This document shows, piece after piece, positions 1-64,000 of a stretch of DNA of 64,000 bases. Below the pieces are notes generated by a model. The model had not been told where the DNA came from. It was given only the letters and a program-made list of their open reading frames with translations, and did not search any database. A program made the translations under genes and the position numbers. Positions within the stretch are counted from its first letter, which is position 1; every line of letters starts with the position of its first letter. Source of the stretch: Planctomycetota bacterium (GTDB taxonomy: Bacteria > Planctomycetota > UBA1135 > GCA-002686595). The stretch is taken from the NCBI GenBank assembly GCA_016220085.1, contig JACRIN010000002.1:60362-124361 (forward strand). Reading direction: 5' to 3'.

Positions 1-288
1 GTCTCGGTCGAGCTCCCCGGCCTGGACGAGAAAGAGATCCAGGTCCAGCTGCTCGGCAGCGATCTCGTCATCTCCGGCGAACGGAAGTGGGAGGGCGAGA
101 AGAAGGACAAGACGTATCACCGCGTCGAATCCCAGTACGGCTCGTTCCGGCGCGTCATCGAGATGCCCGAGGGCGCGCGTTGCGATCCGGACGCGATCGT
201 CGCGACATACTCGAAGGGCATCCTCGAGATCCGAGTTCCCAAGGTGGAACCGAAGCCCGCCGCGAAGATCGCGGTCAAGGCGAAGTAG
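1..288 (+). CDS. Hsp20/alpha-crystallin small heat shock protein, C-terminal part
   Basis: The frame is open from the first base of the window to the TAG at 286-288, giving 95 visible residues; the start lies upstream. The visible part is an alpha-crystallin domain: SVELPGLDEKEIQV opens it, followed by LVISGERKWEGE and YGSFRRVIEMPEG, and the hallmark GILEIRVPK near the end. The tail AKIAVKAK holds a short I-x-V segment like the I-x-I anchor that docks in neighbouring subunits. Family role: ATP-independent holdase in the cytoplasm that keeps unfolding proteins soluble. It is followed on the same strand by a universal stress protein and a glutaredoxin-like gene, so this is probably a stress cluster. 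Confident family call; the N-terminal arm cannot be judged. Confidence 0.93.
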   Translation, partial: VSVELPGLDEKEIQVQLLGSDLVISGERKWEGEKKDKTYHRVESQYGSFRRVIEMPEGARCDPDAIVATYSKGILEIRVPKVEPKPAAKIAVKAK

Positions 289-425
289 CTGTAACGTGGT
301 TCGGCCGTCGCGCCGCGCACCCGTGCGGCAAAAAGGGGCTCCTCCTCTGGCGACGCGGCGGCCGAACCTCTTCCAAGCTGGTGAGCGTCGGTGACCGTGC
401 CCGGCGCGCGCGCGAAAGTGAATCC

Positions 426-1337
426 ATGAAGAAGATCCTGGTCGGTGTCGCGGGTGGAGAGCGCTCGGACGAAGCGGTCGTCGCCGCGCTCGCGCTGGCG
501 AACAAGCTGGGCGCCGAGCTCGAGCTCGTGCACTCGGTCGACGTGCACGCGGCCCACTGGCCGGTGGTCGCGCGCGCGCGTGCCGACGCCGAGATCGAAG
601 CGGCCCGTCGCTCGGCCGGCGAAGCGGTCGCCGCGCACCTGCGTTCTCGCCGCGACGGCGGAGCGCCGCTGACGCTGCGCGGAGCGCCGATCAACGATTC
701 GCTGCGCGTCGAGGTCGGCAGCCCGGCGAAGGTGCTGCTCGAGCGCGCGGTGGCGCTGCCGGCGAATCTGATCGTGCTCGGCTCGCACCGCAAGCGCGGG
801 ATCTTCGACTTCGGCAACACCGCGCGCGCCGTGCTCGCGAAGGCGGCGGCACCGGTGTGGGTCCAGCACGGCTGGGCGCGAGACGTCCGCACGATCCTCG
901 CGCCGGTCGACCTGTCCGATCACAGCTTCGCCGCGCTCGCCTCCGGGCGCAACCTGGCGAAGAAGCTCGGGGCGAAAGTCACGACGCTCTACTGCTTCGT
1001 GCACCCGGGCTACGTCTACTCGCTCGACTCCGGAGCCCCGATGGCGATGGCGATCGAGCGAGTGGAGGAGCTGCGCGAGCTCGCTCGGAAGGAGTACGAG
1101 AAGCGCATCGAAGGTTTCGACTGGCAAGGCGTCGCCCACGAAGCGCGTTTCGTCGACGACGATCCGATCCAAGGGATTCTGGCCGTGCAGGACGGCGCGG
1201 ACCTGATCGTGATGGGAACGCACGGCGTGACCGGGCTGTCGGCCGCCGTGCTCGGCAGCACCGCCTACGGCGTGCTCAGCTCCGCACGTACGCCGGTGCT
1301 CGTGCTGCCTCACCCCGAGCGTCGTTACCAACTCTGA
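426..1337 (+). CDS. Tandem universal stress protein (UspA, two domains)
   Basis: 303 residues with two Usp domains in tandem. Domain 1 starts MKKILVGVAGG and domain 2 starts RTILAPVDLSDHS near residue 158. The second domain keeps the ATP-binding pattern G-2x-G-9x-G-S (GTHGVTGLSAAVLGS) followed by TPVLVLPHP; the first has a degenerate version (GSHRKRG...FGN), so only the second half probably binds nucleotide. The ATG at 426 is chosen because domain 1 begins there at once; longer versions of the frame run antisense-like through the end of the Hsp20 gene. It follows that gene by 137 bases. Usp proteins act in the cytoplasm during starvation, oxidative or other stress, often by unknown mechanism. 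Partner or substrate cannot be read from sequence. Confidence 0.93.
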   Translation: MKKILVGVAGGERSDEAVVAALALANKLGAELELVHSVDVHAAHWPVVARARADAEIEAARRSAGEAVAAHLRSRRDGGAPLTLRGAPINDSLRVEVGSPAKVLLERAVALPANLIVLGSHRKRGIFDFGNTARAVLAKAAAPVWVQHGWARDVRTILAPVDLSDHSFAALASGRNLAKKLGAKVTTLYCFVHPGYVYSLDSGAPMAMAIERVEELRELARKEYEKRIEGFDWQGVAHEARFVDDDPIQGILAVQDGADLIVMGTHGVTGLSAAVLGSTAYGVLSSARTPVLVLPHPERRYQL

Positions 1338-1366
1338 GCCGCGCGGAGCGCGCAGCTTCGCAGTGT

Positions 1367-1404
1367 CCGCGGAGCCGTCGGCCTCGAAGGCGACGACTCC
1401 GCGG
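1367..1404 (+). promoter_or_regulatory. Strong stem-loop with an alternative pairing
   Basis: Arms 1367-1380 and 1391-1404 pair at 13 of 14 positions around a 10-base loop, between the end of the UspA gene and the glutaredoxin-like gene. Bases 1369-1377 can instead pair perfectly with 1402-1410. No U-run follows, so it is not a classical intrinsic terminator. It could be a processing site or partial terminator within a transcript. Confidence 0.45.
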
Positions 1405-1417
1405 CTCCGCATCGGCG

Positions 1418-1447
1418 TTGACCGATTCGAGCGTGCGTGGAACACTC
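1418..1447 (+). promoter_or_regulatory. Possible promoter of the glutaredoxin-like gene
   Basis: TTGACC at 1418-1423 is five of six matches to a -35 element, and AACACT follows after 17 bases, 9 bases before the ATG at 1456. The -10 match is weak, so this is only a candidate. Confidence 0.3.
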
Positions 1448-1455
1448 GTCGCGCC

Positions 1456-1755
1456 ATGAAGCCCGATCTCTCGTTCCTGCAGGGTCACGACCTGCTCGTG
1501 TACTCGACCGAGTGGTGCCCGGACTGCGTGCGCTTGAAGCGCTTCTTCGACGGGCTCGGCGTGACGTATCGCCAGCTCTCGATCGACGACGACGCGGCCG
1601 CCGGTGAGAAGCTCGAGCGCGAGACCGGCAAGCGCGGCGTGCCGTACATCCTGCTCGATGGGAAGAACTGGGTGCGCGGCTACCACAAGGAAGCGACGTC
1701 GCGCTTGGTGCCGGAGACGCTGTTCCGCGAGCTGCAGGACGCGCTGCGCGCGTAG
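1456..1755 (+). CDS. Glutaredoxin-like protein
   Basis: 99 residues. The N-terminal strand LLVYSTEWCPDC carries a C-P-D-C redox pair at the usual place after the first beta strand, followed by the helix RLKRFFDGLGV. The cis-proline region reads RGVPYILLDG, and the end is a short helix. This is the thioredoxin fold in glutaredoxin order and length. Expected role: cytoplasmic dithiol exchange with glutathione or another low-molecular-weight thiol, or reduction of a dedicated partner. It comes third after Hsp20 and UspA on the same strand, in keeping with a stress role. The start ATG at 1456 begins just before the first strand; a longer frame upstream passes through the stem-loop and is unlikely. 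Confidence 0.85.
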   Translation: MKPDLSFLQGHDLLVYSTEWCPDCVRLKRFFDGLGVTYRQLSIDDDAAAGEKLERETGKRGVPYILLDGKNWVRGYHKEATSRLVPETLFRELQDALRA

Positions 1756-1882
1756 CGCAGAGCTGGCGAGTCGACGGGGGTGAACACCGGAGGCGTCGCG
1801 GGCGAGTGCCGGCTTCACGAGCGGTGGAGATCTCCCGTCCGCCGAGCTCCCGCCGGGGACTCCAGGCCGTCGGAAACCGACG

Positions 1883-2773
1883 CTAGTGCTTCAAGTCGAT
1901 CCAGTCCTCGAACGTGTCGAGTCCCTGGGCGGCGAAGTACGCGTCGTCACCGACCAGCGGCGGACCGTCGAACACTCCATCGTTGCTGGCGTCGACGAGC
2001 ATGATGCGTTTGTGTGATTTGAATGCCGTGCCGAACTTGATCACTCGGCCGAGCGCGGTGTGATCGGCCTTCTGGGCGTACCGCACGTCGTTCAGTTCCG
2101 GAACCGCAGTCGAATTGCACAGCACCACGGGTGGCGTCGAAGGGTTCTGCGCATTGATCTGCAATAACGACACCTCGCCTTGCGGGTCTCGTATCGCGCA
2201 GACGACGTAGCGACCGGCGGGGTCGTACTCGAAGGCCACCGCTCGTTGGTTCGGGGCGCCGGTGTAGACGCGCGTCTTCAGGAACCGCTTCGGAACGAGC
2301 TGCGGAGACGTGGTTTCGCCGCTGCTCCCATGGAGCACGACGGTTCCCGCCGCGGCAACGAGATTCCAGAGCTCGACCACCGGCTCCTTGTCCCGCGTGA
2401 GGCCGAACACCGCGAATCGGTCGAGAGACCCGGAGGTGACGTGCATCACGGAGAAATTGGCGCTGCTTTGGTGCGTGACCGACTGCCAGTCTCCGCCGGC
2501 ATCTTGCACGGAGTCCATCACGAGCACGGAGTTGAAGTTCACCGCGGTGAAGCGTTGTTTGAATCCCGGTGCGCGCCAACCGAGGGGATAATCACCCTCG
2601 ATGTAGCCATCGTCCCCTTGGCGGTAGAAGACGGTTGAATCGCTCCCCAGCGCCGGCCGGATCGCCTCGTCTTCGGTCAGGGTGTCGCCGGACGAAGCGG
2701 AGCGAGGAGCGCCCGGCCCTCCGCACGTGATCGCGAACACGCACACGGTCGTGACACAAGCGAGTGTCTTCAT
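1883..2773 (-). CDS. Secreted or lipid-anchored hypothetical protein
   Basis: 296 residues, not recognised. The ATG at 2773 gives a hydrophobic leader (KTLACVTTVCVFAITC) ending in a Cys-Gly-Gly, which could be an imperfect lipobox or an ordinary signal peptide. The mature part is rich in beta-forming stretches such as RFAVFGLTRDKEPVVELWNL and RYVVCAIRDPQGEVSLLQI, and recurrent short strands suggest a beta-propeller or similar surface fold. The ending VDASNDGVFDGPP resembles a calcium-loop-like acidic stretch. Third codon positions use more A/T than neighbouring genes, which may mean relaxed selection or transfer. The start is supported by a TAGACT hexamer 8 bases upstream (2782-2787). The nearest neighbours are unrelated, so function is unknown. 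Confidence 0.7.
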   Translation of the reverse strand: MKTLACVTTVCVFAITCGGPGAPRSASSGDTLTEDEAIRPALGSDSTVFYRQGDDGYIEGDYPLGWRAPGFKQRFTAVNFNSVLVMDSVQDAGGDWQSVTHQSSANFSVMHVTSGSLDRFAVFGLTRDKEPVVELWNLVAAAGTVVLHGSSGETTSPQLVPKRFLKTRVYTGAPNQRAVAFEYDPAGRYVVCAIRDPQGEVSLLQINAQNPSTPPVVLCNSTAVPELNDVRYAQKADHTALGRVIKFGTAFKSHKRIMLVDASNDGVFDGPPLVGDDAYFAAQGLDTFEDWIDLKH

Positions 2774-2781
2774 GTTCGCTG

Positions 2782-2787
2782 AGTCTA
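2782..2787 (-). promoter_or_regulatory. Candidate -10 element, leaderless spacing
   Basis: TAGACT on the minus strand lies 8 bases before the ATG at 2773, and no Shine-Dalgarno sequence lies between them. Confidence 0.4.
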
Positions 2788-3025
2788 CGTTTCGTGATCG
2801 CGAGGACGCACTGCGTCGCAATCGGGGATGCGTTCGTCGTCAGAGCGTTGTGGTTGGCGGTCGCACCCGCCGCGCGGGCGGGGAAGTCCCGACCGTCGGT
2901 GAAGTCGTCGCGCTCCTTCTCCTCGTTCCCACCACCCCACGTTCCTCGTCCGAGCACGGGCACGCGCGGCCGTCGCGGCGTTGTCGCTTGCGTTCCGGGG
3001 ATCCTGGAGCTTGCCGTACGCCCGT

Positions 3026-5764
3026 TCACTGCGCGAAGCGCAGCTCGAGCTCGGCGGCGGGCGTGCGTTCGGCGGTGAGCGCGAGCTCGAGCCCCGGGCC
3101 GGGCGTCACCGCGCGCTCCCATTCGCCTTTCGGCTGCGTGCGCCGCGCGACGACTGTCATCGCGACTCCGCGCGGCAACGCGAGCTCGAAGCGGCCCTGC
3201 GCGTCGCACCAAGCGGTGTCGACAGCGCGGCCGAGCTCGTCGCGCGCCTCGACTCGCGCGTGCGCGAGCGCGGCGCCGTCGACATCGAGCACACGACCGC
3301 GCACGACTTCGACCGCGGCGAGGTCGAGCACGACGCCGTCCATCGGCGCATGCACCGTGCGCGTCGTCGGAGCGAGCTCGCGCTCCGCCGGAGGCGTCGC
3401 ACGCAGCTCCCACACGTCCGCGGTCAGCCCCGCGAGCTCGAACGAGCCGTCGCGCTCGGACTGCGTGCTGCGCGTGTCGTCCGGCGCGCGCGTCGCGGCG
3501 ATCGTCGCGCCTTCGACGGGCACCCCGGCGGGATCGCGGACCGTGCCGCGCACGACGGCGCCGGCGGGAGCGAAGAGCTCGAGCTCGACCCGCTCGCCGA
3601 CGGCGAGGTCGAACTCCGCGCTCGCGCGTTCGCGCGACGCGGCGGTCGCCGTGCCGACCCACCACGCGCCTTCGGGCAGGTCCTCGAACACGAAGCGTCC
3701 GACCTCGTCGGTGCGTGTGCGCGCGAACGCGCGGCCGGCGGCCCAGCGGCTCGGCTCGACGCTCGCGCTGCGCGTCCCGCGAGGTCCGAGATCGAGCAGG
3801 ACGAGCTCGATCTTCCCGCGCGGAGCCCGTCCTTCGCCGAGCACGCGCCCGGTCGTGGTCGAGCCCGGCGCGAGTTGCACGCGGCCGAGGTCGACGAGCT
3901 CGAGTTCGCGCTCGTTCGGCGGGAACGAGACGTCGCGCGGCGCCCGACCGGCGTGCCACACGAGCAACGAGTGCTGGAGATCGGGCCGCAAGCCGTCGAG
4001 CTGGAACACGCCGTTCGCGTCGGTGCGTCCCGACACGCGATCGAACTCGTGCCGAGCGCCGATCCAGACGTCGGCGACCGCAGCGACCGACGCGTAGGGG
4101 AGCGGCGAGCCGTCGACGTCGAGCACCGCGCCTTCAGCACGCCGTCCTCGTTCGAGAGCGAGCTCGAGCACCAAGCCCTCGCGCGGCAGCGGTTCGATCG
4201 CGATGCGGCGCGTCACGTGCTGCGCTTCGCGCACACGCAGTTGGACGCGGTCGAGCGCCGCGGGAACCGCCAGCGAGAACTCCCCGCGGTCGTCGGTGAG
4301 CGCGCTCGTTCCCGCGTCGGGCTCGAGCGAGACCTCGGCGTCGGAGAGCGGCGCGCGCGAGACCGCGTCGAGGACGCGTCCGCGCACGCTCGCGGTTCTG
4401 TGCAGCGTCAGGTCGAGCGTGCGGCGCTCGCCGGCGGCGAGCTCGACCGAACAGGTCGCGTGCGCGCCGCGCGCGTCGAACGCATCGACGCGGTAGGTGC
4501 CCGGCGCGAGGCCGGTCACGCGCCAACGGCCGTCGTCCTCGGAGCTCGTCATCGTCCGCGAACCGTCGGCGGCGCGCACGCGCACGTCGACGCGGCCGAG
4601 CGCCATCCCGCCGAGCTTGGTTCCCCCGGGTTCGGTTCCGCCGAGCTCGAGTCCGCCGAGCTCGAGTCCATCCGCACCGAGCGTGCGGCCGACGAGTTCC
4701 GCTCCGCGCGGCAGGTGCACGACGAGCTCTTCCGTCGGAGCGGCCGCGAGCGCGGCGCGGGCCGCGCCGAAGTCGACCGCTCGGACGTCGAGCGCGCTCG
4801 AGCCGGCGAAGCGCTTCGCGATCCGGAAGCGGCCGTGCGCGTCGCTCCGCGTCTCCTCGAGCACCGTCGGCTCCAGCTGGAGCGGCGGATCGAAGCGGCC
4901 GAGCCGCGCGCGCGCGTCCGCGACGAGCCGCACGACGGCGTCGGCGATCGGCGCGCCGTTCTCGTCCTGCACGCGGCCGGTCCACGCGGAGTCGCCGATC
5001 GTCGAAGGCTCGCGTGCGACCCGTCCCGCGGGGGCATCCGAGCGCGCGCTCGCGCCGACCGGCGCCGCGACTTCGGAGCTCGACGTCACGACCGCCGGGA
5101 ACGCCGCGGTGCTCGGTGCGCCCCGGAAAGCGCCGTTCGCCATCGCGAACGCCAGACCGACGCCGATCAGCAGCACGAAGCCAGCGCCGACGAGCCACGC
5201 GGCCGGCGCGAGGGTGCGCGCGCGTTCGCTCGCTGCGAACGCCGCGAGCCCGGTGAGCCACGAGTCGCGATCCTTCTCGTGCTCGCGATCGAGCCGCGCG
5301 CGCAGTTGGGCAAGCCCGCGCCTCAAGCGCGTGTTCACGGTGCGCACCGGCACTCCCTGACGCCGCGCGATCTCGCGAGGCGGCAGCTCGTCGAGGTACC
5401 GCAGCAGCAGCGCGCCGCGGTAGGGCTCATCGAGCGCGAGCACGGCGGCGACGAGCTCGCGATGCAACGCCGCGCGCGCACACACTTCCGCGGACGAGTC
5501 GATCGCTTCCGGTTTCGCCGCCGTCTCCTCGCGGGCCGTGCGCCGTGCGTTGCCCCGCCGCGCGCGGCGGACGAAGTTGCGCAGCACGCGCGCGAACCAC
5601 GGCTCGAGCGGCCGACTGGTGTCCGGACGCGCGCGCAGGAACGCGAGCCACGTCTCCTGGACCAAGTCCTCGGCGAGGTGCGGATCGGAGACCAGCTCGT
5701 GCGCGAGCCGGCGCACCCAACCGATCTGCTCCGCCAGTCGATCCGCTTCGAGGTCTCCGGTCAT
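3026..5764 (-). CDS. ECF sigma factor fused to membrane anchor and carboxypeptidase-regulatory-like domains
   Basis: 912 residues. Residues about 10-75 are sigma region 2 (HLAEDLVQETWLAFLRA, then PWFARVLRNFVRR), and 100-160 are region 4 with the helix-turn-helix LPPREIARRQGVPVRTVNTR. A single membrane segment follows at about 186-209 (WLVGAGFVLLIGVGLAFAM). The remaining 700 residues should lie outside the membrane and hold at least six units of the carboxypeptidase-regulatory-like type, each starting with a pattern like VRGRVLDxxGxPLxxAxV and ending in DxxGxFxL. The ATG at 5764 is preceded by GGAAGGA. ECF factors of planctomycetes often carry C-terminal membrane extensions, so the outer part may sense something and control the tethered sigma domain. 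No separate anti-sigma gene is adjacent. Fusion is read directly; the sensing role is inferred. Confidence 0.9.
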   Translation of the reverse strand: MTGDLEADRLAEQIGWVRRLAHELVSDPHLAEDLVQETWLAFLRARPDTSRPLEPWFARVLRNFVRRARRGNARRTAREETAAKPEAIDSSAEVCARAALHRELVAAVLALDEPYRGALLLRYLDELPPREIARRQGVPVRTVNTRLRRGLAQLRARLDREHEKDRDSWLTGLAAFAASERARTLAPAAWLVGAGFVLLIGVGLAFAMANGAFRGAPSTAAFPAVVTSSSEVAAPVGASARSDAPAGRVAREPSTIGDSAWTGRVQDENGAPIADAVVRLVADARARLGRFDPPLQLEPTVLEETRSDAHGRFRIAKRFAGSSALDVRAVDFGAARAALAAAPTEELVVHLPRGAELVGRTLGADGLELGGLELGGTEPGGTKLGGMALGRVDVRVRAADGSRTMTSSEDDGRWRVTGLAPGTYRVDAFDARGAHATCSVELAAGERRTLDLTLHRTASVRGRVLDAVSRAPLSDAEVSLEPDAGTSALTDDRGEFSLAVPAALDRVQLRVREAQHVTRRIAIEPLPREGLVLELALERGRRAEGAVLDVDGSPLPYASVAAVADVWIGARHEFDRVSGRTDANGVFQLDGLRPDLQHSLLVWHAGRAPRDVSFPPNERELELVDLGRVQLAPGSTTTGRVLGEGRAPRGKIELVLLDLGPRGTRSASVEPSRWAAGRAFARTRTDEVGRFVFEDLPEGAWWVGTATAASRERASAEFDLAVGERVELELFAPAGAVVRGTVRDPAGVPVEGATIAATRAPDDTRSTQSERDGSFELAGLTADVWELRATPPAERELAPTTRTVHAPMDGVVLDLAAVEVVRGRVLDVDGAALAHARVEARDELGRAVDTAWCDAQGRFELALPRGVAMTVVARRTQPKGEWERAVTPGPGLELALTAERTPAAELELRFAQ

Positions 5765-6006
5765 GTGCGTCCTTCCAGTCTCCCTCACACCGAGGGCGAC
5801 CGGAATGACTCAAACCGGAAGCGTTCTCGACGCGAGCGACGAACCGTCGACCGGCGGGTGCCGCGCGCGCTCCTCCGCACGCCGGAAACTCGCGATCCGC
5901 GCTTCGAATCCGGCGGGGAGCTCGCTCCCCAGCGGCGTGCCCAGCGGCGCGCGCCGCGGCGCGAGCCGGTCGTGTGAGCAGCAGTCGACGAGCGCAGGAG
6001 CCGCGG

Positions 6007-7224
6007 TCAGCGAATCACGCCGCCAGGCGCGAGTTCGTTCACCAGCGGCGCGAGCAGCCGCGCGAGATGCTCGTTCGCGTGGATGTTCAGGTGCATCTCG
6101 CTCCAGTACCAACGCTGGTCGAGCGCGAGGTGGTCGCGCAGGTCGAGCCACGTGCCTCCGCTTGCGCGCGTGCGCGCGAGCAAGGCGTCCGCGAGGCGAT
6201 TCGCGGCTGCCAGGTCGTCGTCGGAGAGCGCGAGCTTGCCCTTCGCGCGCGCGCGCACGTCGGCCCACGCGTCGAACGGCAGATCGAAGACCGACGGCAC
6301 GTACACCGCGAGCCACGGCACGCGTCGTTCCTCGCAGAGCCGCCGAATCCCGTCGAATGCAGCGCACGCGGCGGTCAAGGCGATGTCGCGTTGCTCGGGA
6401 TGCTCGCGGAAGAAGAGCGCCTGGTTCAAGCCCTGGAGCAACGGCCCCTCGCCGAGGTCGAGCGCCGCCACCAGCTTCTCGAAGTAGCCCTCGGGCCGCG
6501 GAGGCAACGGAACGCCGCGCTGGAACGCGTACGGCCGCAGCGTCTCGATGAAGTCGTTGCCGCCGTACATGCACACGATCACGCAGTCGGGTCGCTCCGG
6601 CAGGAACTTCTCGAGAACGCCCCAGTAGTGGAAGAGCGAGTAGCTCGACGTCCCGGTGTTGTAGACCTCGATGCGCTTGCCGGGGCGGCGTGCGGAGAGC
6701 TCGCCCTCGAGCCGGTTCGGCCACGAGTCGGCGTTGTCGCACAGGCCCTCCGTGTGCGAGTCCCCGATCGCGAGCACGAACGTGTCGAGCTCGTTGCGTG
6801 CGAGCTCGTGGTCTTCGCGCGCTCCCTCGGCGTTGGTGCGCCGCGTCCAGAAGCCCTTCGGCATCTCCGGGAACTCCCAGCGCTCCTCGAGGCCGCCGCG
6901 GAAGCGGTAGTAGCAGTCGGGGTCGAAGTCCATGTTCGGAAACGCCGCGAAGACCGCGTGCGTCTCCGCAGCGCTGAGCCGCACGCGCTCGATCGGCCGC
7001 GCGGTGGCGCGCGCGGTCGGATCGAACTCGAGGCCGCGGGGAGCGAGCTGGCGCGTCGTCAGCGCGGCGACGAGCTCGGCATTGGCGACGTTGGAGTCGA
7101 GATCGATCGTCGAGCCGCGCAGTTTCCACGCGACCGCCGCGAGCGCGGTCGCGACCACGAGCCCGAGGCCCAACGCCAAGGCGCGATCGCGGTCCGCCCG
7201 TTCGGTCGTGGAGGGATTCGGCAC
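6007..7224 (-). CDS. Membrane-anchored SGNH/GDSL hydrolase-like protein
   Basis: 405 residues with one N-terminal membrane segment (ALALGLGLVVATALAAVAW). The SGNH blocks can be followed: GDSHTEG (block I, nucleophile Ser), YNTGTSSYS (block II), GGNDF (block III with Asn), and a C-terminal DxxH-like end in YWSEMHLNIHANEHLARLL (block V). Family members hydrolyse or transfer ester groups, often acetyl groups on cell-surface glycans; the periplasmic side is likely here. The substrate is unknown. The start is GTG at 7224, only 19 bases from the divergent GTG at 7244, with a shared candidate promoter between. A second, broken SGNH gene lies at 43685-44124. Confidence 0.85.
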   Translation of the reverse strand: MPNPSTTERADRDRALALGLGLVVATALAAVAWKLRGSTIDLDSNVANAELVAALTTRQLAPRGLEFDPTARATARPIERVRLSAAETHAVFAAFPNMDFDPDCYYRFRGGLEERWEFPEMPKGFWTRRTNAEGAREDHELARNELDTFVLAIGDSHTEGLCDNADSWPNRLEGELSARRPGKRIEVYNTGTSSYSLFHYWGVLEKFLPERPDCVIVCMYGGNDFIETLRPYAFQRGVPLPPRPEGYFEKLVAALDLGEGPLLQGLNQALFFREHPEQRDIALTAACAAFDGIRRLCEERRVPWLAVYVPSVFDLPFDAWADVRARAKGKLALSDDDLAAANRLADALLARTRASGGTWLDLRDHLALDQRWYWSEMHLNIHANEHLARLLAPLVNELAPGGVIR

Positions 7225-7231
7225 GGCTGCC

Positions 7232-7238
7232 TACAGTA
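7232..7238. promoter_or_regulatory. Candidate bidirectional -10 element
   Basis: TACAGTA reads TACAGT on the plus strand and TACTGT on the minus strand. It lies 6 bases before the GTG at 7244 and 8 bases before the divergent GTG at 7224. Only 19 bases separate the two start codons and neither has a Shine-Dalgarno sequence, so both genes may be leaderless and share this element. Confidence 0.45.
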
Positions 7239-7243
7239 ACAAC

Positions 7244-8335
7244 GTGGTTCGGAGTGTCCCGCTCGCCCTGATCGCGCCGATCCTCGTGTCGCTCGCCGGA
7301 TGCGGGGAGGTTCGCGACGTCGAGATCGGGCGCTCGGCCGTCGGCGCGCGGCTCTCGGCGCGGCTGGACCGCGGCACGCCGACGTCCGTCTGGACCCAGC
7401 GCCATCCGGACGGTCGGGTCGAATGGACCGGCGCGTTCGAGGACGGTCGCAAGCAGGGCGAATGGCGGAGCTTCCGTTCCGACGGCGTGCCGCTGACGAC
7501 GTCACATTGGAAGGCGGATCGCGAGCACGGCACGTGGACGGAATACCACCCGAACGGCGCGCGAGCGGTCGAGGGCGAGTACGTCGACGGCCTGCGCGAA
7601 GGCGAGTGGCATGCGTGGCGCACCGACGGCGGCGAGAGTGCCGTCGTGCACTACGTCGCGGGCAAGTTGCACGGCGCGGTGCGCGAGCTCGCGCCCGACG
7701 GCGTCGTGTTGCTCGCCGGCGAGTACGTCGCAGACGTCGCGCAGGGGGCGTGGACGAGCTCGTACGCGAGCGGCACGCCGCGCCAAGCGACGCGCTACGT
7801 CGACGGGCTGCTCGATGGACCCACCGAGCAGTGGTACGAGTCCGGCGCGCTCCAAGCGCGCGGTTCGTATCGGCGAGGCGAGCGCGACGGTGATTGGACG
7901 GAGTTCCATCGCAACGGCGAGCGCAGGCTCGCGCAGACTTGGAAAGACGGGAAGCTCGACGGTCCGGCGACCGAGTACCACGACGACGGATCGCTCGCCG
8001 CGCAAGGTGAATGGCGCGACGGCCGCAGGTCGGGCCTGTGGCGGACTTGGCGCGCGGGCGGCGCGCTGGACAGCGAGGCGTCGTACGTCGACGGCGAACT
8101 GCACGGTGCGTGCACGCGCTACTTCGCCGACGGCAGCTCGTGGTGGAGTGCGCAGTACGTGAAGGGCAAGCGCACGGGCGCGTTCGAGCAGCGCTGGGAG
8201 TCCGGCGCCGCGCGGGCGAAGGGCGCGTACGTCAACGGGCTGCGCGAGGGGCGCTGGACGTACCACACGATCGAAGGCGCGCTCGACGCCGCGAAGAGCG
8301 GTGTGTACCGGCACGACGTCCGCGTCGGCGAGTGA
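7244..8335 (+). CDS. MORN-like repeat lipoprotein (YwqK-type repeats)
   Basis: 363 residues. The GTG at 7244 gives a signal peptide with a perfect lipobox (VSLAGC, Cys 20 or so). The rest is built of about a dozen repeats of 21-24 residues with the pattern YxDGLREGEWxxxxxxGxxxxxGxY, for example YVDGLREGEWHAW, YVDGLLDGPTEQWYESG and YVNGLREGRWTYH. This is the MORN_2 / YwqK antitoxin-like repeat, which makes an extended beta surface. In bacteria these proteins are usually surface lipoproteins of unknown binding partner; the toxin-antitoxin name of the family is not evidence of such a role here, as no toxin gene is adjacent. It is transcribed away from the SGNH hydrolase gene. Confidence 0.88.
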   Translation: MVRSVPLALIAPILVSLAGCGEVRDVEIGRSAVGARLSARLDRGTPTSVWTQRHPDGRVEWTGAFEDGRKQGEWRSFRSDGVPLTTSHWKADREHGTWTEYHPNGARAVEGEYVDGLREGEWHAWRTDGGESAVVHYVAGKLHGAVRELAPDGVVLLAGEYVADVAQGAWTSSYASGTPRQATRYVDGLLDGPTEQWYESGALQARGSYRRGERDGDWTEFHRNGERRLAQTWKDGKLDGPATEYHDDGSLAAQGEWRDGRRSGLWRTWRAGGALDSEASYVDGELHGACTRYFADGSSWWSAQYVKGKRTGAFEQRWESGAARAKGAYVNGLREGRWTYHTIEGALDAAKSGVYRHDVRVGE

Positions 8336-8544
8336 CCTGCCGGGCGGCGCGCGCCGCTCCGGGCCCGAGTGACGCGAGTGACGCGAGCTGGCACGAGGCG
8401 CACGAGCTGGCGTGAGCTCCGCGCGAGCCGTTCCATTCGCTTCCGACCGACCGGACCGTACGTTCGAGCGCCCTGGTCGAGCGAATGGAGGCCGTGGAGC
8501 GCGTTCCGCGGGCTGGGGCGCTTCATTCGCGCGCGCGGCTAGGT
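8336..8544 (+). other. Spacer with GAG-phased degenerate repeat
   Basis: No gene is seen. Between 8367 and 8430 GAG recurs at 8367, 8376, 8385, 8395, 8404, 8414 and 8425, inside units such as GAGTGACGC and GAGCTGGC. It resembles in flavour the cleaner 11-bp array at 27740-27915. Confidence 0.4.
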
Positions 8545-8562
8545 ATGCGCATAAAGATTCGA
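8545..8562 (+). promoter_or_regulatory. ARG-box-like operator
   Basis: The A/T-rich stretch ATGCGCATAAAGATTCGA stands out in GC-rich surroundings and resembles half-sites TGnnn and ATTCA of ArgR operators, though with 6 rather than 4 central bases. It sits directly upstream of the argR promoter candidate, where autoregulation of an arginine operon would act. Confidence 0.35.
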
Positions 8563-8592
8563 TTGAACAAGAGCGCCGCGACTGATTATTCT
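8563..8592 (+). promoter_or_regulatory. Candidate promoter of the arginine operon
   Basis: TTGAAC at 8563-8568 and TATTCT at 8587-8592 are separated by 18 bases. The GTG start at 8599 comes 6 bases after the -10, where transcription would be expected to begin, and no ribosome binding site is present. This suggests a leaderless argR transcript. Confidence 0.5.
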
Positions 8593-8598
8593 CTCCCC

Positions 8599-9036
8599 GT
8601 GACTCAGACCGCAGAACGCCGCGCCGCCATCCGGGCGCTCCTCGCCGAGGGCGAGGTCAAGAACCAGTACGAGCTCGAGGTCCGCCTCAAGAAGCGCGGC
8701 TACCACGCGAGCCAACCGGTGCTCTCGCGCGACCTGCGCGCGCTCGGCGTCGCGAAGCAAGCGGGCGTCTACCAACTCGTCGAGAGCGAGCGCATCACGC
8801 CGCTGACGGCGCTGAAGAGCCTGCTGCGCGCGGCCGAGGTCGTGCCGCACTTCGTGATGGTGCACTGCGAGCCCGGCGCCGCCAGCGCGGTCGCGCGCGC
8901 GCTCGAGGCCGAGGAAGTTCCCGGCCTGATCGGCTCCGTCGCCGGCGACGACACCGTGCTCGTCGCCGTTTCCTCCGCCGCCGTCGGACAGCGCGTCCGT
9001 CGTCGCGTCGCGGAGCTCCTGCAGTCCAATTCCTGA
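8599..9036 (+). CDS. argR: Arginine repressor ArgR
   Basis: 145 residues. The N-terminal half is a winged helix (AERRAAIRALLAEGEVKNQ, then SQPVLSRDLRALGV recognition helix), and the C-terminal half carries the arginine-binding and hexamer motif GSVAGDDTVLVAV. Length matches the family. ArgR hexamers bind L-arginine and repress biosynthesis genes, and this gene opens the arginine cluster, with argG starting 26 bases downstream after AAGGAG. GTG at 8599 is preferred over the upstream ATG at 8545 because family members begin a few residues before the winged helix and because the promoter candidate places the transcript start at 8599. The regulator and its targets are very probably one transcription unit, giving feedback by the end product. 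Confidence 0.9.
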   Translation: MTQTAERRAAIRALLAEGEVKNQYELEVRLKKRGYHASQPVLSRDLRALGVAKQAGVYQLVESERITPLTALKSLLRAAEVVPHFVMVHCEPGAASAVARALEAEEVPGLIGSVAGDDTVLVAVSSAAVGQRVRRRVAELLQSNS

Positions 9037-9062
9037 CGCCCCCAACTCCGAAGGAGCTTTCG

Positions 9063-10271
9063 ATGCGCGTCCTGTTGGCCTATTCCGGCGGTCTCGACAC
9101 GTCTTGGTTGATCGCGTACCTCACCCGTGAAAAGCACGCGGAGGTGACGGCGTTGACCGTCGATTGCGGCGGCTTCAGCGAAGCCGAGAAGGACGAGATG
9201 CGTTCGCGCGCCGCCGTGCTCGGCGCGGTCGAGCATCGGTTCGTCGACGCGCGCGCGGAGATGTTCGAGCGCGTGCTGCGCTGGCTCGTCGCCGCCAACG
9301 TCCGCCGCGGAGGCGTCTATCCGTTGTCGGTCGGCGCCGAGCGCGGCCTCCAAGCGGAAATCCTCGCGCGCGTCGGACGCGACGAGGGCTTCGACGCGGT
9401 CAGCCACGGCTGCACCGCGGCGGGCAACGATCAAGTGCGCTTCGAGGCCGCGCTCGCGACGCTCGCGCCCAAGCTCCAGGTGCTCGCCCCGGTGCGCGAC
9501 CTCGCGCCGAGCCGCGACGACCAACGCGCGTACCTGACGGCTCGAGGTCTGCCGGTGCCGCCGTCGGGCGGCAAGTACTCGGTCAACGCGGGGCTGTGGG
9601 GGCTGACGATCGGCGGCGGCGAGCTGCACACGTCGAACGAGGCGCTCGCGGAAGACGCGTGGCAATGGACGAAGAACGGCTCCGGTCGCCGGCACATCCG
9701 CATCGGCTTCGAGGCGGGCGTTCCGTGCTCGCTCGACGGTCGTGAACTCGATCCGGTGACGTTGATCGAGACGTTGAACCGCGAGGGCGGCGCGCTCGGC
9801 ATCGGCCGCGGCTATCACCTCGGCGACACCGTGCTCGGCATCAAGGGACGCATCGCGTTCGAGGCGCCGGCGGCGGAGCTGCTGCTCGCCGCGCACCGCG
9901 AGCTCGAGAAGCTCGTGCTGACCGAGGACCAGCGCTTCTGGAAGGACCACCTCGGCGAGGTGTACGGCAAGCGCCTGCACCAAGGGCTCTTCCACGATCC
10001 GTTCCAGCGCGACCTCGAAGCGTTCTTCGCTTCGTCGCAAGCGCGCGTCACGGGCACGGCTTCGGTCGAGCTCGCGAACGCTCGCTCGCTCGTCGACGGC
10101 GTCGAATCGCCGTTCAGTCTGCTCGCCGCGTCCGACGCCAAGTACGGCGAGCGGGCGGGCTCGAACTCGGATCCGCGCGGAGCGCTGGGGCTCGCGCGCG
10201 TGCTCGCGGAACCGGCGCGCTTGTTCAAGCGCGCGGGCGACGCACAGGCCGCTTTGGAGGTGACGCGATGA
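9063..10271 (+). CDS. argG: Argininosuccinate synthase
   Basis: 402 residues. Joins citrulline and aspartate with ATP to make argininosuccinate in the cytoplasm. The N-terminal ATP loop is YSGGLDTS at residues 7-14; the substrate loop reads TAAGNDQVRFE (usual GxGNDQxRF), and KYSVNAGLWGLTIGG corresponds to the conserved citrulline/aspartate segment. The TVLGIKGRIAFEAPA stretch is also typical. The motif spelling (GGFSEAEK, YPLSVGAER) resembles the bacteroidete-type ArgG more than the enterobacterial type, from memory. The start has AAGGAG 6 bases upstream. Its stop overlaps the start of the next gene (ATGA), beginning a chain of coupled genes. Confidence 0.96.
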   Translation: MRVLLAYSGGLDTSWLIAYLTREKHAEVTALTVDCGGFSEAEKDEMRSRAAVLGAVEHRFVDARAEMFERVLRWLVAANVRRGGVYPLSVGAERGLQAEILARVGRDEGFDAVSHGCTAAGNDQVRFEAALATLAPKLQVLAPVRDLAPSRDDQRAYLTARGLPVPPSGGKYSVNAGLWGLTIGGGELHTSNEALAEDAWQWTKNGSGRRHIRIGFEAGVPCSLDGRELDPVTLIETLNREGGALGIGRGYHLGDTVLGIKGRIAFEAPAAELLLAAHRELEKLVLTEDQRFWKDHLGEVYGKRLHQGLFHDPFQRDLEAFFASSQARVTGTASVELANARSLVDGVESPFSLLAASDAKYGERAGSNSDPRGALGLARVLAEPARLFKRAGDAQAALEVTR

Positions 10272-11335
10272 AACGCGTGATGCTCGACAAGATCGCTTCG
10301 GTCACTTTGCGACTGGAGCTCGACAAGAACGCCGTGCTCGGGGAGGAGATCCCGGCGGAAGCGGGTACCGTCGTCGCCGCGCGCATCCTCAACGCGAAGA
10401 CCACGTACAACACGCTCGAGGACGTGCACGGCCGCATGGTCGCGCTGCACCCGGGCGACGTGATCGCGGGCGCGCTCGGCCACCGCGACGCGCTGTACGG
10501 CTACTCCGGCCGCGTGCCGAAGAAGGTCGCGGTCGGCGACGAGATCCAACTGCTCAACATCGGCGGCGTGATCGGCTCGGGCGCGAAGGCGACGCCGGGC
10601 CTCGGCGAGCCGTTCCGCATCGAAGTGCTCGGCTCGATCCTGCGCTTCCCGTACCTCGGGACTCGCGTCGGCGTGCCCGCGCAGGTCCAACAAGCGGCGC
10701 TGCCGCATCGTCCGCTGCCGGCGAAGGTTCCGCCGGTGGTCGCGCTGGTCGGCACCTGCATGGACGCGGGCAAGACCACGGCGGCGAGCGTGATCATCGG
10801 CGAGCTCTCGCGCGCGGGCCTGCGGATCGCCGCGGGCAAGCTGACGGGCGTTTCGCTGCGTCGCGACGTGCTCCAGATGCACGACTGCGGGGCGGACGCG
10901 GTCTCGATCTTCACCGACTTCGGCGTGGTGACGACCAACGAGCAAAACGTGCTCGCGGCCGCGTACTCGGCGATCGCGCACCTCTCGGAGTCCGAGCCCG
11001 ACCTGCTCGTGCTCGAGATGGGCGACGGCCTGCTCGGCACCTACGGCGTGCACACGTTGCTCTCGGATCCCGCGTTGCGCGCGACGCTGCAAGCGATCGT
11101 GCTCTGCGCGCAAGACCCGGTCGGCGCGTGGGGCGGCGCGCAGCTGCTCGCGGATCGCTACGGGCTCGCGGTCGACGTGTTCTCGGGTCGCGTCACCGAC
11201 ACGCCGGTCGGCTCGCGCTTCTGCAACGAGAAGCTCGGCGTCCCGGCGTGGAACGCGCTGCGCGACGGCAACAAGCTCGCGCAGACGATCAAGGCGAAGC
11301 TCTTCAGCGGCGCTTCCGCCGAGGTGAACGCATGA
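10268..11335 (+). CDS. DUF1611-family protein, candidate L-glutamate N-acyltransferase
   Basis: 355 residues. The N-terminal third (LDKNAVLGEEIPAEAGTVVA, HPGDVIAGALGHRD, GYSGRVPKKV) is the DUF1611 N-terminal domain. A P-loop follows at residues 162-170 (GTCMDAGKTT), then GKLTGVSLRRD, SIFTDFG and LVLEMGDGLLGTYG, all usual for the C-terminal P-loop domain. As I recall, the family member DgcN is an N-acetyltransferase of D-glutamate catabolism. Here the gene sits inside a complete arginine operon between argG and argC, overlapping both by ATGA, and the operon has no argA, argJ or GNAT gene. The simplest reading is that it makes N-acetyl- or N-succinyl-L-glutamate, the first intermediate. The family call is firm; the reaction is inference from context. 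The racemase partner DgcA is absent. Confidence 0.85.
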   Translation: MKRVMLDKIASVTLRLELDKNAVLGEEIPAEAGTVVAARILNAKTTYNTLEDVHGRMVALHPGDVIAGALGHRDALYGYSGRVPKKVAVGDEIQLLNIGGVIGSGAKATPGLGEPFRIEVLGSILRFPYLGTRVGVPAQVQQAALPHRPLPAKVPPVVALVGTCMDAGKTTAASVIIGELSRAGLRIAAGKLTGVSLRRDVLQMHDCGADAVSIFTDFGVVTTNEQNVLAAAYSAIAHLSESEPDLLVLEMGDGLLGTYGVHTLLSDPALRATLQAIVLCAQDPVGAWGGAQLLADRYGLAVDVFSGRVTDTPVGSRFCNEKLGVPAWNALRDGNKLAQTIKAKLFSGASAEVNA

Positions 11336-12426
11336 CGACGGTCGCGACCCACGAGAAGTCGCGCGTCCAAACCGTGCCGCTGTGGGTCTTCGGATCGAGC
11401 GGCATGCTCGGCGGCGAGCTCCTGCGTTTGCTGGAGCAGCACCCGGCGTTCGTGCCGACCGCGGTGTCGCGCAAGGCGACGCCTCTCGCGGAGAGCCAGC
11501 CGCACGTGCGCTCCGGCGTCGCGTCGGCGTCGGTCGAGGACGCCGAGCGCGCGCTCGGCGCCGCGTTGGAGCGCGGGCCGGCCGCGGTCGCGCTTTCGCT
11601 GCCGCACGGTGAGTCGGGCGAACTCCTCAAGCGTCTGCGCGCGAGCCTCGGCTCGCGCCTCGACCAGCTCGTCGTCGTCGACCTCGCGGCGGACTTCCGG
11701 CTCGCGGATCCCGAGCTCTATCGCGCGACGTACGGCCACGCGCATCCGTGCGTCGACGAGCTCGCGGACTTCGCGTACGGCTTGCCCGAGTTCCACCGCG
11801 CGCGCATCGTCGAGTCGCGCCGCGCGGCGGCCGCCGGTTGCTTCGCGACCGCGATGCAGCTCGCCGTCGTGCCCGCGGCGCGCGCGGGGATCCTCGACGG
11901 CGCCGCGCCGTGGATGCTGCACGGCATCACGGGCTCCAGCGGCTCGGGCGTCGAGCCCAAGCCCGGCACGCACCATCCGTATCGCCACGGCAACCTGTGG
12001 GCGTACTCGCTCGACGGCCACCGGCACGAAGCGGAGCTCGCCCAGGCGATCCAACCGCTTCGCGCGAAGCTCCACTTCGTCGCGCACTCCGGTCCGTTCG
12101 CGCGCGGCATCCATCTGACGTGCGCGCTGCCGCTCGCGAAGTCGCTGTCGACCGCCGACGTCCGCGCGATCTACTCGCAGACGTTCGCGGGCGAGCCTTT
12201 CGTCGACGTGCTCCCGCTCGAAGGCGGCGTGCCCGACCTCCGTCGCGTCGCGGGCTCGAACCGCGCCGCGCTCGGCGTGAACGTGCGAGGCGAGGTGCTC
12301 ACGGTCCTTTGCACGCTCGACAACCTCGTCAAGGGCGGCGCCGGTCAAGCGCTGCAGTGCCTCAACCTGATGTTCGGCTTTCCGGAGACGTGGGGACTGC
12401 CTCGTTCCGGGCTTGGAGTTGCGTGA
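11332..12426 (+). CDS. argC: N-acyl-gamma-glutamyl-phosphate reductase
   Basis: 364 residues. Reduces N-acylglutamyl phosphate to the semialdehyde with NADPH. The Rossmann start is VFGSSGMLGGELLRLL, and the catalytic Cys lies in AAAAGCFATAMQ (usual NPGCYPT). ITGSSGSGVEPK, the catalytic His segment HSGPFARGI, and NLVKGGAGQALQCLN near the end all match ArgC. ATG at 11332 overlaps the DUF1611 stop by four bases, and an N-terminal extension of about 15 residues precedes the fold. It belongs to the coupled arginine operon. Whether the substrate carries acetyl or succinyl cannot be told from this protein. Confidence 0.95.
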   Translation: MTTVATHEKSRVQTVPLWVFGSSGMLGGELLRLLEQHPAFVPTAVSRKATPLAESQPHVRSGVASASVEDAERALGAALERGPAAVALSLPHGESGELLKRLRASLGSRLDQLVVVDLAADFRLADPELYRATYGHAHPCVDELADFAYGLPEFHRARIVESRRAAAAGCFATAMQLAVVPAARAGILDGAAPWMLHGITGSSGSGVEPKPGTHHPYRHGNLWAYSLDGHRHEAELAQAIQPLRAKLHFVAHSGPFARGIHLTCALPLAKSLSTADVRAIYSQTFAGEPFVDVLPLEGGVPDLRRVAGSNRAALGVNVRGEVLTVLCTLDNLVKGGAGQALQCLNLMFGFPETWGLPRSGLGVA

Positions 12427-13565
12427 TGAAGCTCGTGGAATTCAAGGCCTACAAGCGTCTCTCGATTTCGGTCGTCTCGGCGGAAGGTTGCGAGCTCGTG
12501 CTCGCCGACGGACGGCGCGTGCTCGATCTGTACGGCGGTCACTGCGTCAACACGCTCGGCGCCGGCGACGAAGAGCTCGGCGAGACGCTCCAGCGCCAGT
12601 GGAAGCAGTTGTCGTTCGCGACCAACCTGCTCGACCACGCGCCGCGGATCGACTTCATGCACGCGTTCGCGCCGAACCTGCCGGACGGTGAGTGGCAGTT
12701 CTTCTGCTCGAACAGCGGTGCGGAGGCGAACGAGAACGCGCTCAAGCTCGCGCTCACGGCGACCAAGCGTTCGAAAGTCGTCTACTTCAACGGCGCGTTC
12801 CACGGCCGGACGGCGGCCGCCGCGGCGGTCAGCGACACCAAGCTCGCCGCGTTCCCGCACGCGCCGTTCACAGCGATCAAGCTGCCGTGGGGCGACATCG
12901 ACGCAGCGCGCGCCGCGATCGACGGCACCGTCGGCGCGGTGATCCTCGAGCCGATCCAATCGCTTGCGGGCGTCGTCGAACCGACGCCCGGCTTCCTCGA
13001 AGCGTTGCGCGCGGCGTGCGACGCCGTCGGCGCGCTGTTGATCTTCGACGAGGTGCAAACCGGCAACGGACGCCTCGGCGAGCCGTGGGCTTCGCAGCAC
13101 TTCGACGTGATCCCCGACCTCTTCACGACCGCGAAGGGCGCGGCCGCGGGCTTGCCGATCGGCCTGACGGTGCTGACCAGCGACGTCGCCGCGCGCGTGC
13201 CGGGGAACCTGCTCGGCTCGACGTTCGGCGGCGGGCCGTTGGTGCTCGCGGCGGCGGCGGAGACGGCGCGTCGCATCGCGGCGCCGGGCTTCCTCGAGCG
13301 CGTGCGCGCGACGTCGTCGGCGCTCGCTCGCGCTTCGATGCGCGGACCGATCCAGTCGGTGCGCGGCGCGGGGCTCCTGCTCGGTCTCGTGCTCGAGGAA
13401 GGGCACAGCGCGGCGGTCGTGCGCGACCGACTGCTCGATCAAGGCGTGCTGGTCGGCACGAGCGACGATCCGCGCGTCCTGCGCCTCTCGCCTTCGCTGA
13501 CGCTCGAACCGTACCAAGCCGCGCGGCTCGAAGCGGCGCTCGACGCCCTGACGGTGTCGGCGTGA
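12426..13565 (+). CDS. argD: N-acylornithine aminotransferase
   Basis: 379 residues. Class III PLP transaminase that converts N-acylglutamate semialdehyde to N-acylornithine using glutamate. Visible are the N-terminal DLYGGHCVNTLGAG segment, the PLP-phosphate site NSGAEANENALKLA, the strand AVILEPIQSLAGVV, the cofactor Asp in LLIFDEVQTGNGRLG, and the Schiff-base Lys in TTAKGAAAGLPIG. The order fits acetylornithine or succinylornithine transaminases. Its ATG shares one base with the argC stop (TGATG), so coupling is tight. Such enzymes can also serve lysine biosynthesis, but context makes arginine its main job. Confidence 0.93.
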   Translation: MKLVEFKAYKRLSISVVSAEGCELVLADGRRVLDLYGGHCVNTLGAGDEELGETLQRQWKQLSFATNLLDHAPRIDFMHAFAPNLPDGEWQFFCSNSGAEANENALKLALTATKRSKVVYFNGAFHGRTAAAAAVSDTKLAAFPHAPFTAIKLPWGDIDAARAAIDGTVGAVILEPIQSLAGVVEPTPGFLEALRAACDAVGALLIFDEVQTGNGRLGEPWASQHFDVIPDLFTTAKGAAAGLPIGLTVLTSDVAARVPGNLLGSTFGGGPLVLAAAAETARRIAAPGFLERVRATSSALARASMRGPIQSVRGAGLLLGLVLEEGHSAAVVRDRLLDQGVLVGTSDDPRVLRLSPSLTLEPYQAARLEAALDALTVSA

Positions 13566-14617
13566 ACGGCTTCTACCACCTCGGCGAGCTCTCGACCTCG
13601 ACGGTCGAGCGGCTCGCGCATCGCGCGCTCGAGTTCCGCCGCGGCGTCGAGCCGGTGCGGTTCGTCGGGCGCGGGCTCGGTCTCTTCTTCTTGAGCCCGT
13701 CGCTGCGCACGCAGGCGTCGTTCCAACGCGCGGCGGCGAAGCTCGGCCTCGATCTGGTGCAGCTGCAAGGCGGCGGCAACGGAGTGTGGCAACTCGAGCT
13801 CGCCGACGGCGCGGTGATGAACGGAGCGAGCGTCGAACACATCCGCGAGGCCGCGGCGGTGCTCGGGCGTTTCGTCGACGTGCTCGCGATCCGCGCGTTC
13901 TCGGGCGGCCAGGATCTCGCGCTCGACCTGTCGGATCCGATCGTCAACGGCTTCCGGCGCTTCGCCGGCGTGCCGATCGTCAACATGGAGAGCGCGCTGT
14001 GGCATCCGTGCCAGGCGCTCGCCGATTGGACGACGCTCGAGATGCTCGGCGTCGAGCGTCGCGCGAAGTTCGTGCTGACGTGGGCGAACCATCCGAAGCC
14101 CTTGCCGCACGCGGTGCCCAACTCGACGCTCGCGATGGCGCTCCAGCGCGGCATGGACGTCGTGCTCGCGCGCCCGGACGGCTACGACTTGCATCCGCAC
14201 GCCATGGCGGAAGCGAAACGCCTCGCCGCGGAGTCGGGCGGACGCCTGAGCGTCACCAACGATCGCAACGCGGTCGAAGGCGCGGCGGTCGTGTACGCGA
14301 AGTCGTGGGGCTCGCTCGAAGCGTGGGGCGATCTCGCGAAGGAGCAGCGCATGCGCGCGTCGCTCGCGAATTGGTGCGTCGACGGCGAGCTGATGCGTCG
14401 CGCGGGCCCGAAAGCTCGCTTCATGCACTGCCTGCCGGTGCGCCGCAACGTCGTCGTGAAGGACGAAGTGCTCGACGGACCGACGTCCGTCGTGATCGAT
14501 CAAGCCGAGAACCGCTTGCACGCGCAGACCGCGTTGCTCGAGCGGCTCTTCTTGGAACTGGAAACGCAATCGAAAGCTAGGAAGAGCTCCCTGGAGCTCG
14601 AGGAGGTTCGCCCGTGA
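13562..14617 (+). CDS. argF': N-acylornithine carbamoyltransferase (AOTC/SOTC type)
   Basis: 351 residues. Transfers carbamoyl phosphate to N-acylornithine rather than to free ornithine. The phosphate loop is SPSLRTQASF, followed by ESALWHPCQALADW, the family-specific LTWANHPKPLPHAVPNS, VVYAKSWG and MHCLPVRRN. ESALxHP and PLPxAVPNS are closer to the bacteroidete succinylornithine enzyme than to the Xanthomonas acetylornithine enzyme, as I remember them. At the position that discriminates the two (Glu92 in Xanthomonas, Pro90 in Bacteroides) this protein has Val91 in NGASVEH. That favours a succinylated substrate. GTG at 13562 overlaps the argD stop as GTGA. The product must be deacylated before argG, which fits the M20 gene downstream. 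Confidence 0.9.
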   Translation: MNGFYHLGELSTSTVERLAHRALEFRRGVEPVRFVGRGLGLFFLSPSLRTQASFQRAAAKLGLDLVQLQGGGNGVWQLELADGAVMNGASVEHIREAAAVLGRFVDVLAIRAFSGGQDLALDLSDPIVNGFRRFAGVPIVNMESALWHPCQALADWTTLEMLGVERRAKFVLTWANHPKPLPHAVPNSTLAMALQRGMDVVLARPDGYDLHPHAMAEAKRLAAESGGRLSVTNDRNAVEGAAVVYAKSWGSLEAWGDLAKEQRMRASLANWCVDGELMRRAGPKARFMHCLPVRRNVVVKDEVLDGPTSVVIDQAENRLHAQTALLERLFLELETQSKARKSSLELEEVRP

Positions 14618-15495
14618 CCGATCTCGTCAAAGCCGCCCCGCACATCCGCATGCACCGCGGTCAGATCTTCGTGATCAAGGCCGGCGGAGGCACGATCGCC
14701 CGCACCGCGTCGATGCGCGCGTTCGCGCGCCAGGTCGCGGTCGTGCAAGCGCTCGGCTCGCGCATCGTCGTCGTCCACGGCGGCGGGCCCCAGACCGACG
14801 CGCTCCAACGCTTGTTCGGAGAGGAGCCGCGCATGGTCGACGGCCGTCGCGTCACCAGCCCGCTCGCGTTGCGCGCGCTGCGGCTCGCGACCGGCGGCGA
14901 GGTCAACAGCGACCTGACCGCCGCGCTGATCGCCGAGGGAGTGCCGGCGCTCGGCCTCGGCGGCGGGGGCGTGTTGACCGCCGATCGCCGTCCGCCGGTG
15001 GTCACCAGCGAAGGCATGGTCGATTACGGCGAGGTCGGCGACCTCAAGGGAGTCGACGCCGCGGCGCTGAACGCGCTGCTCGACGCCGGTCGCGTTCCGG
15101 TGGTGTCGCCGCCCGCCGGCGACAGCCGGGGCAACTTCCTGAACGTCAACGCGGACCTCGCGGCGGCGCAGATCGCGCTCGCGCTCGGCGCGGCGAAGCT
15201 GGTGCTCGTCACCGGCGCGCCGGGCGTCCTGCGCGATCCGAAGGACATGGGTTCGTTGGTCTCGGCGCTCTCGCTGCCGGCGCTGGTCGAGCTCGAGAAG
15301 TCCGGCGCGCTGCAAGGCGGCATGAAGGTCAAGGCGGCGGCGATCAAGAAGGCGCTCGAAGGCGGCGTCGGTCGCGTGCACGTCGTGTCGGGCTCGGACC
15401 CGGAAGCGCTCTTGAACGAGCTCTACACGAACCACGGCGCCGGCACGCTGGTCACCAGGGAGCCCGAACGGGCGCCGCAAGCGGTGACGGTGTGA
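14614..15495 (+). CDS. argB: N-acylglutamate kinase
   Basis: 293 residues. Phosphorylates N-acylglutamate with ATP in the second pathway step. It has the amino-acid-kinase pattern: FVIKAGGGTI at the N-terminus, VVVHGGGPQTD, GEVNSDLTAALI, NVNADLAAAQIALAL, VLVTGAPGVL, and LQGGMKVKAAAIKKAL near the C-terminus. The usual first motif KxGG is kept as KAGG. GTG at 14614 overlaps the argF' stop (GTGA) and has AGGAGG at 14601-14606, inside the preceding gene, giving it its own strong ribosome binding site. ArgB is the usual arginine feedback target; this protein lacks an obvious N-terminal extension of the kind seen in arginine-sensitive hexamers, so repression by ArgR may be the main control. Confidence 0.94.
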   Translation: MTDLVKAAPHIRMHRGQIFVIKAGGGTIARTASMRAFARQVAVVQALGSRIVVVHGGGPQTDALQRLFGEEPRMVDGRRVTSPLALRALRLATGGEVNSDLTAALIAEGVPALGLGGGGVLTADRRPPVVTSEGMVDYGEVGDLKGVDAAALNALLDAGRVPVVSPPAGDSRGNFLNVNADLAAAQIALALGAAKLVLVTGAPGVLRDPKDMGSLVSALSLPALVELEKSGALQGGMKVKAAAIKKALEGGVGRVHVVSGSDPEALLNELYTNHGAGTLVTREPERAPQAVTV

Positions 15496-16583
15496 CGCAA
15501 CCCTGGCTGGGCTGGCTTTCCGAGCTGGTCGCGATCCCGAGCATCTCGGGCGACGAAGCTCGCGCCGCGGAGTGGGCCGTCGCGCTGTTTCGATCGAGGA
15601 AGCTCGACGTCGAGCGCGTCGGCAACTCCGTGATCGCGCGCGTCGTGCGCGGCCGCGGGCCGACGTTGCTGCTGCATTCGCACCTCGACACCGTTCCGAT
15701 CGGCGAAGGCTGGACGCGCGATCCGTACGCGGCGCAGTGGGACGACGGCAAGCTCGTCGGCCGCGGCGCGAACGACGCGAAAGCGTCGGTGGTCGCGATG
15801 GCGGCGGCGTTGATGGCGTTCGCCGAGGACTGCGACGTGCACGGCGAGGCGATCGTCGCGTACACCGCGTGCGAGGAGACGACCAACGCGGGGATGGCCG
15901 ACGTGCTCGCGAAGATCGGCCGCCCCGACGGCGGTTTCTGCGGCGAGCCGACCGGCTTGGAGATCGTCCGCGCGCAGTCCGGCCTCGCGGTGCTCGTCGC
16001 CGAGTGGCACGGGCGATCGTGTCACGCCGCGCACGTCGCGCGCGTGCCGCACGAGAACGCGCTCCACGCGGCGTGCCGCGAACTCGCGGCGACCGCGCCG
16101 TATCTGACGCTCGCGGGCGAGCATCCGTTGCTCGGCAAGAGCACGACGGTTTCGACGGTGCTGCGCGCGGGCGAGCGCTCGAACGTCGTGCCCGATCGCG
16201 CCGAGGCGGTGTTCGACGCGCGGCTATCGCCGTTGCACCGCGCGAGCGACGTGGTGAACGTGCTCGCCGAACGCATGCCGAACGCGAGCCTGCGGATCCG
16301 TTCCGAGCGGCTGAAGCCGGTCGAGACGCAGGAGGACCATCCGTTGGTGCGCGCCGCGCTCGCCGCGGCGAACAAGCCGCACGCGATCGGTTCGAACACG
16401 ATGTCGGACATGGCGCTGCTCGCGGGCGTGCCCGCGGTCAAGGTCGGCCCGGGCGAGACGGCGCGCTCGCACACGCCGAACGAGTTCGTCCTGGCGAGCG
16501 AACTCGACGCGGGCGTCGCATTCTACACGCGAGCTCTGCCCGCGGCGCTCGAAGCGCTCGCCGCGCAAGGAGTGCACGCATGA
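15492..16583 (+). CDS. argE: M20 peptidase-family N-acylcitrulline deacylase
   Basis: 363 residues. Zinc-dependent M20 deacylase. Metal and catalytic motifs: HSHLDTVP (His and Asp), GRGANDAK (bridging Asp), YTACEETTNAG (catalytic Glu and ligand Glu), GEPTGLEIV (ligand Glu), and the last His in GPGETARSHTPNEF. A dimerisation domain lies between, from about residue 165 to 280 (GRSCHAAHVAR). With an acylornithine carbamoyltransferase upstream in the pathway, the substrate should be N-acylcitrulline, released as citrulline for ArgG. M20 enzymes of this branch also include succinyl-diaminopimelate desuccinylase, so a succinyl substrate is quite possible. GTGA overlap with argB. Confidence 0.9.
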   Translation: MTQPWLGWLSELVAIPSISGDEARAAEWAVALFRSRKLDVERVGNSVIARVVRGRGPTLLLHSHLDTVPIGEGWTRDPYAAQWDDGKLVGRGANDAKASVVAMAAALMAFAEDCDVHGEAIVAYTACEETTNAGMADVLAKIGRPDGGFCGEPTGLEIVRAQSGLAVLVAEWHGRSCHAAHVARVPHENALHAACRELAATAPYLTLAGEHPLLGKSTTVSTVLRAGERSNVVPDRAEAVFDARLSPLHRASDVVNVLAERMPNASLRIRSERLKPVETQEDHPLVRAALAAANKPHAIGSNTMSDMALLAGVPAVKVGPGETARSHTPNEFVLASELDAGVAFYTRALPAALEALAAQGVHA

Positions 16584-17818
16584 GCGAGCTCCAGAAGCCG
16601 ATCTGGGATCGCGGCGAAGCGATCGATCCCGACATGCTGCGCTTCACGATCGGCGACGATTGGTTGCAGGACCGCCGGCTGGTCGAGCACGACATCAAGG
16701 GCTCGTTGGTGCACGCCGAGGGGCTCGCGCTGGTCGGCTTGATCCAGCCGCAGGAGTTCCAAGCGCTGCGCGACGGCCTCGCGAAGCTGCGCGAGGGCTT
16801 CCGCAAGGGCGAATGGACGGTCGAGGAAGGCGACGAGGACGTTCACTCGGCGGTCGAGCGACGGTTGATCGCGCTGGTCGGCGACGTCGGCAAGAAGCTG
16901 CACACCGCGCGCAGCCGCAACGAGCAGGTCGCGCTCGACGTCCGCCTCTGGCTGCGCGAGGCGAGCGGCGACGTCGCGCGTTCGCTCGAGCGTCTGATCG
17001 CCGCCGCGCACGCGCAGCGCACCGCGCGCGGCGAGGTCGCGCTGCCGGGCTACACGCACCTGCGTCGCGGGATGCCGTCGACGCTCGGCGAATGGCTCGG
17101 CGCGCACGCGAAGGCGTTCGAAGAGGATCTCGCGGACTTGCGCGCGGCGTCGCGACGCATCCGGGAGTGTCCGCTCGGCACCGGCGCGGGCTACGGGTTG
17201 CCGGTCGAGCTCGATCGCGACTTCACGGCGCGCGCTCTCGGTTTCGAGCGGCCGGAGAGGCCCGTGACGTTCACGCAGCACGCGCGGGGACGCGCGGAGC
17301 TCGCGTACCTGACCGCGCTCGAGGGCGTCGCGCTCGACCTCGACAAGCTCGCGCACGATCTGTGGCTCTTCTCGAGCGAGGAATTCGGCTTCGTGCGGCT
17401 GCCGGTCGCGTTGACGACCGGCTCGTCGCTGATGCCGCAGAAGCGCAACCCCGATCTGATCGAGCTCATCCGCGCGCACGCGCGCCAAGTCGTCGCCGAT
17501 CGCGCCGCGTTGCTCGACGTGCTGCGCGACTTGCCGTCGGGCTATCACCGCGACTTCCAGCTGCTCAAGCCGCCGCTCTTCCGCGCGCACGACCGCGTCG
17601 CGGCGATGTTGCCCTTGACCGCCAAGCTGGTCGCGACGCTGGACTTCGACGAGGAGAAGCTCGCCGCAGCGGCGTCCGATCCGAAGCTGCGCGCGACGGA
17701 ACGCGCGCTCGAAAAGGCGAAGAGCGGCGTGCCGTTCCGCGACGCGTACCGCGAGGAGAGCCTCGAGGCATCGAAGTCCGGCGAGGATCCCGCGCGCGGC
17801 GGCGGCCGCTGCGGTTGA
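16580..17818 (+). CDS. argH: Argininosuccinate lyase
   Basis: 412 residues. Splits argininosuccinate into arginine and fumarate, the last step. Family motifs are present in order: EDVHSAVERRL, KLHTARSRNEQVALD, GYTHLRRGMPST (usual GYTHLQ), the signature loop GSSLMPQKRNPD, and YHRDFQLLK. The catalytic Ser lies in the GSSLMPQK loop. Slightly short compared with the usual 450-470 residues, with a reduced N-terminus. ATG at 16580 overlaps the argE stop, closing the chain of coupled genes. No obvious intrinsic terminator follows, and the next 472 bases hold no gene. Confidence 0.96.
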   Translation: MSELQKPIWDRGEAIDPDMLRFTIGDDWLQDRRLVEHDIKGSLVHAEGLALVGLIQPQEFQALRDGLAKLREGFRKGEWTVEEGDEDVHSAVERRLIALVGDVGKKLHTARSRNEQVALDVRLWLREASGDVARSLERLIAAAHAQRTARGEVALPGYTHLRRGMPSTLGEWLGAHAKAFEEDLADLRAASRRIRECPLGTGAGYGLPVELDRDFTARALGFERPERPVTFTQHARGRAELAYLTALEGVALDLDKLAHDLWLFSSEEFGFVRLPVALTTGSSLMPQKRNPDLIELIRAHARQVVADRAALLDVLRDLPSGYHRDFQLLKPPLFRAHDRVAAMLPLTAKLVATLDFDEEKLAAAASDPKLRATERALEKAKSGVPFRDAYREESLEASKSGEDPARGGGRCG

Positions 17819-18290
17819 ACGCGCGCGAGGCCCCAGCTCGACGCGCTGACCTCGCGAAGCTCGAACTCGGGCCCGACGCCGCATTCGAATCCCATCGACC
17901 GAATCGTGGCGCTCTCGCGCTCAGCCGTTCCGCCGACGCCGCGAGCGACCCGACCGCGCCCCGCCCGGGTCCGGAGCGACGCGGCGCCAGGCGGCGCACG
18001 GTCCGCGACGGCGCGCGCGGGGCGTGGGCGGCTCGCTCCACGGCCTGCGCCGATCGGGCGCGCGGGAGCGGGCGTGCCGGCGGAACGCTTCCATCGAAGT
18101 GCGAACGAAGGTCGGCTCGCCGCCGCCGTGCGGGAGAGATCGTGAGAGCAATGACCGCGCGAATCGCGGGGGAGAGAGGCCCTCGTTCCAGTTGCCGAGC
18201 TGACGACGCGCGGCGAGCCGACACCCTCCGACACGCTCCGCGCGCGGAAACGGGTTCAACGGAATGCGCGGGTCTCGCGCGAGGGACGGC
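17819..18290. other. Non-coding stretch after the arginine operon
   Basis: I find no gene, tRNA or clear terminator hairpin here. The short open frames on both strands are rich in Arg, Ala, Pro and Ser and lack family motifs, as expected by chance in GC-rich DNA. Confidence 0.5.
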
Positions 18291-18593
18291 TCAGGCGATG
18301 ACGACGATCAACAGCGTGATCACGACCGCGACCGCGATCACCCGCAGGTCGCGATCGGAGAGGTGCAACGAGACGTCGCCCGCCCGGGCGCGACCGAGCT
18401 CGGGCGCGCAGAGGCTCGCGGCGCGCAGCGCACTGCGCTCGGAATCCTCGAGCGCGAGCGCACGCGGAACGGTCTCGTGCACAGTCGTGCGCGGCGCCGG
18501 CACCGAACCGTGCACGGCGAGCCCGGGCGCGAACGTGCAGAGCCCGAGCGCGAGGAGCGTGGGGGCGAGAAGCGTGGGGGTGACGATACGCAT
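18291..18593 (-). CDS. Small membrane protein with signal peptide and C-terminal anchor
   Basis: 100 residues, family not recognised. A cleavable signal peptide is likely (RIVTPTLLAPTLLALGLCTF), the middle of about 50 residues is polar, and the last 18 residues are a membrane segment (RVIAVAVVITLLIVVIA) after the acidic-basic turn LSDRDLR. The protein would sit in the envelope with both ends membrane-linked. GGAG stands 7 bases before the ATG, and TAGACT at 18627-18632 could be the -10. The signal peptide contains a short direct repeat (PTLLAPTLLAL). No functional clue from neighbours. Confidence 0.6.
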   Translation of the reverse strand: MRIVTPTLLAPTLLALGLCTFAPGLAVHGSVPAPRTTVHETVPRALALEDSERSALRAASLCAPELGRARAGDVSLHLSDRDLRVIAVAVVITLLIVVIA

Positions 18594-18626
18594 GACGGTC
18601 TCCGTGGATGGCGGACGTAGCCTCGG

Positions 18627-18632
18627 AGTCTA
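18627..18632 (-). promoter_or_regulatory. Candidate -10 of the small membrane protein gene
   Basis: TAGACT on the minus strand, 33 bases before the ATG at 18593, followed by GGAGA as ribosome binding site. Confidence 0.3.
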
Positions 18633-18655
18633 GGCGCTCGCGCGCGACCCGCAAC

Positions 18656-19015
18656 TCACGGCAGCACCGAGAACGCGAGCGCATTCGTGAGGCCGCTGTC
18701 ATTCGGCGGCGCGAACCCGGGGTCGCGGCTCCAGAACTGCGCGAACAGCACGGCTCCGGCGCCGACCCCCTAGCTCGCCATGAACGCCTGATCGAACGCG
18801 AAGGTGCAGGCGCCGCCGCACGGGCCCGCGCCGCCGGAGTTCTGCACGGGCGTGCGCCCGAGCGGCGATTGCACGCACAGCGTCCCGCCTCCGAACGGCA
18901 GCGCCGTCGCGCCGACCCCCCAGATCAACAGCCCGTTCTTCGTCGCGAGCACGCCGACGGCGACGAGCCGGGTCGCGGTGCTGAAGATCGCGACGAGCAT
19001 TCCGTCCGTCGACGC
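18656..19015 (-). pseudogene. Broken planctomycete-type C-terminal surface domain
   Basis: Minus-strand translation from about 19015 gives a domain ending: LVAVGVLATKNGLLIWG, then LPFGGGTLCVQSPLGRTPVQ, FAFDQAFMAS, then a TAG stop at 18770-18772, then in the same frame GVGAGAVLFAQFWSRDPGF and GLTNALAFSVLP ending at TGA 18656-18658. The parts on both sides of the TAG continue the same domain, which I recognise as the C-terminal module of many planctomycete secreted proteins (xxNGLLxxG, GGTLCV, QxWxRDP, F-x-x-x-P end). The N-terminal part is missing. It is a decayed fragment directly downstream of the C39-like gene, in that gene's frame past its stop. The nonsense codon is read directly; the domain name is from memory. 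Confidence 0.65.
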
Positions 19016-19039
19016 CCGGGTTCGCGCGCCGCGCGGGCG

Positions 19040-19573
19040 TCAATCGCGATCGAGCGGCAACGCGAGCAACGTGAAACGCCCCGCCGCGTTCCACGCGCGC
19101 TCGAAATCGCTCTGTTCGAGCACCGCGCGCCCGCGCCGCCCGTCGACGAGCACCACACGCCGCGTCAGCGGATCGTGGCCGGCGACCAAGACGTAGTGCG
19201 GCTCGTCCTCGAGGTGCAGCATCACGAGCACCGGCCGCCCGCGATCGACGTGGTGCAGGACCGAGAGCTCCGAACCGTCGAGCGCGCCCGCGAAGAGGAA
19301 CGCCTCGAAGCCGGAGCGTTCGAGCGCGGCGACGAGCTCGTCGCCGGAGAGGCCGCCGTGCTCGCGCGCGAGCGCCGCGAGCTCGCGATCGAGCTCCGCG
19401 GGGATCGTGTGACCCCAGTAGCGGGCGAGCGCCTCGAGGGCGACCAGGCCGCATTGATCGAGCTCCTCCTGACGCACGCTCGGCACGTCGAGGACGATCG
19501 CGTCGGGCGAGAGCGCGAGCTCGGTGCGGCAACCCGCGAGCGCGACCAGCAAGAGCGAGAGCAGCGTCTTCAT
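19040..19573 (-). CDS. C39-like cysteine peptidase lipoprotein
   Basis: 177 residues. Signal peptide with lipobox VALAGC, lipid Cys 15. The mature protein has a papain-like C39 arrangement: VRQEELDQCGLVALEAL with oxyanion Gln35 and nucleophile Cys41, then PHYVLVAGHD with His126 and a following Asp134. Bacterial relatives of this short type are peptidase-like lipoproteins, often encoded next to TPR proteins, and here the upstream gene (4 bases away) ends in TPRs. Probably periplasmic or surface exposed, either trimming a peptide leader or acting as a bacteriocin-type processing domain. It lacks the ABC transporter parts of classic C39 exporters. Confidence 0.78.
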   Translation of the reverse strand: MKTLLSLLLVALAGCRTELALSPDAIVLDVPSVRQEELDQCGLVALEALARYWGHTIPAELDRELAALAREHGGLSGDELVAALERSGFEAFLFAGALDGSELSVLHHVDRGRPVLVMLHLEDEPHYVLVAGHDPLTRRVVLVDGRRGRAVLEQSDFERAWNAAGRFTLLALPLDRD

Positions 19574-19577
19574 GTCG

Positions 19578-22500
19578 TCACCAACCCATCTTGACGCGCA
19601 GCTCTTCGGCCGCGTTCGGATCGAGAGCGCGGAGCAAGTAGAGCTCGCTCGCCGCCGCCGCGGCTTCCGCGTGCTGCGCGAACCCGAGGATCAGGTTGTA
19701 GCGCGTCGCCGAGTCCCTGGGACGGAGCGCCAGCGCTCGGCGGTACACCGCAATCGCCTCGACGACGCGCGAGCGAGCTTGGAGCGAGTACGCGAGCGCG
19801 CCGAGCGCCTCGAAATGGGCCGGATCGGCCCGCAGAGCTCGTTCGAAGAGCTCGCCGGCTGCGTCGAAGCGCTGCGCGTCGAGTTCGGCGACGCCGCGCG
19901 CGAACAGCGCGTTCGCGCCGCTGCTCTCCAGCCGCGCGGCGTGCGCGAGCTCGTAGAGGCGCGCCGCGTCGGCGAAGCCGGCCGCTTCGAACGCGCGAGC
20001 GAGCGACAGCAGGTCCGCCTTCGGCGCGGAACCGAGCCAGCGGCCGGGGAACGGCGTCGCGAGCTCGCGCAGCTCGCTCTCCGGTCTGGCCGCGTGCGCA
20101 ACGTCGCGCAGCAACGTCGCGAGGTCGCATTCGCCTCGATCGACGGCGACCACGCGGTTCTCGCGATCGACGACCAGCAGCGTCGGCGGCGTGAGCCGGC
20201 GCCCGCGCTCGGTCAACGCGCGGAGCAGCAGCTCGACGCGCGCGGCGAGCTCGTGCTCGGCGAAGGCGCTGTCCGCGGCCCAACCGACGCTCGCGAGCGC
20301 GTCGGCCGCGTCCTGGCGGCGCGTCGAATCGTCGAGCGAGAGCGCGACCAGGTCGAAGCCCGACGGTCGCGCGTCGGCGCTCGCGAGCGCGAGTCCGCGC
20401 AGCGCGGCGAGGCTCGGCGCGCTGTCAGCGCGCCAGAGCAGCACCGCGAGCGGCCGCGCGAGCGCGCCGAACTTGCGGGTCGCGCCGGCCGGGTCGAGCG
20501 CCTTGAGCGGCGGCAAGGGCGGGCGCGCGGCGAGTGTCAGGTGACCGTCGTTCGCGCCTGTCGCGACGTTCGACCCGGAGCCTTGCGCGCCGATTGATCC
20601 GGAGCCTTGCGTGACTTTCGATCCCGCGCTCGTGGCAATGTCCGAATCGGAGGTCGCGGCGACTTTCGAGCCGGCGCTCGCGCTCGAATCCGAGCTCGAC
20701 GTCGAGCCGGAGTTCGCGCCCGAGCCGAAGGCGGACGTCGCCGGCGCGACCGGCGCCGAGGCGCGCGGTTCGGCGCGGCCGGTGCCCCGCGCGAGCCGCC
20801 AGCGCCCGGGTGCGGAGAGTCCTTCGAACGTCTCGCGCTCGCCGTCCGGCCAGCGCACGATCGCGCGTTCGACGCGCGCGTCTCGCGCGACCGCGAAGAA
20901 GAGGCGCTTCGTCGACTGCGCGAGATAGCCTTCGCCCGCGCGCACCGCCGCGATCCGCCGCCGCGCGTCGCCGGCGACGACGAGCTCGACGCGCGCGCCG
21001 ATCGCATCGCGATTCCTCGCGCCGCCGACGAGCTCGAGCTCGAAGGCCGCGCCTTCGCCGGCGCCGCCGCGCTCGCTGTCGCCCGCCGCCTCTCCAACGG
21101 CGGAACCGAGCACCAGCCGCAGCCCCGGTGCGCCGCGGCTTTGGAGCCACAGATCGACGCGCCCGTCGCCGTTCCAATCGCAGCGCGCCGTCGCGCGCGC
21201 GTCGTCCGCGAAGTCGAGCCCGCTGACGCCGGACACGTCCGCCAAACCCGCGGCTCCGACGTTCAGCACGACGCGATTGCGCTCGCGCCCGTGCCAAGAA
21301 CGCCCGGCGCGCAGGCCGGCGAACGCACCGGTCCACAGGCTCGTGTAGCGGCCGAGCGAGCCGACCGAAGTCGAACCGAAGTGCGCGAGCACGTCGCTCG
21401 GGTCCGAGCCGGTGACGTAGCCGCGCGGCAAGACGAGGTCCTCGCGCCCATCGCCGTCGACGTCGACGAACAGCGCGCCGAGGCACCAGCCGCCGGCGGA
21501 GACGCCCGACTCGCGCGTGACGTCCGCGAGCGTGCCGTTGCCGCCGTTCGCGAACAGCGTCGCCGTGAAGTCGGCGCGACCGGAGACCAGCAAGTCGAGA
21601 TCGCCGTCGCCGTCGAAGTCGGACCAGCTCGCGCTCGCGCTCGACTTCGAGCTCGCCGAAACCCGTTCGAAGCGTCCGGCTTCGTTCCTGAAGAAGGCTG
21701 AGTCCCCGAAGTCGATCGCGACGAACAGATCCGCATCGCCGTCGTCGTCGTAGTCCTCGAACACCGCGCTTCGAGTGAAACGTCGACCGAGGCTCTCGAG
21801 CCCGCTCTCGCGCGTCGCGTCGACGTAGCGGAACGGCGCCTCGCAGCGCAGCAAGACGTTGCGGAAGCCGTTGCACGCGCCGTCGATCGGGAACGGCACA
21901 CGCGCCTCGGCATCCGGCGCGCGGTAGCAAGCGACGTAGAGGTCGAGATCGCCGTCGCGCTCGACGTCCGCGGCGGCGAGCCCCGACGCATCGGGCACCG
22001 CGAGGCGCGCGGCGAGCTCGAAACGGCCCTTTCCGTCGTTCCTCGCGAGCACGAGCTCGTCACCGATCGTCGCCGCGAGATCCTGATCGCCGTCGTCGTC
22101 GAGATCGAGGAAGAGCGCGGCGCGGGTCGAGTCGAGGAAGTCGAGCCCGGCCTCGCTCGCCGCCTCGCGCGCGCGGCCGTCGGCGGTGCGCAGGAACAGA
22201 CGATTGGGCAAGCCGCCGGGGCGGCACACGTAGAGGTCGTCTTCGCCATCGCCGTTCGCGTCGCCGACCGCGAGGCCGGTTTCGGCGAGCAGCGGCTCGC
22301 CCAACGAGCGATCGATCCGCACCGCCCAGTGATCGGCGCCGAGCCGCAGGTCGTCGCGCCACGCGGCGCTCGCACCGAGCGCCGCTTCGGTCGCGTCCTC
22401 GAACCACGGCCGTCGCGCTCGGACTTGCTCGAGCCCGGCGACGTCGAGTGCGATCAGCTTTCGAGGCTGCGTGTCGCTCCACGTACACGTCCAGTCGGCG

Positions 22501-23024
22501 CCGAGCTGGTGGAGGCCGTCGGCGGCGCGCCAGCGAGCCGCGAAGCGCACCACGGACTCGGCGCGGGGACGCACGGTGACGAGCTCGAGCTCGACACGCA
22601 GCGCGCTCGCGCCGCGCCAGCGCTCTGCGAGCGCGTCGAACGCTTCGGTCGCGCCGTCGACGCCCTCGAGGACGCGCTCTCCGACGGTGCCGCGCTCGAT
22701 CCGGAGGTCGGCGTCGTCGCGCAGGACGCTGGTGCTCGCGGCGACGAGCCCGCGCGAGCGAAACGTGTCGGTGCAGAGCTCCGCGACCCGCTCGCGCGCC
22801 GGCGGCGACGCGGCGCCGAGCTCGCGCTCGAGCTCCGCGAGCCGCGCGACGACTTCGGTGCGCAGCTCGTCGAACTCGGTTGCAGCGGCGTCCGCCGCCG
22901 CGTCGGCCGCGTCAGACCGGGGCTCCGCCGCCCGAAGCTGCGCTCGGCGCGGAGCGGCGTGCGCGAGCGCGAGGAAGCCCGCGAGCGAGAGCCACGCGAC
23001 CGCGAGTCGTGCGCGACGGATCAT
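19578..23024 (-). CDS. CRTAC1-type FG-GAP/ASPIC protein with thioredoxin-like and TPR domains
   Basis: 1148 residues. Signal peptide first, then a polar region, then about eight FG-GAP/VCBS units from about residue 245 to 640, each with calcium-type loops such as DANGDGEDDLYV, DLDDDGDQDL and DWNGDGRVDLWL. An ASPIC/UnbV domain follows (RNRDAIGARVELV, GEGYLAQSTKRLFFAV, IVRWPDGERETFEGL). A Ser/Gly-rich repetitive linker of some 60 residues (about 760-830) leads to a thioredoxin-like region lacking a CxxC pair, and the protein ends with TPRs (FDAAGELFERALRADPAHF). This is an unusually long domain string. The beta-propeller half is probably extracytoplasmic. TATAGT at 23033-23038 and no ribosome site suggest its own leaderless promoter. 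Confidence 0.87.
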   Translation of the reverse strand: MIRRARLAVAWLSLAGFLALAHAAPRRAQLRAAEPRSDAADAAADAAATEFDELRTEVVARLAELERELGAASPPARERVAELCTDTFRSRGLVAASTSVLRDDADLRIERGTVGERVLEGVDGATEAFDALAERWRGASALRVELELVTVRPRAESVVRFAARWRAADGLHQLGADWTCTWSDTQPRKLIALDVAGLEQVRARRPWFEDATEAALGASAAWRDDLRLGADHWAVRIDRSLGEPLLAETGLAVGDANGDGEDDLYVCRPGGLPNRLFLRTADGRAREAASEAGLDFLDSTRAALFLDLDDDGDQDLAATIGDELVLARNDGKGRFELAARLAVPDASGLAAADVERDGDLDLYVACYRAPDAEARVPFPIDGACNGFRNVLLRCEAPFRYVDATRESGLESLGRRFTRSAVFEDYDDDGDADLFVAIDFGDSAFFRNEAGRFERVSASSKSSASASWSDFDGDGDLDLLVSGRADFTATLFANGGNGTLADVTRESGVSAGGWCLGALFVDVDGDGREDLVLPRGYVTGSDPSDVLAHFGSTSVGSLGRYTSLWTGAFAGLRAGRSWHGRERNRVVLNVGAAGLADVSGVSGLDFADDARATARCDWNGDGRVDLWLQSRGAPGLRLVLGSAVGEAAGDSERGGAGEGAAFELELVGGARNRDAIGARVELVVAGDARRRIAAVRAGEGYLAQSTKRLFFAVARDARVERAIVRWPDGERETFEGLSAPGRWRLARGTGRAEPRASAPVAPATSAFGSGANSGSTSSSDSSASAGSKVAATSDSDIATSAGSKVTQGSGSIGAQGSGSNVATGANDGHLTLAARPPLPPLKALDPAGATRKFGALARPLAVLLWRADSAPSLAALRGLALASADARPSGFDLVALSLDDSTRRQDAADALASVGWAADSAFAEHELAARVELLLRALTERGRRLTPPTLLVVDRENRVVAVDRGECDLATLLRDVAHAARPESELRELATPFPGRWLGSAPKADLLSLARAFEAAGFADAARLYELAHAARLESSGANALFARGVAELDAQRFDAAGELFERALRADPAHFEALGALAYSLQARSRVVEAIAVYRRALALRPRDSATRYNLILGFAQHAEAAAAASELYLLRALDPNAAEELRVKMGW

Positions 23025-23032
23025 CGCGCGCC

Positions 23033-23038
23033 ACTATA
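23033..23038 (-). promoter_or_regulatory. Candidate -10 element, leaderless spacing
   Basis: TATAGT on the minus strand, five of six matches to TATAAT, 8 bases before the ATG at 23024. It lies in the 37-base gap after the EgtB-like gene. Confidence 0.45.
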
Positions 23039-23061
23039 CCGGCGGGATGGCGCGCGCCCGA

Positions 23062-24342
23062 TCACGGCTCGACCGTGCGGAAGCCCGCGAACAGGTCGCG
23101 GCGTTCGGGATCGGCGAAGCCTCGCGCGGTGGTCCGCGCCTCGCGCGCGCGCGTCGCGAACGAGCCGCCGCGCAGCACGCGCGCGCGCCCGAAGTGCGGC
23201 GACGCGCGCTGGAGCTCGTGCCCGCGCTCGAAACCCGGATATGGCCGCAGCGCCGACGCCGTCCACTCCCACACGTTGCCGAGCATCTGGCGGCAGCCGT
23301 GCACGCTGTCGCCGAGCGGGAACGCGCCGACGTCGACCGGACCGATGCGCAGGCCGTCGAGGTTCGCGAGCTCGGGCTCGAACGGCTTCCAACCCCAAGG
23401 GAACGGCTTCTTCACCCGCATCAACCAGCCCGCGGCGAACTCCCACTCGGCCTCGGTCGGCAGCGCGCGCGCGGCGAAGCGACAGTACGCCTCCGCCTCG
23501 TGCGCGTTGACGTGCATCATCGGCAGATCGGGCGCGAGCTCGACCATCCGATCGAAGCGCTTGCAGAGCCAGTTCCCCGCGCCGTCGCGTTCCCAGTAGA
23601 GCGGCGTGTCGGCGTGCTCGCGCTGGCGCCAACGCCAACCGACGTCGCTCCAGAACTCGCCGCGCTCGTAGCCGCTCTCCGCGACGAAGCTCGCGAACTC
23701 CGCCTGCGTCACCGGCGCGCGCGCGATGCGCAGCGGGCGAACATCGACGGCGTGCGACCACTTCTCGTCGTCGTGGACGAAACGTCGCTCGGGCTCCGCG
23801 CCGAGCAGCATCGGCCCGCCGCCGAACGCCGCGTCACCGGGGCACGGTCCGCCGACGGGCGCGCCGGTGACCAGCAGCGTGGGACGCGGCGCGGGGAGAC
23901 CGAGCGTTTGACGCTGGCGAGTCAGCGACTCCGCGCACGCGTCTTCGTGCGCGAGGACGAGTTGGTGGTAGTAGCGCTCGTCGTCGTCGACCTCGACGCG
24001 CGCGAGCCGCGCGAGCGCACGTTCGAGCGACTGCTCGAGCCAGCCGAGCGTCTCCTTGCGCGTCGGGAGCGGCGCGTCCCAGCGCGAGCCGTGCGTCGCC
24101 GCGTCGCCGAAGATCGCGTCGGCGTCGGCGCGCGGCGCGGGCTCTCCGTGGCGACGCAGCAGCCAGCGCTCCTGGAACCACGCGACGCGGCCGAGCTCCC
24201 AGAGGAACGGCGAGAGATTGACGAGCCTTGGCACGACGAGCTCGCCATCGTCGAGATCCGCGACGAGCTCGAGCGTACGCCTGCGAGCATCGCGCAGCGC
24301 CGCCGCGGTTTCCGCCTGCGTCCAGGGATTCGACGTCAACAC
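23062..24342 (-). CDS. EgtB/SenA-like DinB plus FGE-sulfatase protein with altered metal site
   Basis: 426 residues from the GTG at 24342. Residues 1-150 are a DinB-like helical bundle (NLSPFLWELGRVAWFQER, then VLAHEDACAESL), and from about 165 a formylglycine-generating-enzyme fold runs to the end (GNVWEWTASA, RVLRGGSFATR, FAGFR). This is the EgtB/SenA/OvoA layout, iron enzymes joining sulfur or selenium to histidine derivatives. The three iron ligands known from EgtB (His51, His134, His138) would fall at Arg52, His132 and Cys136 here, so two are changed. It may have lost iron chemistry, use another metal, or do something new. The start is uncertain; GTG is chosen because upstream gene ends 40 bases earlier and the fold begins soon after. 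No egtD-like gene is adjacent. Confidence 0.75.
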   Translation of the reverse strand: MLTSNPWTQAETAAALRDARRRTLELVADLDDGELVVPRLVNLSPFLWELGRVAWFQERWLLRRHGEPAPRADADAIFGDAATHGSRWDAPLPTRKETLGWLEQSLERALARLARVEVDDDERYYHQLVLAHEDACAESLTRQRQTLGLPAPRPTLLVTGAPVGGPCPGDAAFGGGPMLLGAEPERRFVHDDEKWSHAVDVRPLRIARAPVTQAEFASFVAESGYERGEFWSDVGWRWRQREHADTPLYWERDGAGNWLCKRFDRMVELAPDLPMMHVNAHEAEAYCRFAARALPTEAEWEFAAGWLMRVKKPFPWGWKPFEPELANLDGLRIGPVDVGAFPLGDSVHGCRQMLGNVWEWTASALRPYPGFERGHELQRASPHFGRARVLRGGSFATRAREARTTARGFADPERRDLFAGFRTVEP

Positions 24343-24382
24343 GTCGTGGCATTGGAACCCGCCGCGCGAGCTGCGTCGAGCA

Positions 24383-25066
24383 TCAGCTCGCGCGCGTTCC
24401 GTCGCGAAGCGCGTGACGGCGAGCGAGCGCGCGCACGCTCGGCCCGGGCTCGATCCCCGCGGGCAGGTCGGGCGCGGGAATCGGAGCGCCCGCGCAGAGC
24501 GCCAGCGGCACCTCACCGGCCCACCACGGCCCGTCTACGTCCGACGGCGCATCGCGCGGCGGTCCGGTGCGGAGCTTCGCGCCGCTCTCGGCGAGCGAGA
24601 GCGCGACGACCAACGTCGCGCGGACCTCGTGCTCGCTCATCGGCCGCAGTTCGGTCCAGCGTCCGGGCACGATGCGCTCGGTCAGTTGCCTCAGGAACTC
24701 GGACTTCTCCGCGAAGTCGGTGACCTCCCGCGCGCGGCCGAACACGACGACCGAGCGGTAGTTCATCGAGTGGTGCATCGCGGAGCGCCCGAGCACCAGT
24801 CCGTCGATCAGCGTGAAGCACGCGCACGCCTCGGCGCCGCGCGCGAGCGCCGCGAGCAACGTGCTCTTGTGGGAGCCGTGCAGCACGAGTTCGTCCCCGA
24901 CGCGTCCGTGCACCATCGGCGCGATGCGCGGGAAGCCGCCGTCCGAGGTCGCGACGTGGCAGCAGAGCGCTTCGTCGACGATCGCGCGAATCGTCTCGAG
25001 CTCGGAACTCGCGCGCGAGGGAAGCGTGCGCGGCGTCGTGCGTTCGGTGCGCTTCACTTCGGTCAT
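24383..25066 (-). CDS. Pyridoxamine-phosphate-oxidase-like flavin-binding protein
   Basis: 227 residues. FMN-binding split-barrel fold of the Pyridox_ox_2 type: ALCCHVATSDGGFPRIAPMV at the N-terminal strand pair, LVLHGSHKSTLLAAL, MNYRSVVVFGRAREV, and a C-terminal tail with KLRTGPPRD and WWAGEVPLAL. These small proteins bind flavin or other cofactors, and most are not true pyridoxamine oxidases. It lies in a minus-strand run with a methyltransferase 4 bases upstream, opposite a MocR regulator. MocR-type PdxR proteins are often found beside PNPOx-like genes, so vitamin B6 or flavin metabolism is a reasonable guess. Substrate not known. Confidence 0.82.
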   Translation of the reverse strand: MTEVKRTERTTPRTLPSRASSELETIRAIVDEALCCHVATSDGGFPRIAPMVHGRVGDELVLHGSHKSTLLAALARGAEACACFTLIDGLVLGRSAMHHSMNYRSVVVFGRAREVTDFAEKSEFLRQLTERIVPGRWTELRPMSEHEVRATLVVALSLAESGAKLRTGPPRDAPSDVDGPWWAGEVPLALCAGAPIPAPDLPAGIEPGPSVRALARRHALRDGTRAS

Positions 25067-25070
25067 CGGG

Positions 25071-25898
25071 TCAGCTCCGTTTGCGTCCGACGAAGCCCCA
25101 CACCGGCGGCGTCAGGAAGAACGCGCCGGGCTCGCGCTCGCGGGCGTCGAAATCGCGCTCGAACTCGTCGGCGTCGGCGTGCGTGATCAGTCCCATCTCG
25201 ACGAGCTTCGGCAGATAGGTGCGGAAGAAGAGCCGCGGCCACTGCCACAGCGCGGAGCCGGGCTTCGCGGCGCGCGGACCGCCGCGCGGCGGCGCGCAGT
25301 CGAGCCCGTGGCGTTCGAACATCGCGCGCACGTCGCCGCCGACGTCTAGCGAGCCGCCGGCGCGCCGCCAGCTCTCCTCGACCGCCGCGGCGACGCGCTC
25401 CATCGCGCGGCTCCGCGGCGACAGCGCCATCAGGCCGTAGCGGTAGTAGTCGAGCACGACGAAGCTCGCGCCGGGCTTCAGCGCGCGCGCGACGTTGGCG
25501 ACGACGCGCTCGGGCTCGGCGAGGAAGCACAGGACCCAGCGCGCGAACGCGCCGTCGAGGCCGGCGGGCTCGAGCTCCAGCGCGTGCAGCTCGGCGTGCC
25601 GGGTCTCGATCTGCGCGAGCCCGAGCGCGTCGCGCATCCGTTCGAGCGACGCGAGATAGCGCTGCGAGCCGTCGATCGCGAGCACGCGGCCGCGCGGGCC
25701 GACCAGGTACGCGAGGTCGAGGCTCGCGAAGCCCGGCCCGCAGCCGAGGTCGAGCACGGTGTCGCCGAGACCGAAGCCCGCGTCGTCCCAGAGCTCGGTG
25801 GTTTTCGAGGCCCACACGCGGTGCTGGAAGCCGAGTCGAGCCTCTTCGGCCGTGTCGGTGCCGAGCAGGTAGTCGTCGCCGGTCATTTCACGCGCCAT
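25071..25898 (-). CDS. SAM-dependent class I methyltransferase
   Basis: 275 residues from the ATG at 25898. Motif I is VLDLGCGPGFASLDLA, motif II region AIDGSQRYLASLER, acidic LDGAFARWVLCFLAEPE, and motif III VVLDYYRYGL after ALKPGASF. The N-terminus YLLGTDTAEEARLGFQHRVW is common to UbiE-like enzymes of this type. GGAG lies 7 bases before the ATG; a second ATG at 25886 is also possible. It overlaps the upstream gene by 11 bases, so the two are translated together. The methyl acceptor is unknown. The EgtB-like gene downstream is not accompanied by an EgtD signature in this protein. Confidence 0.87.
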   Translation of the reverse strand: MAREMTGDDYLLGTDTAEEARLGFQHRVWASKTTELWDDAGFGLGDTVLDLGCGPGFASLDLAYLVGPRGRVLAIDGSQRYLASLERMRDALGLAQIETRHAELHALELEPAGLDGAFARWVLCFLAEPERVVANVARALKPGASFVVLDYYRYGLMALSPRSRAMERVAAAVEESWRRAGGSLDVGGDVRAMFERHGLDCAPPRGGPRAAKPGSALWQWPRLFFRTYLPKLVEMGLITHADADEFERDFDAREREPGAFFLTPPVWGFVGRKRS

Positions 25899-26250
25899 GG
25901 AGCGTCTCCGTTGCGCGCGCGGCGCGTTCGGCGTCGGGGAAGTCGCGGTAGAGCGCCGCGCGGAAGTCGCACACGAGCGAGTAGACGCGCGCGTGGAGCT
26001 TCTCGACCTCGCCGTCGCGCGTCGCGACCTCACCGAAGGCCCGGTCGAGGTCCGCGAGAGTGGGGAAGTCGAGCACGAGGTGGAACTCGCCGAGCTCCGG
26101 ATGGCCGAAGCCGAGCTTGCGGCGCGTCAGCGACCAATTCGCGAGCCCGCCGGAGCCGCGCAGCCCGTCGAGGTACTCGCGCACCGCCGAGGCGAAGCGC
26201 AGGTCGTCGTGCGACTGCTTCAGGTTGCACCAGATGTGGTAGTGGTTCAC
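25888..26250 (-). CDS. Small conserved protein (possibly DUF6614 family)
   Basis: 120 residues from the GTG at 26250, with AGGAG just upstream. The sequence NHYHIWCNLKQSH, LANWSLTRRKLGFGHPELGEFH and LDFPTLADLDRAFGEVA reads like a small alpha/beta dimeric-barrel protein; I think of the DUF6614 family but am not certain. Such folds often bind small ligands or degrade aromatic compounds, with no firm function known. It is the first gene of the minus-strand run with the methyltransferase and flavin-binding protein, and faces the MocR gene across a 122-base region that holds an operator-like repeat. Confidence 0.7.
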   Translation of the reverse strand: MNHYHIWCNLKQSHDDLRFASAVREYLDGLRGSGGLANWSLTRRKLGFGHPELGEFHLVLDFPTLADLDRAFGEVATRDGEVEKLHARVYSLVCDFRAALYRDFPDAERAARATETLHGA

Positions 26251-26295
26251 GCGCTCCTCGCGAGGGGCTTGCGCGCCGCGGCCGGCGCGATACGG

Positions 26296-26331
26296 TGTGC
26301 TAGTACAAAATGCAGTACGAGCTAGCACAGA
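26296..26331. promoter_or_regulatory. Operator-like inverted and direct repeat
   Basis: TGTGCTAG (26296-26303) and CTAGCACA (26322-26329) form a perfect 8-base inverted repeat. At the same time GCTAGTACAAA (26299-26309) and GCTAGCACAGA (26321-26331) are direct repeats with 9 of 11 matches, 22 bases apart, two helical turns. Position between two divergent genes and near the MocR start suggests a MocR binding site. Confidence 0.55.
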
Positions 26332-26372
26332 CTGCCGCCGCGCGCGCCCGCGCGCAAGAAGGGGTACACGTC

Positions 26373-27689
26373 GTGAACGCGCTCTTGAAACGGATCCGCG
26401 GTCGGACGACCCGCGAGATCGCGGCGTCGGTCGAGCTCGCGGCGCGCGAAGGAGCGCTCGGCGGAGGCGCACGGCTGCCGACGGTGCGCGGACTGGCCGC
26501 GGCGCTCGGCGTCAGCCCGGCGACCGTCGCTTCGGCGTACAAGGAGTTGCGCTTGCGCGGCGTGCTGGTCGCGCGCGGGCGCCAGGGCACGCGTCTGAGT
26601 CGGCCGCCGCGCGCGGCCGTCGCCTCCCAGGACGCGTTGCCGCGCGGCGTGCGCGACCTGCGCGACGGCAATCCCGACCCCGCGCTGCTGCCGCCGTTCG
26701 GCGCCGCCTTGCGGCGTATCGACGCGACGCATCATCTCTACGGGGGCGATCCGGCGCTGCCCGGGCTCGCCAAGTTGGTCGCGCGCGATCTCGCCGACGA
26801 CGGCGTGCGCACCGGCGAGGTCGCGTTCGTCAGCGGCGCGATGGACGGGCTCGATCGCGTGCTCGCGGAGTCGTTGCGGCCGGGTGACGCGGTCGCGGTC
26901 GAGGATCCGTGCTTCGGCAACGTGCACGAGCTCGCGCTCGCGCGCGGCTTGGTTCCCTTGCCGGTCGGCGTCGACGACGAAGGCGTTCTGCCCGACGAAG
27001 TCGAGCGCGCGTTCGCCGGCGGGGCGCGCGCGTTGATCGTCACGCCGCGGGCGCAGAACCCGTTCGGCTCCGCGTTCACGCCGGCGCGCGCGAAGGCGCT
27101 GCGGGCGCTGGTGCGCGCGAGACCCGAGGTGCTCGTGATCGAGGACGATCACGCGAGCTTGATCACGCGCGCCGAGCTCGCGCCGATCCACGTCGACGCG
27201 CGGCGCTGGGCGCACGTGCGCTCGTTCTCGAAGGGGCTGAACCCCGATCTGCGGCTCGCGGCCGTCACCGGCGACGAGGAGACGCTGCGGCGCGTGCAGG
27301 CGCGTCAGCGAGTCGGCGAGCGCTGGGTGAGCCACCTGTTGCAGCGGCTCGCGCTCGAGCTGCTCTCCGACGCCGGCGTTCGCCGCGGCTTGCGCAAAGC
27401 GGCCGACGTGTACGCCGAGCGACGCGAGGCGTTGCTCGCGGAGCTCGAAGCGCGCGGCGTCCGTGCGTTCGGGAGCTCGGGCTACAACGTTTGGATCCCG
27501 GTCGAGTCGGAGTCGGCGACGCTCGCGGCGCTCTTCGCGCGCGGCTTCGCCGTCGCCGCGGGCGATCGGTTCCGGATGCGGAGCGCGCCGGCGGTGCGGG
27601 TGACCGCCGCGTCGCTGTCGCCGCGCGATGCGAAGGCGTTCGCCGCGGCGTGGACGAGCGTCGGGGGCGGATCGTCGGCGGGCGTCTGA
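26373..27689 (+). CDS. MocR/GntR-type regulator with aminotransferase domain
   Basis: 438 residues. The N-terminal winged helix has LPTVRGLAAALGVSPATVASAYKEL minus the usual longer linker, followed by a fold type I aminotransferase domain. Features include YGGDPALPGL, the PLP-stacking region VSGAMDGLDRVL, PRAQNPFGSAF with the Asn, IEDDHASL with the Asp, and SFSKGLNPDLRLA with the Schiff-base Lys. MocR proteins use PLP as effector and often autoregulate and activate a divergent operon. GTG at 26373 is preferred, because AAGGGG precedes it by 8 bases and because the ATG at 26310 would put the operator repeats inside the gene. The divergent neighbours include a PNPOx-like gene, hinting at B6 control. 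Confidence 0.88.
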   Translation: MNALLKRIRGRTTREIAASVELAAREGALGGGARLPTVRGLAAALGVSPATVASAYKELRLRGVLVARGRQGTRLSRPPRAAVASQDALPRGVRDLRDGNPDPALLPPFGAALRRIDATHHLYGGDPALPGLAKLVARDLADDGVRTGEVAFVSGAMDGLDRVLAESLRPGDAVAVEDPCFGNVHELALARGLVPLPVGVDDEGVLPDEVERAFAGGARALIVTPRAQNPFGSAFTPARAKALRALVRARPEVLVIEDDHASLITRAELAPIHVDARRWAHVRSFSKGLNPDLRLAAVTGDEETLRRVQARQRVGERWVSHLLQRLALELLSDAGVRRGLRKAADVYAERREALLAELEARGVRAFGSSGYNVWIPVESESATLAALFARGFAVAAGDRFRMRSAPAVRVTAASLSPRDAKAFAAAWTSVGGGSSAGV

Positions 27690-27739
27690 GCGTCGGGATC
27701 GCTCGCGCGCTCCCGCGCGGGCGCGAGCCGACGCCAGCG

Positions 27740-27915
27740 GAGCACGAGCAGGGCACGAGAACAGCCCGAGCACGGCACGAGCACATCATGAGCACAGCGC
27801 GAGCCCGGCACGGGCGAAGCACGCGCGGGGTGCATGCAGGGCGCGAGCACGGCACACGCACAGCAAGAGCGAAGCGCGAGCAGGGCACGAGCAGGGCACG
27901 AGCTCCGCGCGAGCA
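27740..27915. repeat. Sixteen tandem copies of an 11-bp repeat
   Basis: Exactly in register from 27740 to 27915 run sixteen 11-base units close to CGGCACGAGCA, such as GGGCACGAGCA (27883-27893), CGGCACGAGCA (27773-27783) and CAGCCCGAGCA. Copies differ mostly in bases 1-3 and 5-8; GAGCA at the end is best kept. The 11-base period is not a multiple of three and matches about one helical turn. The array fills the gap between the converging MocR and ATP-grasp genes and is not a CRISPR, since no spacers are present. Confidence 0.85.
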
Positions 27916-27940
27916 GCGCGCCGGGGTCGTCGAAGACAGC

Positions 27941-29254
27941 TCAGTCGAGCGTCGCGTGCGGCTCGACCCGCACGTCGAGTGCGTCCGCCGCGCGGCGCGC
28001 GCGCTCGAACGCGCGCGTGCTCGAGCTCGGATCGCTCGCCAGCGCCCACGCGAGGTGCGGGAACGCCTCCGGATGCGGCGCGACGTGCCACGGGTCGCCG
28101 ACGCGCACCGTCGCGGCCGCGCGGATGCCTTGCGAGCCGAGCGCGGCGAGCGCGTGCTCGCTCGGCACTGCCGCAACCGCGCCGCCGACGAAACCGCATT
28201 GGTACGCGAGGCACCAGTGCTCGCGCAGGCGAGCTTCGAGGCCGGAGAGCTCGCCGAGCGCGAGCTCGATGCACTTCGCGAGCGGCACGAAGCCCAACGC
28301 GGCCTCGAACAGGTCCGCGAACGCGTCGTCCTCGCCGAGCCGCGCGTTGACCTCGATCACGCGCACGTCCTCGCCCTTGGCTCGCAGCTCGATCGAAAAG
28401 CCTGCGCTGTCGACCGCGCTCGCCGTCAGCGCCGCGCGCGACACCGCTTCGACGACGCGCAGGAGTTCCGGAGGCCGTTCGGCGGGCAAGCAATAGCTCT
28501 CGACGTAGAAGCGCGGCGGCGGCGTCAGCGTCTGCTCGATCACGCCGAACACGCACGCCTTCCCGCCGAGCACGATGCCGTCGGTCTCCAGCGGCGCGCC
28601 GTCGAAGTAGCGCTCGACCAGGAACGTCTCGAGCGGATCGCAATCGACTTCGAGCGCGGCGAGCTCCGCGTACTCGATCAATCGCCGCACGTCGTGCGAC
28701 GCGCCGAGCCCGGCTCTCACGCGCGCGACCGCGGCGTCGACCAGATCGGCGCGCTCGACCTTGGTCACCAGCCGACCGAGCGACGACGCGCACGCCTTGA
28801 GCACCACCGGATAGCCGTGCTCGGCCGCGAACGCGCGCACGTCGCTCGCGCTCGCCGCCAAACGGAACTCCGGCACCGGCACGCGCCGTTCCGCGAGCCG
28901 CGCGCGCGACACGTTCTTCGCGAGGCACGCGAGCGCGCCGTCGACGCCGACGCCGGGAAGCCCGAGCCGCGACGCGAGCCACGCGCCGGGCGCGAGCGCG
29001 GCTTCGCCGGCGGCGAGCACTCCGTCGACGCGCCCGCTCGCGGCCCAGCGCTCGAGGGCGCGTGCGGCGGCGAGCACCTGCTCGGGCGGCGGGAGCTCGA
29101 CGAACTCGTCGAACAGCGCGCGATCGCGCTCGCTTTGCCAGTCGTTGGCGAGCACCAAACGCACGCCGCGCTCGCGCAGCCGGGCTCCGTGTCGGCCGAA
29201 GAACGCCGCGCGCTCGCTCGCGGAGCCCGGATAGACGCAGAGCAAGTTCTTCAC
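27941..29254 (-). CDS. ATP-grasp ligase family protein
   Basis: 437 residues. An N-terminal Rossmann-like domain (KNLLCVYPGSASERAAFF, VLAAGEAALAPGAWLA) is followed by the ATP-grasp core: GYPVVLKACASSLGRLV (ATP Lys), FLVERYFDG, and metal-binding VIEVNARLGEDD. This is the carboxylate-amine or carboxylate-thiol ligase layout, which joins an acid to an amino group with ATP, as in D-Ala-D-Ala ligase or carnosine-type enzymes. The substrate cannot be told. GTG at 29254 is chosen over 29263 because TAGAGT lies 7 bases before it and the protein then begins with the hydrophobic strand. Neighbouring GT2 gene is divergent. Confidence 0.82.
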   Translation of the reverse strand: MKNLLCVYPGSASERAAFFGRHGARLRERGVRLVLANDWQSERDRALFDEFVELPPPEQVLAAARALERWAASGRVDGVLAAGEAALAPGAWLASRLGLPGVGVDGALACLAKNVSRARLAERRVPVPEFRLAASASDVRAFAAEHGYPVVLKACASSLGRLVTKVERADLVDAAVARVRAGLGASHDVRRLIEYAELAALEVDCDPLETFLVERYFDGAPLETDGIVLGGKACVFGVIEQTLTPPPRFYVESYCLPAERPPELLRVVEAVSRAALTASAVDSAGFSIELRAKGEDVRVIEVNARLGEDDAFADLFEAALGFVPLAKCIELALGELSGLEARLREHWCLAYQCGFVGGAVAAVPSEHALAALGSQGIRAAATVRVGDPWHVAPHPEAFPHLAWALASDPSSSTRAFERARRAADALDVRVEPHATLD

Positions 29255-29261
29255 GCCGCGC

Positions 29262-29267
29262 ACTCTA
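29262..29267 (-). promoter_or_regulatory. Candidate -10 element, leaderless spacing
   Basis: TAGAGT on the minus strand is 7 bases before the GTG at 29254 of the ATP-grasp gene, with no ribosome binding site. Confidence 0.42.
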
Positions 29268-29367
29268 CGCCGGGCTTACTCCGCGAAAAGGCCCTGCACC
29301 TCAAGACGCGCGGACGCAGCCTCCGAGAAGCGGGCCCGGACCTGCGCGCCGCGGGGACGATGGGGAA

Positions 29368-29390
29368 CGCAGTGCATGGGGAGCACTGCG
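29368..29390 (+). promoter_or_regulatory. Perfect 8-bp inverted repeat
   Basis: CGCAGTGC (29368-29375) and GCACTGCG (29383-29390) flank a 7-base loop in the region between the divergent ATP-grasp and GT2 genes, 105 bases before the GT2 start. It may be an operator or an RNA hairpin. Confidence 0.4.
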
Positions 29391-29494
29391 CGTCCGCACG
29401 GGCGCGAGCGTCCGCATCGAAGGGGTTCGCCGACGTCGCGGAGCGAGGGTGCATCGAGCCCGAGCTCCCACCGCGCGGCGCAGAAGGAAGAGTC

Positions 29495-30355
29495 ATGGAT
29501 CAGAAGCGCGTGAACACGCGCCGGTCGCGCGTCGCGGCCGGTGCCGAGCCGAGTCTATCGATCGTGCTGACGCTCGAAGACCAGGCGCGCATCGTCGGAC
29601 GGACGCTGAAGCAGGTGGTCGGCCACTGCGCGGAACGCGGCGGCGGCGCTGAGTTGATCGTCGTCGACGATGCGTCGACCGACGGCTCCGCGGAGGTCGC
29701 CGCGCGCTGGACGGAGCACATGGACGGCCTGCGCGTCGTGCGTCACCACGCGCGGCGCGGCCGCGGAGCCGCGGCGCGCACCGGCGTGTTGCTGTCGAAG
29801 GGGCGCAAGGTGCTCGTGCTCGGCGCCGACCTCGCGGTCGACCTGGACGACCTCGACGACGTGCTCGACTTGCTCGATCGCGGCGCCGATGTCGCGGTCG
29901 CGTCGCGGAGGATGGAGGAATCGGACATCTCGCGGCGCGCATCGCTGTTGCGCCGCGTGTCGGAAGGCGTGCTGATCGCCGTGGCGCACTGTCTCGTCCG
30001 TCCGGGCGTGCGCGATTCGTTCTGTGGAGCCCACGCGTACCGGCGCGGCGCGGCGAAGTCGGTCGCGGAGCGCGCGCACTCGACCGGCGACGGCTGGGCG
30101 GTCGAATGGCTCGCGATCGCGCAGCGCCTCGGGCTGCAGGTCTCCGAATGTCCGGTGCGTTGGGCGAGCCCCGACCTCGGCGAGACCAAGCTGCGCTTCC
30201 TACCGACGCTCGCCGAGCTCGCGCGCGCCGGCCGGCGCCTGAAGAACGTCGACTACCTGGCGCCGTTGCCGGCGCGTCAGACGCTCGCGGAGACCTCGTT
30301 CGTCGATGCGGCGGTCGCTTCCACGCGCTTCCGATCCCGATACGAGCCGAAGTGA
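29495..30355 (+). CDS. Family 2 glycosyltransferase, dolichyl-phosphate-sugar-synthase-like
   Basis: 286 residues. GT-A fold typical of DPM1/ALG5 proteins: SLSIVLTLEDQARIV first strand, LIVVDDASTDGSAEVA (nucleotide-binding Asp), RRGRGAAARTGVLLSKG, and the metal motif LVLGADLAVDLDD in place of DAD. SFCGAHAYRRGAAK and SECPVRWASPD follow. Compared with real DPM1 it lacks the conserved DQ. It probably transfers a sugar to a lipid carrier or builds a surface glycan. AAGGAAG precedes the ATG at 29495 by 6 bases. A positively charged N-terminal stretch (RRSR) precedes the fold. Donor and acceptor unknown. Confidence 0.82.
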   Translation: MDQKRVNTRRSRVAAGAEPSLSIVLTLEDQARIVGRTLKQVVGHCAERGGGAELIVVDDASTDGSAEVAARWTEHMDGLRVVRHHARRGRGAAARTGVLLSKGRKVLVLGADLAVDLDDLDDVLDLLDRGADVAVASRRMEESDISRRASLLRRVSEGVLIAVAHCLVRPGVRDSFCGAHAYRRGAAKSVAERAHSTGDGWAVEWLAIAQRLGLQVSECPVRWASPDLGETKLRFLPTLAELARAGRRLKNVDYLAPLPARQTLAETSFVDAAVASTRFRSRYEPK

Positions 30356-30500
30356 GCCCGCGAGTCCCGCCGCGAGGATCGAAGCGGCGGTCGCGCGAGA
30401 CCCGCCGTCGAATCCGCGCACCCACGAGGTACAGTTGAGGCCGTTCGGGCCGATCCCCGCGGCGCCCGACGGCTCGACGGCCCGGCGGCCCGACGATTGG

Positions 30501-31679
30501 ATGAGCAAGATCATGACGCTTCGTAGTCCGTGGTTCGCGACGTTCGCCGTGCTCGTGTCGAGCTCGCTCCTCGCAGCCGCTCCCGCCCAGGACCCCGTCG
30601 TCCACGTCGACGCGAGCCCGCTGCGCGACGCGCTGGCGTGGTATCGCGGCACGCTCGACGAAGCGTTGGTCCGCGCGCGCGCCGAGGGTCGCCAGGTGGT
30701 GCTCGTCTTCCAGCGCAATGGCTGCAAACGCTGCGAAGAGCTCGTCGAGAAGACGCTGGTCAACCCGGCGGTCGTCGCCGAGCTCGCGGACTCGCTATGT
30801 CTGTCGATCGACGGCGAGAGCACGTCCGGCGCGCCGCTGGTCGCGCGCTTCGGCGTCGCGGAGTACCCGACGCTCGTGTGGCTCTCGCCCGACGGCTCGC
30901 TGCGCGATCGCGTCGTCGGCGTGCTCGGCGCGACCGAGCTCCTGCGCGAGGCCCAGCGCATCCGCTCCGATCGAGAGACCGTCGGCGAGCTCCGGCGACG
31001 CGTCGCGGCGGACGAAGGCAACGTCGACCTGCGTTGGCGCTTGTCGCAGAAGCTGCGAGCCGCGGGCGACGGCAACGGCGCGCAGGCGGAGATCGAGCGC
31101 ATCAAGAAGCTCGACCCGACCGGGCGCTCGAAGCCGATGCGTTTGATGCGGCTCGACGATCTGCGCACGCAGGTGCGGCGCACGTACGACGAGACGCGCG
31201 GCGCGTTCGACACGCAGGCGATCGTCGCGTTGCTCGAGCGCGACTTGGATCCCGAAGTGCTCTACCGCGGCTGGACGATCGTCGCCGACTTCGAAGCGGG
31301 CGCGCTCGCGCGGATCCAGAAGGCGCGGCTGTCGACTCCCGCGCAAGCGGCGGCCGCGCGCGGGCGCAGACGCTCGGCGCTGAAGTCCGCGTGGCCGCAC
31401 TGCCCGGTCGACGAGCTCGTCAGCTTCGGCAACGGCCTCGCGTGGAGCTTCTACGAAGCCGCGGAGGAGCTCGCCGCGGAAGACCGCGCGTTCGCGCTTG
31501 CCGTCGCCGAGCGCGTCGCGGAGCGGGCGGGCGATCAACCGCCGGTGCTCGACACGCTCGCGTGCTGCCTCTACATGAACGATCGGAAAGCCGACGCGGT
31601 CGCGCTGGTGCGGCGCTGCATCGAGCTCGATCCCTCGAACGACCAGTGGCCTGCGCGCCTGGTCGAGTTCGCGCCCTGA
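30501..31679 (+). CDS. Secreted thioredoxin-domain protein (paralogue 1)
   Basis: 392 residues. A signal peptide (FATFAVLVSSSLLAAAPAQ) leads into a thioredoxin-like domain of about residues 50-160: VVLVFQRNGCKRCEELVEK with a Cys-Lys-Arg-Cys pair, then VAEYPTLVWLSPDG with the cis-Pro. The C-terminal two thirds are helical and TPR-like (AERAGDQPPVLDTLACCLYMNDRKADAV). Together with the next gene it forms a tandem pair sharing length, domain order and local phrases (PTLVWLSPDG, RRRVAADEGNVDLRWRL). Periplasmic thiol exchange is likely; the replaced Trp before the first Cys may shift redox potential. ATG 30501 or 30513 are both possible. Confidence 0.82.
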   Translation: MSKIMTLRSPWFATFAVLVSSSLLAAAPAQDPVVHVDASPLRDALAWYRGTLDEALVRARAEGRQVVLVFQRNGCKRCEELVEKTLVNPAVVAELADSLCLSIDGESTSGAPLVARFGVAEYPTLVWLSPDGSLRDRVVGVLGATELLREAQRIRSDRETVGELRRRVAADEGNVDLRWRLSQKLRAAGDGNGAQAEIERIKKLDPTGRSKPMRLMRLDDLRTQVRRTYDETRGAFDTQAIVALLERDLDPEVLYRGWTIVADFEAGALARIQKARLSTPAQAAAARGRRRSALKSAWPHCPVDELVSFGNGLAWSFYEAAEELAAEDRAFALAVAERVAERAGDQPPVLDTLACCLYMNDRKADAVALVRRCIELDPSNDQWPARLVEFAP

Positions 31680-31810
31680 CGGCGCGGACGTGTACGAAAG
31701 CCGCAAGAGCTCCCGACGGCTCTCTCGCGCGCCTGGCGAGCGTCCGAAACCAGGCTAGAGTTCCGCCGATCACGATCTCGGCGGCCCCTCGCCTGTCGCG
31801 CCACCGCACC

Positions 31811-33058
31811 ATGTTCCTCGCACTCCGCGCCGCTACCGCCGTACTTGGCGCACTTGGCGCACTTGGCGCCTTCATCGCCGCCCTGCCGCCGCACGCCGAT
31901 GCGCGCGAGCCCGTCCAAGACGGCCCGACCGGTGCGCCGGCGCGCGCGCACGTGATCGTCACGACGATCGAGGCGCGCGAAGCGAGCGGAGCCGACGAGT
32001 TCCACGGCAAGGTGCCGTGGTTCGAGGGCACGTACGCGCAGGCGCTCGCTCGCGCGCGCACGAACGATTCGTTGGTGCTTCTCGACTTCTGGGCGGGCTG
32101 GTGCCGGCCGTGTCGGCGGATGGGGAAGACCACGTTCTCCGACGCGACCGTCGTCGCCGAGCTCTGCGGCGTCGTGTGCGTCAGCGTCGACACCGAATCG
32201 AACTCGGGCAAGGTCCTCTGCGAGCGCTTCGGCGTCAAGAAGCTCCCGACTCTCGTCTGGTTGTCGCCCGACGGCGAGCTGCGCGACGTCGTCACCGGAT
32301 TCCACGGCCCCGACGAGTTCCGGCGCGAGCTCGCGCGCATCCGCGCGGATCGCGACACGCTCGCCGCCCTCGAACGGCGCGTGCTCGCGAACACGGAGGA
32401 TCTCGACGCGCGCTGGCGCCTGGCGCGCAAGCTGCGCGACCTCGGCGACACGAAAGGCGCGCAGTATCAGCTCCGCGCGATCGCAGAGCTCGATCGCGAG
32501 CAGAAGTCGCTGCCGATGCGGCTCGCGAAGCTCGAGGCGCTGTTGACGCGTTCGTACGCGACGTTCGACGAGCGCGCGCACGGCTACGACCTCGGCGGGC
32601 TCGAGGCGTTCCTCGCCGGTGAGACCGAGCCGCAGGTGCTCTTCGAAGGCTGGTTCGCCCATGCGCGGATGCAGGGCGTGCACGTCGAGGAGCTGCGGCG
32701 TCGCAAGGCGCCGAAGGACGAGCTCCGCACCGCTGCGCTCGCCCAACTCGCGACGTATCGCGAGCGCGCCTGGCCGCATCGCTATCCCGAGCGCACGGCG
32801 CACGCGGCGAACGAGATCGCGTGGAGCCACTGGGAGGCCGCCGAGTTCCTCGACGACGACGCGAAGCGCTTCGCGCTCGGGGTCGCCGAGCTCGCCGCCG
32901 CCGCCGAACCGGATCAGGCGGCGATCCTCGACACGCTGGCGTGTTGCCGGTGGATGAACGGCGATCACGACCGAGCTCGCGAGCTCGTCGAGCGCTGCAT
33001 CGCGCTCGAGCCGAAAAATCCCGAGTGGAAAGCGCGCCGCGCCGCGTTCGCGCGTTGA
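31811..33058 (+). CDS. Secreted thioredoxin-domain protein (paralogue 2)
   Basis: 415 residues, tandem paralogue of the preceding gene. The signal peptide region carries a 9-base tandem repeat (GGCGCACTT), giving LGALGALGAF in the protein. The thioredoxin domain has LLDFWAGWCRPCRRMGKTTF with the canonical Trp-Cys-x-x-Cys, then KKLPTLVWLSPDG with the cis-Pro; the C-terminal half is helical with AILDTLACCRWMNGDHDRA resembling the first copy. So the classical redox pair is kept here and altered in copy 1, suggesting that one reduces or oxidises the other or that they have different partners in the periplasm. Confidence 0.85.
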   Translation: MFLALRAATAVLGALGALGAFIAALPPHADAREPVQDGPTGAPARAHVIVTTIEAREASGADEFHGKVPWFEGTYAQALARARTNDSLVLLDFWAGWCRPCRRMGKTTFSDATVVAELCGVVCVSVDTESNSGKVLCERFGVKKLPTLVWLSPDGELRDVVTGFHGPDEFRRELARIRADRDTLAALERRVLANTEDLDARWRLARKLRDLGDTKGAQYQLRAIAELDREQKSLPMRLAKLEALLTRSYATFDERAHGYDLGGLEAFLAGETEPQVLFEGWFAHARMQGVHVEELRRRKAPKDELRTAALAQLATYRERAWPHRYPERTAHAANEIAWSHWEAAEFLDDDAKRFALGVAELAAAAEPDQAAILDTLACCRWMNGDHDRARELVERCIALEPKNPEWKARRAAFAR

Positions 33059-33072
33059 GGGAGTCCGACCGG

Positions 33073-33459
33073 ATGTCCCGACCCGACGAGAGCGCCGTAG
33101 CGCGCGAGATCGAGGCTCAGATCGGCGCGTTCTTCGAGCGCGTGCTCGACAAGGTCGACGCTCATCCGCGCTACGGCGCCGCGGTGCGCCGCGCGATCGA
33201 GGAAGGGCGCGCGCTGATCCTCAACTACCACACGCACGGGCCGCAGCACGGCTGGTGCGTCTCGATTTGCGCCGCGGGCACCGGCGTGCCGTTGCTCGGG
33301 CTCGACGCGCCGCTCGACGAGCTCGCGCACATCCGCGGCATCGCGCGCGAGGAGTCGCACTGCGATCCGCTGATGGCGATCTTCGCCGATCGCCTGATCC
33401 GGCGCTTCGCGCTCGCCGCGCCGCCGCGCGTGTACCTGAACGGCGCGCCGCGCGCCTGA
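33073..33459 (+). CDS. Conserved hypothetical cytoplasmic protein
   Basis: 128 residues, not recognised. No signal peptide or membrane segment. Sequence features are an amphipathic N-terminal helix (AREIEAQIGAFFERVLDKV), the short strand RALILNYHTHGPQHG with a His cluster, a Cys pair in WCVSICAAG, and ARLIRRFALAAPPRVYLNG at the end. It follows the thioredoxin gene by 14 bases on the same strand and may be co-transcribed. It ends one base before the converging rhodanese gene. Function unknown. Confidence 0.6.
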   Translation: MSRPDESAVAREIEAQIGAFFERVLDKVDAHPRYGAAVRRAIEEGRALILNYHTHGPQHGWCVSICAAGTGVPLLGLDAPLDELAHIRGIAREESHCDPLMAIFADRLIRRFALAAPPRVYLNGAPRA

Positions 33460-33888
33460 TCAGCCGGCGGAGAGCTCGCGCCAACTGCGCCCGCCGACCG
33501 CCGCGGTCGCGCACGGCAGTCCCAGCGCCTGCCAACCGGCTTGCTTGACGCGTCCGAACGCGTCGGTCGCGCCGACGAAGCCGCCCGCCATGTTGACGAG
33601 GTCGCGATAGCCGAGCCCTTCCGCGACCTCGCAGGCCTTCGCCGAGCGTTGGCCGGAGCGGCAGCCGAACACGAGCTTGGTCTCGCGCACGAACGACTTG
33701 GTCAGCGCGCTCGCGAACGCCGGATTCGGCACCATCCCGCCGGAAGCGTCGCGCAGCAGGATCGGGAGGTTGAATGCGCCGACCGGATGACCCGCGTCGA
33801 ACTCCTCGACGCTGCGCACGTCGATGTACGTCCAACCCGCGTCGACCAACTTCTTCGCGCCCTCGGGCGCCTCGGTGCGGTAGCTCAT
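33460..33888 (-). CDS. Rhodanese-type sulfurtransferase
   Basis: 142 residues. Single rhodanese domain: YIDVRSVEEFDAGHPVGAFN at the N-terminal part (usual DVRxxxEF), catalytic Cys in VFGCRSGQRSAKA, and YRDLVNMAGGFVG near the end. The active-site loop CRSGQRS has six residues after Cys as in sulfurtransferases rather than phosphatases. Family role: accepting sulfane sulfur on the Cys and passing it to cyanide, thiols or tRNA modification enzymes. TAGCTT at 33897-33902 lies 8 bases before the ATG. Its stop is adjacent to the stop of the converging gene. Confidence 0.88.
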   Translation of the reverse strand: MSYRTEAPEGAKKLVDAGWTYIDVRSVEEFDAGHPVGAFNLPILLRDASGGMVPNPAFASALTKSFVRETKLVFGCRSGQRSAKACEVAEGLGYRDLVNMAGGFVGATDAFGRVKQAGWQALGLPCATAAVGGRSWRELSAG

Positions 33889-33896
33889 GGCGCGCC

Positions 33897-33902
33897 AAGC
33901 TA
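33897..33902 (-). promoter_or_regulatory. Candidate -10 element, leaderless spacing
   Basis: TAGCTT on the minus strand, 8 bases before the ATG at 33888 of the rhodanese gene; no ribosome binding site is present. Confidence 0.35.
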
Positions 33903-33930
33903 AGCGCCGGCGCTCGGATCGACAACCGGT

Positions 33931-36900
33931 TCAGTCGAGTCCCGCGAGCTGTTCGCGCACGCCGTCGTTGCGCGCGAGCTCCAGCGCGCGCGTCACCTCG
34001 TGCATCCGGAACGGCTTCACGAGGGTCGCGCGGAAGCCGTAGCGCGCGGGGTGGGCGAGCACCGGGTCGCTCGCGTAGCCGCTCATCGCGATCAAGCGCG
34101 CTTCGGGATCGGCGTCGAGCACGCGCCGCGCGATCGACACGCCGCCCGCGCCGCCGGGCATCGTCAGATCGAGGAGCGCGGCGTCGAAGGGCTCGCCGCG
34201 CGCACCGGCTTCGAGCCAGCGTTCGACCGCTTCGTCCTCGCTCGCCGTGCAGACCACGCGCGCGCCGAGGTGAGTGAGCACCGCGTCGAGCACCGCGCGC
34301 ACCTCGCTCTCGTCGTCGACGACGAGGACCCGCGCGTGGACGCGCGTGACATCGCGGCGCTCGATCGGCGTGAGCTCGACGGAACGTTCCGACGCCGGCA
34401 AGTAGACCGAGAAGCACGTGCCCGAGCCGACGCGCGAACGGACGGTGATCGCACCGCCGTGGCGCTGCACGACCGAGTACGCGGTCGCGAGCCCGAGCCC
34501 CGAACCGCCCGGCTTGGTGGTGAAGAACGGATCGAAGACGTGCTGCAGGTGCTCGTGCGCGATGCCGGCGCCCTCGTCCTCGACGTCGACGCGCACGTAG
34601 CGTCCGTCCGAGAGCGCGGGATGCTGACGCCGCCCCGCTTGTTCGTTGTGCACGCGCACGACGACGCGTCCGCCCGATGGCATCGCCTGGCGAGCGTTGA
34701 TCAGCAGGTTCTCCAACAACTGTTGGACCTGCGTGCGATCGACCTCGACCGGCCACGGTTGCGACTCGAACTCCTCGACGGCGCGGATGCCCGAGCCGCT
34801 GAACGCGAGCTGGTAAGCGTCGCGGACGAGCTCGTCGATCGCGAGCGATGCCCGCACCGGCTCACCGCCGCGCGCGAAGGTCAGCAGTTGGTGCGCGAGG
34901 TCGCGAGCACGCTCGAGCGCCTTCTCCGCGGCCCGCGAGTGCTTGCCGACGTCGGTCGATTCGCTCGCGGCGAGCGTGATCAACGAGACGCGACCGCCGA
35001 CGGCGGTCAGGACGTTGTTGAAGTCGTGCGCGATGCCGCCGGCGAGGATGCCGAGCGAGCGCAGCCGGTCGTCGCGCGCGACCTCGCGTTCGAGCCGCGT
35101 GCGTTCGCTGACGTCGCGCAGGACGATCACCGCGCCGCCGGTCCGCGCGCCGTCGTGCGAGAGCGGCGCGACCGCGAGCTCGATCGGCCGCGACTCGCCG
35201 CGCGGTGCGAGCAATCGCAACCCCGAGGCTCGCGCCGCGTCGTCGATCGCGATCGGCTCGCAGAGCTGGGCGGCGTCGAGAGGCGAGCCATCGCCCCTCT
35301 CGATGCGCACGACGGTCTCGACCGGCCGGCCGACGAGTTCCTCGCTCGGCGCGCCGAGCGCGCGCTCGGCCGCCGAGTTCGACCACGCGACGCGCCGGTC
35401 GGCGTCGACGGCGACGACGCAGTCCTGGATGCTCTCCAGCGTCGCGTGCAGACGCTCCTTTTCGCGCAGCACCTCGGCGCGCGAGAGCGAGAGCTCGCGG
35501 GTACGAACTTCGACCTCCGCGGCGAGGCGCCGCGTGTAGCGCCGCTGTGCGATCGCGCGCTGCACGAACCATCCGACGGCGAGCGCAGCGATCGAAACGA
35601 ACCCGGCGAACCACGTGCGGCGCCAGAGAGGCTTCTGGACGCCGAACTCCGCCGAGCGGACGGGCTCGCTCCAATCGCCGCCGAAAGCCCGCGCCGCGAG
35701 TTCGAACCGATAGCGCCCCGGCGGCAGGTTCGCGTACCGCAGCTCGAAGGCCGTCGTGCCGACCGAGGTCGACCAGTTGGTCTCGAAGCCGTCGAGTCGC
35801 CAGCGGTATCCGACCTGGTGCTCGTCGACGAAGGAGACCGCGCGACCGCGCACGAGCAGCGCGTGGGTCGAGGCGTCGAACTCGAAAGCCGCGTGCGGAT
35901 CGACCCGACGCCCGGCGACCTCGAAGTCGGTGAGCTCGACGTGCGGCGCCGGCGGCGCCGGTTCGTCGGCGTCCGCGGCGCCGATCGAGAGGCCGCGATC
36001 GGTGCCGATCCACAACCGGCCGCGTGCGTCGACGTGGAACGCGCCGCGGTTGACCTCGCGGCCGACGAGCCCATGCTCGATGCTCGTGCGGCGCACGGAA
36101 GCGCCGTCCCATTCGAGCATGCCGTCCGAAGTGCCGAGTCGCAGCTCGCCGTTCGGCGACTCCGTGATCGCGTAGACCGGTCCGATGTTCGCGCCGAGCT
36201 CCACGGGCCCCGGCCTGAGGCCGTCGGCGGTCAGCAGCGCGAGGCCCGCGCGCGTTCCGACCCACACGCGGCCGTCGCGGCTCGCGCGAACGCACCACGT
36301 GTCGTCGAGCGGGCCGTACTCGGGAGCTCGGTGCGAGTGCCACCAACCGTCGCGCCACTCGACCACGCCTCTCCACGCGGTCGCGCCGTAAAGCGTGCCG
36401 TCGAGGCCGCGCGCGAAACGGCGGACCAGGTGCGTTCCAAGGCGCGTGCCGGGGAGCTCGCGCAGCGTTTCGCGCTCGACCGCGACCGCGCCGCAACCTC
36501 CGCCGATCCACAGACGCTCGGGCTCGCTCGCGTCGACGTCCGCGACGTGATCGAGCTCGAACACGAGGCCGTCGACGACCGTCTCCGCGCCGCGCGCGTC
36601 GACGTGGAGCAACGCGTTGGTCCACAGCGCGGCGAAGTACCCGTCGCGGCCATCGCTGCGCAGGCTGATCACGCGCGGAAATGCGTCGTCGACCAGCGCC
36701 TCGGGCGGCAGCTCGCGGGTCGTGATCCGCTCGCCGTCGAGCATCGACAACGCTCGACCGTGGCCGAGCACGACGCGGCCGTCGGCGAGCTCGAGCACCG
36801 CGGCGACCTCGTCCTCGGCGAGTCCGAGCGAGTAGTCGAAGTGCTGGAATCGCAAGCTCGAGAGCCGCGTGATGCCCGCGCGTTGACCGATCCAGAGGTT

Positions 36901-37869
36901 GTGCTCGCGGTCGATCGTCAGCGCCTGGAGTCCGTCGCTCGGCAGGCCGCGACGCGCGTCGAACGCGACCGGTCGCGGCGCGCCGGGCGCGAGGTGCCGA
37001 CCAAAGACCTCGTTGCCATAGAACAGTCCGAGGCGCGGCGACGCCGCGGTGCGCAGGAAGCCCGCGGGCGAGGTCGGAACCGGCTCGGCGAGCTCCGCGC
37101 GACACGCGAAGCGCCCGCGCTCGACGACGCCGATCCAACGATCGCTGACGAGCCAGAGTCCGTCGACGAGCTCCGGCGCCGCCGCGCGGTCGGAATCCGG
37201 AGCCCACGCGAGGCCGAGCACTCGTCCCTCCGGCACTCCGAACGTCGCGTCGACTTCGATGCGCCGGCCGTCGGAGTCGATGCCGATCAGTCCGTCCGGA
37301 ATCCCGAACAAGAAGCCGCCGCGCCACGCGACCACCGCGGCCGCGAAGAGATTGGCGTTCCGATCGTCGCCGCCGACGCTCTTCCAGCTTCCGCCGCGCG
37401 AGAGCCGCGCACCGCCCGGCGCGGTGACCGCAGCGAAGATTGGACGCTCGCCGGAGTCGTTGATCGCGATGACGAAGCGGCTGTCCGCCGAGAACGAATC
37501 GTCCGCGCCGTGCGAGACCCATTCGCCGTCCTCGAGCGAGTAGATCGCGCCCCGCGGCCCGATGCACCACGGGATGCCGCGGCGGTCGAGCACGAGGTGC
37601 AGCAGCGCGGCGTTGTCGAACGGCACGGCGAAGCGCGTCCACGAGTGCCCATCGAAGCGCGCCAGCCCTCCGCGCGTCTGGATCCAGAGCACGCCGTTGG
37701 GTTCCTCGGCGATGTCGAGGACCGACGAGTTCGCGAGGCCGTCGTACTCGGTGAACGTGCGCAGCGTGTAGCTCTGCGCGACGGCCGCGCCGGCGAGCGC
37801 GAGCCACGCGAGCATCGCGACGAGCCTGCCGCGCAGCGCGCGGCCCGAGCCGGGCCACTGGCGTCCCAT
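33931..37869 (-). CDS. Hybrid two-component histidine kinase with beta-propeller sensor
   Basis: 1312 residues. A signal peptide (LAWLALAGAAVAQ) is followed by about 650 residues of two-component-regulator propeller repeats (phrases such as LWIQTRGGLARFDG and LWIGTDRGLSIG), a Y_Y_Y domain near residues 690-760, and a membrane helix at about 757-777. Then come a PAS domain, dimerisation box LGILAGGIAHDFNNVL with phosphorylated His948, an ATPase domain (LLENLLINARQAM, FDPFFTTKPGGSGLGLA), and a C-terminal receiver with VVDDES, the acceptor Asp1234 in LLDLTMPG and LVKPF. No DNA-binding output is attached, unlike HTCS proteins of Bacteroidetes. It likely senses a carbohydrate outside the cell; the output partner is not in this window. 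TAGTCT lies 10 bases before the start. Confidence 0.93.
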   Translation of the reverse strand: MGRQWPGSGRALRGRLVAMLAWLALAGAAVAQSYTLRTFTEYDGLANSSVLDIAEEPNGVLWIQTRGGLARFDGHSWTRFAVPFDNAALLHLVLDRRGIPWCIGPRGAIYSLEDGEWVSHGADDSFSADSRFVIAINDSGERPIFAAVTAPGGARLSRGGSWKSVGGDDRNANLFAAAVVAWRGGFLFGIPDGLIGIDSDGRRIEVDATFGVPEGRVLGLAWAPDSDRAAAPELVDGLWLVSDRWIGVVERGRFACRAELAEPVPTSPAGFLRTAASPRLGLFYGNEVFGRHLAPGAPRPVAFDARRGLPSDGLQALTIDREHNLWIGQRAGITRLSSLRFQHFDYSLGLAEDEVAAVLELADGRVVLGHGRALSMLDGERITTRELPPEALVDDAFPRVISLRSDGRDGYFAALWTNALLHVDARGAETVVDGLVFELDHVADVDASEPERLWIGGGCGAVAVERETLRELPGTRLGTHLVRRFARGLDGTLYGATAWRGVVEWRDGWWHSHRAPEYGPLDDTWCVRASRDGRVWVGTRAGLALLTADGLRPGPVELGANIGPVYAITESPNGELRLGTSDGMLEWDGASVRRTSIEHGLVGREVNRGAFHVDARGRLWIGTDRGLSIGAADADEPAPPAPHVELTDFEVAGRRVDPHAAFEFDASTHALLVRGRAVSFVDEHQVGYRWRLDGFETNWSTSVGTTAFELRYANLPPGRYRFELAARAFGGDWSEPVRSAEFGVQKPLWRRTWFAGFVSIAALAVGWFVQRAIAQRRYTRRLAAEVEVRTRELSLSRAEVLREKERLHATLESIQDCVVAVDADRRVAWSNSAAERALGAPSEELVGRPVETVVRIERGDGSPLDAAQLCEPIAIDDAARASGLRLLAPRGESRPIELAVAPLSHDGARTGGAVIVLRDVSERTRLEREVARDDRLRSLGILAGGIAHDFNNVLTAVGGRVSLITLAASESTDVGKHSRAAEKALERARDLAHQLLTFARGGEPVRASLAIDELVRDAYQLAFSGSGIRAVEEFESQPWPVEVDRTQVQQLLENLLINARQAMPSGGRVVVRVHNEQAGRRQHPALSDGRYVRVDVEDEGAGIAHEHLQHVFDPFFTTKPGGSGLGLATAYSVVQRHGGAITVRSRVGSGTCFSVYLPASERSVELTPIERRDVTRVHARVLVVDDESEVRAVLDAVLTHLGARVVCTASEDEAVERWLEAGARGEPFDAALLDLTMPGGAGGVSIARRVLDADPEARLIAMSGYASDPVLAHPARYGFRATLVKPFRMHEVTRALELARNDGVREQLAGLD

Positions 37870-37929
37870 GGAGCTCGCCAGACTACACCAGCCTCCGCGG
37901 GCTCGCGCCCCGCGCGCCGCGCCGCCTGC

Positions 37930-37935
37930 TAACTT
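37930..37935 (+). promoter_or_regulatory. Candidate -10 element, leaderless spacing
   Basis: TAACTT, 6 bases before the GTG at 37942. Confidence 0.35.
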
Positions 37936-37941
37936 CACGGC

Positions 37942-38298
37942 GTGCGAAGCACCGGTCGACGCTCGAACGCGCGCAAGGGGGTCGATTCTCTCGGCGATGT
38001 CATGCGTCAGCGCATCCTCGCGACCGTCGATTCGATCCCGCGCGGCGCGGTCGCGAGCTACGGACAGGTCGCGGCCGAAGCGGGCGCTCCGGGGCGCGCG
38101 CGGCTGGTCGGGCGAGTGCTCGCGTCGCTGCCGAGCGGGAGCGCGCTGCCGTGGCATCGCGTGCTCGCCGCGAGCGGTCGCATCAGCGTCGTCGGCGCAT
38201 CCGCGCGCGAGCAACGTCGTCGCCTCGCGCGCGAAGGCGTGCGCTTCCTCGCGAGCGGTCGCGTCGACCTCGCCCGTCATGCGTGGCGGCCCGGGTAG
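37942..38298 (+). CDS. Alkyltransferase-like DNA repair protein (ATL)
   Basis: 118 residues. The DNA-binding domain of O6-alkylguanine alkyltransferases: IPRGAVASYGQVAAEAG with the conserved Tyr, the Arg-finger region PGRARLVGRVLASLP, and LPWHRVLAASGRIS. In the real alkyltransferase the motif is PCHRV; here Trp replaces the alkyl-accepting Cys, which defines ATL proteins. ATLs bind O6-alkylguanine and flag it for nucleotide excision repair. The family fold begins close to Met21 (38002), but GTG at 37942 is preferred as the start because TAACTT lies 6 bases before it. The gene is divergent from the kinase gene. Confidence 0.88.
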   Translation: MRSTGRRSNARKGVDSLGDVMRQRILATVDSIPRGAVASYGQVAAEAGAPGRARLVGRVLASLPSGSALPWHRVLAASGRISVVGASAREQRRRLAREGVRFLASGRVDLARHAWRPG

Positions 38299-38493
38299 AT
38301 GCGCGCCGAGCGTTCGCGCGCGATCGCGCGGCTCGGGAGCCGCTGCTTGCTCTCGGGGCGCGCGTTTCGGGTCGTCGCGGTGCCGGCGAGCCGGTTCTCG
38401 CGCGAGCCGCGCGAAAAGAACGCCCGGAGCTGAGTCGGCCCGGCGCCGCGGTTACGCTCTCGGCTCGCGCGCGGCACTCGCGCGCTCCAAAGC

Positions 38494-41271
38494 ATGCCGA
38501 GCCACGATCCCCACGCCATGTCCGTCACGCCGCTCGAGTCGTTCCCTCCGATGGAGAAGTGGGACGATTGGGTCGAGTACGAGTCCACGAGCTGGCCGAA
38601 GCGCGTGGAGAAGCGGTACATGCTCGTGCCGACGACGTGTTTCAACTGCGAGGCGGCGTGCGGGCTCGTCGCGTACGTCGACAAGGACACGCGCGAGATC
38701 CGCAAGCTCGAAGGCAATCCGTTCCACCCGGGCTCGCGCGGCCGCAACTGCGCGAAAGGACCGGCGACCAAGAATCAGATCGACGACCCGCAGCGCATCC
38801 TCTATCCGCTGAAGCGCGTCGGGCCGCGCGGGTCGGGCAAGTTCGAGCGCACGACGTGGGACGAAGTGCTCGACACGTTCGCGAAGCAGATTCGCAAGGC
38901 GATCGTCGAAGGGCGCAAGACCGAGGTGATGTACCACGTCGGTCGGCCCGGTCACGACGGGTACATGGACCGCGTGCTCCAGAGCTGGGGCGTCGACGGC
39001 CACAACTCGCACACCAACGTGTGCTCGGGCGCGGCGCGGCTCGGTTATGCGCTGTGGACCGGCGCGGATCGGCCGTCGCCGGACCACGAGAACTCGAAGA
39101 TGATGCTCTTGCTCTCTTCGCATCTCGAGACCGGCCACTACTTCAATCCGCACGCTCAACGAATCATCGACGCGAAGATGAAGGGTGCGAAGCTCGCCGT
39201 CGTCGACGTGCGGCTCTCGAACACGGCGTCGATGGCGGATTGGTGGCTCGCGCCGTATCCGGGGACCGAGGCGCTGATGCTGCTGGCGATGGCGCAGGTG
39301 ATCTTGAAGGAGGAGCTCTTCGATCGCGCCTTCCTCGAGACCTGGGTCAATTGGCGCGACTTCCTGACGCACAAAGCGCCCGGCGTCGCCGTCACGTTCG
39401 AGAACTTCATCCGCGAACTGCGCGAGCACTACGCCTACGCGACGCCGGAAGCCGCGGAGAAGGAGTGCGGCGTGCCCGCCAAGACGCTGGTCGAAGTCGC
39501 GCGCGCGATCGGTGCGGCGAAGAGCGCGTTCGCGTCGCACGTCTGGCGCAACGCGGCGTCCGGCAACCGCGGCGGTTGGCAAGTCGCGCGCTGTCTGCAA
39601 TTCGTCGGTGTGCTCGTCGGCTCGGTGTCCGCGAAGGGCGGCACCAATCTCAACACCGCCGACAAGTTCGTGCCGCCGCCGTTCTTGAAGCCGCCGCCTC
39701 AGGACGTGTGGAGCGAATTGCTCTATCCGAAGGAGTGGCCGCTCTCGCACCACGAGCTCTCGTTCCTGTTGCCGCACTTCCTCGCCGAAGGCCGCGGCAA
39801 GCTCGCCGCCTATTTCACGCGCGTCTACAACCCGGTTTGGACCAATCCGGACGGGATGATGTGGGAGCAAGTGCTCCGCGACGAGCAGAAGATCGAGTTG
39901 CACGCGGCGCTGACACCCAATTGGAGCGAGACCGCGCAGTACGCCGATTACGTGCTTCCGGTCGGCATGGGGCCCGAGCGACACGATCTGATGTCGCAGG
40001 AGACGCACGCGGCCCGCTGGATTTCGTTCCGCCAACCGGTGGTGCGCGTGATGCGCGAGCGGCTCGGCGAAAAGATCGAATGGACGCACCAGTCCAATCC
40101 CGGCGAAGTGTGGGAGGAGGACGAGTTCTGGATTTCGCTCTCGTGGCGGATCGATCCCGACGGTTCGCTCGGCATCCGCAAGTACTACGAATCGCCGTAT
40201 CGGCCGGGCAAGCAGGTCACCGTCGACGAGTACTACCAATGGATCTTCGAGAACTCCGTGCCCGGTCTGCCGGCGGCGGCGAAGAAGAAGGGGATGACGC
40301 CGCTCGAATACATGCGGCGCCACGGCGCGTTCCTCGTCGAATCGGGGACGTGGGACGGGCACATGAAGAAGGTGCCCGACGCCGAGCTCGCGGGCGCGGA
40401 GACCGACGCGACCGGCGCGGTGAAGAAGGCGGGCAAGCCGATCGGCATCCACGTCGACGGCGCGGCGCGCGTCGGCTTCAACACGCGTTCGAAGCGTTGC
40501 GAGCTCTGGTCGCAGACGATGGTCGATTGGGGTTGGCCCGAGTACGCGCTGCCCGCGTACATCGAGAGCCACGTTCATCGCAAGCACTTCGACCACGCGA
40601 AGGGCGAGTATCCGCTCGTGCCGACGTTCCGGTTGCCGACGCTGATCCACACGCGCTCGGCGAACGCGAAGTGGCTCTACGAGCTCTCGAACACCAACCC
40701 GGTGTGGATCCATCCCGAGGACGCGGCGCGGATCGGCGTCGAAACGCTCGATCTCGTGCGCGTGTCGACTCGGATCGGGCATTTCGTCAACAAGGTGTGG
40801 GTGACCGAAGGCATGCGGCCCGGCGTGGTCGCGTGCTCGCACCACTTGGGTCGTTGGCGTCTGTTCGACGGGCAAGGCTCGGACTGGGCGACGTCCAAAG
40901 TCGTGCGCGAGGAGCTTGCGCCCGGCACGTTCCGCTTCCGCCGCATCGAGGACATCAAGCCGTTCGCGTCGAAGGATCGCGACTCGAAGCGCGTGTGGTG
41001 GACCGACGGCGGCGTGCACCAGAACCTGACGTTCCCGGTGCAGCCCGACCCGGTCAGCGGCATGCACTGCTGGCACCAACGCGTGAAGGTCGAGCGCGCG
41101 CACGAAGGCGACCACTACGGCGACGTCCAGGTCGACACCAAGAAGTCGATGGAGGTCTACCGCGAGTGGCTCGCACTCGCGCGTCCGGGCCCGGGCCCCG
41201 ACAACCTGCGCCGCCCGCTGCACTTCGCACGCGCGGTCAAACCGACGACGGCGGCTTACCGGGCACCCTGA
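38494..41271 (+). CDS. Molybdopterin (bis-MGD) oxidoreductase, orphan large subunit
   Basis: 925 residues. N-terminal [4Fe-4S] ligands at Cys49, Cys52, Cys56 and Cys86 (CFNCEAACG, then RNCAKG), followed by the long molybdopterin region and a metal-ligand candidate Cys177 in TNVCSGAARLGY. LSSHLETGHYF, DVRLSNTAS and the aldehyde-reductase-like C-terminal region SNTNPVWIHPEDAARIG support the DMSO-reductase superfamily. No twin-arginine signal is seen, so it is probably cytoplasmic. No Fe-S subunit, membrane anchor or chaperone gene lies near, which is unusual. Substrate is unknown. A start at the internal ATG 38518 is also possible. Confidence 0.88.
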   Translation: MPSHDPHAMSVTPLESFPPMEKWDDWVEYESTSWPKRVEKRYMLVPTTCFNCEAACGLVAYVDKDTREIRKLEGNPFHPGSRGRNCAKGPATKNQIDDPQRILYPLKRVGPRGSGKFERTTWDEVLDTFAKQIRKAIVEGRKTEVMYHVGRPGHDGYMDRVLQSWGVDGHNSHTNVCSGAARLGYALWTGADRPSPDHENSKMMLLLSSHLETGHYFNPHAQRIIDAKMKGAKLAVVDVRLSNTASMADWWLAPYPGTEALMLLAMAQVILKEELFDRAFLETWVNWRDFLTHKAPGVAVTFENFIRELREHYAYATPEAAEKECGVPAKTLVEVARAIGAAKSAFASHVWRNAASGNRGGWQVARCLQFVGVLVGSVSAKGGTNLNTADKFVPPPFLKPPPQDVWSELLYPKEWPLSHHELSFLLPHFLAEGRGKLAAYFTRVYNPVWTNPDGMMWEQVLRDEQKIELHAALTPNWSETAQYADYVLPVGMGPERHDLMSQETHAARWISFRQPVVRVMRERLGEKIEWTHQSNPGEVWEEDEFWISLSWRIDPDGSLGIRKYYESPYRPGKQVTVDEYYQWIFENSVPGLPAAAKKKGMTPLEYMRRHGAFLVESGTWDGHMKKVPDAELAGAETDATGAVKKAGKPIGIHVDGAARVGFNTRSKRCELWSQTMVDWGWPEYALPAYIESHVHRKHFDHAKGEYPLVPTFRLPTLIHTRSANAKWLYELSNTNPVWIHPEDAARIGVETLDLVRVSTRIGHFVNKVWVTEGMRPGVVACSHHLGRWRLFDGQGSDWATSKVVREELAPGTFRFRRIEDIKPFASKDRDSKRVWWTDGGVHQNLTFPVQPDPVSGMHCWHQRVKVERAHEGDHYGDVQVDTKKSMEVYREWLALARPGPGPDNLRRPLHFARAVKPTTAAYRAP

Positions 41272-41298
41272 CGCATGGCCAGTTCACCGACGAGCAAG

Positions 41299-41304
41299 TA
41301 ACCT
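41299..41304 (+). promoter_or_regulatory. Candidate -10 element, leaderless spacing
   Basis: TAACCT, 6 bases before the ATG at 41311 of the DUF433 gene. Confidence 0.38.
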
Positions 41305-41310
41305 GAAGCC

Positions 41311-41541
41311 ATGACGCACCCCCGCATCGAGATCGATTCCAACGTGATGCTCGGCAAGCCCGTCATCCGTGGCTCTCGCGTGCCCGTCGAGTTGATCGTG
41401 CGCAAGCTCTCCGAGGGCGCGACCGAGGCCGAGTTGCTAGACGCCTACCCGCGTCTCTCCACCGACGATATTCGTGCCGCACTCGCTTACGCGGCAGACG
41501 CGCTCGCCCACGAGACGATTCACCTCAGCAAGGCGGTATGA
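41311..41541 (+). CDS. DUF433 antitoxin-like protein
   Basis: 76 residues. Typical DUF433 sequence: ID-SNVMLGKPVIRGSRVPV at the start, LIVRKLSEGATEAELLDAYP, LSTDDIRAALAYAADALAHE. The family has a helix-turn-helix like antitoxin fold. It overlaps the DUF5615 gene by ATGA, the usual arrangement of these pairs, related to the VapBC45 system of mycobacteria as I recall. The antitoxin would bind and silence the PIN-like partner and repress the pair. The gene stands 39 bases after the molybdopterin enzyme and has its own promoter candidate. Confidence 0.9.
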   Translation: MTHPRIEIDSNVMLGKPVIRGSRVPVELIVRKLSEGATEAELLDAYPRLSTDDIRAALAYAADALAHETIHLSKAV

Positions 41542-41906
41542 GCCCGTCGAGAATGCGCTTCCTCGCCGACGAGAGCTGCGACTTCTCGGTGGTCAGGGCC
41601 TTGCGCAACGCTGGATTCGACGTGCGCGCAGTCGCAGAGGAGACGGCAGGACTCGACGACGCTTCGGTGATGCGTGCGGCCGTGGAGGAAGAGCGTTTGC
41701 TGCTGACCGAGGACAAGGACTTCGGTTGGCTGGTATTCGCGAGCAGCGAGTCGAATCCGGGCGTCGTACTGATTCGGTTCCCCGCCGCCACGCGCTCGAC
41801 CCTTGTCGCCGCGGTGCTCGCTGCAATTCGGGATCACGGACCGGATCTCGTCGGCGGCTTCTCGGTACTTCAGCCTGGTCAGCTCCGGTCTAGCCGGCGA
41901 CTCTAG
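41538..41906 (+). CDS. DUF5615 PIN-like toxin candidate
   Basis: 122 residues. PIN-like fold of DUF5615/Mut7-C type: RFLADESCDFSVVRALRNAGFDV with the N-terminal acidic residues, VMRAAVEEERLLLTEDKDFGW with the DKDFG motif, and PGVVLIRFPAATRST. The acidic residues Asp near 9, Asp56 region and the DxDFG cluster are consistent with a Mg-dependent RNase-type centre. Paired with a DUF433 gene (ATGA overlap). It may be a growth-inhibiting toxin neutralised by its partner. Such pairs are often acquired horizontally, though nothing at the edges shows an element. Confidence 0.87.
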   Translation: MSPSRMRFLADESCDFSVVRALRNAGFDVRAVAEETAGLDDASVMRAAVEEERLLLTEDKDFGWLVFASSESNPGVVLIRFPAATRSTLVAAVLAAIRDHGPDLVGGFSVLQPGQLRSSRRL

Positions 41907-41948
41907 GCACCCGCTCTTCGCTCGGTCGTTCGGCGCGGAGTCAGGCGG

Positions 41949-42248
41949 CTATCCATCGATCAGCCCTTGCCGACGCCATTCGCCGAACAACCACTCCCAG
42001 AACGGCCGACGGCGGCCGAGGTGCGGCGCGAGTTCGTCCCAGCGGCGCGCGAACTCCTCGGGCGTGATGTAGCGCCACACTTCGGTGTCGCGCGCCTCGC
42101 GCAGGATCTTGCCGAGCAAGCGGGTGCGTTCCGGCGGCGACGCGGTCGCCAGGCGCTCGCGCAGCTCGGCGTTCGTCATCGGATCGTCCCACAGGAAATA
42201 GGGGTACGCGTCGGGCGTGTCGAGGTCACTCGAGAGCAGCACAGCCAT
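41949..42248 (-). CDS. Small conserved protein, possible orphan antitoxin-like
   Basis: 99 residues from the ATG at 42248, no signal peptide. Reads as helical and acidic/basic with MTNAELRERLATA, RLLGKILREARDTEVWRY, ITPEEFARRWDELAPHLG and FWEWLFGEWRRQGL. I recall similar small proteins encoded beside nucleotidyltransferase-type toxin genes, but no such neighbour is present, so a link is weak. It lies directly after the DUF433/DUF5615 pair on the opposite strand (gap 42 bases), which keeps a defence-island idea open. Function unknown. Confidence 0.6.
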   Translation of the reverse strand: MAVLLSSDLDTPDAYPYFLWDDPMTNAELRERLATASPPERTRLLGKILREARDTEVWRYITPEEFARRWDELAPHLGRRRPFWEWLFGEWRRQGLIDG

Positions 42249-42344
42249 GGCTGACGTTCCGAACGCAGGACATCGCGAGGGCGAGCCGATGCCAGCGGGA
42301 CGCAGGCTCGACATTGCGGAAGTCGCCCGACGCTCCGCGGGGCG

Positions 42345-42350
42345 TAGAAT
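42345..42350 (+). promoter_or_regulatory. Candidate -10 of the redoxin gene
   Basis: TAGAAT matches five of six bases of TATAAT and lies 27 bases before the ATG at 42378, with GGAG and AGGA between them as possible ribosome sites. Confidence 0.4.
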
Positions 42351-42377
42351 GCGGCGCCCAGCTGCGGAGATCAGGAC

Positions 42378-42968
42378 ATGGTGCTCACCCCCTCGACGAT
42401 GTTGCCGCTCGGAACGCGGGCGCCGGATTTCTCGCTCGTCGAGGTCGTCAGCGGGAAGCAACTCGCGCTCGCCGACTTCACGAAGAAGAAGGTGTTCGTC
42501 GTGATGTTCCTCTGCAACCACTGTCCGTACGTGAAGCACGTGCGCGACGGGTTGACGAAGTTCGCGCGCGACTACGAGCGGCCGGAGGTCGCCATCATCG
42601 CGATCGGCGCGAACGACGCGGAGTCGCATCCGGACGACGCGCCGGAGAAGCTCGCCGAAGAGGCGCGCGCGAACGGCTGGAAGTTCCCGTACCTCTTCGA
42701 TGCGACGCAGGAGGTCGCGAAGAAGTTCACCGCGGCGTGCACGCCGGACTTCTTCGTGTTCGACGCGTTCAAGAAGCTCGTGTATCGAGGCCAGTTCGAC
42801 AGCAGCCGGCCGGGCAGCGAAGTGCCGGTCACAGGCGCGGACCTGCGCGCGGCGGTCGACGCCGTGCTCGCGAAGAAACCCCAGGCCGCGATCCAACGCC
42901 CGAGTCTCGGCTGCAACATCAAATGGCGCGCGGGCAACGAGCCGATGTACTTCAAGCCGAAGGCGTGA
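42378..42968 (+). CDS. Peroxiredoxin/thioredoxin-like protein (AhpC-TSA family)
   Basis: 196 residues. APDFSLVEVVSGKQLALADF at the start, then VFVVMFLCNHCPYVKHV with the Cys-Asn-His-Cys pair and VAIIAIGANDAESHPDD. The later part ACTPDFFVFDAFKKLVYRGQFD ends the fold, followed by SRPGSEVPVTGADLRAAV. This is the common planctomycete and proteobacterial thioredoxin-family protein of unknown partner. No signal peptide is visible, so it probably acts in the cytoplasm in thiol-disulfide exchange or peroxide removal. Divergent from the small protein gene upstream. Confidence 0.88.
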   Translation: MVLTPSTMLPLGTRAPDFSLVEVVSGKQLALADFTKKKVFVVMFLCNHCPYVKHVRDGLTKFARDYERPEVAIIAIGANDAESHPDDAPEKLAEEARANGWKFPYLFDATQEVAKKFTAACTPDFFVFDAFKKLVYRGQFDSSRPGSEVPVTGADLRAAVDAVLAKKPQAAIQRPSLGCNIKWRAGNEPMYFKPKA

Positions 42969-43036
42969 GTCCGCGGATGTGCGCGGAGGCGAATTCGGAG
43001 CTCGAGAGCACGGACCTGCGCGCGACGCGGAGGCGA

Positions 43037-43042
43037 TAGGGT
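43037..43042 (+). promoter_or_regulatory. Candidate -10 element, leaderless spacing
   Basis: TAGGGT, 7 bases before the ATG at 43050 of the TfoX gene. Confidence 0.38.
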
Positions 43043-43049
43043 TCTCCGC

Positions 43050-43688
43050 ATGTCGCGCCGCGCGTTCGACGAGTTCACCGAGCACGTGCTCGACCGCCTC
43101 GGTCGCGTCGCGCCGGTCGTGGCGAAGCGCATGTTCGGCGGATTCGGGCTCTACGTCGACGGCGTGTTCTGCGCGCTGATCGCGGACGGACGGCTGTACT
43201 TCAAGGTCGACGACTCGAACCGCGCGGACTTCGAGCGCGCGGGGATGGAGCCGTTCCAGCCGTTCCCCGATCAGGCGACGACGATGGGGTACTACGAGGT
43301 GCCGGAGCGCGTGCTCGCCGATGACGCGCGCTTGAAGCCGTGGGTCGAGAAGGCGCTCGGAGTCGCGCGCAGCGCGGCGACGAAGAAGAAACCGGCGCGC
43401 AAGAAGGCGAGCGCGAGCACGCCGATCGCGAAGCTCGACAACCTCGGCCCGCAGAGCGCCGCCTGGCTCGCCGCCGTCGGCGTGAAGACGCGCGCGGACC
43501 TCGTGCGAGTCGGTTCGGTGCGCGTCTTCGAGCTGGTGCGCGCTGCAGGCTTCGCCGCATCGCTGAATCTGCTCTGGGCGCTGGAGGCGACGCTGCTCGG
43601 CGTGCGTTGGAATCGTCTCCCCGACGACGTGAAGCGCGAACTCCGCGCTCGCGCAGGTCGGTCCGCACCGAAACGCAAAGCTCGTTAG
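43050..43688 (+). CDS. TfoX/Sxy family protein
   Basis: 212 residues. TfoX N-terminal domain (residues 1-105: VAKRMFGGFGLYVDG, FCALIADGRLYFKVDDSN, TMGYYEVPERVL) and TfoX C-terminal domain (about 130-205: LDNLGPQSAAWLAAVGVKTRADL, VLRAAGFAASLNLLWALEA) joined by a Lys/Ala-rich linker KKKPARKKASAS. In gamma-proteobacteria the family activates competence genes; in other phyla the role is unknown. It follows the redoxin gene by 81 bases. It ends on top of the remains of an SGNH hydrolase gene. Confidence 0.9.
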   Translation: MSRRAFDEFTEHVLDRLGRVAPVVAKRMFGGFGLYVDGVFCALIADGRLYFKVDDSNRADFERAGMEPFQPFPDQATTMGYYEVPERVLADDARLKPWVEKALGVARSAATKKKPARKKASASTPIAKLDNLGPQSAAWLAAVGVKTRADLVRVGSVRVFELVRAAGFAASLNLLWALEATLLGVRWNRLPDDVKRELRARAGRSAPKRKAR

Positions 43689-44124
43689 TCGACGAGCCGC
43701 GGCTCGGCAGTGCGCAGCCGCTCCACGATCCGCTCGGCGAACCACGCGTGGCCGTCCGCGCGGCGAACGTCTCCTCGAAGTCGACGCCCGCGCCCCACGC
43801 GAACGAATCGCCGAGAACCGCGAGCGTGCGCGCGCCGGTCGAGGGCGTCTCGCCGATCTGGAAGTCGCGCTCGTCGAAGAGGTAGGCGTGTTCGCGCCCT
43901 TGGGTCGCCTGCACGACGCGCGTCCCGGGCCGCATGCGCCAACCGAGCATCGGATCGACGCCGAAGTGCTCATCCGGCCGCGGCTCGTGCTCGCCCCGAT
44001 ACGCGCGCGGCTGCGGCTTCGGATAGCCGACGACGCGCAGACCGAGCTCGAGCACGAGCAGTGCGACGACGGTTGCCGCGAGCGCACGACGCAGCCAGCG
44101 GGAACGCGCGGGGGACGGGGGCAC
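43685..44124 (-). pseudogene. Internally deleted SGNH hydrolase
   Basis: From GTG at 44124 the translation has a membrane segment (LRRALAATVVALLVLELGLRV), a typical upstream region HFGVDPMLGWRMRPGT, and block I LAVLGDSFAWGAGVDFEETF. At about 43757-43765 (CGCGCGGACGG region) the sequence shifts frame and goes straight into a family C-terminus DGHAWFAERIVERLRTAE ending at TAA 43685-43687. The middle of the family, about 200 residues with blocks II and III, is missing. So a deletion with a frame shift destroyed the gene. It overlaps the end of the TfoX gene by four bases. The intact SGNH protein at 6007-7224 gives the pattern used for comparison. Confidence 0.7.
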
Positions 44125-44168
44125 GCGGTTCGATCGTGGCGCGACTTCGCGGGTGTCGTCAGCGAGCG

Positions 44169-44174
44169 TAGGAT
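44169..44174 (+). promoter_or_regulatory. Candidate -10 element or ribosome binding site
   Basis: TAGGAT, 7 bases before the ATG at 44182. The AGGA part could also serve as a Shine-Dalgarno, so leaderless start is ambiguous here. Confidence 0.3.
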
Positions 44175-44181
44175 CGCGGAC

Positions 44182-45495
44182 ATGGGCCTCAAGGTGTGGA
44201 ACTGGGTGACGGCGCTCGGCGTTGGTGGCTGCGCTCTCACGTGTAGCGTCTCGCTCGGCAGCTGCGGGTCGAGCATCCGCGACGGGATCGAGTGCGAGGA
44301 GAACATCGTCGAAGCGCGCTCCGAAAGTTCCGGTGGCGGAGGTGTGGACCTCAGCTCGACGCCCTTGGGCGCGGTCTTCGTCACTTGGCTCGAGCCCGTT
44401 GCGAGATCCGAACGCATCGCGTTGCGTTGGGGGCGTCGCGATTCCTCGCAAGCCGTCGAATCGGTTTCGTTGGCGGGCGCGACCATCCTGGAGAGCGAGC
44501 GACTGTTCGTGAACTGGGCTGATTTCCCGCACGTGCTCGCGCTGTCCGAATCGAACGCGATCGTCACGTACCTCGAGCGGCTCGGCGACGGCAAGTACGA
44601 CTACGGCGTGCGTTTCGTGTGCACTCAGGACGCCGGACGGACGTGGAGCGAGCCTCGGTGGTTGCACGACCACGTCGGGCCCGGAGAGCACGGTTTCGTG
44701 TCGCTCGCGCGCGAGGACGATGGCACCGCAGTCGCCGTGTGGCTCGACGGACGCGAAATGGGCGAGGGCGAGCACGGAGTGACCGGCGCGATGACGTTGC
44801 GTATGCGCGCGGTAGGCGTCGACGGGAGGCTCGGGCCCGAACGATTGCTCGACCCGCGCGTGTGCGACTGCTGCCAGACCGATGTCGCGACTGTCGAGCC
44901 GGGCGTGTGGCTCGTTGCCTATCGCGATCGAAGCGAGGACGAGGTGCGCGACATCAAGGTGCTGCGCGTCACGGCCAACGACCTCACGCCCGTGTTCGAC
45001 AGTCTCGACCGATTCAAGTTCCCGGGCTGTCCGGTCAATGGCCCGGCGATCGCGACCCGCGGGCACGACGCGGCGCTCGTGTGGTTCGCTCCAAGCGTTC
45101 AGGGCGGTGGGACCGTCCGAGTCGCCACGTCACGCGACGACGGGCACACGTTCTCGGCGGTGGAGACGCTCGATGACAACGCGCCGTCCGGAAGGGTGGA
45201 AGTGTGCTTCGATCGTTGCGACGAGACCTACTCGCGACCGTCGCACGGGTACGCGCTGTGGCTTGGACAGGGTGACGGTCAGCCGGCCTGGCGCTACGCG
45301 AGGTTCGATCCGTCGCTGACCGGCGAGCAACTCGTCAGCTCCGTCTCGCTGGGCACGCTCGCCACGACGACCGGCGAACGTGACCTCGGCTTCCCCCGCG
45401 CCGTCGCGGATTGGCACGTCTTCCTCGCCGCCTACATCTCCGCCGACCCCGAGCGTCACATCGTGCTGCACCGCGCCGGTTGGTACATCCCGTGA
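44182..45495 (+). CDS. BNR-repeat (sialidase-like) lipoprotein
   Basis: 437 residues. Lipobox at SVSLGSC, then a six-bladed beta-propeller with Asp-box repeats (FVCTQDAGRTWSEP, SRDDGHTFS, and others) and the signature VCDCCQTDVATVEPG followed by YRDRSEDEVRDIKVLRV. These CDCC and YRDR segments mark a bacterial sialidase-like family of surface lipoproteins, most of which lack proven sialidase activity. No Arg triad can be asserted by eye. Anchored outside by lipid, perhaps binding or cutting sugar. It follows the pseudogene and converges with a glycosyltransferase gene whose stop is one base away. Confidence 0.84.
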   Translation: MGLKVWNWVTALGVGGCALTCSVSLGSCGSSIRDGIECEENIVEARSESSGGGGVDLSSTPLGAVFVTWLEPVARSERIALRWGRRDSSQAVESVSLAGATILESERLFVNWADFPHVLALSESNAIVTYLERLGDGKYDYGVRFVCTQDAGRTWSEPRWLHDHVGPGEHGFVSLAREDDGTAVAVWLDGREMGEGEHGVTGAMTLRMRAVGVDGRLGPERLLDPRVCDCCQTDVATVEPGVWLVAYRDRSEDEVRDIKVLRVTANDLTPVFDSLDRFKFPGCPVNGPAIATRGHDAALVWFAPSVQGGGTVRVATSRDDGHTFSAVETLDDNAPSGRVEVCFDRCDETYSRPSHGYALWLGQGDGQPAWRYARFDPSLTGEQLVSSVSLGTLATTTGERDLGFPRAVADWHVFLAAYISADPERHIVLHRAGWYIP

Positions 45496-45496
45496 A

Positions 45497-46453
45497 TCAC
45501 GAGCTCGCGCGCTGCGCCGCGCGAATTTCCGGCGCGACGATCAGCGACTTCGGGTGCTTCTTCGTCAGGTAGCCGAGCCACTCGCCCCACGACCACCACA
45601 GCACCATCGTCGTCAGCGGGAAGAGCGAGCGCAGGAAGTCGCGAGTCAGCCGCGGCGAGCGGAACGCCTTCTGCGCCATGCGACCCAAGAGCATCACCGG
45701 CAGCGCGGGCGCGAACAGGCAGTAGAAGAGCCGCTTCTCGGGCACGAAGAGCAGACGCGTGCAGCCGAACAGACGTCCGAACGCGTAGCGCTCGTAGATC
45801 GCGTGTCCGAACTCGACGTGGCGGCCCATCGTTACCTCCGCGTCGGGCTCGAGCACGAGCTCGCCGAAGCGCTGCCGCAGCGCGTCGTTGATCGCCGTCT
45901 CGTGGAAATACACCTCCCACACGTCGCGGATCGCGGCGAGCTGCTCGCGCTTGTACGACACGTTGCACACCGTGAGCGTCGGCGAGCCGCCGCGCGGCGC
46001 CGGACGCGCGTAGCGGAAGAAGTCGACGAAGTAGAAGGCCCAATCGGTCGCGCTCGCCCCGTCGGCGATCTCGACGACGCCGCCGATCACGCTGCGCCCC
46101 GGCGTCTCGTGCGCCCTGACGAGCGTCCTCACCCAATCCGGCCGCGCGATGCAGTGGTCCTCGGTCAGGCAGAGCACGTCACCGCTCGCCTCCTTCAGCG
46201 CGCGCGACGCGAGCTCCAGCGGATTGCGTTGGCCCGCGTTGGAGACGAAACGGACCTTCGGAAAGCGCGTCGCGACCTCGTCGACGCCCTGGAGATGCGG
46301 GTCGTACGCGACGACGATGTCGAACGGCGGCGCGCTTTGCTGGAGCTCGAGCGAGCGCAGGCAACGCTCGATGTGCTTCGCGCTGCAGATGCCGACGACG
46401 GCAACGGAGACGCGGGGCGAGCTGGGGTGGCCGGAGGCGATCGGAGAGCTCAT
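45497..46453 (-). CDS. Membrane-associated family 2 glycosyltransferase
   Basis: 318 residues. GT-A motifs: SVAVVGICSAKHIERCLRSL, VRFVSNAGQRNPLELASRAL, the catalytic LCLTEDHCIARPDW, and GGVVEIADGA. The C-terminal part has hydrophobic segments (YFVDFFRYARP and LPVMLLGRMA, LTTMVLWWSWGEW) that place it at the membrane. Likely adds sugars to a lipid-linked or surface polysaccharide together with nearby genes for a GT39-like transferase and flippase. The acceptor is unknown. Confidence 0.85.
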   Translation of the reverse strand: MSSPIASGHPSSPRVSVAVVGICSAKHIERCLRSLELQQSAPPFDIVVAYDPHLQGVDEVATRFPKVRFVSNAGQRNPLELASRALKEASGDVLCLTEDHCIARPDWVRTLVRAHETPGRSVIGGVVEIADGASATDWAFYFVDFFRYARPAPRGGSPTLTVCNVSYKREQLAAIRDVWEVYFHETAINDALRQRFGELVLEPDAEVTMGRHVEFGHAIYERYAFGRLFGCTRLLFVPEKRLFYCLFAPALPVMLLGRMAQKAFRSPRLTRDFLRSLFPLTTMVLWWSWGEWLGYLTKKHPKSLIVAPEIRAAQRASS

Positions 46454-46551
46454 GGCCGGAGCGCGATCTTGTCGGCTCGGCGCCGCGAATCAAGTGAGCG
46501 CGCTTTGCCGGTGCGCGCCGGATCGCTAAAGAAGGAAAGAACTTCGAGGCG

Positions 46552-48072
46552 ATGGAGCCTCGCCCCGCGATGCAAGCCGAACCCCAGGACCGCGCGCCGA
46601 CGTCGAGCGCGCGTTGGATCGTGCTCGCGGTGTCGGTCGGCCTAGCGCTTCGGGTGTGGGAGGCGTGGGAGTCGAGTTTGTGGCTCGACGAGCTCCACAC
46701 GCTCTTCCACTCGAGCCGTCCGACCGTCGACGGCGTTTTGCAGTCGGTCCGCAACGACTTCCACGTCCCGGGCTTCTACGTCTTCTGCCACTTCTTCGGC
46801 GACTTCTCGACCGGCGCGTGGCTGCGGTGGATCCCGATCGTGTCGACGCTCGCCGCGCTCGTGCCGCTGGTCGCGCTCGCGCGCGAGTCGAAAGGCGGCG
46901 AACGCGCGGCGATCGCGGTCGCTTGGCTCTACGCGCTCCTGCCGTACCAGGTCCACTACGGCGCCGAGCTGCGGCCCTACGCGTGGCTCGAGCTCTTCAC
47001 CGCCGTCGCCGCGTGGGCCGCGTTCAGCGAGCGCGGCTCGAAGAAGCTGCGCGGCGGCGTCTTCTTCGCGGCCGTCGTCCTCGGCATGTTCACGCACGTG
47101 ATCATGGCGTTCGCGGTCGTCGGCATCGGCGCGGCGCGGCTCTTCGTGCGCGGACCGAAGCGCGTCGGCCTGCCGGTGCTGATCGGCATCGGCGCCGCCG
47201 CAGTCGCACCGGTACTGCCGTGGTTTTTCTGGTTCCACGAGTTCTCGACCAAACAGCGCGAGACGTTCGTCGAGCAGGTCGGCGAGTCGCGGTTGCGGCC
47301 GCAGCTCTTGCGCGAGATACGCGACGTGCCGATCCGACTCGTCGAGCCGTACATGGGCTCGCTCGGGTCGCCGTGGTCGTGGCTTGCGATGCTGGGCTTC
47401 GCGAGTTTCGTGCTCGCGTGCTGTGCGCTCGTGTGGTTCGCGTGGCGAGCGCGGCGCGAGCGCACGGAGCCGCGCAAGGACCCGTTGCTCACCGCGGCGC
47501 TGGTCTACGGCGCCGTGCAGTTCGCGATCATCACCGCGCTCTCGATCCGCAGCTGGGATCGCGTGCCGCTCCAGTACTACGTCGGAATGTCGTGGGTCAT
47601 CCCGTTCGTGCTCGCGGCTTGGCTCGCGAGCGTGCGTGTCGACGGGGTGCGGCGCGCGCTCGGGCTCGCGCTCGGCGCGGCGACGCTGATGATGAGCATC
47701 GCGCTCGCCGGCGGCGAGTCGCGCGAACCGTATCGCGAAGCGGTCGCGGTCGCGCGCGAGTGGGGGCGGAGTCTCGCCGCTTCCTTCCCCGACCATCCGC
47801 CGGTCTACACGTCGGTGCTCGCGCAACCGAGCGGCGTGTTCGATCACAAGCTCCCGTTCCTCGCCTATGGCGCCGACCTCGGCGCGGTCGAGCCCGAGGA
47901 AGTGCCGACGGCGACGCAAGGCGATTTCCAGCGCCCGGTGATCGTGATCCGACGCGCGCTCGCACTGGAGCACCCGAAGTGGAAGACGATCACCGAGGGC
48001 CGCAAGCTCGTGCGCGAGGAGCGCCTGCACGATCGCGTGTGGGTCTACGTCTTCGCGCCGTCAAACCCGTAG
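46552..48072 (+). CDS. GT39-like polyprenyl-phosphate-sugar transferase
   Basis: 506 residues, about ten membrane segments. Early WEAWESSLWLDELHTLF carries the acidic DE pair expected in the first periplasmic loop of PMT/ArnT-type enzymes, and YGAELRPYAWLEL follows. LGMFTHVIMAFAVVG and VPLQYYVGMSWVIPFVLAAW are further helices; the C-terminus is soluble. Such enzymes take a sugar from a lipid carrier to a protein or lipid A outside the membrane. TAAAG and AAGGAAAG stand upstream. It ends overlapping the flippase gene by 12 bases tail to tail. Confidence 0.82.
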   Translation: MEPRPAMQAEPQDRAPTSSARWIVLAVSVGLALRVWEAWESSLWLDELHTLFHSSRPTVDGVLQSVRNDFHVPGFYVFCHFFGDFSTGAWLRWIPIVSTLAALVPLVALARESKGGERAAIAVAWLYALLPYQVHYGAELRPYAWLELFTAVAAWAAFSERGSKKLRGGVFFAAVVLGMFTHVIMAFAVVGIGAARLFVRGPKRVGLPVLIGIGAAAVAPVLPWFFWFHEFSTKQRETFVEQVGESRLRPQLLREIRDVPIRLVEPYMGSLGSPWSWLAMLGFASFVLACCALVWFAWRARRERTEPRKDPLLTAALVYGAVQFAIITALSIRSWDRVPLQYYVGMSWVIPFVLAAWLASVRVDGVRRALGLALGAATLMMSIALAGGESREPYREAVAVAREWGRSLAASFPDHPPVYTSVLAQPSGVFDHKLPFLAYGADLGAVEPEEVPTATQGDFQRPVIVIRRALALEHPKWKTITEGRKLVREERLHDRVWVYVFAPSNP

Positions 48073-49518
48073 CGAAGGAAGCGCGCCGCGCTCGAAGCGG
48101 ATGCCGCCGAGCGCCGCGAGCACCAGCCCGTACGTCGCCGCGCCGGCTCCGATCGCGACGAGCACGTGCGTTTCGGGCAGGCAGCGCAGCGCGAGCGCCA
48201 TCGCTCCCGCCGCGACCGCGCTCTTCCAGAAGCGCGCGAGGCCCGTCAGCGGATACTCGAGCTTGCGCGCGCACCACGCGGCGAATCCCGCGCGGATCGC
48301 CTCGGTCGCGAGGGTCGCCCACGCCGCGCCCCACATGCCGAAAGGCGGGATCAGCGCGATGTTGAGTGCGAAGTTGAAGCCGACCGCCCACGCGGTCATG
48401 TGCATCACGGTCTTTTCGCGTCCGCCGGCGACCAGCGCGATCAGATCGACCTCCTTCGAGACCGTGAACGGCATCGTCCAGACGAGGATCGCGAGGATGC
48501 CGGCCGATTCGTCGAACTCGGACTTGTAGACGAGCTCGATGATGCCGGTCGACAGCATGCTCGCCCCGACCGCGATCGGGATCGCGAGCGCGAACATCGT
48601 CGCGGCCGCCGTGTGATAGAGCGAATCGCGCGGCTCGCGCTCGTGCTGCACGCGCGAAAGGCCGGCGAGGAACGACAGTGAGTACGCCGCTGCGAGGTTG
48701 ATCAGGAAACTGATCAGTTGGTACGCCGCCGCGTACTTGCCGCTGGTCTCGCGGTCGCGCAGGAAGCGCAGGAAGATCAGGTCGGAGTTGTAGATCGTCA
48801 ACCCGAGCAACACGTTCGCGACCAGCGGCCACGAGCGCGCGAAGATCGGCTTGACGAGCTGCCAATCGAACGCGAGGCGGATGCGAAAGCCCTTCGCGCG
48901 CAGCCAGACGAACAGCGTGGCCGCGATCAACACGTCGCCGCAGAGCTGGAAGAGCGGTACGCGCGGCAGCTCGGCCGCTTGGCCGACGAACGAGAGCACG
49001 AGCACGAGGTACAGGCTCTCGCCGAGCGTCCGCGCGACCGCGACCGGCCGTGAATCCTGGAGCCCGAGGTGGATCCACTTCGTGTTCGGCCCGATCGCGA
49101 TCAGGGTCAAGCCGTAGAACGACAGCACCCAACCGTCGACTTCGGGCAGCGCTCCGAGCGCCGCGAGTCCGAGTCCGAGCCCGAACACCAACGCCGCGAG
49201 CACGCACGACACGACCACGCGCGCGCCGAGGATTGCCGGGGCGACGCTCTCGATCCGCGACACGTTCTCGGAGATGTGTCGCACGCCGAGCAGGTCGATG
49301 CCGCACTCGGAGAGGTTCTGGAAGTAGAGCAGCACCGCCGACGCGAAGAGCACCGCGCCGAACGCGCCCGGCCCGAACTCGCGCGCGACGTACGCGCCGG
49401 CGAGGAACGCGACGATGCGCGCGACTGCGTCGCCTCCGGCGAGCGCGAGGAAGTTGCGCGCGACCTTGCGCTCGGGAGCGTGGTCGGCGCCGGGCCGCTC
49501 GAGCTCGGCCTCAGCCAT
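48061..49518 (-). CDS. Oligosaccharide flippase (Wzx/MOP type)
   Basis: 485 residues, about twelve to fourteen helices, beginning VARNFLALAGGDAVARIVAFLAG. Later LTIYNSDLIFLRFLRD, and GMWGAAWATLATEAIRAG show the MATE/MOP exporter-like packing of polysaccharide flippases. It should move lipid-linked oligosaccharides across the inner membrane. Its place beside two glycosyltransferases and two small membrane genes supports a surface-glycan export cluster. The upstream gene ends 10 bases away, so the three minus-strand genes are one unit. Confidence 0.85.
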   Translation of the reverse strand: MAEAELERPGADHAPERKVARNFLALAGGDAVARIVAFLAGAYVAREFGPGAFGAVLFASAVLLYFQNLSECGIDLLGVRHISENVSRIESVAPAILGARVVVSCVLAALVFGLGLGLAALGALPEVDGWVLSFYGLTLIAIGPNTKWIHLGLQDSRPVAVARTLGESLYLVLVLSFVGQAAELPRVPLFQLCGDVLIAATLFVWLRAKGFRIRLAFDWQLVKPIFARSWPLVANVLLGLTIYNSDLIFLRFLRDRETSGKYAAAYQLISFLINLAAAYSLSFLAGLSRVQHEREPRDSLYHTAAATMFALAIPIAVGASMLSTGIIELVYKSEFDESAGILAILVWTMPFTVSKEVDLIALVAGGREKTVMHMTAWAVGFNFALNIALIPPFGMWGAAWATLATEAIRAGFAAWCARKLEYPLTGLARFWKSAVAAGAMALALRCLPETHVLVAIGAGAATYGLVLAALGGIRFERGALPSLRV

Positions 49519-49528
49519 CGCGCGTGCG

Positions 49529-50098
49529 TCAGCCTTCGGCGCGCTCGACCGCGCGGTTGTAGATCGCCGCGATGAGCTCGCCGGCGAGGAAACCGAGCGC
49601 CAGCAGGTACGCGAAGCCGATCAAGCTGCCGACGAAGTCGACGCGGAAGCCCGGCAGGTAGACGTGCAGGTTCGAGAGGAACGCGCCGGGGTGCTCGCCG
49701 CCCTTGACGTCGAGCAGATTGGTGACGGCGAAGAGCACGAGCCCGCACGCCGCGCCGAGCGTCAGCCCCCACGCCTTGCCGTTCAGGCGCACGTGGGTCG
49801 TGCCGGAGGGCTCGCGCGTGCTCGAGAGCGGGCTGCGCGGTCCGATCAAGCGACCGAGGCCGTACCCGACGACGAACCCGTAGACCAGGCCGACGAACGC
49901 GCCGAGCCAGCTGACGCTGTAGCCCGGCAGCACGTTGGTGAGCCGGCCGAGGTGTTGCCCCATGTAGGGTCCGCCGCGAACGACGAGGACGATCGTCGCG
50001 AGGCAAAGTCCGCCGCCCAGGATCAGTCCGGTCGCGATGCCCCAAGCGCGCGCGTTGATGCGCGAGAGCGTGCCGTGCACGACGTCTTGTTCGGCCAT
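49529..50098 (-). CDS. Small membrane protein with two copies of a glycan-cluster domain
   Basis: 189 residues, four membrane segments, not recognised. Its two halves are repeats: RAWGIATGLILGGGLCLATI, PGYSVSWLGAFVGLVYGFVVG and KAWGLTLGAACGLVLFAV, PGFRVDFVGSLIGFAYLL, sharing the phrase PGxxVxxxGxxxGxxY. The same domain is seen once in the next upstream gene. Genes for it are coupled (1 base apart) and precede the flippase gene. A scaffold or regulator of glycan transport at the membrane is a guess only. Confidence 0.7.
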   Translation of the reverse strand: MAEQDVVHGTLSRINARAWGIATGLILGGGLCLATIVLVVRGGPYMGQHLGRLTNVLPGYSVSWLGAFVGLVYGFVVGYGLGRLIGPRSPLSSTREPSGTTHVRLNGKAWGLTLGAACGLVLFAVTNLLDVKGGEHPGAFLSNLHVYLPGFRVDFVGSLIGFAYLLALGFLAGELIAAIYNRAVERAEG

Positions 50099-50099
50099 G

Positions 50100-50480
50100 T
50101 CAGATGTGATCCAGGAAGCCGCGGCTCTCCGCGAGCTCGGCCTTGGCGTGCAGCACGACCTTGGCGATCGCGAGCACGACGTTGCGCGCGAACGCGAAGA
50201 ACCAACCGATCACGAAGCCCGAGAAGAAGCCCCAGCCCGCGCCGATCAGCGCGCCGAGCGGGCTGACCGAGTAACCGGGCATGTACTGCGAGAGCAGCAC
50301 CAGGGGGAAGGGCTCGTCCGGCGAGCGCAACAAGTGCAGGACCGTCGCGAGCGCGACGACCAAAGCGAGCGTGACACCGACCGCGACGCCGAGGCAGCGT
50401 TTGTGCAGCGGCGTGAACGCGAGGGCGAGCTCTTCCTCGAGCTCCTGCTCCGCGCGCGGGGTTTGTTGGGCCTGGGTCAT
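50100..50480 (-). CDS. Small membrane protein with one copy of the same domain
   Basis: 126 residues from the ATG at 50480, not recognised. A polar N-terminal part (QEQLEEELALAF-like acidic helix) precedes two membrane segments and the phrase LLSQYMPGYSVSPLGALIGAGWGFFSG, which matches the domain in the next gene. Starts further upstream (50492 or beyond) are possible, but a TATAGT at 50526-50531 fits a transcript beginning near 50519. It leads the operon of three minus-strand genes ending with the flippase. Confidence 0.65.
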   Translation of the reverse strand: MTQAQQTPRAEQELEEELALAFTPLHKRCLGVAVGVTLALVVALATVLHLLRSPDEPFPLVLLSQYMPGYSVSPLGALIGAGWGFFSGFVIGWFFAFARNVVLAIAKVVLHAKAELAESRGFLDHI

Positions 50481-50525
50481 GCGATCGAGCATCGCACGCC
50501 CGATGCGGGCAGTGCGAGCTTCGTC

Positions 50526-50531
50526 ACTATA
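50526..50531 (-). promoter_or_regulatory. Candidate -10 of the flippase operon
   Basis: TATAGT on the minus strand, five of six matches to TATAAT, about 45 bases before the chosen start of the first operon gene. Confidence 0.4.
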
Positions 50532-50779
50532 GTTCGGCCGACGACGTCGCTTCCACAACCGCGGGCTCCGAGAAAGTGCCGTCGGCGGGCCGGACGCATC
50601 CCGGTCGTCGTAGGAACTTCCTTCCGGCGATCGACCGAGCGCGAGAGCGTTCGCGCCCCCAAGGCGAAGTCGTGGTTCCCGGGCGCGAGCCCGACCGGCG
50701 CGGCGCTCAAGGCACTCGCGGATCCGGACGATCGGGCGAATTCGACCCGCTCCTTCCCCCCCAAAGGACCCCGATTCGC

Positions 50780-53050
50780 ATGTCTCACCCTACCCATCGT
50801 CCCAGCGCACTTCCCTGGCTCCTCGCGCTCGCTTCGGCCGCCTGCGGAGGCGGAGGCAGCGATGCCGACTCCGGCGGCTCCTCCGCCGACTGGAGTCGGC
50901 CCGCGGCGACCGTCGCGATGGGCGACGTCAGCGCCGACCAGCTCAGCGAGCTCGCGATCACCTTCCACGAGCTCGCGTTGCTCGGCCCGGGCGGCGCGAC
51001 GTACTTGATCGAGGACGGCGTCGACGCGCCGGTCACGGTCGATGCGCTCAGCTACGAGGGCACCGCCGCGCCGATCGCGTCGCGCGAGCTCGCTGCCGGC
51101 GACTACGACACGCTCAGCTTCACGCTCACGATCGCCGCCAAGGATCTCTCCGACCTCGACGTGCCGGTGTATCCGCTCTTCGATCCGCTCGGTTCGCTCT
51201 ATGTCGAGGTCGCGACGACGTTCCCGCTCGGCGCGATGAACTCGTTCTCCGTCGCGGAGCCCGCCGCCGACAATCAGCCGTACCTCTTCCTGCACATCGA
51301 CGTCGCCAACTCGGTGAGCGACGGTGAAGTCGCGGGCTCGATCACCGTCGGGCCGCGCATTTTCCTCTCGACGCGCACGCCGATGGCGTTGACCGGCACG
51401 GTCACCGACGTCGACGCGACCGCGGGGCTGCTCGCGGTCGACGACGGCAAGGGCGCGAGCTACGTGGTCGAGCCGACCGACTGCACGAGCTTCGTCGCCG
51501 GCTTCGACTCGAGCAAAGCGGGCGTCGGCCCGTCGATCCTGTTCGCGAACGTCGCCGTCGGCGACGTGTTGTCGATGGAGGGCATGCTCGGCATCGATCC
51601 CGGCTGTGACGATCCGGACCAGAAGGCGGTGCGCTATCACCCGCACTTCGTCCGCACCGCGTTCGACACCGTGGGCGTCGACCTCGTCAACGGCATCGTC
51701 GAGAGCGTCGACACCGGCGGCGGCACGCCGGTCGTCACGCTGACGATCCGCCGCGTCACCGAAGCGTCGACGGGTCAGCTCGTTGCGACCAACCCCGGCG
51801 ACACGTTCTCCGCGGACTTCGACACGTGCTTGCTCTTCACCGGCCTCGGCGAGGTGCACGACCTGTCGGGTGCCGCCGACCGACTCCAGCCCGGTGAGGT
51901 GCTCGGCGTCGGCGTCGAGAACTTCGCCGCCGACGGACCGAACGCCTGGACCGGCACGCCGCGCTGCGGCTTCCTCCAGATGAGCAACCTGTCCGGCATG
52001 GTGAGCGCGGTCGACGACACCGGTCTGACGCTCGCCGCCGCCGGGACCAAGAAGGGCAGCGGCGCGGCGCACCCGGCGCAAGCGTGGCTTCCGGGCAATC
52101 CGGGACCCGCGACGGTCGTCGATCTGCCGGCGGACGTCGACGTCGCGGTCGGCGCGGGCTCGCAGATCTTCGTCGGGCCGCAGAGCGGATGGTCGCTCTC
52201 GCAGATCGTCGATCCGTTCTTCGACAATCAGTTGATGGGGCCGCTCGGGATGGACAACCAGTCGCTCGGCGCGCCGTGCGCGGACTCCACGCAGATCGAC
52301 ATCGACATCGACGTCGGCGCGCTCAGCGGCTTCGTCGACCACGCGACGGGCGGCGCGAACACGTGGACGATCCAACGCTTCGACGTCAACGTCGCCTCCG
52401 ACGCGACGCAGAAGTACGTTTCGTGGGAGAGCGGCACGTCCGCTTGCACGCTGCCGACCAACGGCGCGTGGAACAACAGCTCCTGCATCGCGATCGACTC
52501 CAAGCACCGCGAGGCCTCGGTGCTCGGCAACTCCGGCGATCCCGCGTGGCACAACTACGCGCAAACCGGCGCGGGCGCGTTCGGGACGTCGATCCTGAAC
52601 TCCGGCGCGTTGGTGCCTGGCGCCACGATCCCGCCGGGCTCCGACACCGCGGGTTGGGACGACGTCAATGAGATGGTGCTGCTCGGCCTCGACTTCGACG
52701 GCGACATGTACCCGTTCGACGACTACGCCGATTCGTGCACCGGGCTCGAGGAGCGCGTGTGGGTCGACCTGTCCCAAGCGATCTTCTTCTACTTCTCGAA
52801 GGACGCCGGCACCGGCACGGTCGACATGCAGTACCTGTCGAGCTACGCCGACTTCAAGGCGAAGGTGATCGCGTTGCAGACCGCGCAGCAGTCGCAGTCC
52901 TGCGGCGTCGGCTTCCACGAGAACGCGGGCTTCGGCTTCGCGGGCGTGATCGACAAGAACAGCGTCGAGACGCTGGTCGGCGGCGCGATCGTCCCGATCG
53001 TCCGCGCGATCGACGGCCGCGTGTTCAACGGCGGCTGCGTGGCGGACTGA
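50780..53050 (+). CDS. Large lipoprotein with DUF4382-like N-terminal domain
   Basis: 756 residues. The leader LPWLLALASAACGGGG ends in a Cys-Gly-rich stretch, suggesting a lipoprotein. The first domain (residues about 45-190: ELAITFHELALLGPGG, AGDYDTLSFTLTI) resembles DUF4382, found in bacterial surface proteins. Repeated beta-rich OB-like units follow (ALTGTVTDVDATAGLLAVDD, MVSAVDDTGLTLAAAG), reminiscent of DUF5666. The C-terminal half is not recognised and contains two possible Cys pairs. AAAGGA precedes the ATG by 10 bases. Upstream, 220 bases hold no gene. Probably a surface protein of unknown role. Confidence 0.76.
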   Translation: MSHPTHRPSALPWLLALASAACGGGGSDADSGGSSADWSRPAATVAMGDVSADQLSELAITFHELALLGPGGATYLIEDGVDAPVTVDALSYEGTAAPIASRELAAGDYDTLSFTLTIAAKDLSDLDVPVYPLFDPLGSLYVEVATTFPLGAMNSFSVAEPAADNQPYLFLHIDVANSVSDGEVAGSITVGPRIFLSTRTPMALTGTVTDVDATAGLLAVDDGKGASYVVEPTDCTSFVAGFDSSKAGVGPSILFANVAVGDVLSMEGMLGIDPGCDDPDQKAVRYHPHFVRTAFDTVGVDLVNGIVESVDTGGGTPVVTLTIRRVTEASTGQLVATNPGDTFSADFDTCLLFTGLGEVHDLSGAADRLQPGEVLGVGVENFAADGPNAWTGTPRCGFLQMSNLSGMVSAVDDTGLTLAAAGTKKGSGAAHPAQAWLPGNPGPATVVDLPADVDVAVGAGSQIFVGPQSGWSLSQIVDPFFDNQLMGPLGMDNQSLGAPCADSTQIDIDIDVGALSGFVDHATGGANTWTIQRFDVNVASDATQKYVSWESGTSACTLPTNGAWNNSSCIAIDSKHREASVLGNSGDPAWHNYAQTGAGAFGTSILNSGALVPGATIPPGSDTAGWDDVNEMVLLGLDFDGDMYPFDDYADSCTGLEERVWVDLSQAIFFYFSKDAGTGTVDMQYLSSYADFKAKVIALQTAQQSQSCGVGFHENAGFGFAGVIDKNSVETLVGGAIVPIVRAIDGRVFNGGCVAD

Positions 53051-53122
53051 GGCGTAGCCGGCGTTCGCGAGCGAGCCCGACGCGAGCGATCGCGGCGGGC
53101 TCGCCGCGTCGTGTCGGACGCG

Positions 53123-53854
53123 TCAACGGCCGAGCGTCGCGCGCACGCGCCGGGCGAGCGCGCGGAACGCGATGCGGCGACGGAACGAGCCCGTGCCCCA
53201 ACGCTCGAGCCCGTCGCCGCGCCAGTAGTAGGCGTCGAGCCTGGGCAGCCGGTGCAGGTCGGGCGCATCGGGAAGCGCCGCGAGCTCGGTGGTGACCGCG
53301 ACCTCGTAGTGCTTCTTCGCGACGGCTACGCAGCGCTCGTCGAACGTGCCGAACGGATAGCACAACGCCTTCGGCCGCGCGCCGGTGCGCTTCTCGATGT
53401 CTTCCGCGGAGCCGGCGAGCTCGCGCTCGAGCCTCGCGTCGTCGAGCGTTTCGAGGTGCGGGTGCGTGCGGCTGTGCGAACCGAGCGTGAGGCCGTGCTC
53501 GACGAGCTTCGCGACGGTCTCCCAGCTCATCAACGGCAGTTCGGGGATGCCCTTGTGCTTCGTCCCGCCCCAGTCGTTGCGTCCGCCGAGCCGCTCGGTC
53601 GGCACGAAGAGCGTCACGGGCAAGTCGTTGTGCTCGAGCAGCGGCCACGCGAGGTCGGCGAAGTTCTGGAAGCCGTCGTCGAACGTGATCGCGAGCGCAT
53701 CTCGATCCGCGGGGACCTTGTGCAGCCACTCCAACGGCACGATTTGCACGCGCCGCGACGCGAAGAATCGGATGTGCTGGCGCAGCTCGTGCTCGCTGAT
53801 CGAGATCGCCGAACCCGACGGGTCGACGGAGTGATAGGTGAGGATGCCGCGCAT
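53123..53854 (-). CDS. Polysaccharide deacetylase (NodB family)
   Basis: 243 residues. NodB motifs: LAITFDDGFQNFADL (motif 1, two Asp metal ligands), TLGSHSRTHPHLETL (motif 2, His-x-x-x-His), ALCYPFGTFD (motif 3), and the later region HRLPRLDAYYW. It has no signal peptide, so it acts in the cytoplasm or reaches the surface otherwise. It removes N- or O-acetyl groups from a sugar polymer, as in PgdA or IcaB-like roles. TACACT at 53862-53867 lies 7 bases before the ATG. Confidence 0.9.
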   Translation of the reverse strand: MRGILTYHSVDPSGSAISISEHELRQHIRFFASRRVQIVPLEWLHKVPADRDALAITFDDGFQNFADLAWPLLEHNDLPVTLFVPTERLGGRNDWGGTKHKGIPELPLMSWETVAKLVEHGLTLGSHSRTHPHLETLDDARLERELAGSAEDIEKRTGARPKALCYPFGTFDERCVAVAKKHYEVAVTTELAALPDAPDLHRLPRLDAYYWRGDGLERWGTGSFRRRIAFRALARRVRATLGR

Positions 53855-53861
53855 CGGTCGG

Positions 53862-53867
53862 AGTGTA
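53862..53867 (-). promoter_or_regulatory. Candidate -10 element, leaderless spacing
   Basis: TACACT on the minus strand, 7 bases before the ATG at 53854 of the deacetylase gene. Confidence 0.42.
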
Positions 53868-53988
53868 GCGCTCGCGAAGCTCGGTCGAGGCGGCTTGGGC
53901 GCGACTGGAGTCGACCGGGCACGACCGGGACGCGCGAAGCGATCGATTCACGAGCTCCGGCGAGCCCCCTCGCCGTTTCGCGCAATCC

Positions 53989-54243
53989 CTACGAGCGCGC
54001 GAGCGCCTGGTTGATCCGCTCCGCCGACTTGTAGGCGTCGATCATGCCCCAGATCCAGAGCAGCGGCGTGGTGAGGAAGCCGATCAAGACGAACATCAGT
54101 CCCCATGAGATGAAGTAGAGCACGATGAACACGATGCCCTTGCCGATCTCGCCGTTGTAGATCTGCCCGAGGCCGGTGCAGAGGAACGACAGCACGGCGG
54201 CGATCGACGGGTTCTTGTAGAACTTCGGGACTTGCTCGGTCAT
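53989..54243 (-). CDS. TM2-domain membrane protein
   Basis: 84 residues. Two membrane helices joined by a short loop form the TM2 domain: NPSIAAVLSFLCTGLGQIYNGE, GKGIVFIVLYFISWG, then TPLLWIWGMIDAYKSAERINQ. Such small proteins occur widely; in planctomycetes they are usually of unknown role. GGAGAGAG precedes the ATG and TACCAT a little upstream could be its -10. Not clearly linked to its neighbours. Confidence 0.9.
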   Translation of the reverse strand: MTEQVPKFYKNPSIAAVLSFLCTGLGQIYNGEIGKGIVFIVLYFISWGLMFVLIGFLTTPLLWIWGMIDAYKSAERINQALARS

Positions 54244-54355
54244 GGCTCTCTCTCCTGTGGTGCGAGCCGGGCGTGCGCGACTCGGATGGTAGCGTCCGTT
54301 CACTCGCTCGCGTCACGCGGTCGACGTCGCGGTCTGGACGTGCGAGGATCTCGGG

Positions 54356-54868
54356 ATGGACGATCAGGAGCGCAAGCGGGATGTGATGCGCGACGTGGCA
54401 CGCGTCGAGGAGATCCTGCGCCGCTGGGATCCGATCGGCGTCGAGCCCGGCGTCGCCGGTCCGGCCGACGAGTACGACGGGTACGCGCCGTCGCTGGTCT
54501 CGCTCGCGGGTGGTGGCGCGACGGTCGACCAACTCGCGGCGCGGCTCGGCGAGCTGAGGACCGGGATGATCGGAATGCCGGCGAACGAGGGCGACGACGC
54601 CGCGATCGCGAAGCAGATCCTGGAGGCGCTGAGCGCGCCTTCGGACGCTCCGCACTCGCCGCGGAAGCCGAAGCGGAGGACCGAGCGCGACGAAGGCGTC
54701 TACACGTGCCCGAGCTGCGGCGAATCGATCGTCGTGCCGCTCGATCCGACCGCGGGCGACGAGCAGCGCTACGTCGAGGATTGCCCGGTCTGCTGCAACC
54801 CGATCGTGATCCACGTCGAGTTCGTCGGCGACGACGAGCCGGCGCGCGTGTGGGCGGAAGCGGAATGA
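54356..54868 (+). CDS. DUF1871-like domain fused to CPXCG zinc ribbon
   Basis: 170 residues. The first 95 residues (VARVEEILRRWDPIGVEPG, DEYDGYAPSLVSLAGGGATV, LAARLGELRTGMIGM) match the small DUF1871-like family. The last part is the CPXCG-type zinc ribbon: YTCPSCGESIVVPLDPTAG, RYVEDCPVCCNPIVIHVEF, two CxxC pairs that bind a metal. Normally these are separate genes; here they form one protein. GAGGA precedes the ATG. The two domains are small and possibly bind nucleic acid or a protein; function unknown. Confidence 0.85.
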   Translation: MDDQERKRDVMRDVARVEEILRRWDPIGVEPGVAGPADEYDGYAPSLVSLAGGGATVDQLAARLGELRTGMIGMPANEGDDAAIAKQILEALSAPSDAPHSPRKPKRRTERDEGVYTCPSCGESIVVPLDPTAGDEQRYVEDCPVCCNPIVIHVEFVGDDEPARVWAEAE

Positions 54869-54942
54869 GCCCGGCGGATCGGCGAGCGCGACCCGGCACT
54901 CGACCTGGCGCGCGAGGTGGCCCGCGACATCGAGCTCCCGCG

Positions 54943-54948
54943 TAGACT
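54943..54948 (+). promoter_or_regulatory. Candidate -10 upstream of the leader peptide and GyrI-like gene
   Basis: TAGACT, followed 8 bases later by a GTG at 54957 that opens a ten-codon reading frame. It lies downstream of a longer in-frame start (GTG 54917), which it therefore argues against. Confidence 0.4.
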
Positions 54949-54956
54949 CACGCCGC

Positions 54957-54989
54957 GTGACTCACCCGAACGAAAGGACCCGCTCGTGA
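54957..54989 (+). CDS. Possible ten-codon leader peptide overlapping the GyrI-like gene
   Basis: GTG then ACT-CAC-CCG-AAC-GAA-AGG-ACC-CGC-TCG and TGA, giving VTHPNERTRS. The stop TGA at 54987-54989 overlaps the GTG start at 54986 (GTGA). AAAGGA inside it serves as ribosome site for the downstream gene. Translation of the tiny frame could couple to the main gene. Real use is not shown. Confidence 0.35.
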   Translation: MTHPNERTRS

Positions 54990-55456
54990 TCGACACGCCT
55001 GTGCTCGTGCAGACCGAGTTGCGGCACACCGCCGTCATCCGCATCGTGACCCCGCGCGCCCAGATGCGCTTCGTGATGGGGCCGGCGATCGCCGAGGTGT
55101 TCGCCGCGCTGACGTCGCTGCGCGTCGCACCGAGCGGACCGCTCTTCTCGCATCATCTGCGAATGGACCCCGCGACGTTCGACTTCGAGGTCGGCGTGCC
55201 CGTGGTGCAACCGATCGAGCCGACCGGCCGCGTGATCGCGAGCACGCTGCCCGCGACCACCATCGCGCGCACCGTCTACCGCGGCGCGTACGAGTGGCTC
55301 GGCGGCGCGTGGGGCGAGTTCAGCCAGTGGATCGAGAGCAACGGCCACACTCCCGCCGCCGATCTCTGGGAGTGCTACCTCGTCGGGCCGGAGTCGAGCC
55401 CCGACCCGGCGAAGTGGGCGACCGAGCTGAATCGGCCGCTGATTCCGCAGCGCTGA
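54986..55456 (+). CDS. GyrI-like small-molecule-binding protein
   Basis: 156 residues from the GTG at 54986. Sequence VLVQTELRHTAVIRIVTPR, IAEVFAALTSLRVAPSGPLF, VPVVQPIEPTGRVIASTLPA and GEFSQWIESNGHTPA match the GyrI-like (AraC effector-binding) fold, which binds small cationic or aromatic ligands. Unlike AraC regulators, no DNA-binding part is attached. It may sequester a compound or act as a sensor partner. The start is supported by AAAGGA 8 bases upstream and the overlapping leader frame. Confidence 0.85.
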   Translation: MIDTPVLVQTELRHTAVIRIVTPRAQMRFVMGPAIAEVFAALTSLRVAPSGPLFSHHLRMDPATFDFEVGVPVVQPIEPTGRVIASTLPATTIARTVYRGAYEWLGGAWGEFSQWIESNGHTPAADLWECYLVGPESSPDPAKWATELNRPLIPQR

Positions 55457-55566
55457 CGTGCGCCGACTCGCGATCCTGAGCGCGACGCGAAGCTCCGCCG
55501 CGAGTCCGCGACGAAACTCGCGCGTCACTCGTGTCGGAAGTTCGCGACGCGCGCTCGATCCCGGCG

Positions 55567-57492
55567 CTACGCGGGCACGCGGAAGCGCGAGACCGTATCC
55601 AACATCACGGCCGATTGGTCCGAGAGCTGCGCGGCGGTCGCGGAGAGCTCCTCGGTGCGGGCCGCGTTCGCCTGCGTGACGGTGTCGAGCTGGCCGATCG
55701 CGATGCTGACCTGCTCGATGCCGCCGGACTGGCTGCGCGCCGCCCGCGAGATCTCGGAGACGACTTCGCCGAGCCGCTCGACCGCGCCGACGATGTCCGT
55801 CAGTTGTGAGCCGCACTTACCGACGAGCGCTGTACCGCGCTCGACCGTGCCGAGCGAGGTGTTGACGAGCGCCTTGATTTCCTTCGCCGCGTCGGCGGAG
55901 CGGATCGAGAGCTGCCGGACCTCGCCGGCGACCACCGCGAACCCGCGACCCTCCTCGCCGGCGCGGGCGGCCTCCACCGCGGCGTTCAGGGCGAGCAGGT
56001 TGGTCTGGAACGCGATCTCGTCGATCGTGTCGATGATCCTCGCGATGCTCTTCGACGCTTCGTCGATGCCCTGCATCGCTGCAATCGCCTCACGGGCGAC
56101 CTCGCCGCCGGTAGTCGCGACCGTTCGCGCTTCCGAAGCGATCCGTTCCGCGCGGCCCGCATTCTCAGTGGTCTGCTGCGCCGTCGTGTTGAGCTGCTGC
56201 ATGCTCGCCGAAGTTTGCTCGAGGCTCGCGGCGGACGATTGCGCGCCATCGGAGAGCTCGCCCGCCCCGGCCGAGAGCTCGGCCGACGCTGCCGAGACCG
56301 AACGTCCGGAGTTGCCGATGTCTCGGACGACGGTCGCGATGTTCTCCACGGCGACGCCGACGGCGGCGAGGATCTGACCGATCTCGTCGCGCGACTCCGC
56401 TTGGACCCGAGCGGTCAAGTCGCCCTTCGACAGGGACTCGACCGCTGTCAGCGCGCTCGCGACGGAACGCGCGGTGCTGCGCGCGATCACGAAGATCAGC
56501 GTCGTCGCGATCGAGATGGCGATGACGAGCGAGCCGATTCCGATCGCGAGCGAGCGCTCGGTTCTCGCCAAGCGCTCGTCGAGCTTCGCGCCCAGGAGTT
56601 CGCTGGCCGTTTCGATCACCGCGTACTGCGCGTCGATCGCCGTGGTCATCGCGGCGAAGTACTCGGCCGGCGGAAAAGTCAACTCCGCCGGAGCCACGAG
56701 GTTCGTATCGATGGTCGCGACCGCCGCCTCGAACGCCGCACTGGCTGCTCGCGAAGAGTCTTGGATGCGCGTGACGAACGCGGGCTCCGCCGCCAACGAC
56801 TTCGTGAACGCGGACTGCGCGTCACGGAACCGGCCGCGGACCAGCTCGGACGTCAGTCCGAGCTTCACACGATCCTCGGTCGAGATCTGCCGCCGCGTGA
56901 GGAATCCGGCACCCCGAGCCCTGGCTTGCCCGAGGACTTCCGTCACCGCGGGGAGACTGTCGAACGCTCCCGCCACCAAGTAGTGCGTGTCGATCGAGCT
57001 GTCGCGCGCCAGCCCGGACGCATCGAGCACGTCCTGCAGCAACGCGAGCTCTTGCTCGATCATCGCGGTGTGCCGTTGGAAGCTCTCCGGCCCGGTGAGT
57101 GCACGCGCCTCGACGTCGGCCGCGAGCGAGGCGAAGGTCTTCGCGATCTGAGTTCGCTGCTCCAGCAACTCCGGGGTTGCGATGCCGCTCAACGCATCGG
57201 CGACCGTTGCGATCGAGGCTTGGACTTCGACCTGTTCCGCGGCTCGCGCCGAAGCTCGACTTTCGTCGCCGGTGAGCAGTCCCGCGGACAAGCCGCGGTG
57301 CTCTTGCGAGTTGCGCACGAGCTTGATCAGCTCCCACGCCGGTTGAACGCCGGACGACTCCGCCTGTTCGATCGACAGCGCCGCGAGCTCCGATCGGACG
57401 TACATCCAAGCGGAAGGTCCAGCCATGAACACGCCGAGGAGTCCGATGACGGCGAGCTTCCGCTGAATGGGGAGATTGGTGATCCAGCTCAT
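55567..57492 (-). CDS. Methyl-accepting chemotaxis protein with NIT-type sensor
   Basis: 641 residues. First membrane segment at about 13-30 (RKLAVIGLLGVFMAG). The periplasmic domain from about 40 to 300 begins with a nitrate/nitrite-sensor-like stretch (VRNSQEHRGLSAGLLTG). A second membrane segment (IGIGSLVIAISIATTLIFV) and a HAMP domain (VESLSKGDLTARVQAESRDEIGQI) are followed by the signalling hairpin with tip IDEIAFQTNLLALNAAVEAA. No pentapeptide tail for CheR. Cell-surface taxis receptor; no che genes are nearby. Start ATG 57492 chosen since the helix begins soon after. Confidence 0.95.
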   Translation of the reverse strand: MSWITNLPIQRKLAVIGLLGVFMAGPSAWMYVRSELAALSIEQAESSGVQPAWELIKLVRNSQEHRGLSAGLLTGDESRASARAAEQVEVQASIATVADALSGIATPELLEQRTQIAKTFASLAADVEARALTGPESFQRHTAMIEQELALLQDVLDASGLARDSSIDTHYLVAGAFDSLPAVTEVLGQARARGAGFLTRRQISTEDRVKLGLTSELVRGRFRDAQSAFTKSLAAEPAFVTRIQDSSRAASAAFEAAVATIDTNLVAPAELTFPPAEYFAAMTTAIDAQYAVIETASELLGAKLDERLARTERSLAIGIGSLVIAISIATTLIFVIARSTARSVASALTAVESLSKGDLTARVQAESRDEIGQILAAVGVAVENIATVVRDIGNSGRSVSAASAELSAGAGELSDGAQSSAASLEQTSASMQQLNTTAQQTTENAGRAERIASEARTVATTGGEVAREAIAAMQGIDEASKSIARIIDTIDEIAFQTNLLALNAAVEAARAGEEGRGFAVVAGEVRQLSIRSADAAKEIKALVNTSLGTVERGTALVGKCGSQLTDIVGAVERLGEVVSEISRAARSQSGGIEQVSIAIGQLDTVTQANAARTEELSATAAQLSDQSAVMLDTVSRFRVPA

Positions 57493-58384
57493 AGACGAGT
57501 GACAGGAAGGGGGTCTTTCGGGGGTCGAACCGGCCTGAGGTCCGGATCGGGCGTACGGAAAAGCGCGCATCGGCTACGCGGGGCGCGCGGCTGAAGGGTT
57601 TCCGGAGGAGCGTGGTGCGATCTCGCCCAGGGCCGGGCCATCGGGTTCCGTCCGCGCGACCGACGACCGTGGGGGCCCGTCAGGCGGTCGAGACGACGCG
57701 CGCACTCCCGACGCGTCAGGGGCGTCTCCCGAGTGGTGACCGCATTCCGGGAGCGTTCGCGCGGTCGCCCGCGGGCCCGTTGGTTCCGTCGGCGGTCGCA
57801 CCGGGACTCGATCGAGGTGCGCGGTGCAGTCGGCCATTCAGGACCGGTCTCCGAGCGAGAACCTGAGCCGCCGCGCCGGCCGCCCCCCGCGTGGTCGGGC
57901 GCGCCGACCGCGCCGAGCGCATCGATGTCGCGATCGACCCCGCGCACCGTTGCTTCGAGCACCGACACGAGCACCGGTGTCAACGCGCGCCCCTCGCCTG
58001 GAGCTGGACGGGGATCGCGAGCGGCCGACCTCCTTGCACGCGCACCGGCTCACCGCGAGGGACCAATGCATGACGAGCCCACGCCCTCGGCCTCGATTGG
58101 GTCCGCGAACGGCGTTCCCGGCGCGGACACGCCGATCGCGCGTGGGGGGTCTCGACGCCGATGCGGCCCGCGCCGAACGAAACGCCGGGGGTTACACGCA
58201 AGGCTCGACGGTACGGCTCGGACGTTCGGAACAGTCGACGTGAGCGATCCGCGCCGCCGTGGAAGAGGCCCGACCGTTGCGTCGAGCTGCGGCCGACCCG
58301 GCTTGGCAGCGATCGGACTGCTCGATGGGTGCGAGTCGAGTTCAGGGCGGTGACGGGCCCGGATCGGACCGAGCCTCGAACACA
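57493..58384. other. Long intergenic stretch without a gene
   Basis: 892 bases between a chemoreceptor and the RND pump operon. Open frames on both strands are Arg/Pro/Ser-rich without motifs. A direct repeat GGGGGTC-TTTC-GGGGGTC is at 57510-57527, just upstream of the chemoreceptor start. No RNA gene is evident by eye. Confidence 0.5.
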
Positions 58385-61300
58385 TCAAGCCGTCGGCGCC
58401 GCGACCGATCGTCCTCGCACGAGCAGGTAGTAGACCAGCGGCACGACCACCAGCGTGAACACCGTCGAGGCGACTAGGCCGAAGATCAGGCTCCAGGCGA
58501 GGCCGGAGAAGATCGGGTCGAGCGTGATCGGCCATGCGCCGAGCATCGCGGCGCCCGCGGTCAGCAGGATCGGGCGCAGGCGTTTCGCGCCGCTCTCGAG
58601 CACCGCTTCGCGCGGGCTCGCGCCTTCGGCGATGCGGTGGCGCATGAAGTCGATCAGGATGATCGAGTTGCGCACGACGATGCCCGCGAGCGCGATCATT
58701 CCGATCATCCCGGTCGCCGTGAACCAGACCGGACTCGCGTAGCCTCCGATGTCTTCCGAGACCAGCAGGTTCAGCAGCCAGAAGCCCGGCAGGATGCCGA
58801 TCGCGCCGAGCGGGATCGCGAGCATCACCAAGAGCGGCATGCCGAACGAACGCGTCTCGACGACCAGCAGCACGTAGATCGCGATCAACGCGCCCGCGAA
58901 TGCGAGGCCGAGGTCGCGGAACACGTCGAGCGTGATCTTCCACTCGCCCTCGCCGCTCCAGTCCGCGCGCGCGCCGCCCGCGAGCGGTCGTTCCTCGAGC
59001 TCGCTCTGCATTCCAAGCACCGCGTCGGCCGGCGGCAGCCCCGCGACTTCGCCGAGCACGAACACGACGCGTTCGAGATCCTTGTGGAAGATCGTCTGGT
59101 CGTCGAGGCGCTCCTCGAAGTGCCCGAGTTCGCCGAGCGGGATCGGTTGCGAGCCGCTGCCGCGGACGGCGATGCGCGAGAGCTCCTCGGCTCCGCTGCG
59201 GTTCGCGCGGTCGAGCGCGACGCGCAACGCGAGTGGTTGGCGTTCGGACGGCTGGTGGACGGTCGCGGCGACGCGACCGGAGAGCGCGAGCTCGAGCGTG
59301 CTCGCGATCTCGGCGGTGGTCACGCCGTGCAGCGCGGCCTTCTCCTTGTCGGCGACGAAATCGAGGCGTCGACGCGGGCTCTCGCCGCTGTCGTCGACGT
59401 CGACCACGCCGTGGAGCTTCGCAACCCGCGACGCGAGGTCCTGCGCGGCGCCGATCAGCTCTTCGTAGCTGCGCTCGGGCGGCCCGGTGACCTCCGCGGC
59501 GAGCGTCGCGAGCACCGGCGGGCCCGGCGGCACTTCGACGAACTGGATCTTGGCGCCGTGGCTCGCGGCGATCCGCTCGAGCTCCGGCCGCAGCCGCAGC
59601 GCGATCGAGTGGCTCTGCGCGTCGCGCTCGTGCTTGCCGAGCAGGTTGATGCGCAGATCCGCTTGGTACGGCTCACGACGCAGGCCGTAGCGCCGCACCA
59701 GGCCGTTGAAGTCGACCGGGCTCGCCGCGCCGACGAACGTCTGCACGTGGTCGACCTCGTGGACGCGCGCGAGGTAGTCCTCGAGCTCGCGCGCGACCGC
59801 GTCGGTCGCTTCGAGCGTCGCGCTGCGCGGCAAGTCGACGACGAGCTCGAGCTCGCGCTTGTTGTCGTACGGCAACATCTTCAGCGGCACGCGCCCGGAG
59901 AGCGCGAGCCACACGGCGAACACCAGCAGTCCCCCGATCACGCCGAACAGCGCCCAACGCGGCGCCGTGCGATCGACCAGCGCGGAGAGCCAGCGATTGT
60001 AACCGCGTTCGACCGCGGTGTCGGGCTCCTCGTGCTCGCCGTCGTGCCCGCCGTGCGGCTTCAAGAGCAGGTACGACATCCACGGCGTCACCGTGAACGC
60101 GACCAGCAGGCTCATCGCCATCGCGACCGGCACGTTGATCGCCATCGGCCGCATGTAGGGGCCCATCATCCCGGTGATGAAGACCAGCGGCACGAACGAC
60201 AGGATCACGGCGAGCGTCGCGACGATCACCGGCGGTCGCACCTCGTTCACGGCGAGCAGCACGGCGTCGAGCGGCTTGAACTTGCGCTTCGCGAAGTAGC
60301 GGTGGATGTTCTCGACGTCGACGATCGGGTCGTCGCAGACCAGCCCGAGCACCAACACGAGCGCGAACAGCGTCACGCGGTTGATCGTGTAGCCGAACAG
60401 CAGGTTGACCAGCAGCGTCAGCGCGAACGTGATCGGCACCGCGGCGGCGACGATCAGGCCCTCGCGCCATCCGAGCGAGAACGCGACCAGCCCGATCACG
60501 GTCACGATCGCGAGCGAAAGGTGCGTCAGGAGCTCGTCGACCTTCTCGTCGGCGCTCGCGCCCCAGTTGCGCGAAACGGTGAGCCGCATGTCGGTCGGCA
60601 GCACGTCCGCGGCGATCCGCTCGGCGGCGGCGACGACGTGCTCGGCGACGACGACCGCGTTCGTGCCCTTCTTCTTGGAGAGCGCGATCACGACGGCGGG
60701 GTGCGACGTGCCGCGTTCGGCGTCGGCCGCGGCGTGGCCGGCTTGCGCGGCCGGACCGAAGCGCACGCGGGTCAGTGCGCTTGCTTCGCGCGGACCGTCG
60801 ACGACGCGCGCGACGTCGGAGACCCGCACCGGGCGGTCGTCGTACGCACCGATGACGAGCTCGCCGACCTCGCGGCTCGTTCCGACGCTCGGGCCCGCGA
60901 CGACGACCGTGCGCTCGTCCGCGCGATCGAAAGCGCCGGCCGCGAGCGACGCGTCGGCCGCGCGCAACGCTTGCACGACGTCGAGCGGCGCCAGTCCGCG
61001 CGCCGCGAGCGCCTCCGGCACGAGCTCGACGCGCACTTCGCGCGGCAACCCGCCGACGATCTCGCTGCGCGACACGTCTTGCACGCCGTCGAGGCGCGCC
61101 GCGAGCTCCTCGGCCGCGCGCCGGAGCTGGCTCTCGTCCGCGCTCGCCGACCAGAGCGTCAACACGACGATCGGAACGTCGTCGATCTCGACCGGCTTGA
61201 CGACCCAACCCGACACGCCGGGCGGCGCTTGGTCGCGGTGCGCGTCGATCTTGCTCTGGAGGCGGACGAGCGCTTGCTCGCGATCCTCGCCGACGAAGAA

Positions 61301-61636
61301 GCGCACCGTGACCATCGCGCCGTCGCGCCGCGACATCGAGTACACGTGCTCGACGCCGTCGATCTGCCACAGCAGGCGCTCGAGCGGAGTCGTGACGAGC
61401 TTCTCCACCTCTTCCGCGCTCGCGCCGGGGAACCCGACGAGCACGTCCGCCATCGGCACGACGATCTGCGGTTCCTCCTCGCGCGGCGTCGCGACGACCG
61501 CGATCACGCCGGCGAGCGTCGCGATGATCAGGAACAGGGGCGAAAGCGGGCCGGTGACGAACGCGCGAACCGTCTTCCAGAGTACGCCGTGCTCGTGAGC
61601 GCGCACCTCGGGCGCCGCTTCGTCGAGCTCGCTCAC
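58385..61636 (-). CDS. RND efflux transporter, inner-membrane pump
   Basis: 1083 residues from the GTG at 61636 (GTGA overlap with the adaptor gene). Twelve membrane segments in the RND arrangement, with the proton-relay region GLVCDDPIVDVENIHRYFA (two Asp as in other RND pumps) and signature GRVPLKMLPYDNKRELEL. The first membrane helix begins LFLIIATLAGVIAVVATPR. Large periplasmic loops follow each half (VEEVEK...LPREVRVELV and VEVPPGPPVLATL). It pumps drugs, metals or lipids out by proton motive force with the adaptor and TolC-like partners. Substrate class not certain. Confidence 0.93.
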   Translation of the reverse strand: MSELDEAAPEVRAHEHGVLWKTVRAFVTGPLSPLFLIIATLAGVIAVVATPREEEPQIVVPMADVLVGFPGASAEEVEKLVTTPLERLLWQIDGVEHVYSMSRRDGAMVTVRFFVGEDREQALVRLQSKIDAHRDQAPPGVSGWVVKPVEIDDVPIVVLTLWSASADESQLRRAAEELAARLDGVQDVSRSEIVGGLPREVRVELVPEALAARGLAPLDVVQALRAADASLAAGAFDRADERTVVVAGPSVGTSREVGELVIGAYDDRPVRVSDVARVVDGPREASALTRVRFGPAAQAGHAAADAERGTSHPAVVIALSKKKGTNAVVVAEHVVAAAERIAADVLPTDMRLTVSRNWGASADEKVDELLTHLSLAIVTVIGLVAFSLGWREGLIVAAAVPITFALTLLVNLLFGYTINRVTLFALVLVLGLVCDDPIVDVENIHRYFAKRKFKPLDAVLLAVNEVRPPVIVATLAVILSFVPLVFITGMMGPYMRPMAINVPVAMAMSLLVAFTVTPWMSYLLLKPHGGHDGEHEEPDTAVERGYNRWLSALVDRTAPRWALFGVIGGLLVFAVWLALSGRVPLKMLPYDNKRELELVVDLPRSATLEATDAVARELEDYLARVHEVDHVQTFVGAASPVDFNGLVRRYGLRREPYQADLRINLLGKHERDAQSHSIALRLRPELERIAASHGAKIQFVEVPPGPPVLATLAAEVTGPPERSYEELIGAAQDLASRVAKLHGVVDVDDSGESPRRRLDFVADKEKAALHGVTTAEIASTLELALSGRVAATVHQPSERQPLALRVALDRANRSGAEELSRIAVRGSGSQPIPLGELGHFEERLDDQTIFHKDLERVVFVLGEVAGLPPADAVLGMQSELEERPLAGGARADWSGEGEWKITLDVFRDLGLAFAGALIAIYVLLVVETRSFGMPLLVMLAIPLGAIGILPGFWLLNLLVSEDIGGYASPVWFTATGMIGMIALAGIVVRNSIILIDFMRHRIAEGASPREAVLESGAKRLRPILLTAGAAMLGAWPITLDPIFSGLAWSLIFGLVASTVFTLVVVPLVYYLLVRGRSVAAPTA

Positions 61637-62796
61637 GGCGCGTCTCCGCCGAGGCCGAGCTTCTCGCCGCCGACCAGGCCGGAGAGCACTTCGACTCGGT
61701 CGCCGTCGAGGTCCGACCCCGTGGTGACCAGCCTGCGTTCCCAGCGTCCGCCGATCTCGACGACGACCGTTTCGAGCTGGCCGACGCGCACGATCGCGCG
61801 ACGCGGCGCGGCGACGAGCTCGCGCTCGCCGATCGCGAGCCGCGCGCGCCCGAACATGCCCGGCCGCGCGCCGGCGAGCGCCGGCAAGTCGACGCGCACC
61901 TCGAAACTGCGGCTCGCGGCGTCGGCGCTCGGCAGGAGCTCCGCGACCGTGCCGGTGACCTTGGCGTTCGAGGACGGGAGCTCGACTTCGAGCGGCGCAC
62001 CCGCGCGCACGAAGCCGATCGACTGCTCGCGCACGCGGGCTTCGAGCCGCAGCGCGTTCGGATCGAGCACCGTCAACAGCGTGCGACCGGGCGAAGCCAT
62101 GTCGCCGGGCTCGACCGCGCGCTCGGAGACGACACCGGCGATCGGCGCGACGATTCGAGTGTGGCTGAGCGCGATCTCGGCCTCGTTGACGACCTGCGCG
62201 GACTGAGCGACCTGCGCGCGGACCGCGAGGATCGACGCTTCGGCGCCCGCGACGGCCGCGCGCGCGTCGGCGAGGTCGGCTTGCGCGCTCTCGAGCTGCT
62301 GCGTCGTCGCCGCTTGCTGTTGCTGCAGGCCTTGGACGCGCTTCTCCTCGGACGTCGCGCGGGTCAGCCGCGCTTCGGACTGCAGCTTCGCCTGCTCGGC
62401 GCGCGCGACCGCGGCCTCCGCGGCGGATTTCGCCTCGGTCGCCTGCGCGAGGCGCGCGCGGAACTCGCGGTCGTCGAGCACGACGAGCTCCTCGCCCGCC
62501 GCGACCGTCTCGCCGGCCTGCCGCGCGACGCCGATCACCCGCGCGACCACCTGCGGCGAGATCGCGATCACGCGCCGCGAACGAACGGTGCCGATCGCTT
62601 CCTCGAAGATCGGCGCGCGCAGTTTCTCGGCGAGCGCGGTCGCGGTCGGCGCGGGCAGTCCCGCGGCGCGCGGATCCTCGCCCGGCGCGACGCGCTCGCC
62701 TCCGAAGAAGCCGGCGGCGTAGAGCACGACGGCCGCGCACAGCGCGAGCAACAAGAGCCAGCGGAAGGCCTTCAGCGGAATGCGGGGCATCTTCAT
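61633..62796 (-). CDS. RND periplasmic adaptor (membrane fusion protein)
   Basis: 387 residues. N-terminal anchor (FRWLLLLALCAAVVLYAAGFF), lipoyl-like half VVARVIGVARQAGETVAAGEEL, a long coiled-coil of about residues 110-195 rich in Ala and Gln (SEEKRVQGLQQQQAATTQQLE), then SHTRIVAPIAGVVSERAVEPG and beta-barrel segments. This links the inner pump to the outer-membrane factor. It overlaps the pump gene by four bases and follows the TolC-like gene by 3 bases, so all three are one operon transcribed from the right. Confidence 0.93.
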   Translation of the reverse strand: MKMPRIPLKAFRWLLLLALCAAVVLYAAGFFGGERVAPGEDPRAAGLPAPTATALAEKLRAPIFEEAIGTVRSRRVIAISPQVVARVIGVARQAGETVAAGEELVVLDDREFRARLAQATEAKSAAEAAVARAEQAKLQSEARLTRATSEEKRVQGLQQQQAATTQQLESAQADLADARAAVAGAEASILAVRAQVAQSAQVVNEAEIALSHTRIVAPIAGVVSERAVEPGDMASPGRTLLTVLDPNALRLEARVREQSIGFVRAGAPLEVELPSSNAKVTGTVAELLPSADAASRSFEVRVDLPALAGARPGMFGRARLAIGERELVAAPRRAIVRVGQLETVVVEIGGRWERRLVTTGSDLDGDRVEVLSGLVGGEKLGLGGDAP

Positions 62797-62799
62797 GGT

Positions 62800-64000
62800 T
62801 CAGCGTCCGAGCAGTTCGTCGATCAGGGCTCCGCGCGCGCGGGCGAGCTCGAGCTTCGCGCGCTGGACGTCGAGCGTCGCTCGGACCACGGCGCTCTTCG
62901 CCTGGGTGCGCGCGCTCTCGGCCTCCAGGAAACGCGTGACGACCACGCTGCCGGCCTGGAATTGCTTGGCGACGAGTTCGAGCGTTTCGTCGCTCGCCGC
63001 GAGCGCCGTGCGCGTCACTTCCAGGCGCGCGCGGGCCTCGTCGAGCTGGAGCCAGGCCTGCTGCACGTCGAACTCGACCGCGCGGACCGCGGAGGCGTCG
63101 GCGCTCGCGAGCGCGCGTGCGAAGGCGCGGGCTTGGCGACGATCCGCCGCGCGCGCGCCGCCGTCGAAGACGTCGAAGGAGAGAGCGAGCCCGAGCTGGT
63201 AGTTCGGATCGTCGAAGTCGACGCCGGAATCGACGTCGGCGGACCAACCGCGAGCCTCGAGGTCGAGGCGGGGGAGCCATGCGCGGTCCGCCGCGGAGCT
63301 CTGCGCGCGCGCGGCGGCGAGCGCTTCACGCGCGGCGACGAGCTCCGGCCGGCGCGAGTACGCTTCGGCCAGCGCGTCGTCGAGTGTCGCGGGCTCGCGC
63401 GTCGGCGCCGCGAACTCGCCGGGGACTTCGCCGGCGAGGTCACCGGCGAGTTCAAACGTCGCGTTTGGCGCGAGCGAGAGCAGGCGTCGCAACGCGGCGG
63501 CGGCGAGCCGCTCGCCGAGCTTCGAGCGCAGCACGCGCTCGCGAGCCTCCGCGAGCCGAACCTCGAGCGAAAGCACGTCCGAACGCAGCGCGGCGCCTCG
63601 GTCGACGCGCGCCTGCGTTTCCGCGAGCTGCGCTTCGACGGTCGCGATGCTCGCTTCGGCTGCGGCGCCGAGCTCGCGGGCCGCGCGCGCGTCGACCACC
63701 GCGCCGACCGCGGCCGCCGCGAGCGCGTTGTCTAGCGCGCGATGCTCGGCCACGCGCGCTTCGACGTCGCGACCGGCGGCTTCGGTCGCGAGCTCGTCGC
63801 GCCCGCCGTTCCACAGGTTCCAGCGAGCGCCGACGCCGAGCTCGGTCGCGCCGAACCAGCCCGGATCGTTGAAGCTCGCGCCCGCGGGCAGCGCGTGGCC
63901 GTCGATGTGCTTGAAGAGGTAGCTCGACGGCGCATCGCTGCGAACGTACGACGCCTGCACGCCGACGACCGGCCACAGCGACGCCTCCGCGCGCGCGAGC
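62800..64000 (-). CDS. TolC-family outer-membrane channel, N-terminus beyond window
   Basis: About 400 residues visible, open to the edge. Alternating alpha-helical hairpin pattern (VEAQLAETQARVDRGAALRSDVL, AYSRRPELVAAREAL, EFDVQQAWLQLDEARARLEVT) and beta-strand pieces LGVGARWNLWNGG and LGLALSFDVFDGG are those of outer-membrane efflux proteins. The visible frame before the GTG at 63960 continues (ASLWPVVGVQASYV), so the start is outside. It forms the exit duct of the pump. Located first in the operon. Confidence 0.9.
   Translation of the reverse strand, partial: LARAEASLWPVVGVQASYVRSDAPSSYLFKHIDGHALPAGASFNDPGWFGATELGVGARWNLWNGGRDELATEAAGRDVEARVAEHRALDNALAAAAVGAVVDARAARELGAAAEASIATVEAQLAETQARVDRGAALRSDVLSLEVRLAEARERVLRSKLGERLAAAALRRLLSLAPNATFELAGDLAGEVPGEFAAPTREPATLDDALAEAYSRRPELVAAREALAAARAQSSAADRAWLPRLDLEARGWSADVDSGVDFDDPNYQLGLALSFDVFDGGARAADRRQARAFARALASADASAVRAVEFDVQQAWLQLDEARARLEVTRTALAASDETLELVAKQFQAGSVVVTRFLEAESARTQAKSAVVRATLDVQRAKLELARARGALIDELLGR

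What the first reader, a model, noticed from the sequence alone, without database searches (positions are those of the whole stretch)
8545..17818. A complete arginine operon in which a DUF1611 gene replaces the missing N-acylglutamate synthase
The cluster holds every step from N-acylglutamate to arginine (argB, argC, argD, argF', M20 argE, argG, argH) and its repressor argR, but no argA, no argJ and no GNAT gene. The only extra gene is a DUF1611 protein between argG and argC, overlapping both neighbours by ATGA. Family knowledge from memory is that DgcN, a DUF1611 protein, is an N-acetyltransferase acting on glutamate. So DUF1611 probably acylates L-glutamate as the first arginine step here, a role I do not know to have been described.
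Basis: partly seen in the sequence, partly recalled or inferred. Interest (0 to 1): 0.9.

Follow-up and report, generated by a model that had tools for sequence, protein, structure and literature searches.

The report
Unrecognised first enzyme of arginine synthesis
A gene of unknown function inside a complete bacterial arginine operon, found beside arginine genes in several bacterial phyla and almost never in the same genome as the usual enzyme ArgJ, likely encodes an unrecognised enzyme that would put a protecting (predicted succinyl) group on glutamate, the first step of making arginine.

Summary
The operon is real: argR, argG, X, argC, argD, argF', argB, M20 argE, argH, with X overlapping argG and argC by ATGA. 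X (355 aa) is the only extra gene. By Pfam's cut-off it is not DUF1611 (13.2 against 25 bits): it has an all-beta N-domain without a PDB match found, and a P-loop C-domain distantly related to DUF1611/DgcN. All 51 X loci of one scan hold two or more arginine genes. Of 236 argC-bearing planctomycete genomes, 91 have X, 117 ArgJ, 1 both (45 expected), 29 neither. Classical ArgA passes its cut-off in 4 of 294, none with X. The operon's carbamoyltransferase has all three residues published for the succinyl-ornithine enzyme, so the protecting group is predicted to be succinyl. Best reading: X is a non-GNAT N-succinylglutamate synthase; its acyl donor (succinyl-CoA, or succinate plus ATP) is open. 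Nothing has been assayed, 13 GNAT genes of unknown substrate lie elsewhere in the 86%-complete genome, and two known alternatives (ArgA2, LysW/ArgX) were not searched directly.

The parts
8545..9036 (+). argR, arginine repressor
   Evidence: Pfam Arg_repressor N and C domains; TIGR01529 87 bits, below its cut-off of 130
9063..10271 (+). argG, argininosuccinate synthase
   Evidence: TIGR00032 over cut-off
10268..11335 (+). X: predicted N-acyl (succinyl) glutamate synthase, 355 aa, all-beta N-domain plus P-loop C-domain
   Evidence: linked to arg genes in 51 of 51 loci; near mutual exclusion with ArgJ; AlphaFold2 model pLDDT 87
10712..11320 (+). P-loop domain of X (about residues 149-351)
10751..10780 (+). 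Walker A of X, GTCMDAGKTT (residues 162-171)
   Evidence: motif present in 47 of 47 X proteins; G162, G168, K169, T170 invariant
10829..10852 (+). second-lysine motif of X, AAGKLTGV (K191)
   Evidence: K.TGV in 47 of 47 X proteins; DUF1611 has TGQ[TS][GC] in 18 of 18
11332..12426 (+). argC, N-acyl-gamma-glutamyl-phosphate reductase
   Evidence: TIGR01850 over cut-off
12423..13565 (+). argD, N-acylornithine aminotransferase
   Evidence: Pfam Aminotran_3; best NCBIfam rows are acetylornithine transaminases, below cut-off
13562..14617 (+). argF', N-acylornithine carbamoyltransferase, predicted succinyl type
   Evidence: NF003384 over cut-off; diagnostic residues V/P/V at X. campestris positions 92/185/302 (codons 13832, 14105, 14453)
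14614..15495 (+). argB, N-acylglutamate kinase
   Evidence: TIGR00761 over cut-off
15492..16583 (+). argE-like M20 deacylase
   Evidence: Pfam Peptidase_M20 and M20_dimer; ArgE/DapE family TIGR01910 below cut-off
16580..17818 (+). argH, argininosuccinate lyase
   Evidence: TIGR00838 over cut-off

Best explanation
The 355-residue P-loop protein X encoded between argG and argC likely carries out the first step of arginine synthesis here, and is predicted to put a succinyl group from succinyl-CoA on the amino group of L-glutamate in place of ArgA or ArgJ. The product would then be phosphorylated (ArgB), reduced (ArgC), transaminated (ArgD), carbamoylated as N-succinylornithine (ArgF'), freed of succinate by the M20 deacylase, and finished by ArgG and ArgH. 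Shown by calls: the operon, the linkage of X to arginine genes, the near mutual exclusion of X and ArgJ, the lack of ArgJ and classical ArgA in the genome searched, the succinyl-type residues of ArgF', the P-loop motif. Predicted: the fold. Inferred: the reaction of X (by elimination, and from the distantly related D-glutamate N-acetyltransferase DgcN), the succinyl group (from ArgF'), the CoA donor (from DgcN alone).
For: Every other step of the pathway has a gene in the operon. X with two or more arginine genes in 51 of 51 loci of the genome-contig scan, argC in 47 and argG in 47 (L049 and L064 are pieces of one isolate; record titles name Planctomycetota, Proteobacteria, Elusimicrobia, Acidobacteria, Patescibacteria); 10 of 12 further distinct planctomycete X loci too. 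Of 294 planctomycete genomes, 93 have strong X (E 2.5e-70 or better) and 122 ArgJ (E 1e-10 or better), 1 both, 38.6 expected. Of the 236 with ArgC: 91 X, 117 ArgJ, 1 both, 45.1 expected; 91 of 93 X genomes have ArgC. By family label (92): 36 with X, 34 with ArgJ, 3 shared, 13.3 expected, P 2e-6. Inside the window's family: X in G000, G030, G268, G293, ArgJ in G140, G155, G183, G240, G259. ArgJ in 0 of 12 X genomes from titles other than Planctomycetota. Full ArgA over cut-off in 4 of 294, all with ArgJ. ArgF' at X loci: 33 of 38 distinct sequences carry the full published succinyl set, 0 of 38 have Glu at position 92 (rule in PMC4581275, passages). Only DUF1611/DgcN aligns with X over the whole P-loop domain by HMM (176 columns, probability 88, E 3e-6), and DgcN also acylates the amino group of glutamate, the D form (EC name in PMC11747546, passage).
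Against: No assay. 13 GNAT genes of unknown substrate elsewhere in the genome; in Corynebacterium glutamicum the synthase proved to be a GNAT outside the arg regulon (PMC3827942, passages). Genome 86% complete. ArgA2 (BT3761/Cabys_1732 type) and LysW/ArgX were not searched directly. One genome, G044, has X and a full ArgJ; a second, G165, has a partial ArgJ match just over Pfam's cut-off (32.9 bits), dropped from the 122. 29 of 236 argC genomes have neither X nor ArgJ. Two X loci, L156 and L162, show no arg gene in the stretch fetched, and six weak X-like loci, L143-L148, none either. Fisher values ignore relatedness. The donor CoA rests on a distant relative; K191 of X is Gln in DUF1611.
Confidence: 0.55

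Rival explanations
1. X does carry out the first step but as an ATP-dependent ligase: it would activate succinate (or acetate) as an acyl phosphate at the P-loop and pass the acyl group to L-glutamate, like ATP-using P-loop synthetases.
Against: The relative with the longest HMM alignment, DUF1611/DgcN, is named an acyltransferase (its use of acetyl-CoA is recalled, primary paper not held). The BioD and PyrG alignments cover 35 and 27 columns only.
Confidence: 0.25
2. A GNAT elsewhere in the genome makes the N-acylglutamate, and X is an accessory or regulatory P-loop protein of the operon.
For: 13 PF00583 matches in the genome; precedent in Corynebacterium (PMC3827942, passages); Bacteroidetes use a GNAT, ArgA2, with succinylated intermediates (PMC9026213 and PMC7311316, passages).
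Against: None of the 13 reaches the cut-off of a synthase family in NCBIfam; the best such row is Cg3035-type at 21 bits against 280. An accessory role does not explain why X and ArgJ exclude each other. A GNAT found beside an argF' in G135 occurs in 8 of 294 genomes and not in this one.
Confidence: 0.12
3. X acylates L-glutamate but with acetyl, so the pathway is the acetyl-ornithine-carbamoyltransferase pathway known from Xanthomonas.
For: NCBIfam names ArgF' N-acetylornithine carbamoyltransferase; DgcN is an acetyltransferase by its EC name.
Against: Window ArgF' has V/P/V where the acetyl enzyme has E/N/K; 0 of 38 X-linked ArgF' have that Glu, while 4 X-less ArgF' copies (L130-L133) are E/N/K.
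Confidence: 0.1

Closest known systems
DgcN, D-glutamate N-acetyltransferase (DUF1611, PF07755; PDB 7xrj; 2g0t and 2obn are other DUF1611 structures)
   Different: Pfam cut-off not met; N-terminal domain different; Gln where X has K191; true DUF1611 proteins are a separate family in relatives (17 of 41 over cut-off, one matching 7xrj at E 5e-108); D-Glu catabolism (passages) rather than arginine synthesis
ArgJ, ornithine acetyltransferase / N-acetylglutamate synthase (PF01960)
   Same: provides the first step in the related genomes that lack X
   Different: unrelated protein; acetyl cycle instead of a linear route with M20 deacylase; absent here
ArgA2 / BT3761, GNAT N-succinylglutamate synthase of Bacteroidetes
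   Same: predicted same product, in operons with a succinyl-type ArgF' (PMC9026213, PMC7311316, passages)
   Different: GNAT protein; X has a P-loop and matches no GNAT model
ATP-using P-loop synthetases: dethiobiotin synthetase BioD, CTP synthase
   Different: no N-terminal all-beta domain; HMM match limited to 35 and 27 columns

Membership tests
DUF1611 / DgcN (PF07755) | Pfam gathering score | tested here: not met
   13.2 bits against 25; PF07755 0 matches in the whole genome
DUF1611 / DgcN (PF07755) | P-loop C-terminal domain of the same fold | tested here: inconclusive
DUF1611 / DgcN (PF07755) | DUF1611 N-terminal domain | tested here: not met
N-acetylglutamate synthase ArgA (TIGR01890), ArgJ (PF01960), GNAT | model match of X | tested here: not met
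   X has no row for these in Pfam or NCBIfam
N-acylglutamate synthase (by function) | makes N-acyl-L-glutamate | not testable with these tools
   needs an assay
N-succinylornithine carbamoyltransferase (ArgF') | A/S/P/V/Q, P, V/I/E at X. campestris 92/185/302 (PMC4581275, passages) | tested here: met
   V/P/V in the window (after correcting its one-residue offset, 103)
P-loop NTPase | Walker A motif | tested here: met
   GTCMDAGKTT; 47 of 47 family members

The most novel reading that the evidence does not exclude
X is an ATP-dependent glutamate N-succinyl ligase: a P-loop synthetase with a second active-site lysine and a new all-beta substrate domain, opening arginine synthesis with chemistry known from no arginine pathway, in a family spread over Planctomycetota and several other phyla.
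Probability: 0.25. Interest if true: 0.88.

Novelty: new variant of a known kind. Interest (0 to 1): 0.76.

Why it matters
If true, about a third of the planctomycete genomes sampled (93 of 294), and members of other phyla, start arginine with an enzyme family now annotated 'hypothetical protein', so pathway predictors would call them deficient at this step. It would be a first-step enzyme that is neither ArgJ nor a GNAT, and would put succinylated arginine intermediates outside Bacteroidetes. It also hints at an older P-loop group that acylates glutamate (D-Glu by DgcN, L-Glu by X). The prediction is testable with one purified protein.

Tried and rejected
Rejected: calling X a DUF1611 protein. 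Rejected: a second arginine operon behind the genome's second argF'-like gene (G000:C5:15610-16599): no other arg gene within the 16 kb fetched (L096), and its diagnostic residues P/T/E do not fit the succinyl enzyme. Weakened: the idea that a GNAT fills the slot of X in X-less succinyl operons: the GNAT of L138 also occurs in X genomes (G067, G119, G165, G179, G225), in four of them beside an argF' copy on a contig other than that of X.

Led nowhere: X or its alignment against PDB sequences (chance rows only). Neighbours of the X-like paralogues (M20 peptidase and flavin reductase in L145; ABC exporter and M14 peptidase in L148) gave no clear function. No PDB match listed for the N-domain, which does not exclude one. 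PF13508 gave only loci already found with PF00583.

Not done: ArgA2 itself was not searched (no sequence at hand), nor LysW/ArgX, nor carAB; no tree of X was built; no structure-based residue mapping.

Corrections made on review: the first ArgF' count held three loci fetched twice (L098, L108, L109 equal L035, L024, L027) and set aside three X-locus copies; one search recounts 38 distinct ones. L149 equals L031. One search printed residues one position off; the right ones follow from the mutant rows and are used. In one search hhalign ignored the option for the template's match columns.

Papers: listings only; passages. No paper listed or passage seen proposes X or a P-loop enzyme for this step; the library lacks most subscription journals. 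DgcN biochemistry is recalled except where a passage is cited.
Full report
Observation. The window holds one run of nine + strand genes, argR-argG-X-argC-argD-argF'-argB-M20-argH, 8545-17818. Eight proteins match their Pfam families, X none; argG, argC, argF', argB and argH pass NCBIfam cut-offs. X overlaps argG and argC by ATGA. All steps from N-acylglutamate to arginine are present; the missing one is the first. The genome (5.55 Mb, 111 contigs, 86% complete) has no ArgJ match and no ArgA beyond the operon's argB. It has 13 GNAT (PF00583) matches, none on the window's contig. All 13 were scanned with NCBIfam (9, 4); none reaches a synthase cut-off.

Neighbourhood. The genome-contig scan returned 51 loci; with phmmer at 1e-8 all 51 hold at least two arg genes, argC and argG 47 each. 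Loci without argC end at the contig edge (L037, L049, L051) or read argR-X-argB (L031). L049 and L064 come from one isolate. Titles name Planctomycetota mostly, also Proteobacteria (L052-L056, L062), an alphaproteobacterium (L058), Elusimicrobia (L057), Acidobacteria (L061, L065) and Patescibacteria (L063). Of 12 further distinct X loci from the phylum search, 10 hold arg genes, L156 and L162 none in the stretch fetched; six weak X-like loci (L143-L148) hold none and are a related but different group.

Replacement of ArgJ. In 294 planctomycete genomes 103 match X, 93 strongly. ArgJ matches 124; I used 122, dropping G050 (E 5e-4) and G165 (partial, 32.9 bits, just over cut-off, an X genome). 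Both occur in G044 alone; 38.6 expected, Fisher P 1e-26. Of 236 genomes with ArgC, 91 have X, 117 ArgJ, 1 both (45.1 expected), 29 neither; of 58 without ArgC, 2 have X and 5 ArgJ. These P values ignore relatedness; counted by 92 family labels, 36 have X, 34 ArgJ, 3 both, 13.3 expected, P 2e-6. In the window's own family 4 genomes have X, 5 have ArgJ, 2 (G092, G196) neither. In G155 the ArgJ type has its own arg cluster with a far more distant carbamoyltransferase (L103). ArgJ is absent from 12 of 12 X genomes outside Planctomycetota by title (completeness not told). ArgA passes its cut-off in 4 of 294, all ArgJ genomes.

Which acyl group. A review states that Glu92, Asn185 and Lys302 of the Xanthomonas N-acetylornithine enzyme are A/S/P/V/Q, P and V/I/E in the N-succinylornithine enzyme (PMC4581275, passages); a change at the first site switches the preference (PMC7311316, passage). 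Window ArgF' has V, P, V. Of 38 distinct ArgF' at X loci, 33 carry the full set and 0 have Glu92; the others are A/P/K (2), I/P/E, A/A/E (L058, a canonical-like enzyme) and one truncated. Four ArgF' copies of X-less genomes (L130-L133) are E/N/K. So succinylated intermediates are predicted, as in Bacteroidetes, where the synthase is a GNAT (PMC9026213, PMC7311316, passages).

Mechanism. By elimination X is the glutamate N-acylating enzyme. That its P-loop domain is a distant relative of DgcN, which acylates D-glutamate, is independent support. The donor is open: CoA by analogy with DgcN, ATP plus succinate by analogy with BioD and CTP synthase and the conserved second lysine. I commit to succinyl-CoA as the slightly simpler reading and give the ligase reading one chance in four.

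Novelty. Searches in the open PMC library listed no paper proposing this family or a P-loop enzyme for this step. Reviewed synthase classes are ArgA, NAGS/K, ArgJ, S-, O-, H- and C-NAGS and LysW protection (PMC4490483, passages). The reaction is known and the enzyme family is not, hence 'new variant of a known kind'.

Noticed in passing
G000:C5:15610-16599 (locus L096:7443-8606): A second argF'-like carbamoyltransferase (NF003384 347 bits) with residues P/T/E at the diagnostic places and no arg gene within the 16 kb fetched; similar isolated copies occur in relatives with and without ArgJ.
   Followed up: partly
L138:9070-9669 and neighbours: A GNAT between an argF'-like gene and an M20 deacylase in G135; relatives in 8 of 294 genomes, several beside an argF' copy, which looks like another pathway with a carbamoyltransferase.
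   Followed up: partly
L143-L148: X-like paralogues (about 90-103 bits to X) sharing both domains, outside arg operons, in ArgJ genomes among others; near an M20 peptidase (L145) or an ABC exporter and M14 peptidase (L148).
   Followed up: partly
window 7230-8335: Upstream of argR an open frame with repeated motifs such as DGRKQGEWRSF and NGARAVEGEYVDGLREGEW, which look like MORN-type repeats (from memory, not scanned).
   Followed up: no
window 3026-5788 (minus strand): A 920-residue open frame that begins like an ECF sigma factor and continues in carboxypeptidase-regulatory-like repeats (from reading the translation, not scanned).
   Followed up: no
L149/L031 and L150 (genome G044): The only sampled genome with both strong X and full ArgJ; X sits in argR-X-argB, apart from the ArgJ contig (12.3 Mb assembly).
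   Followed up: partly
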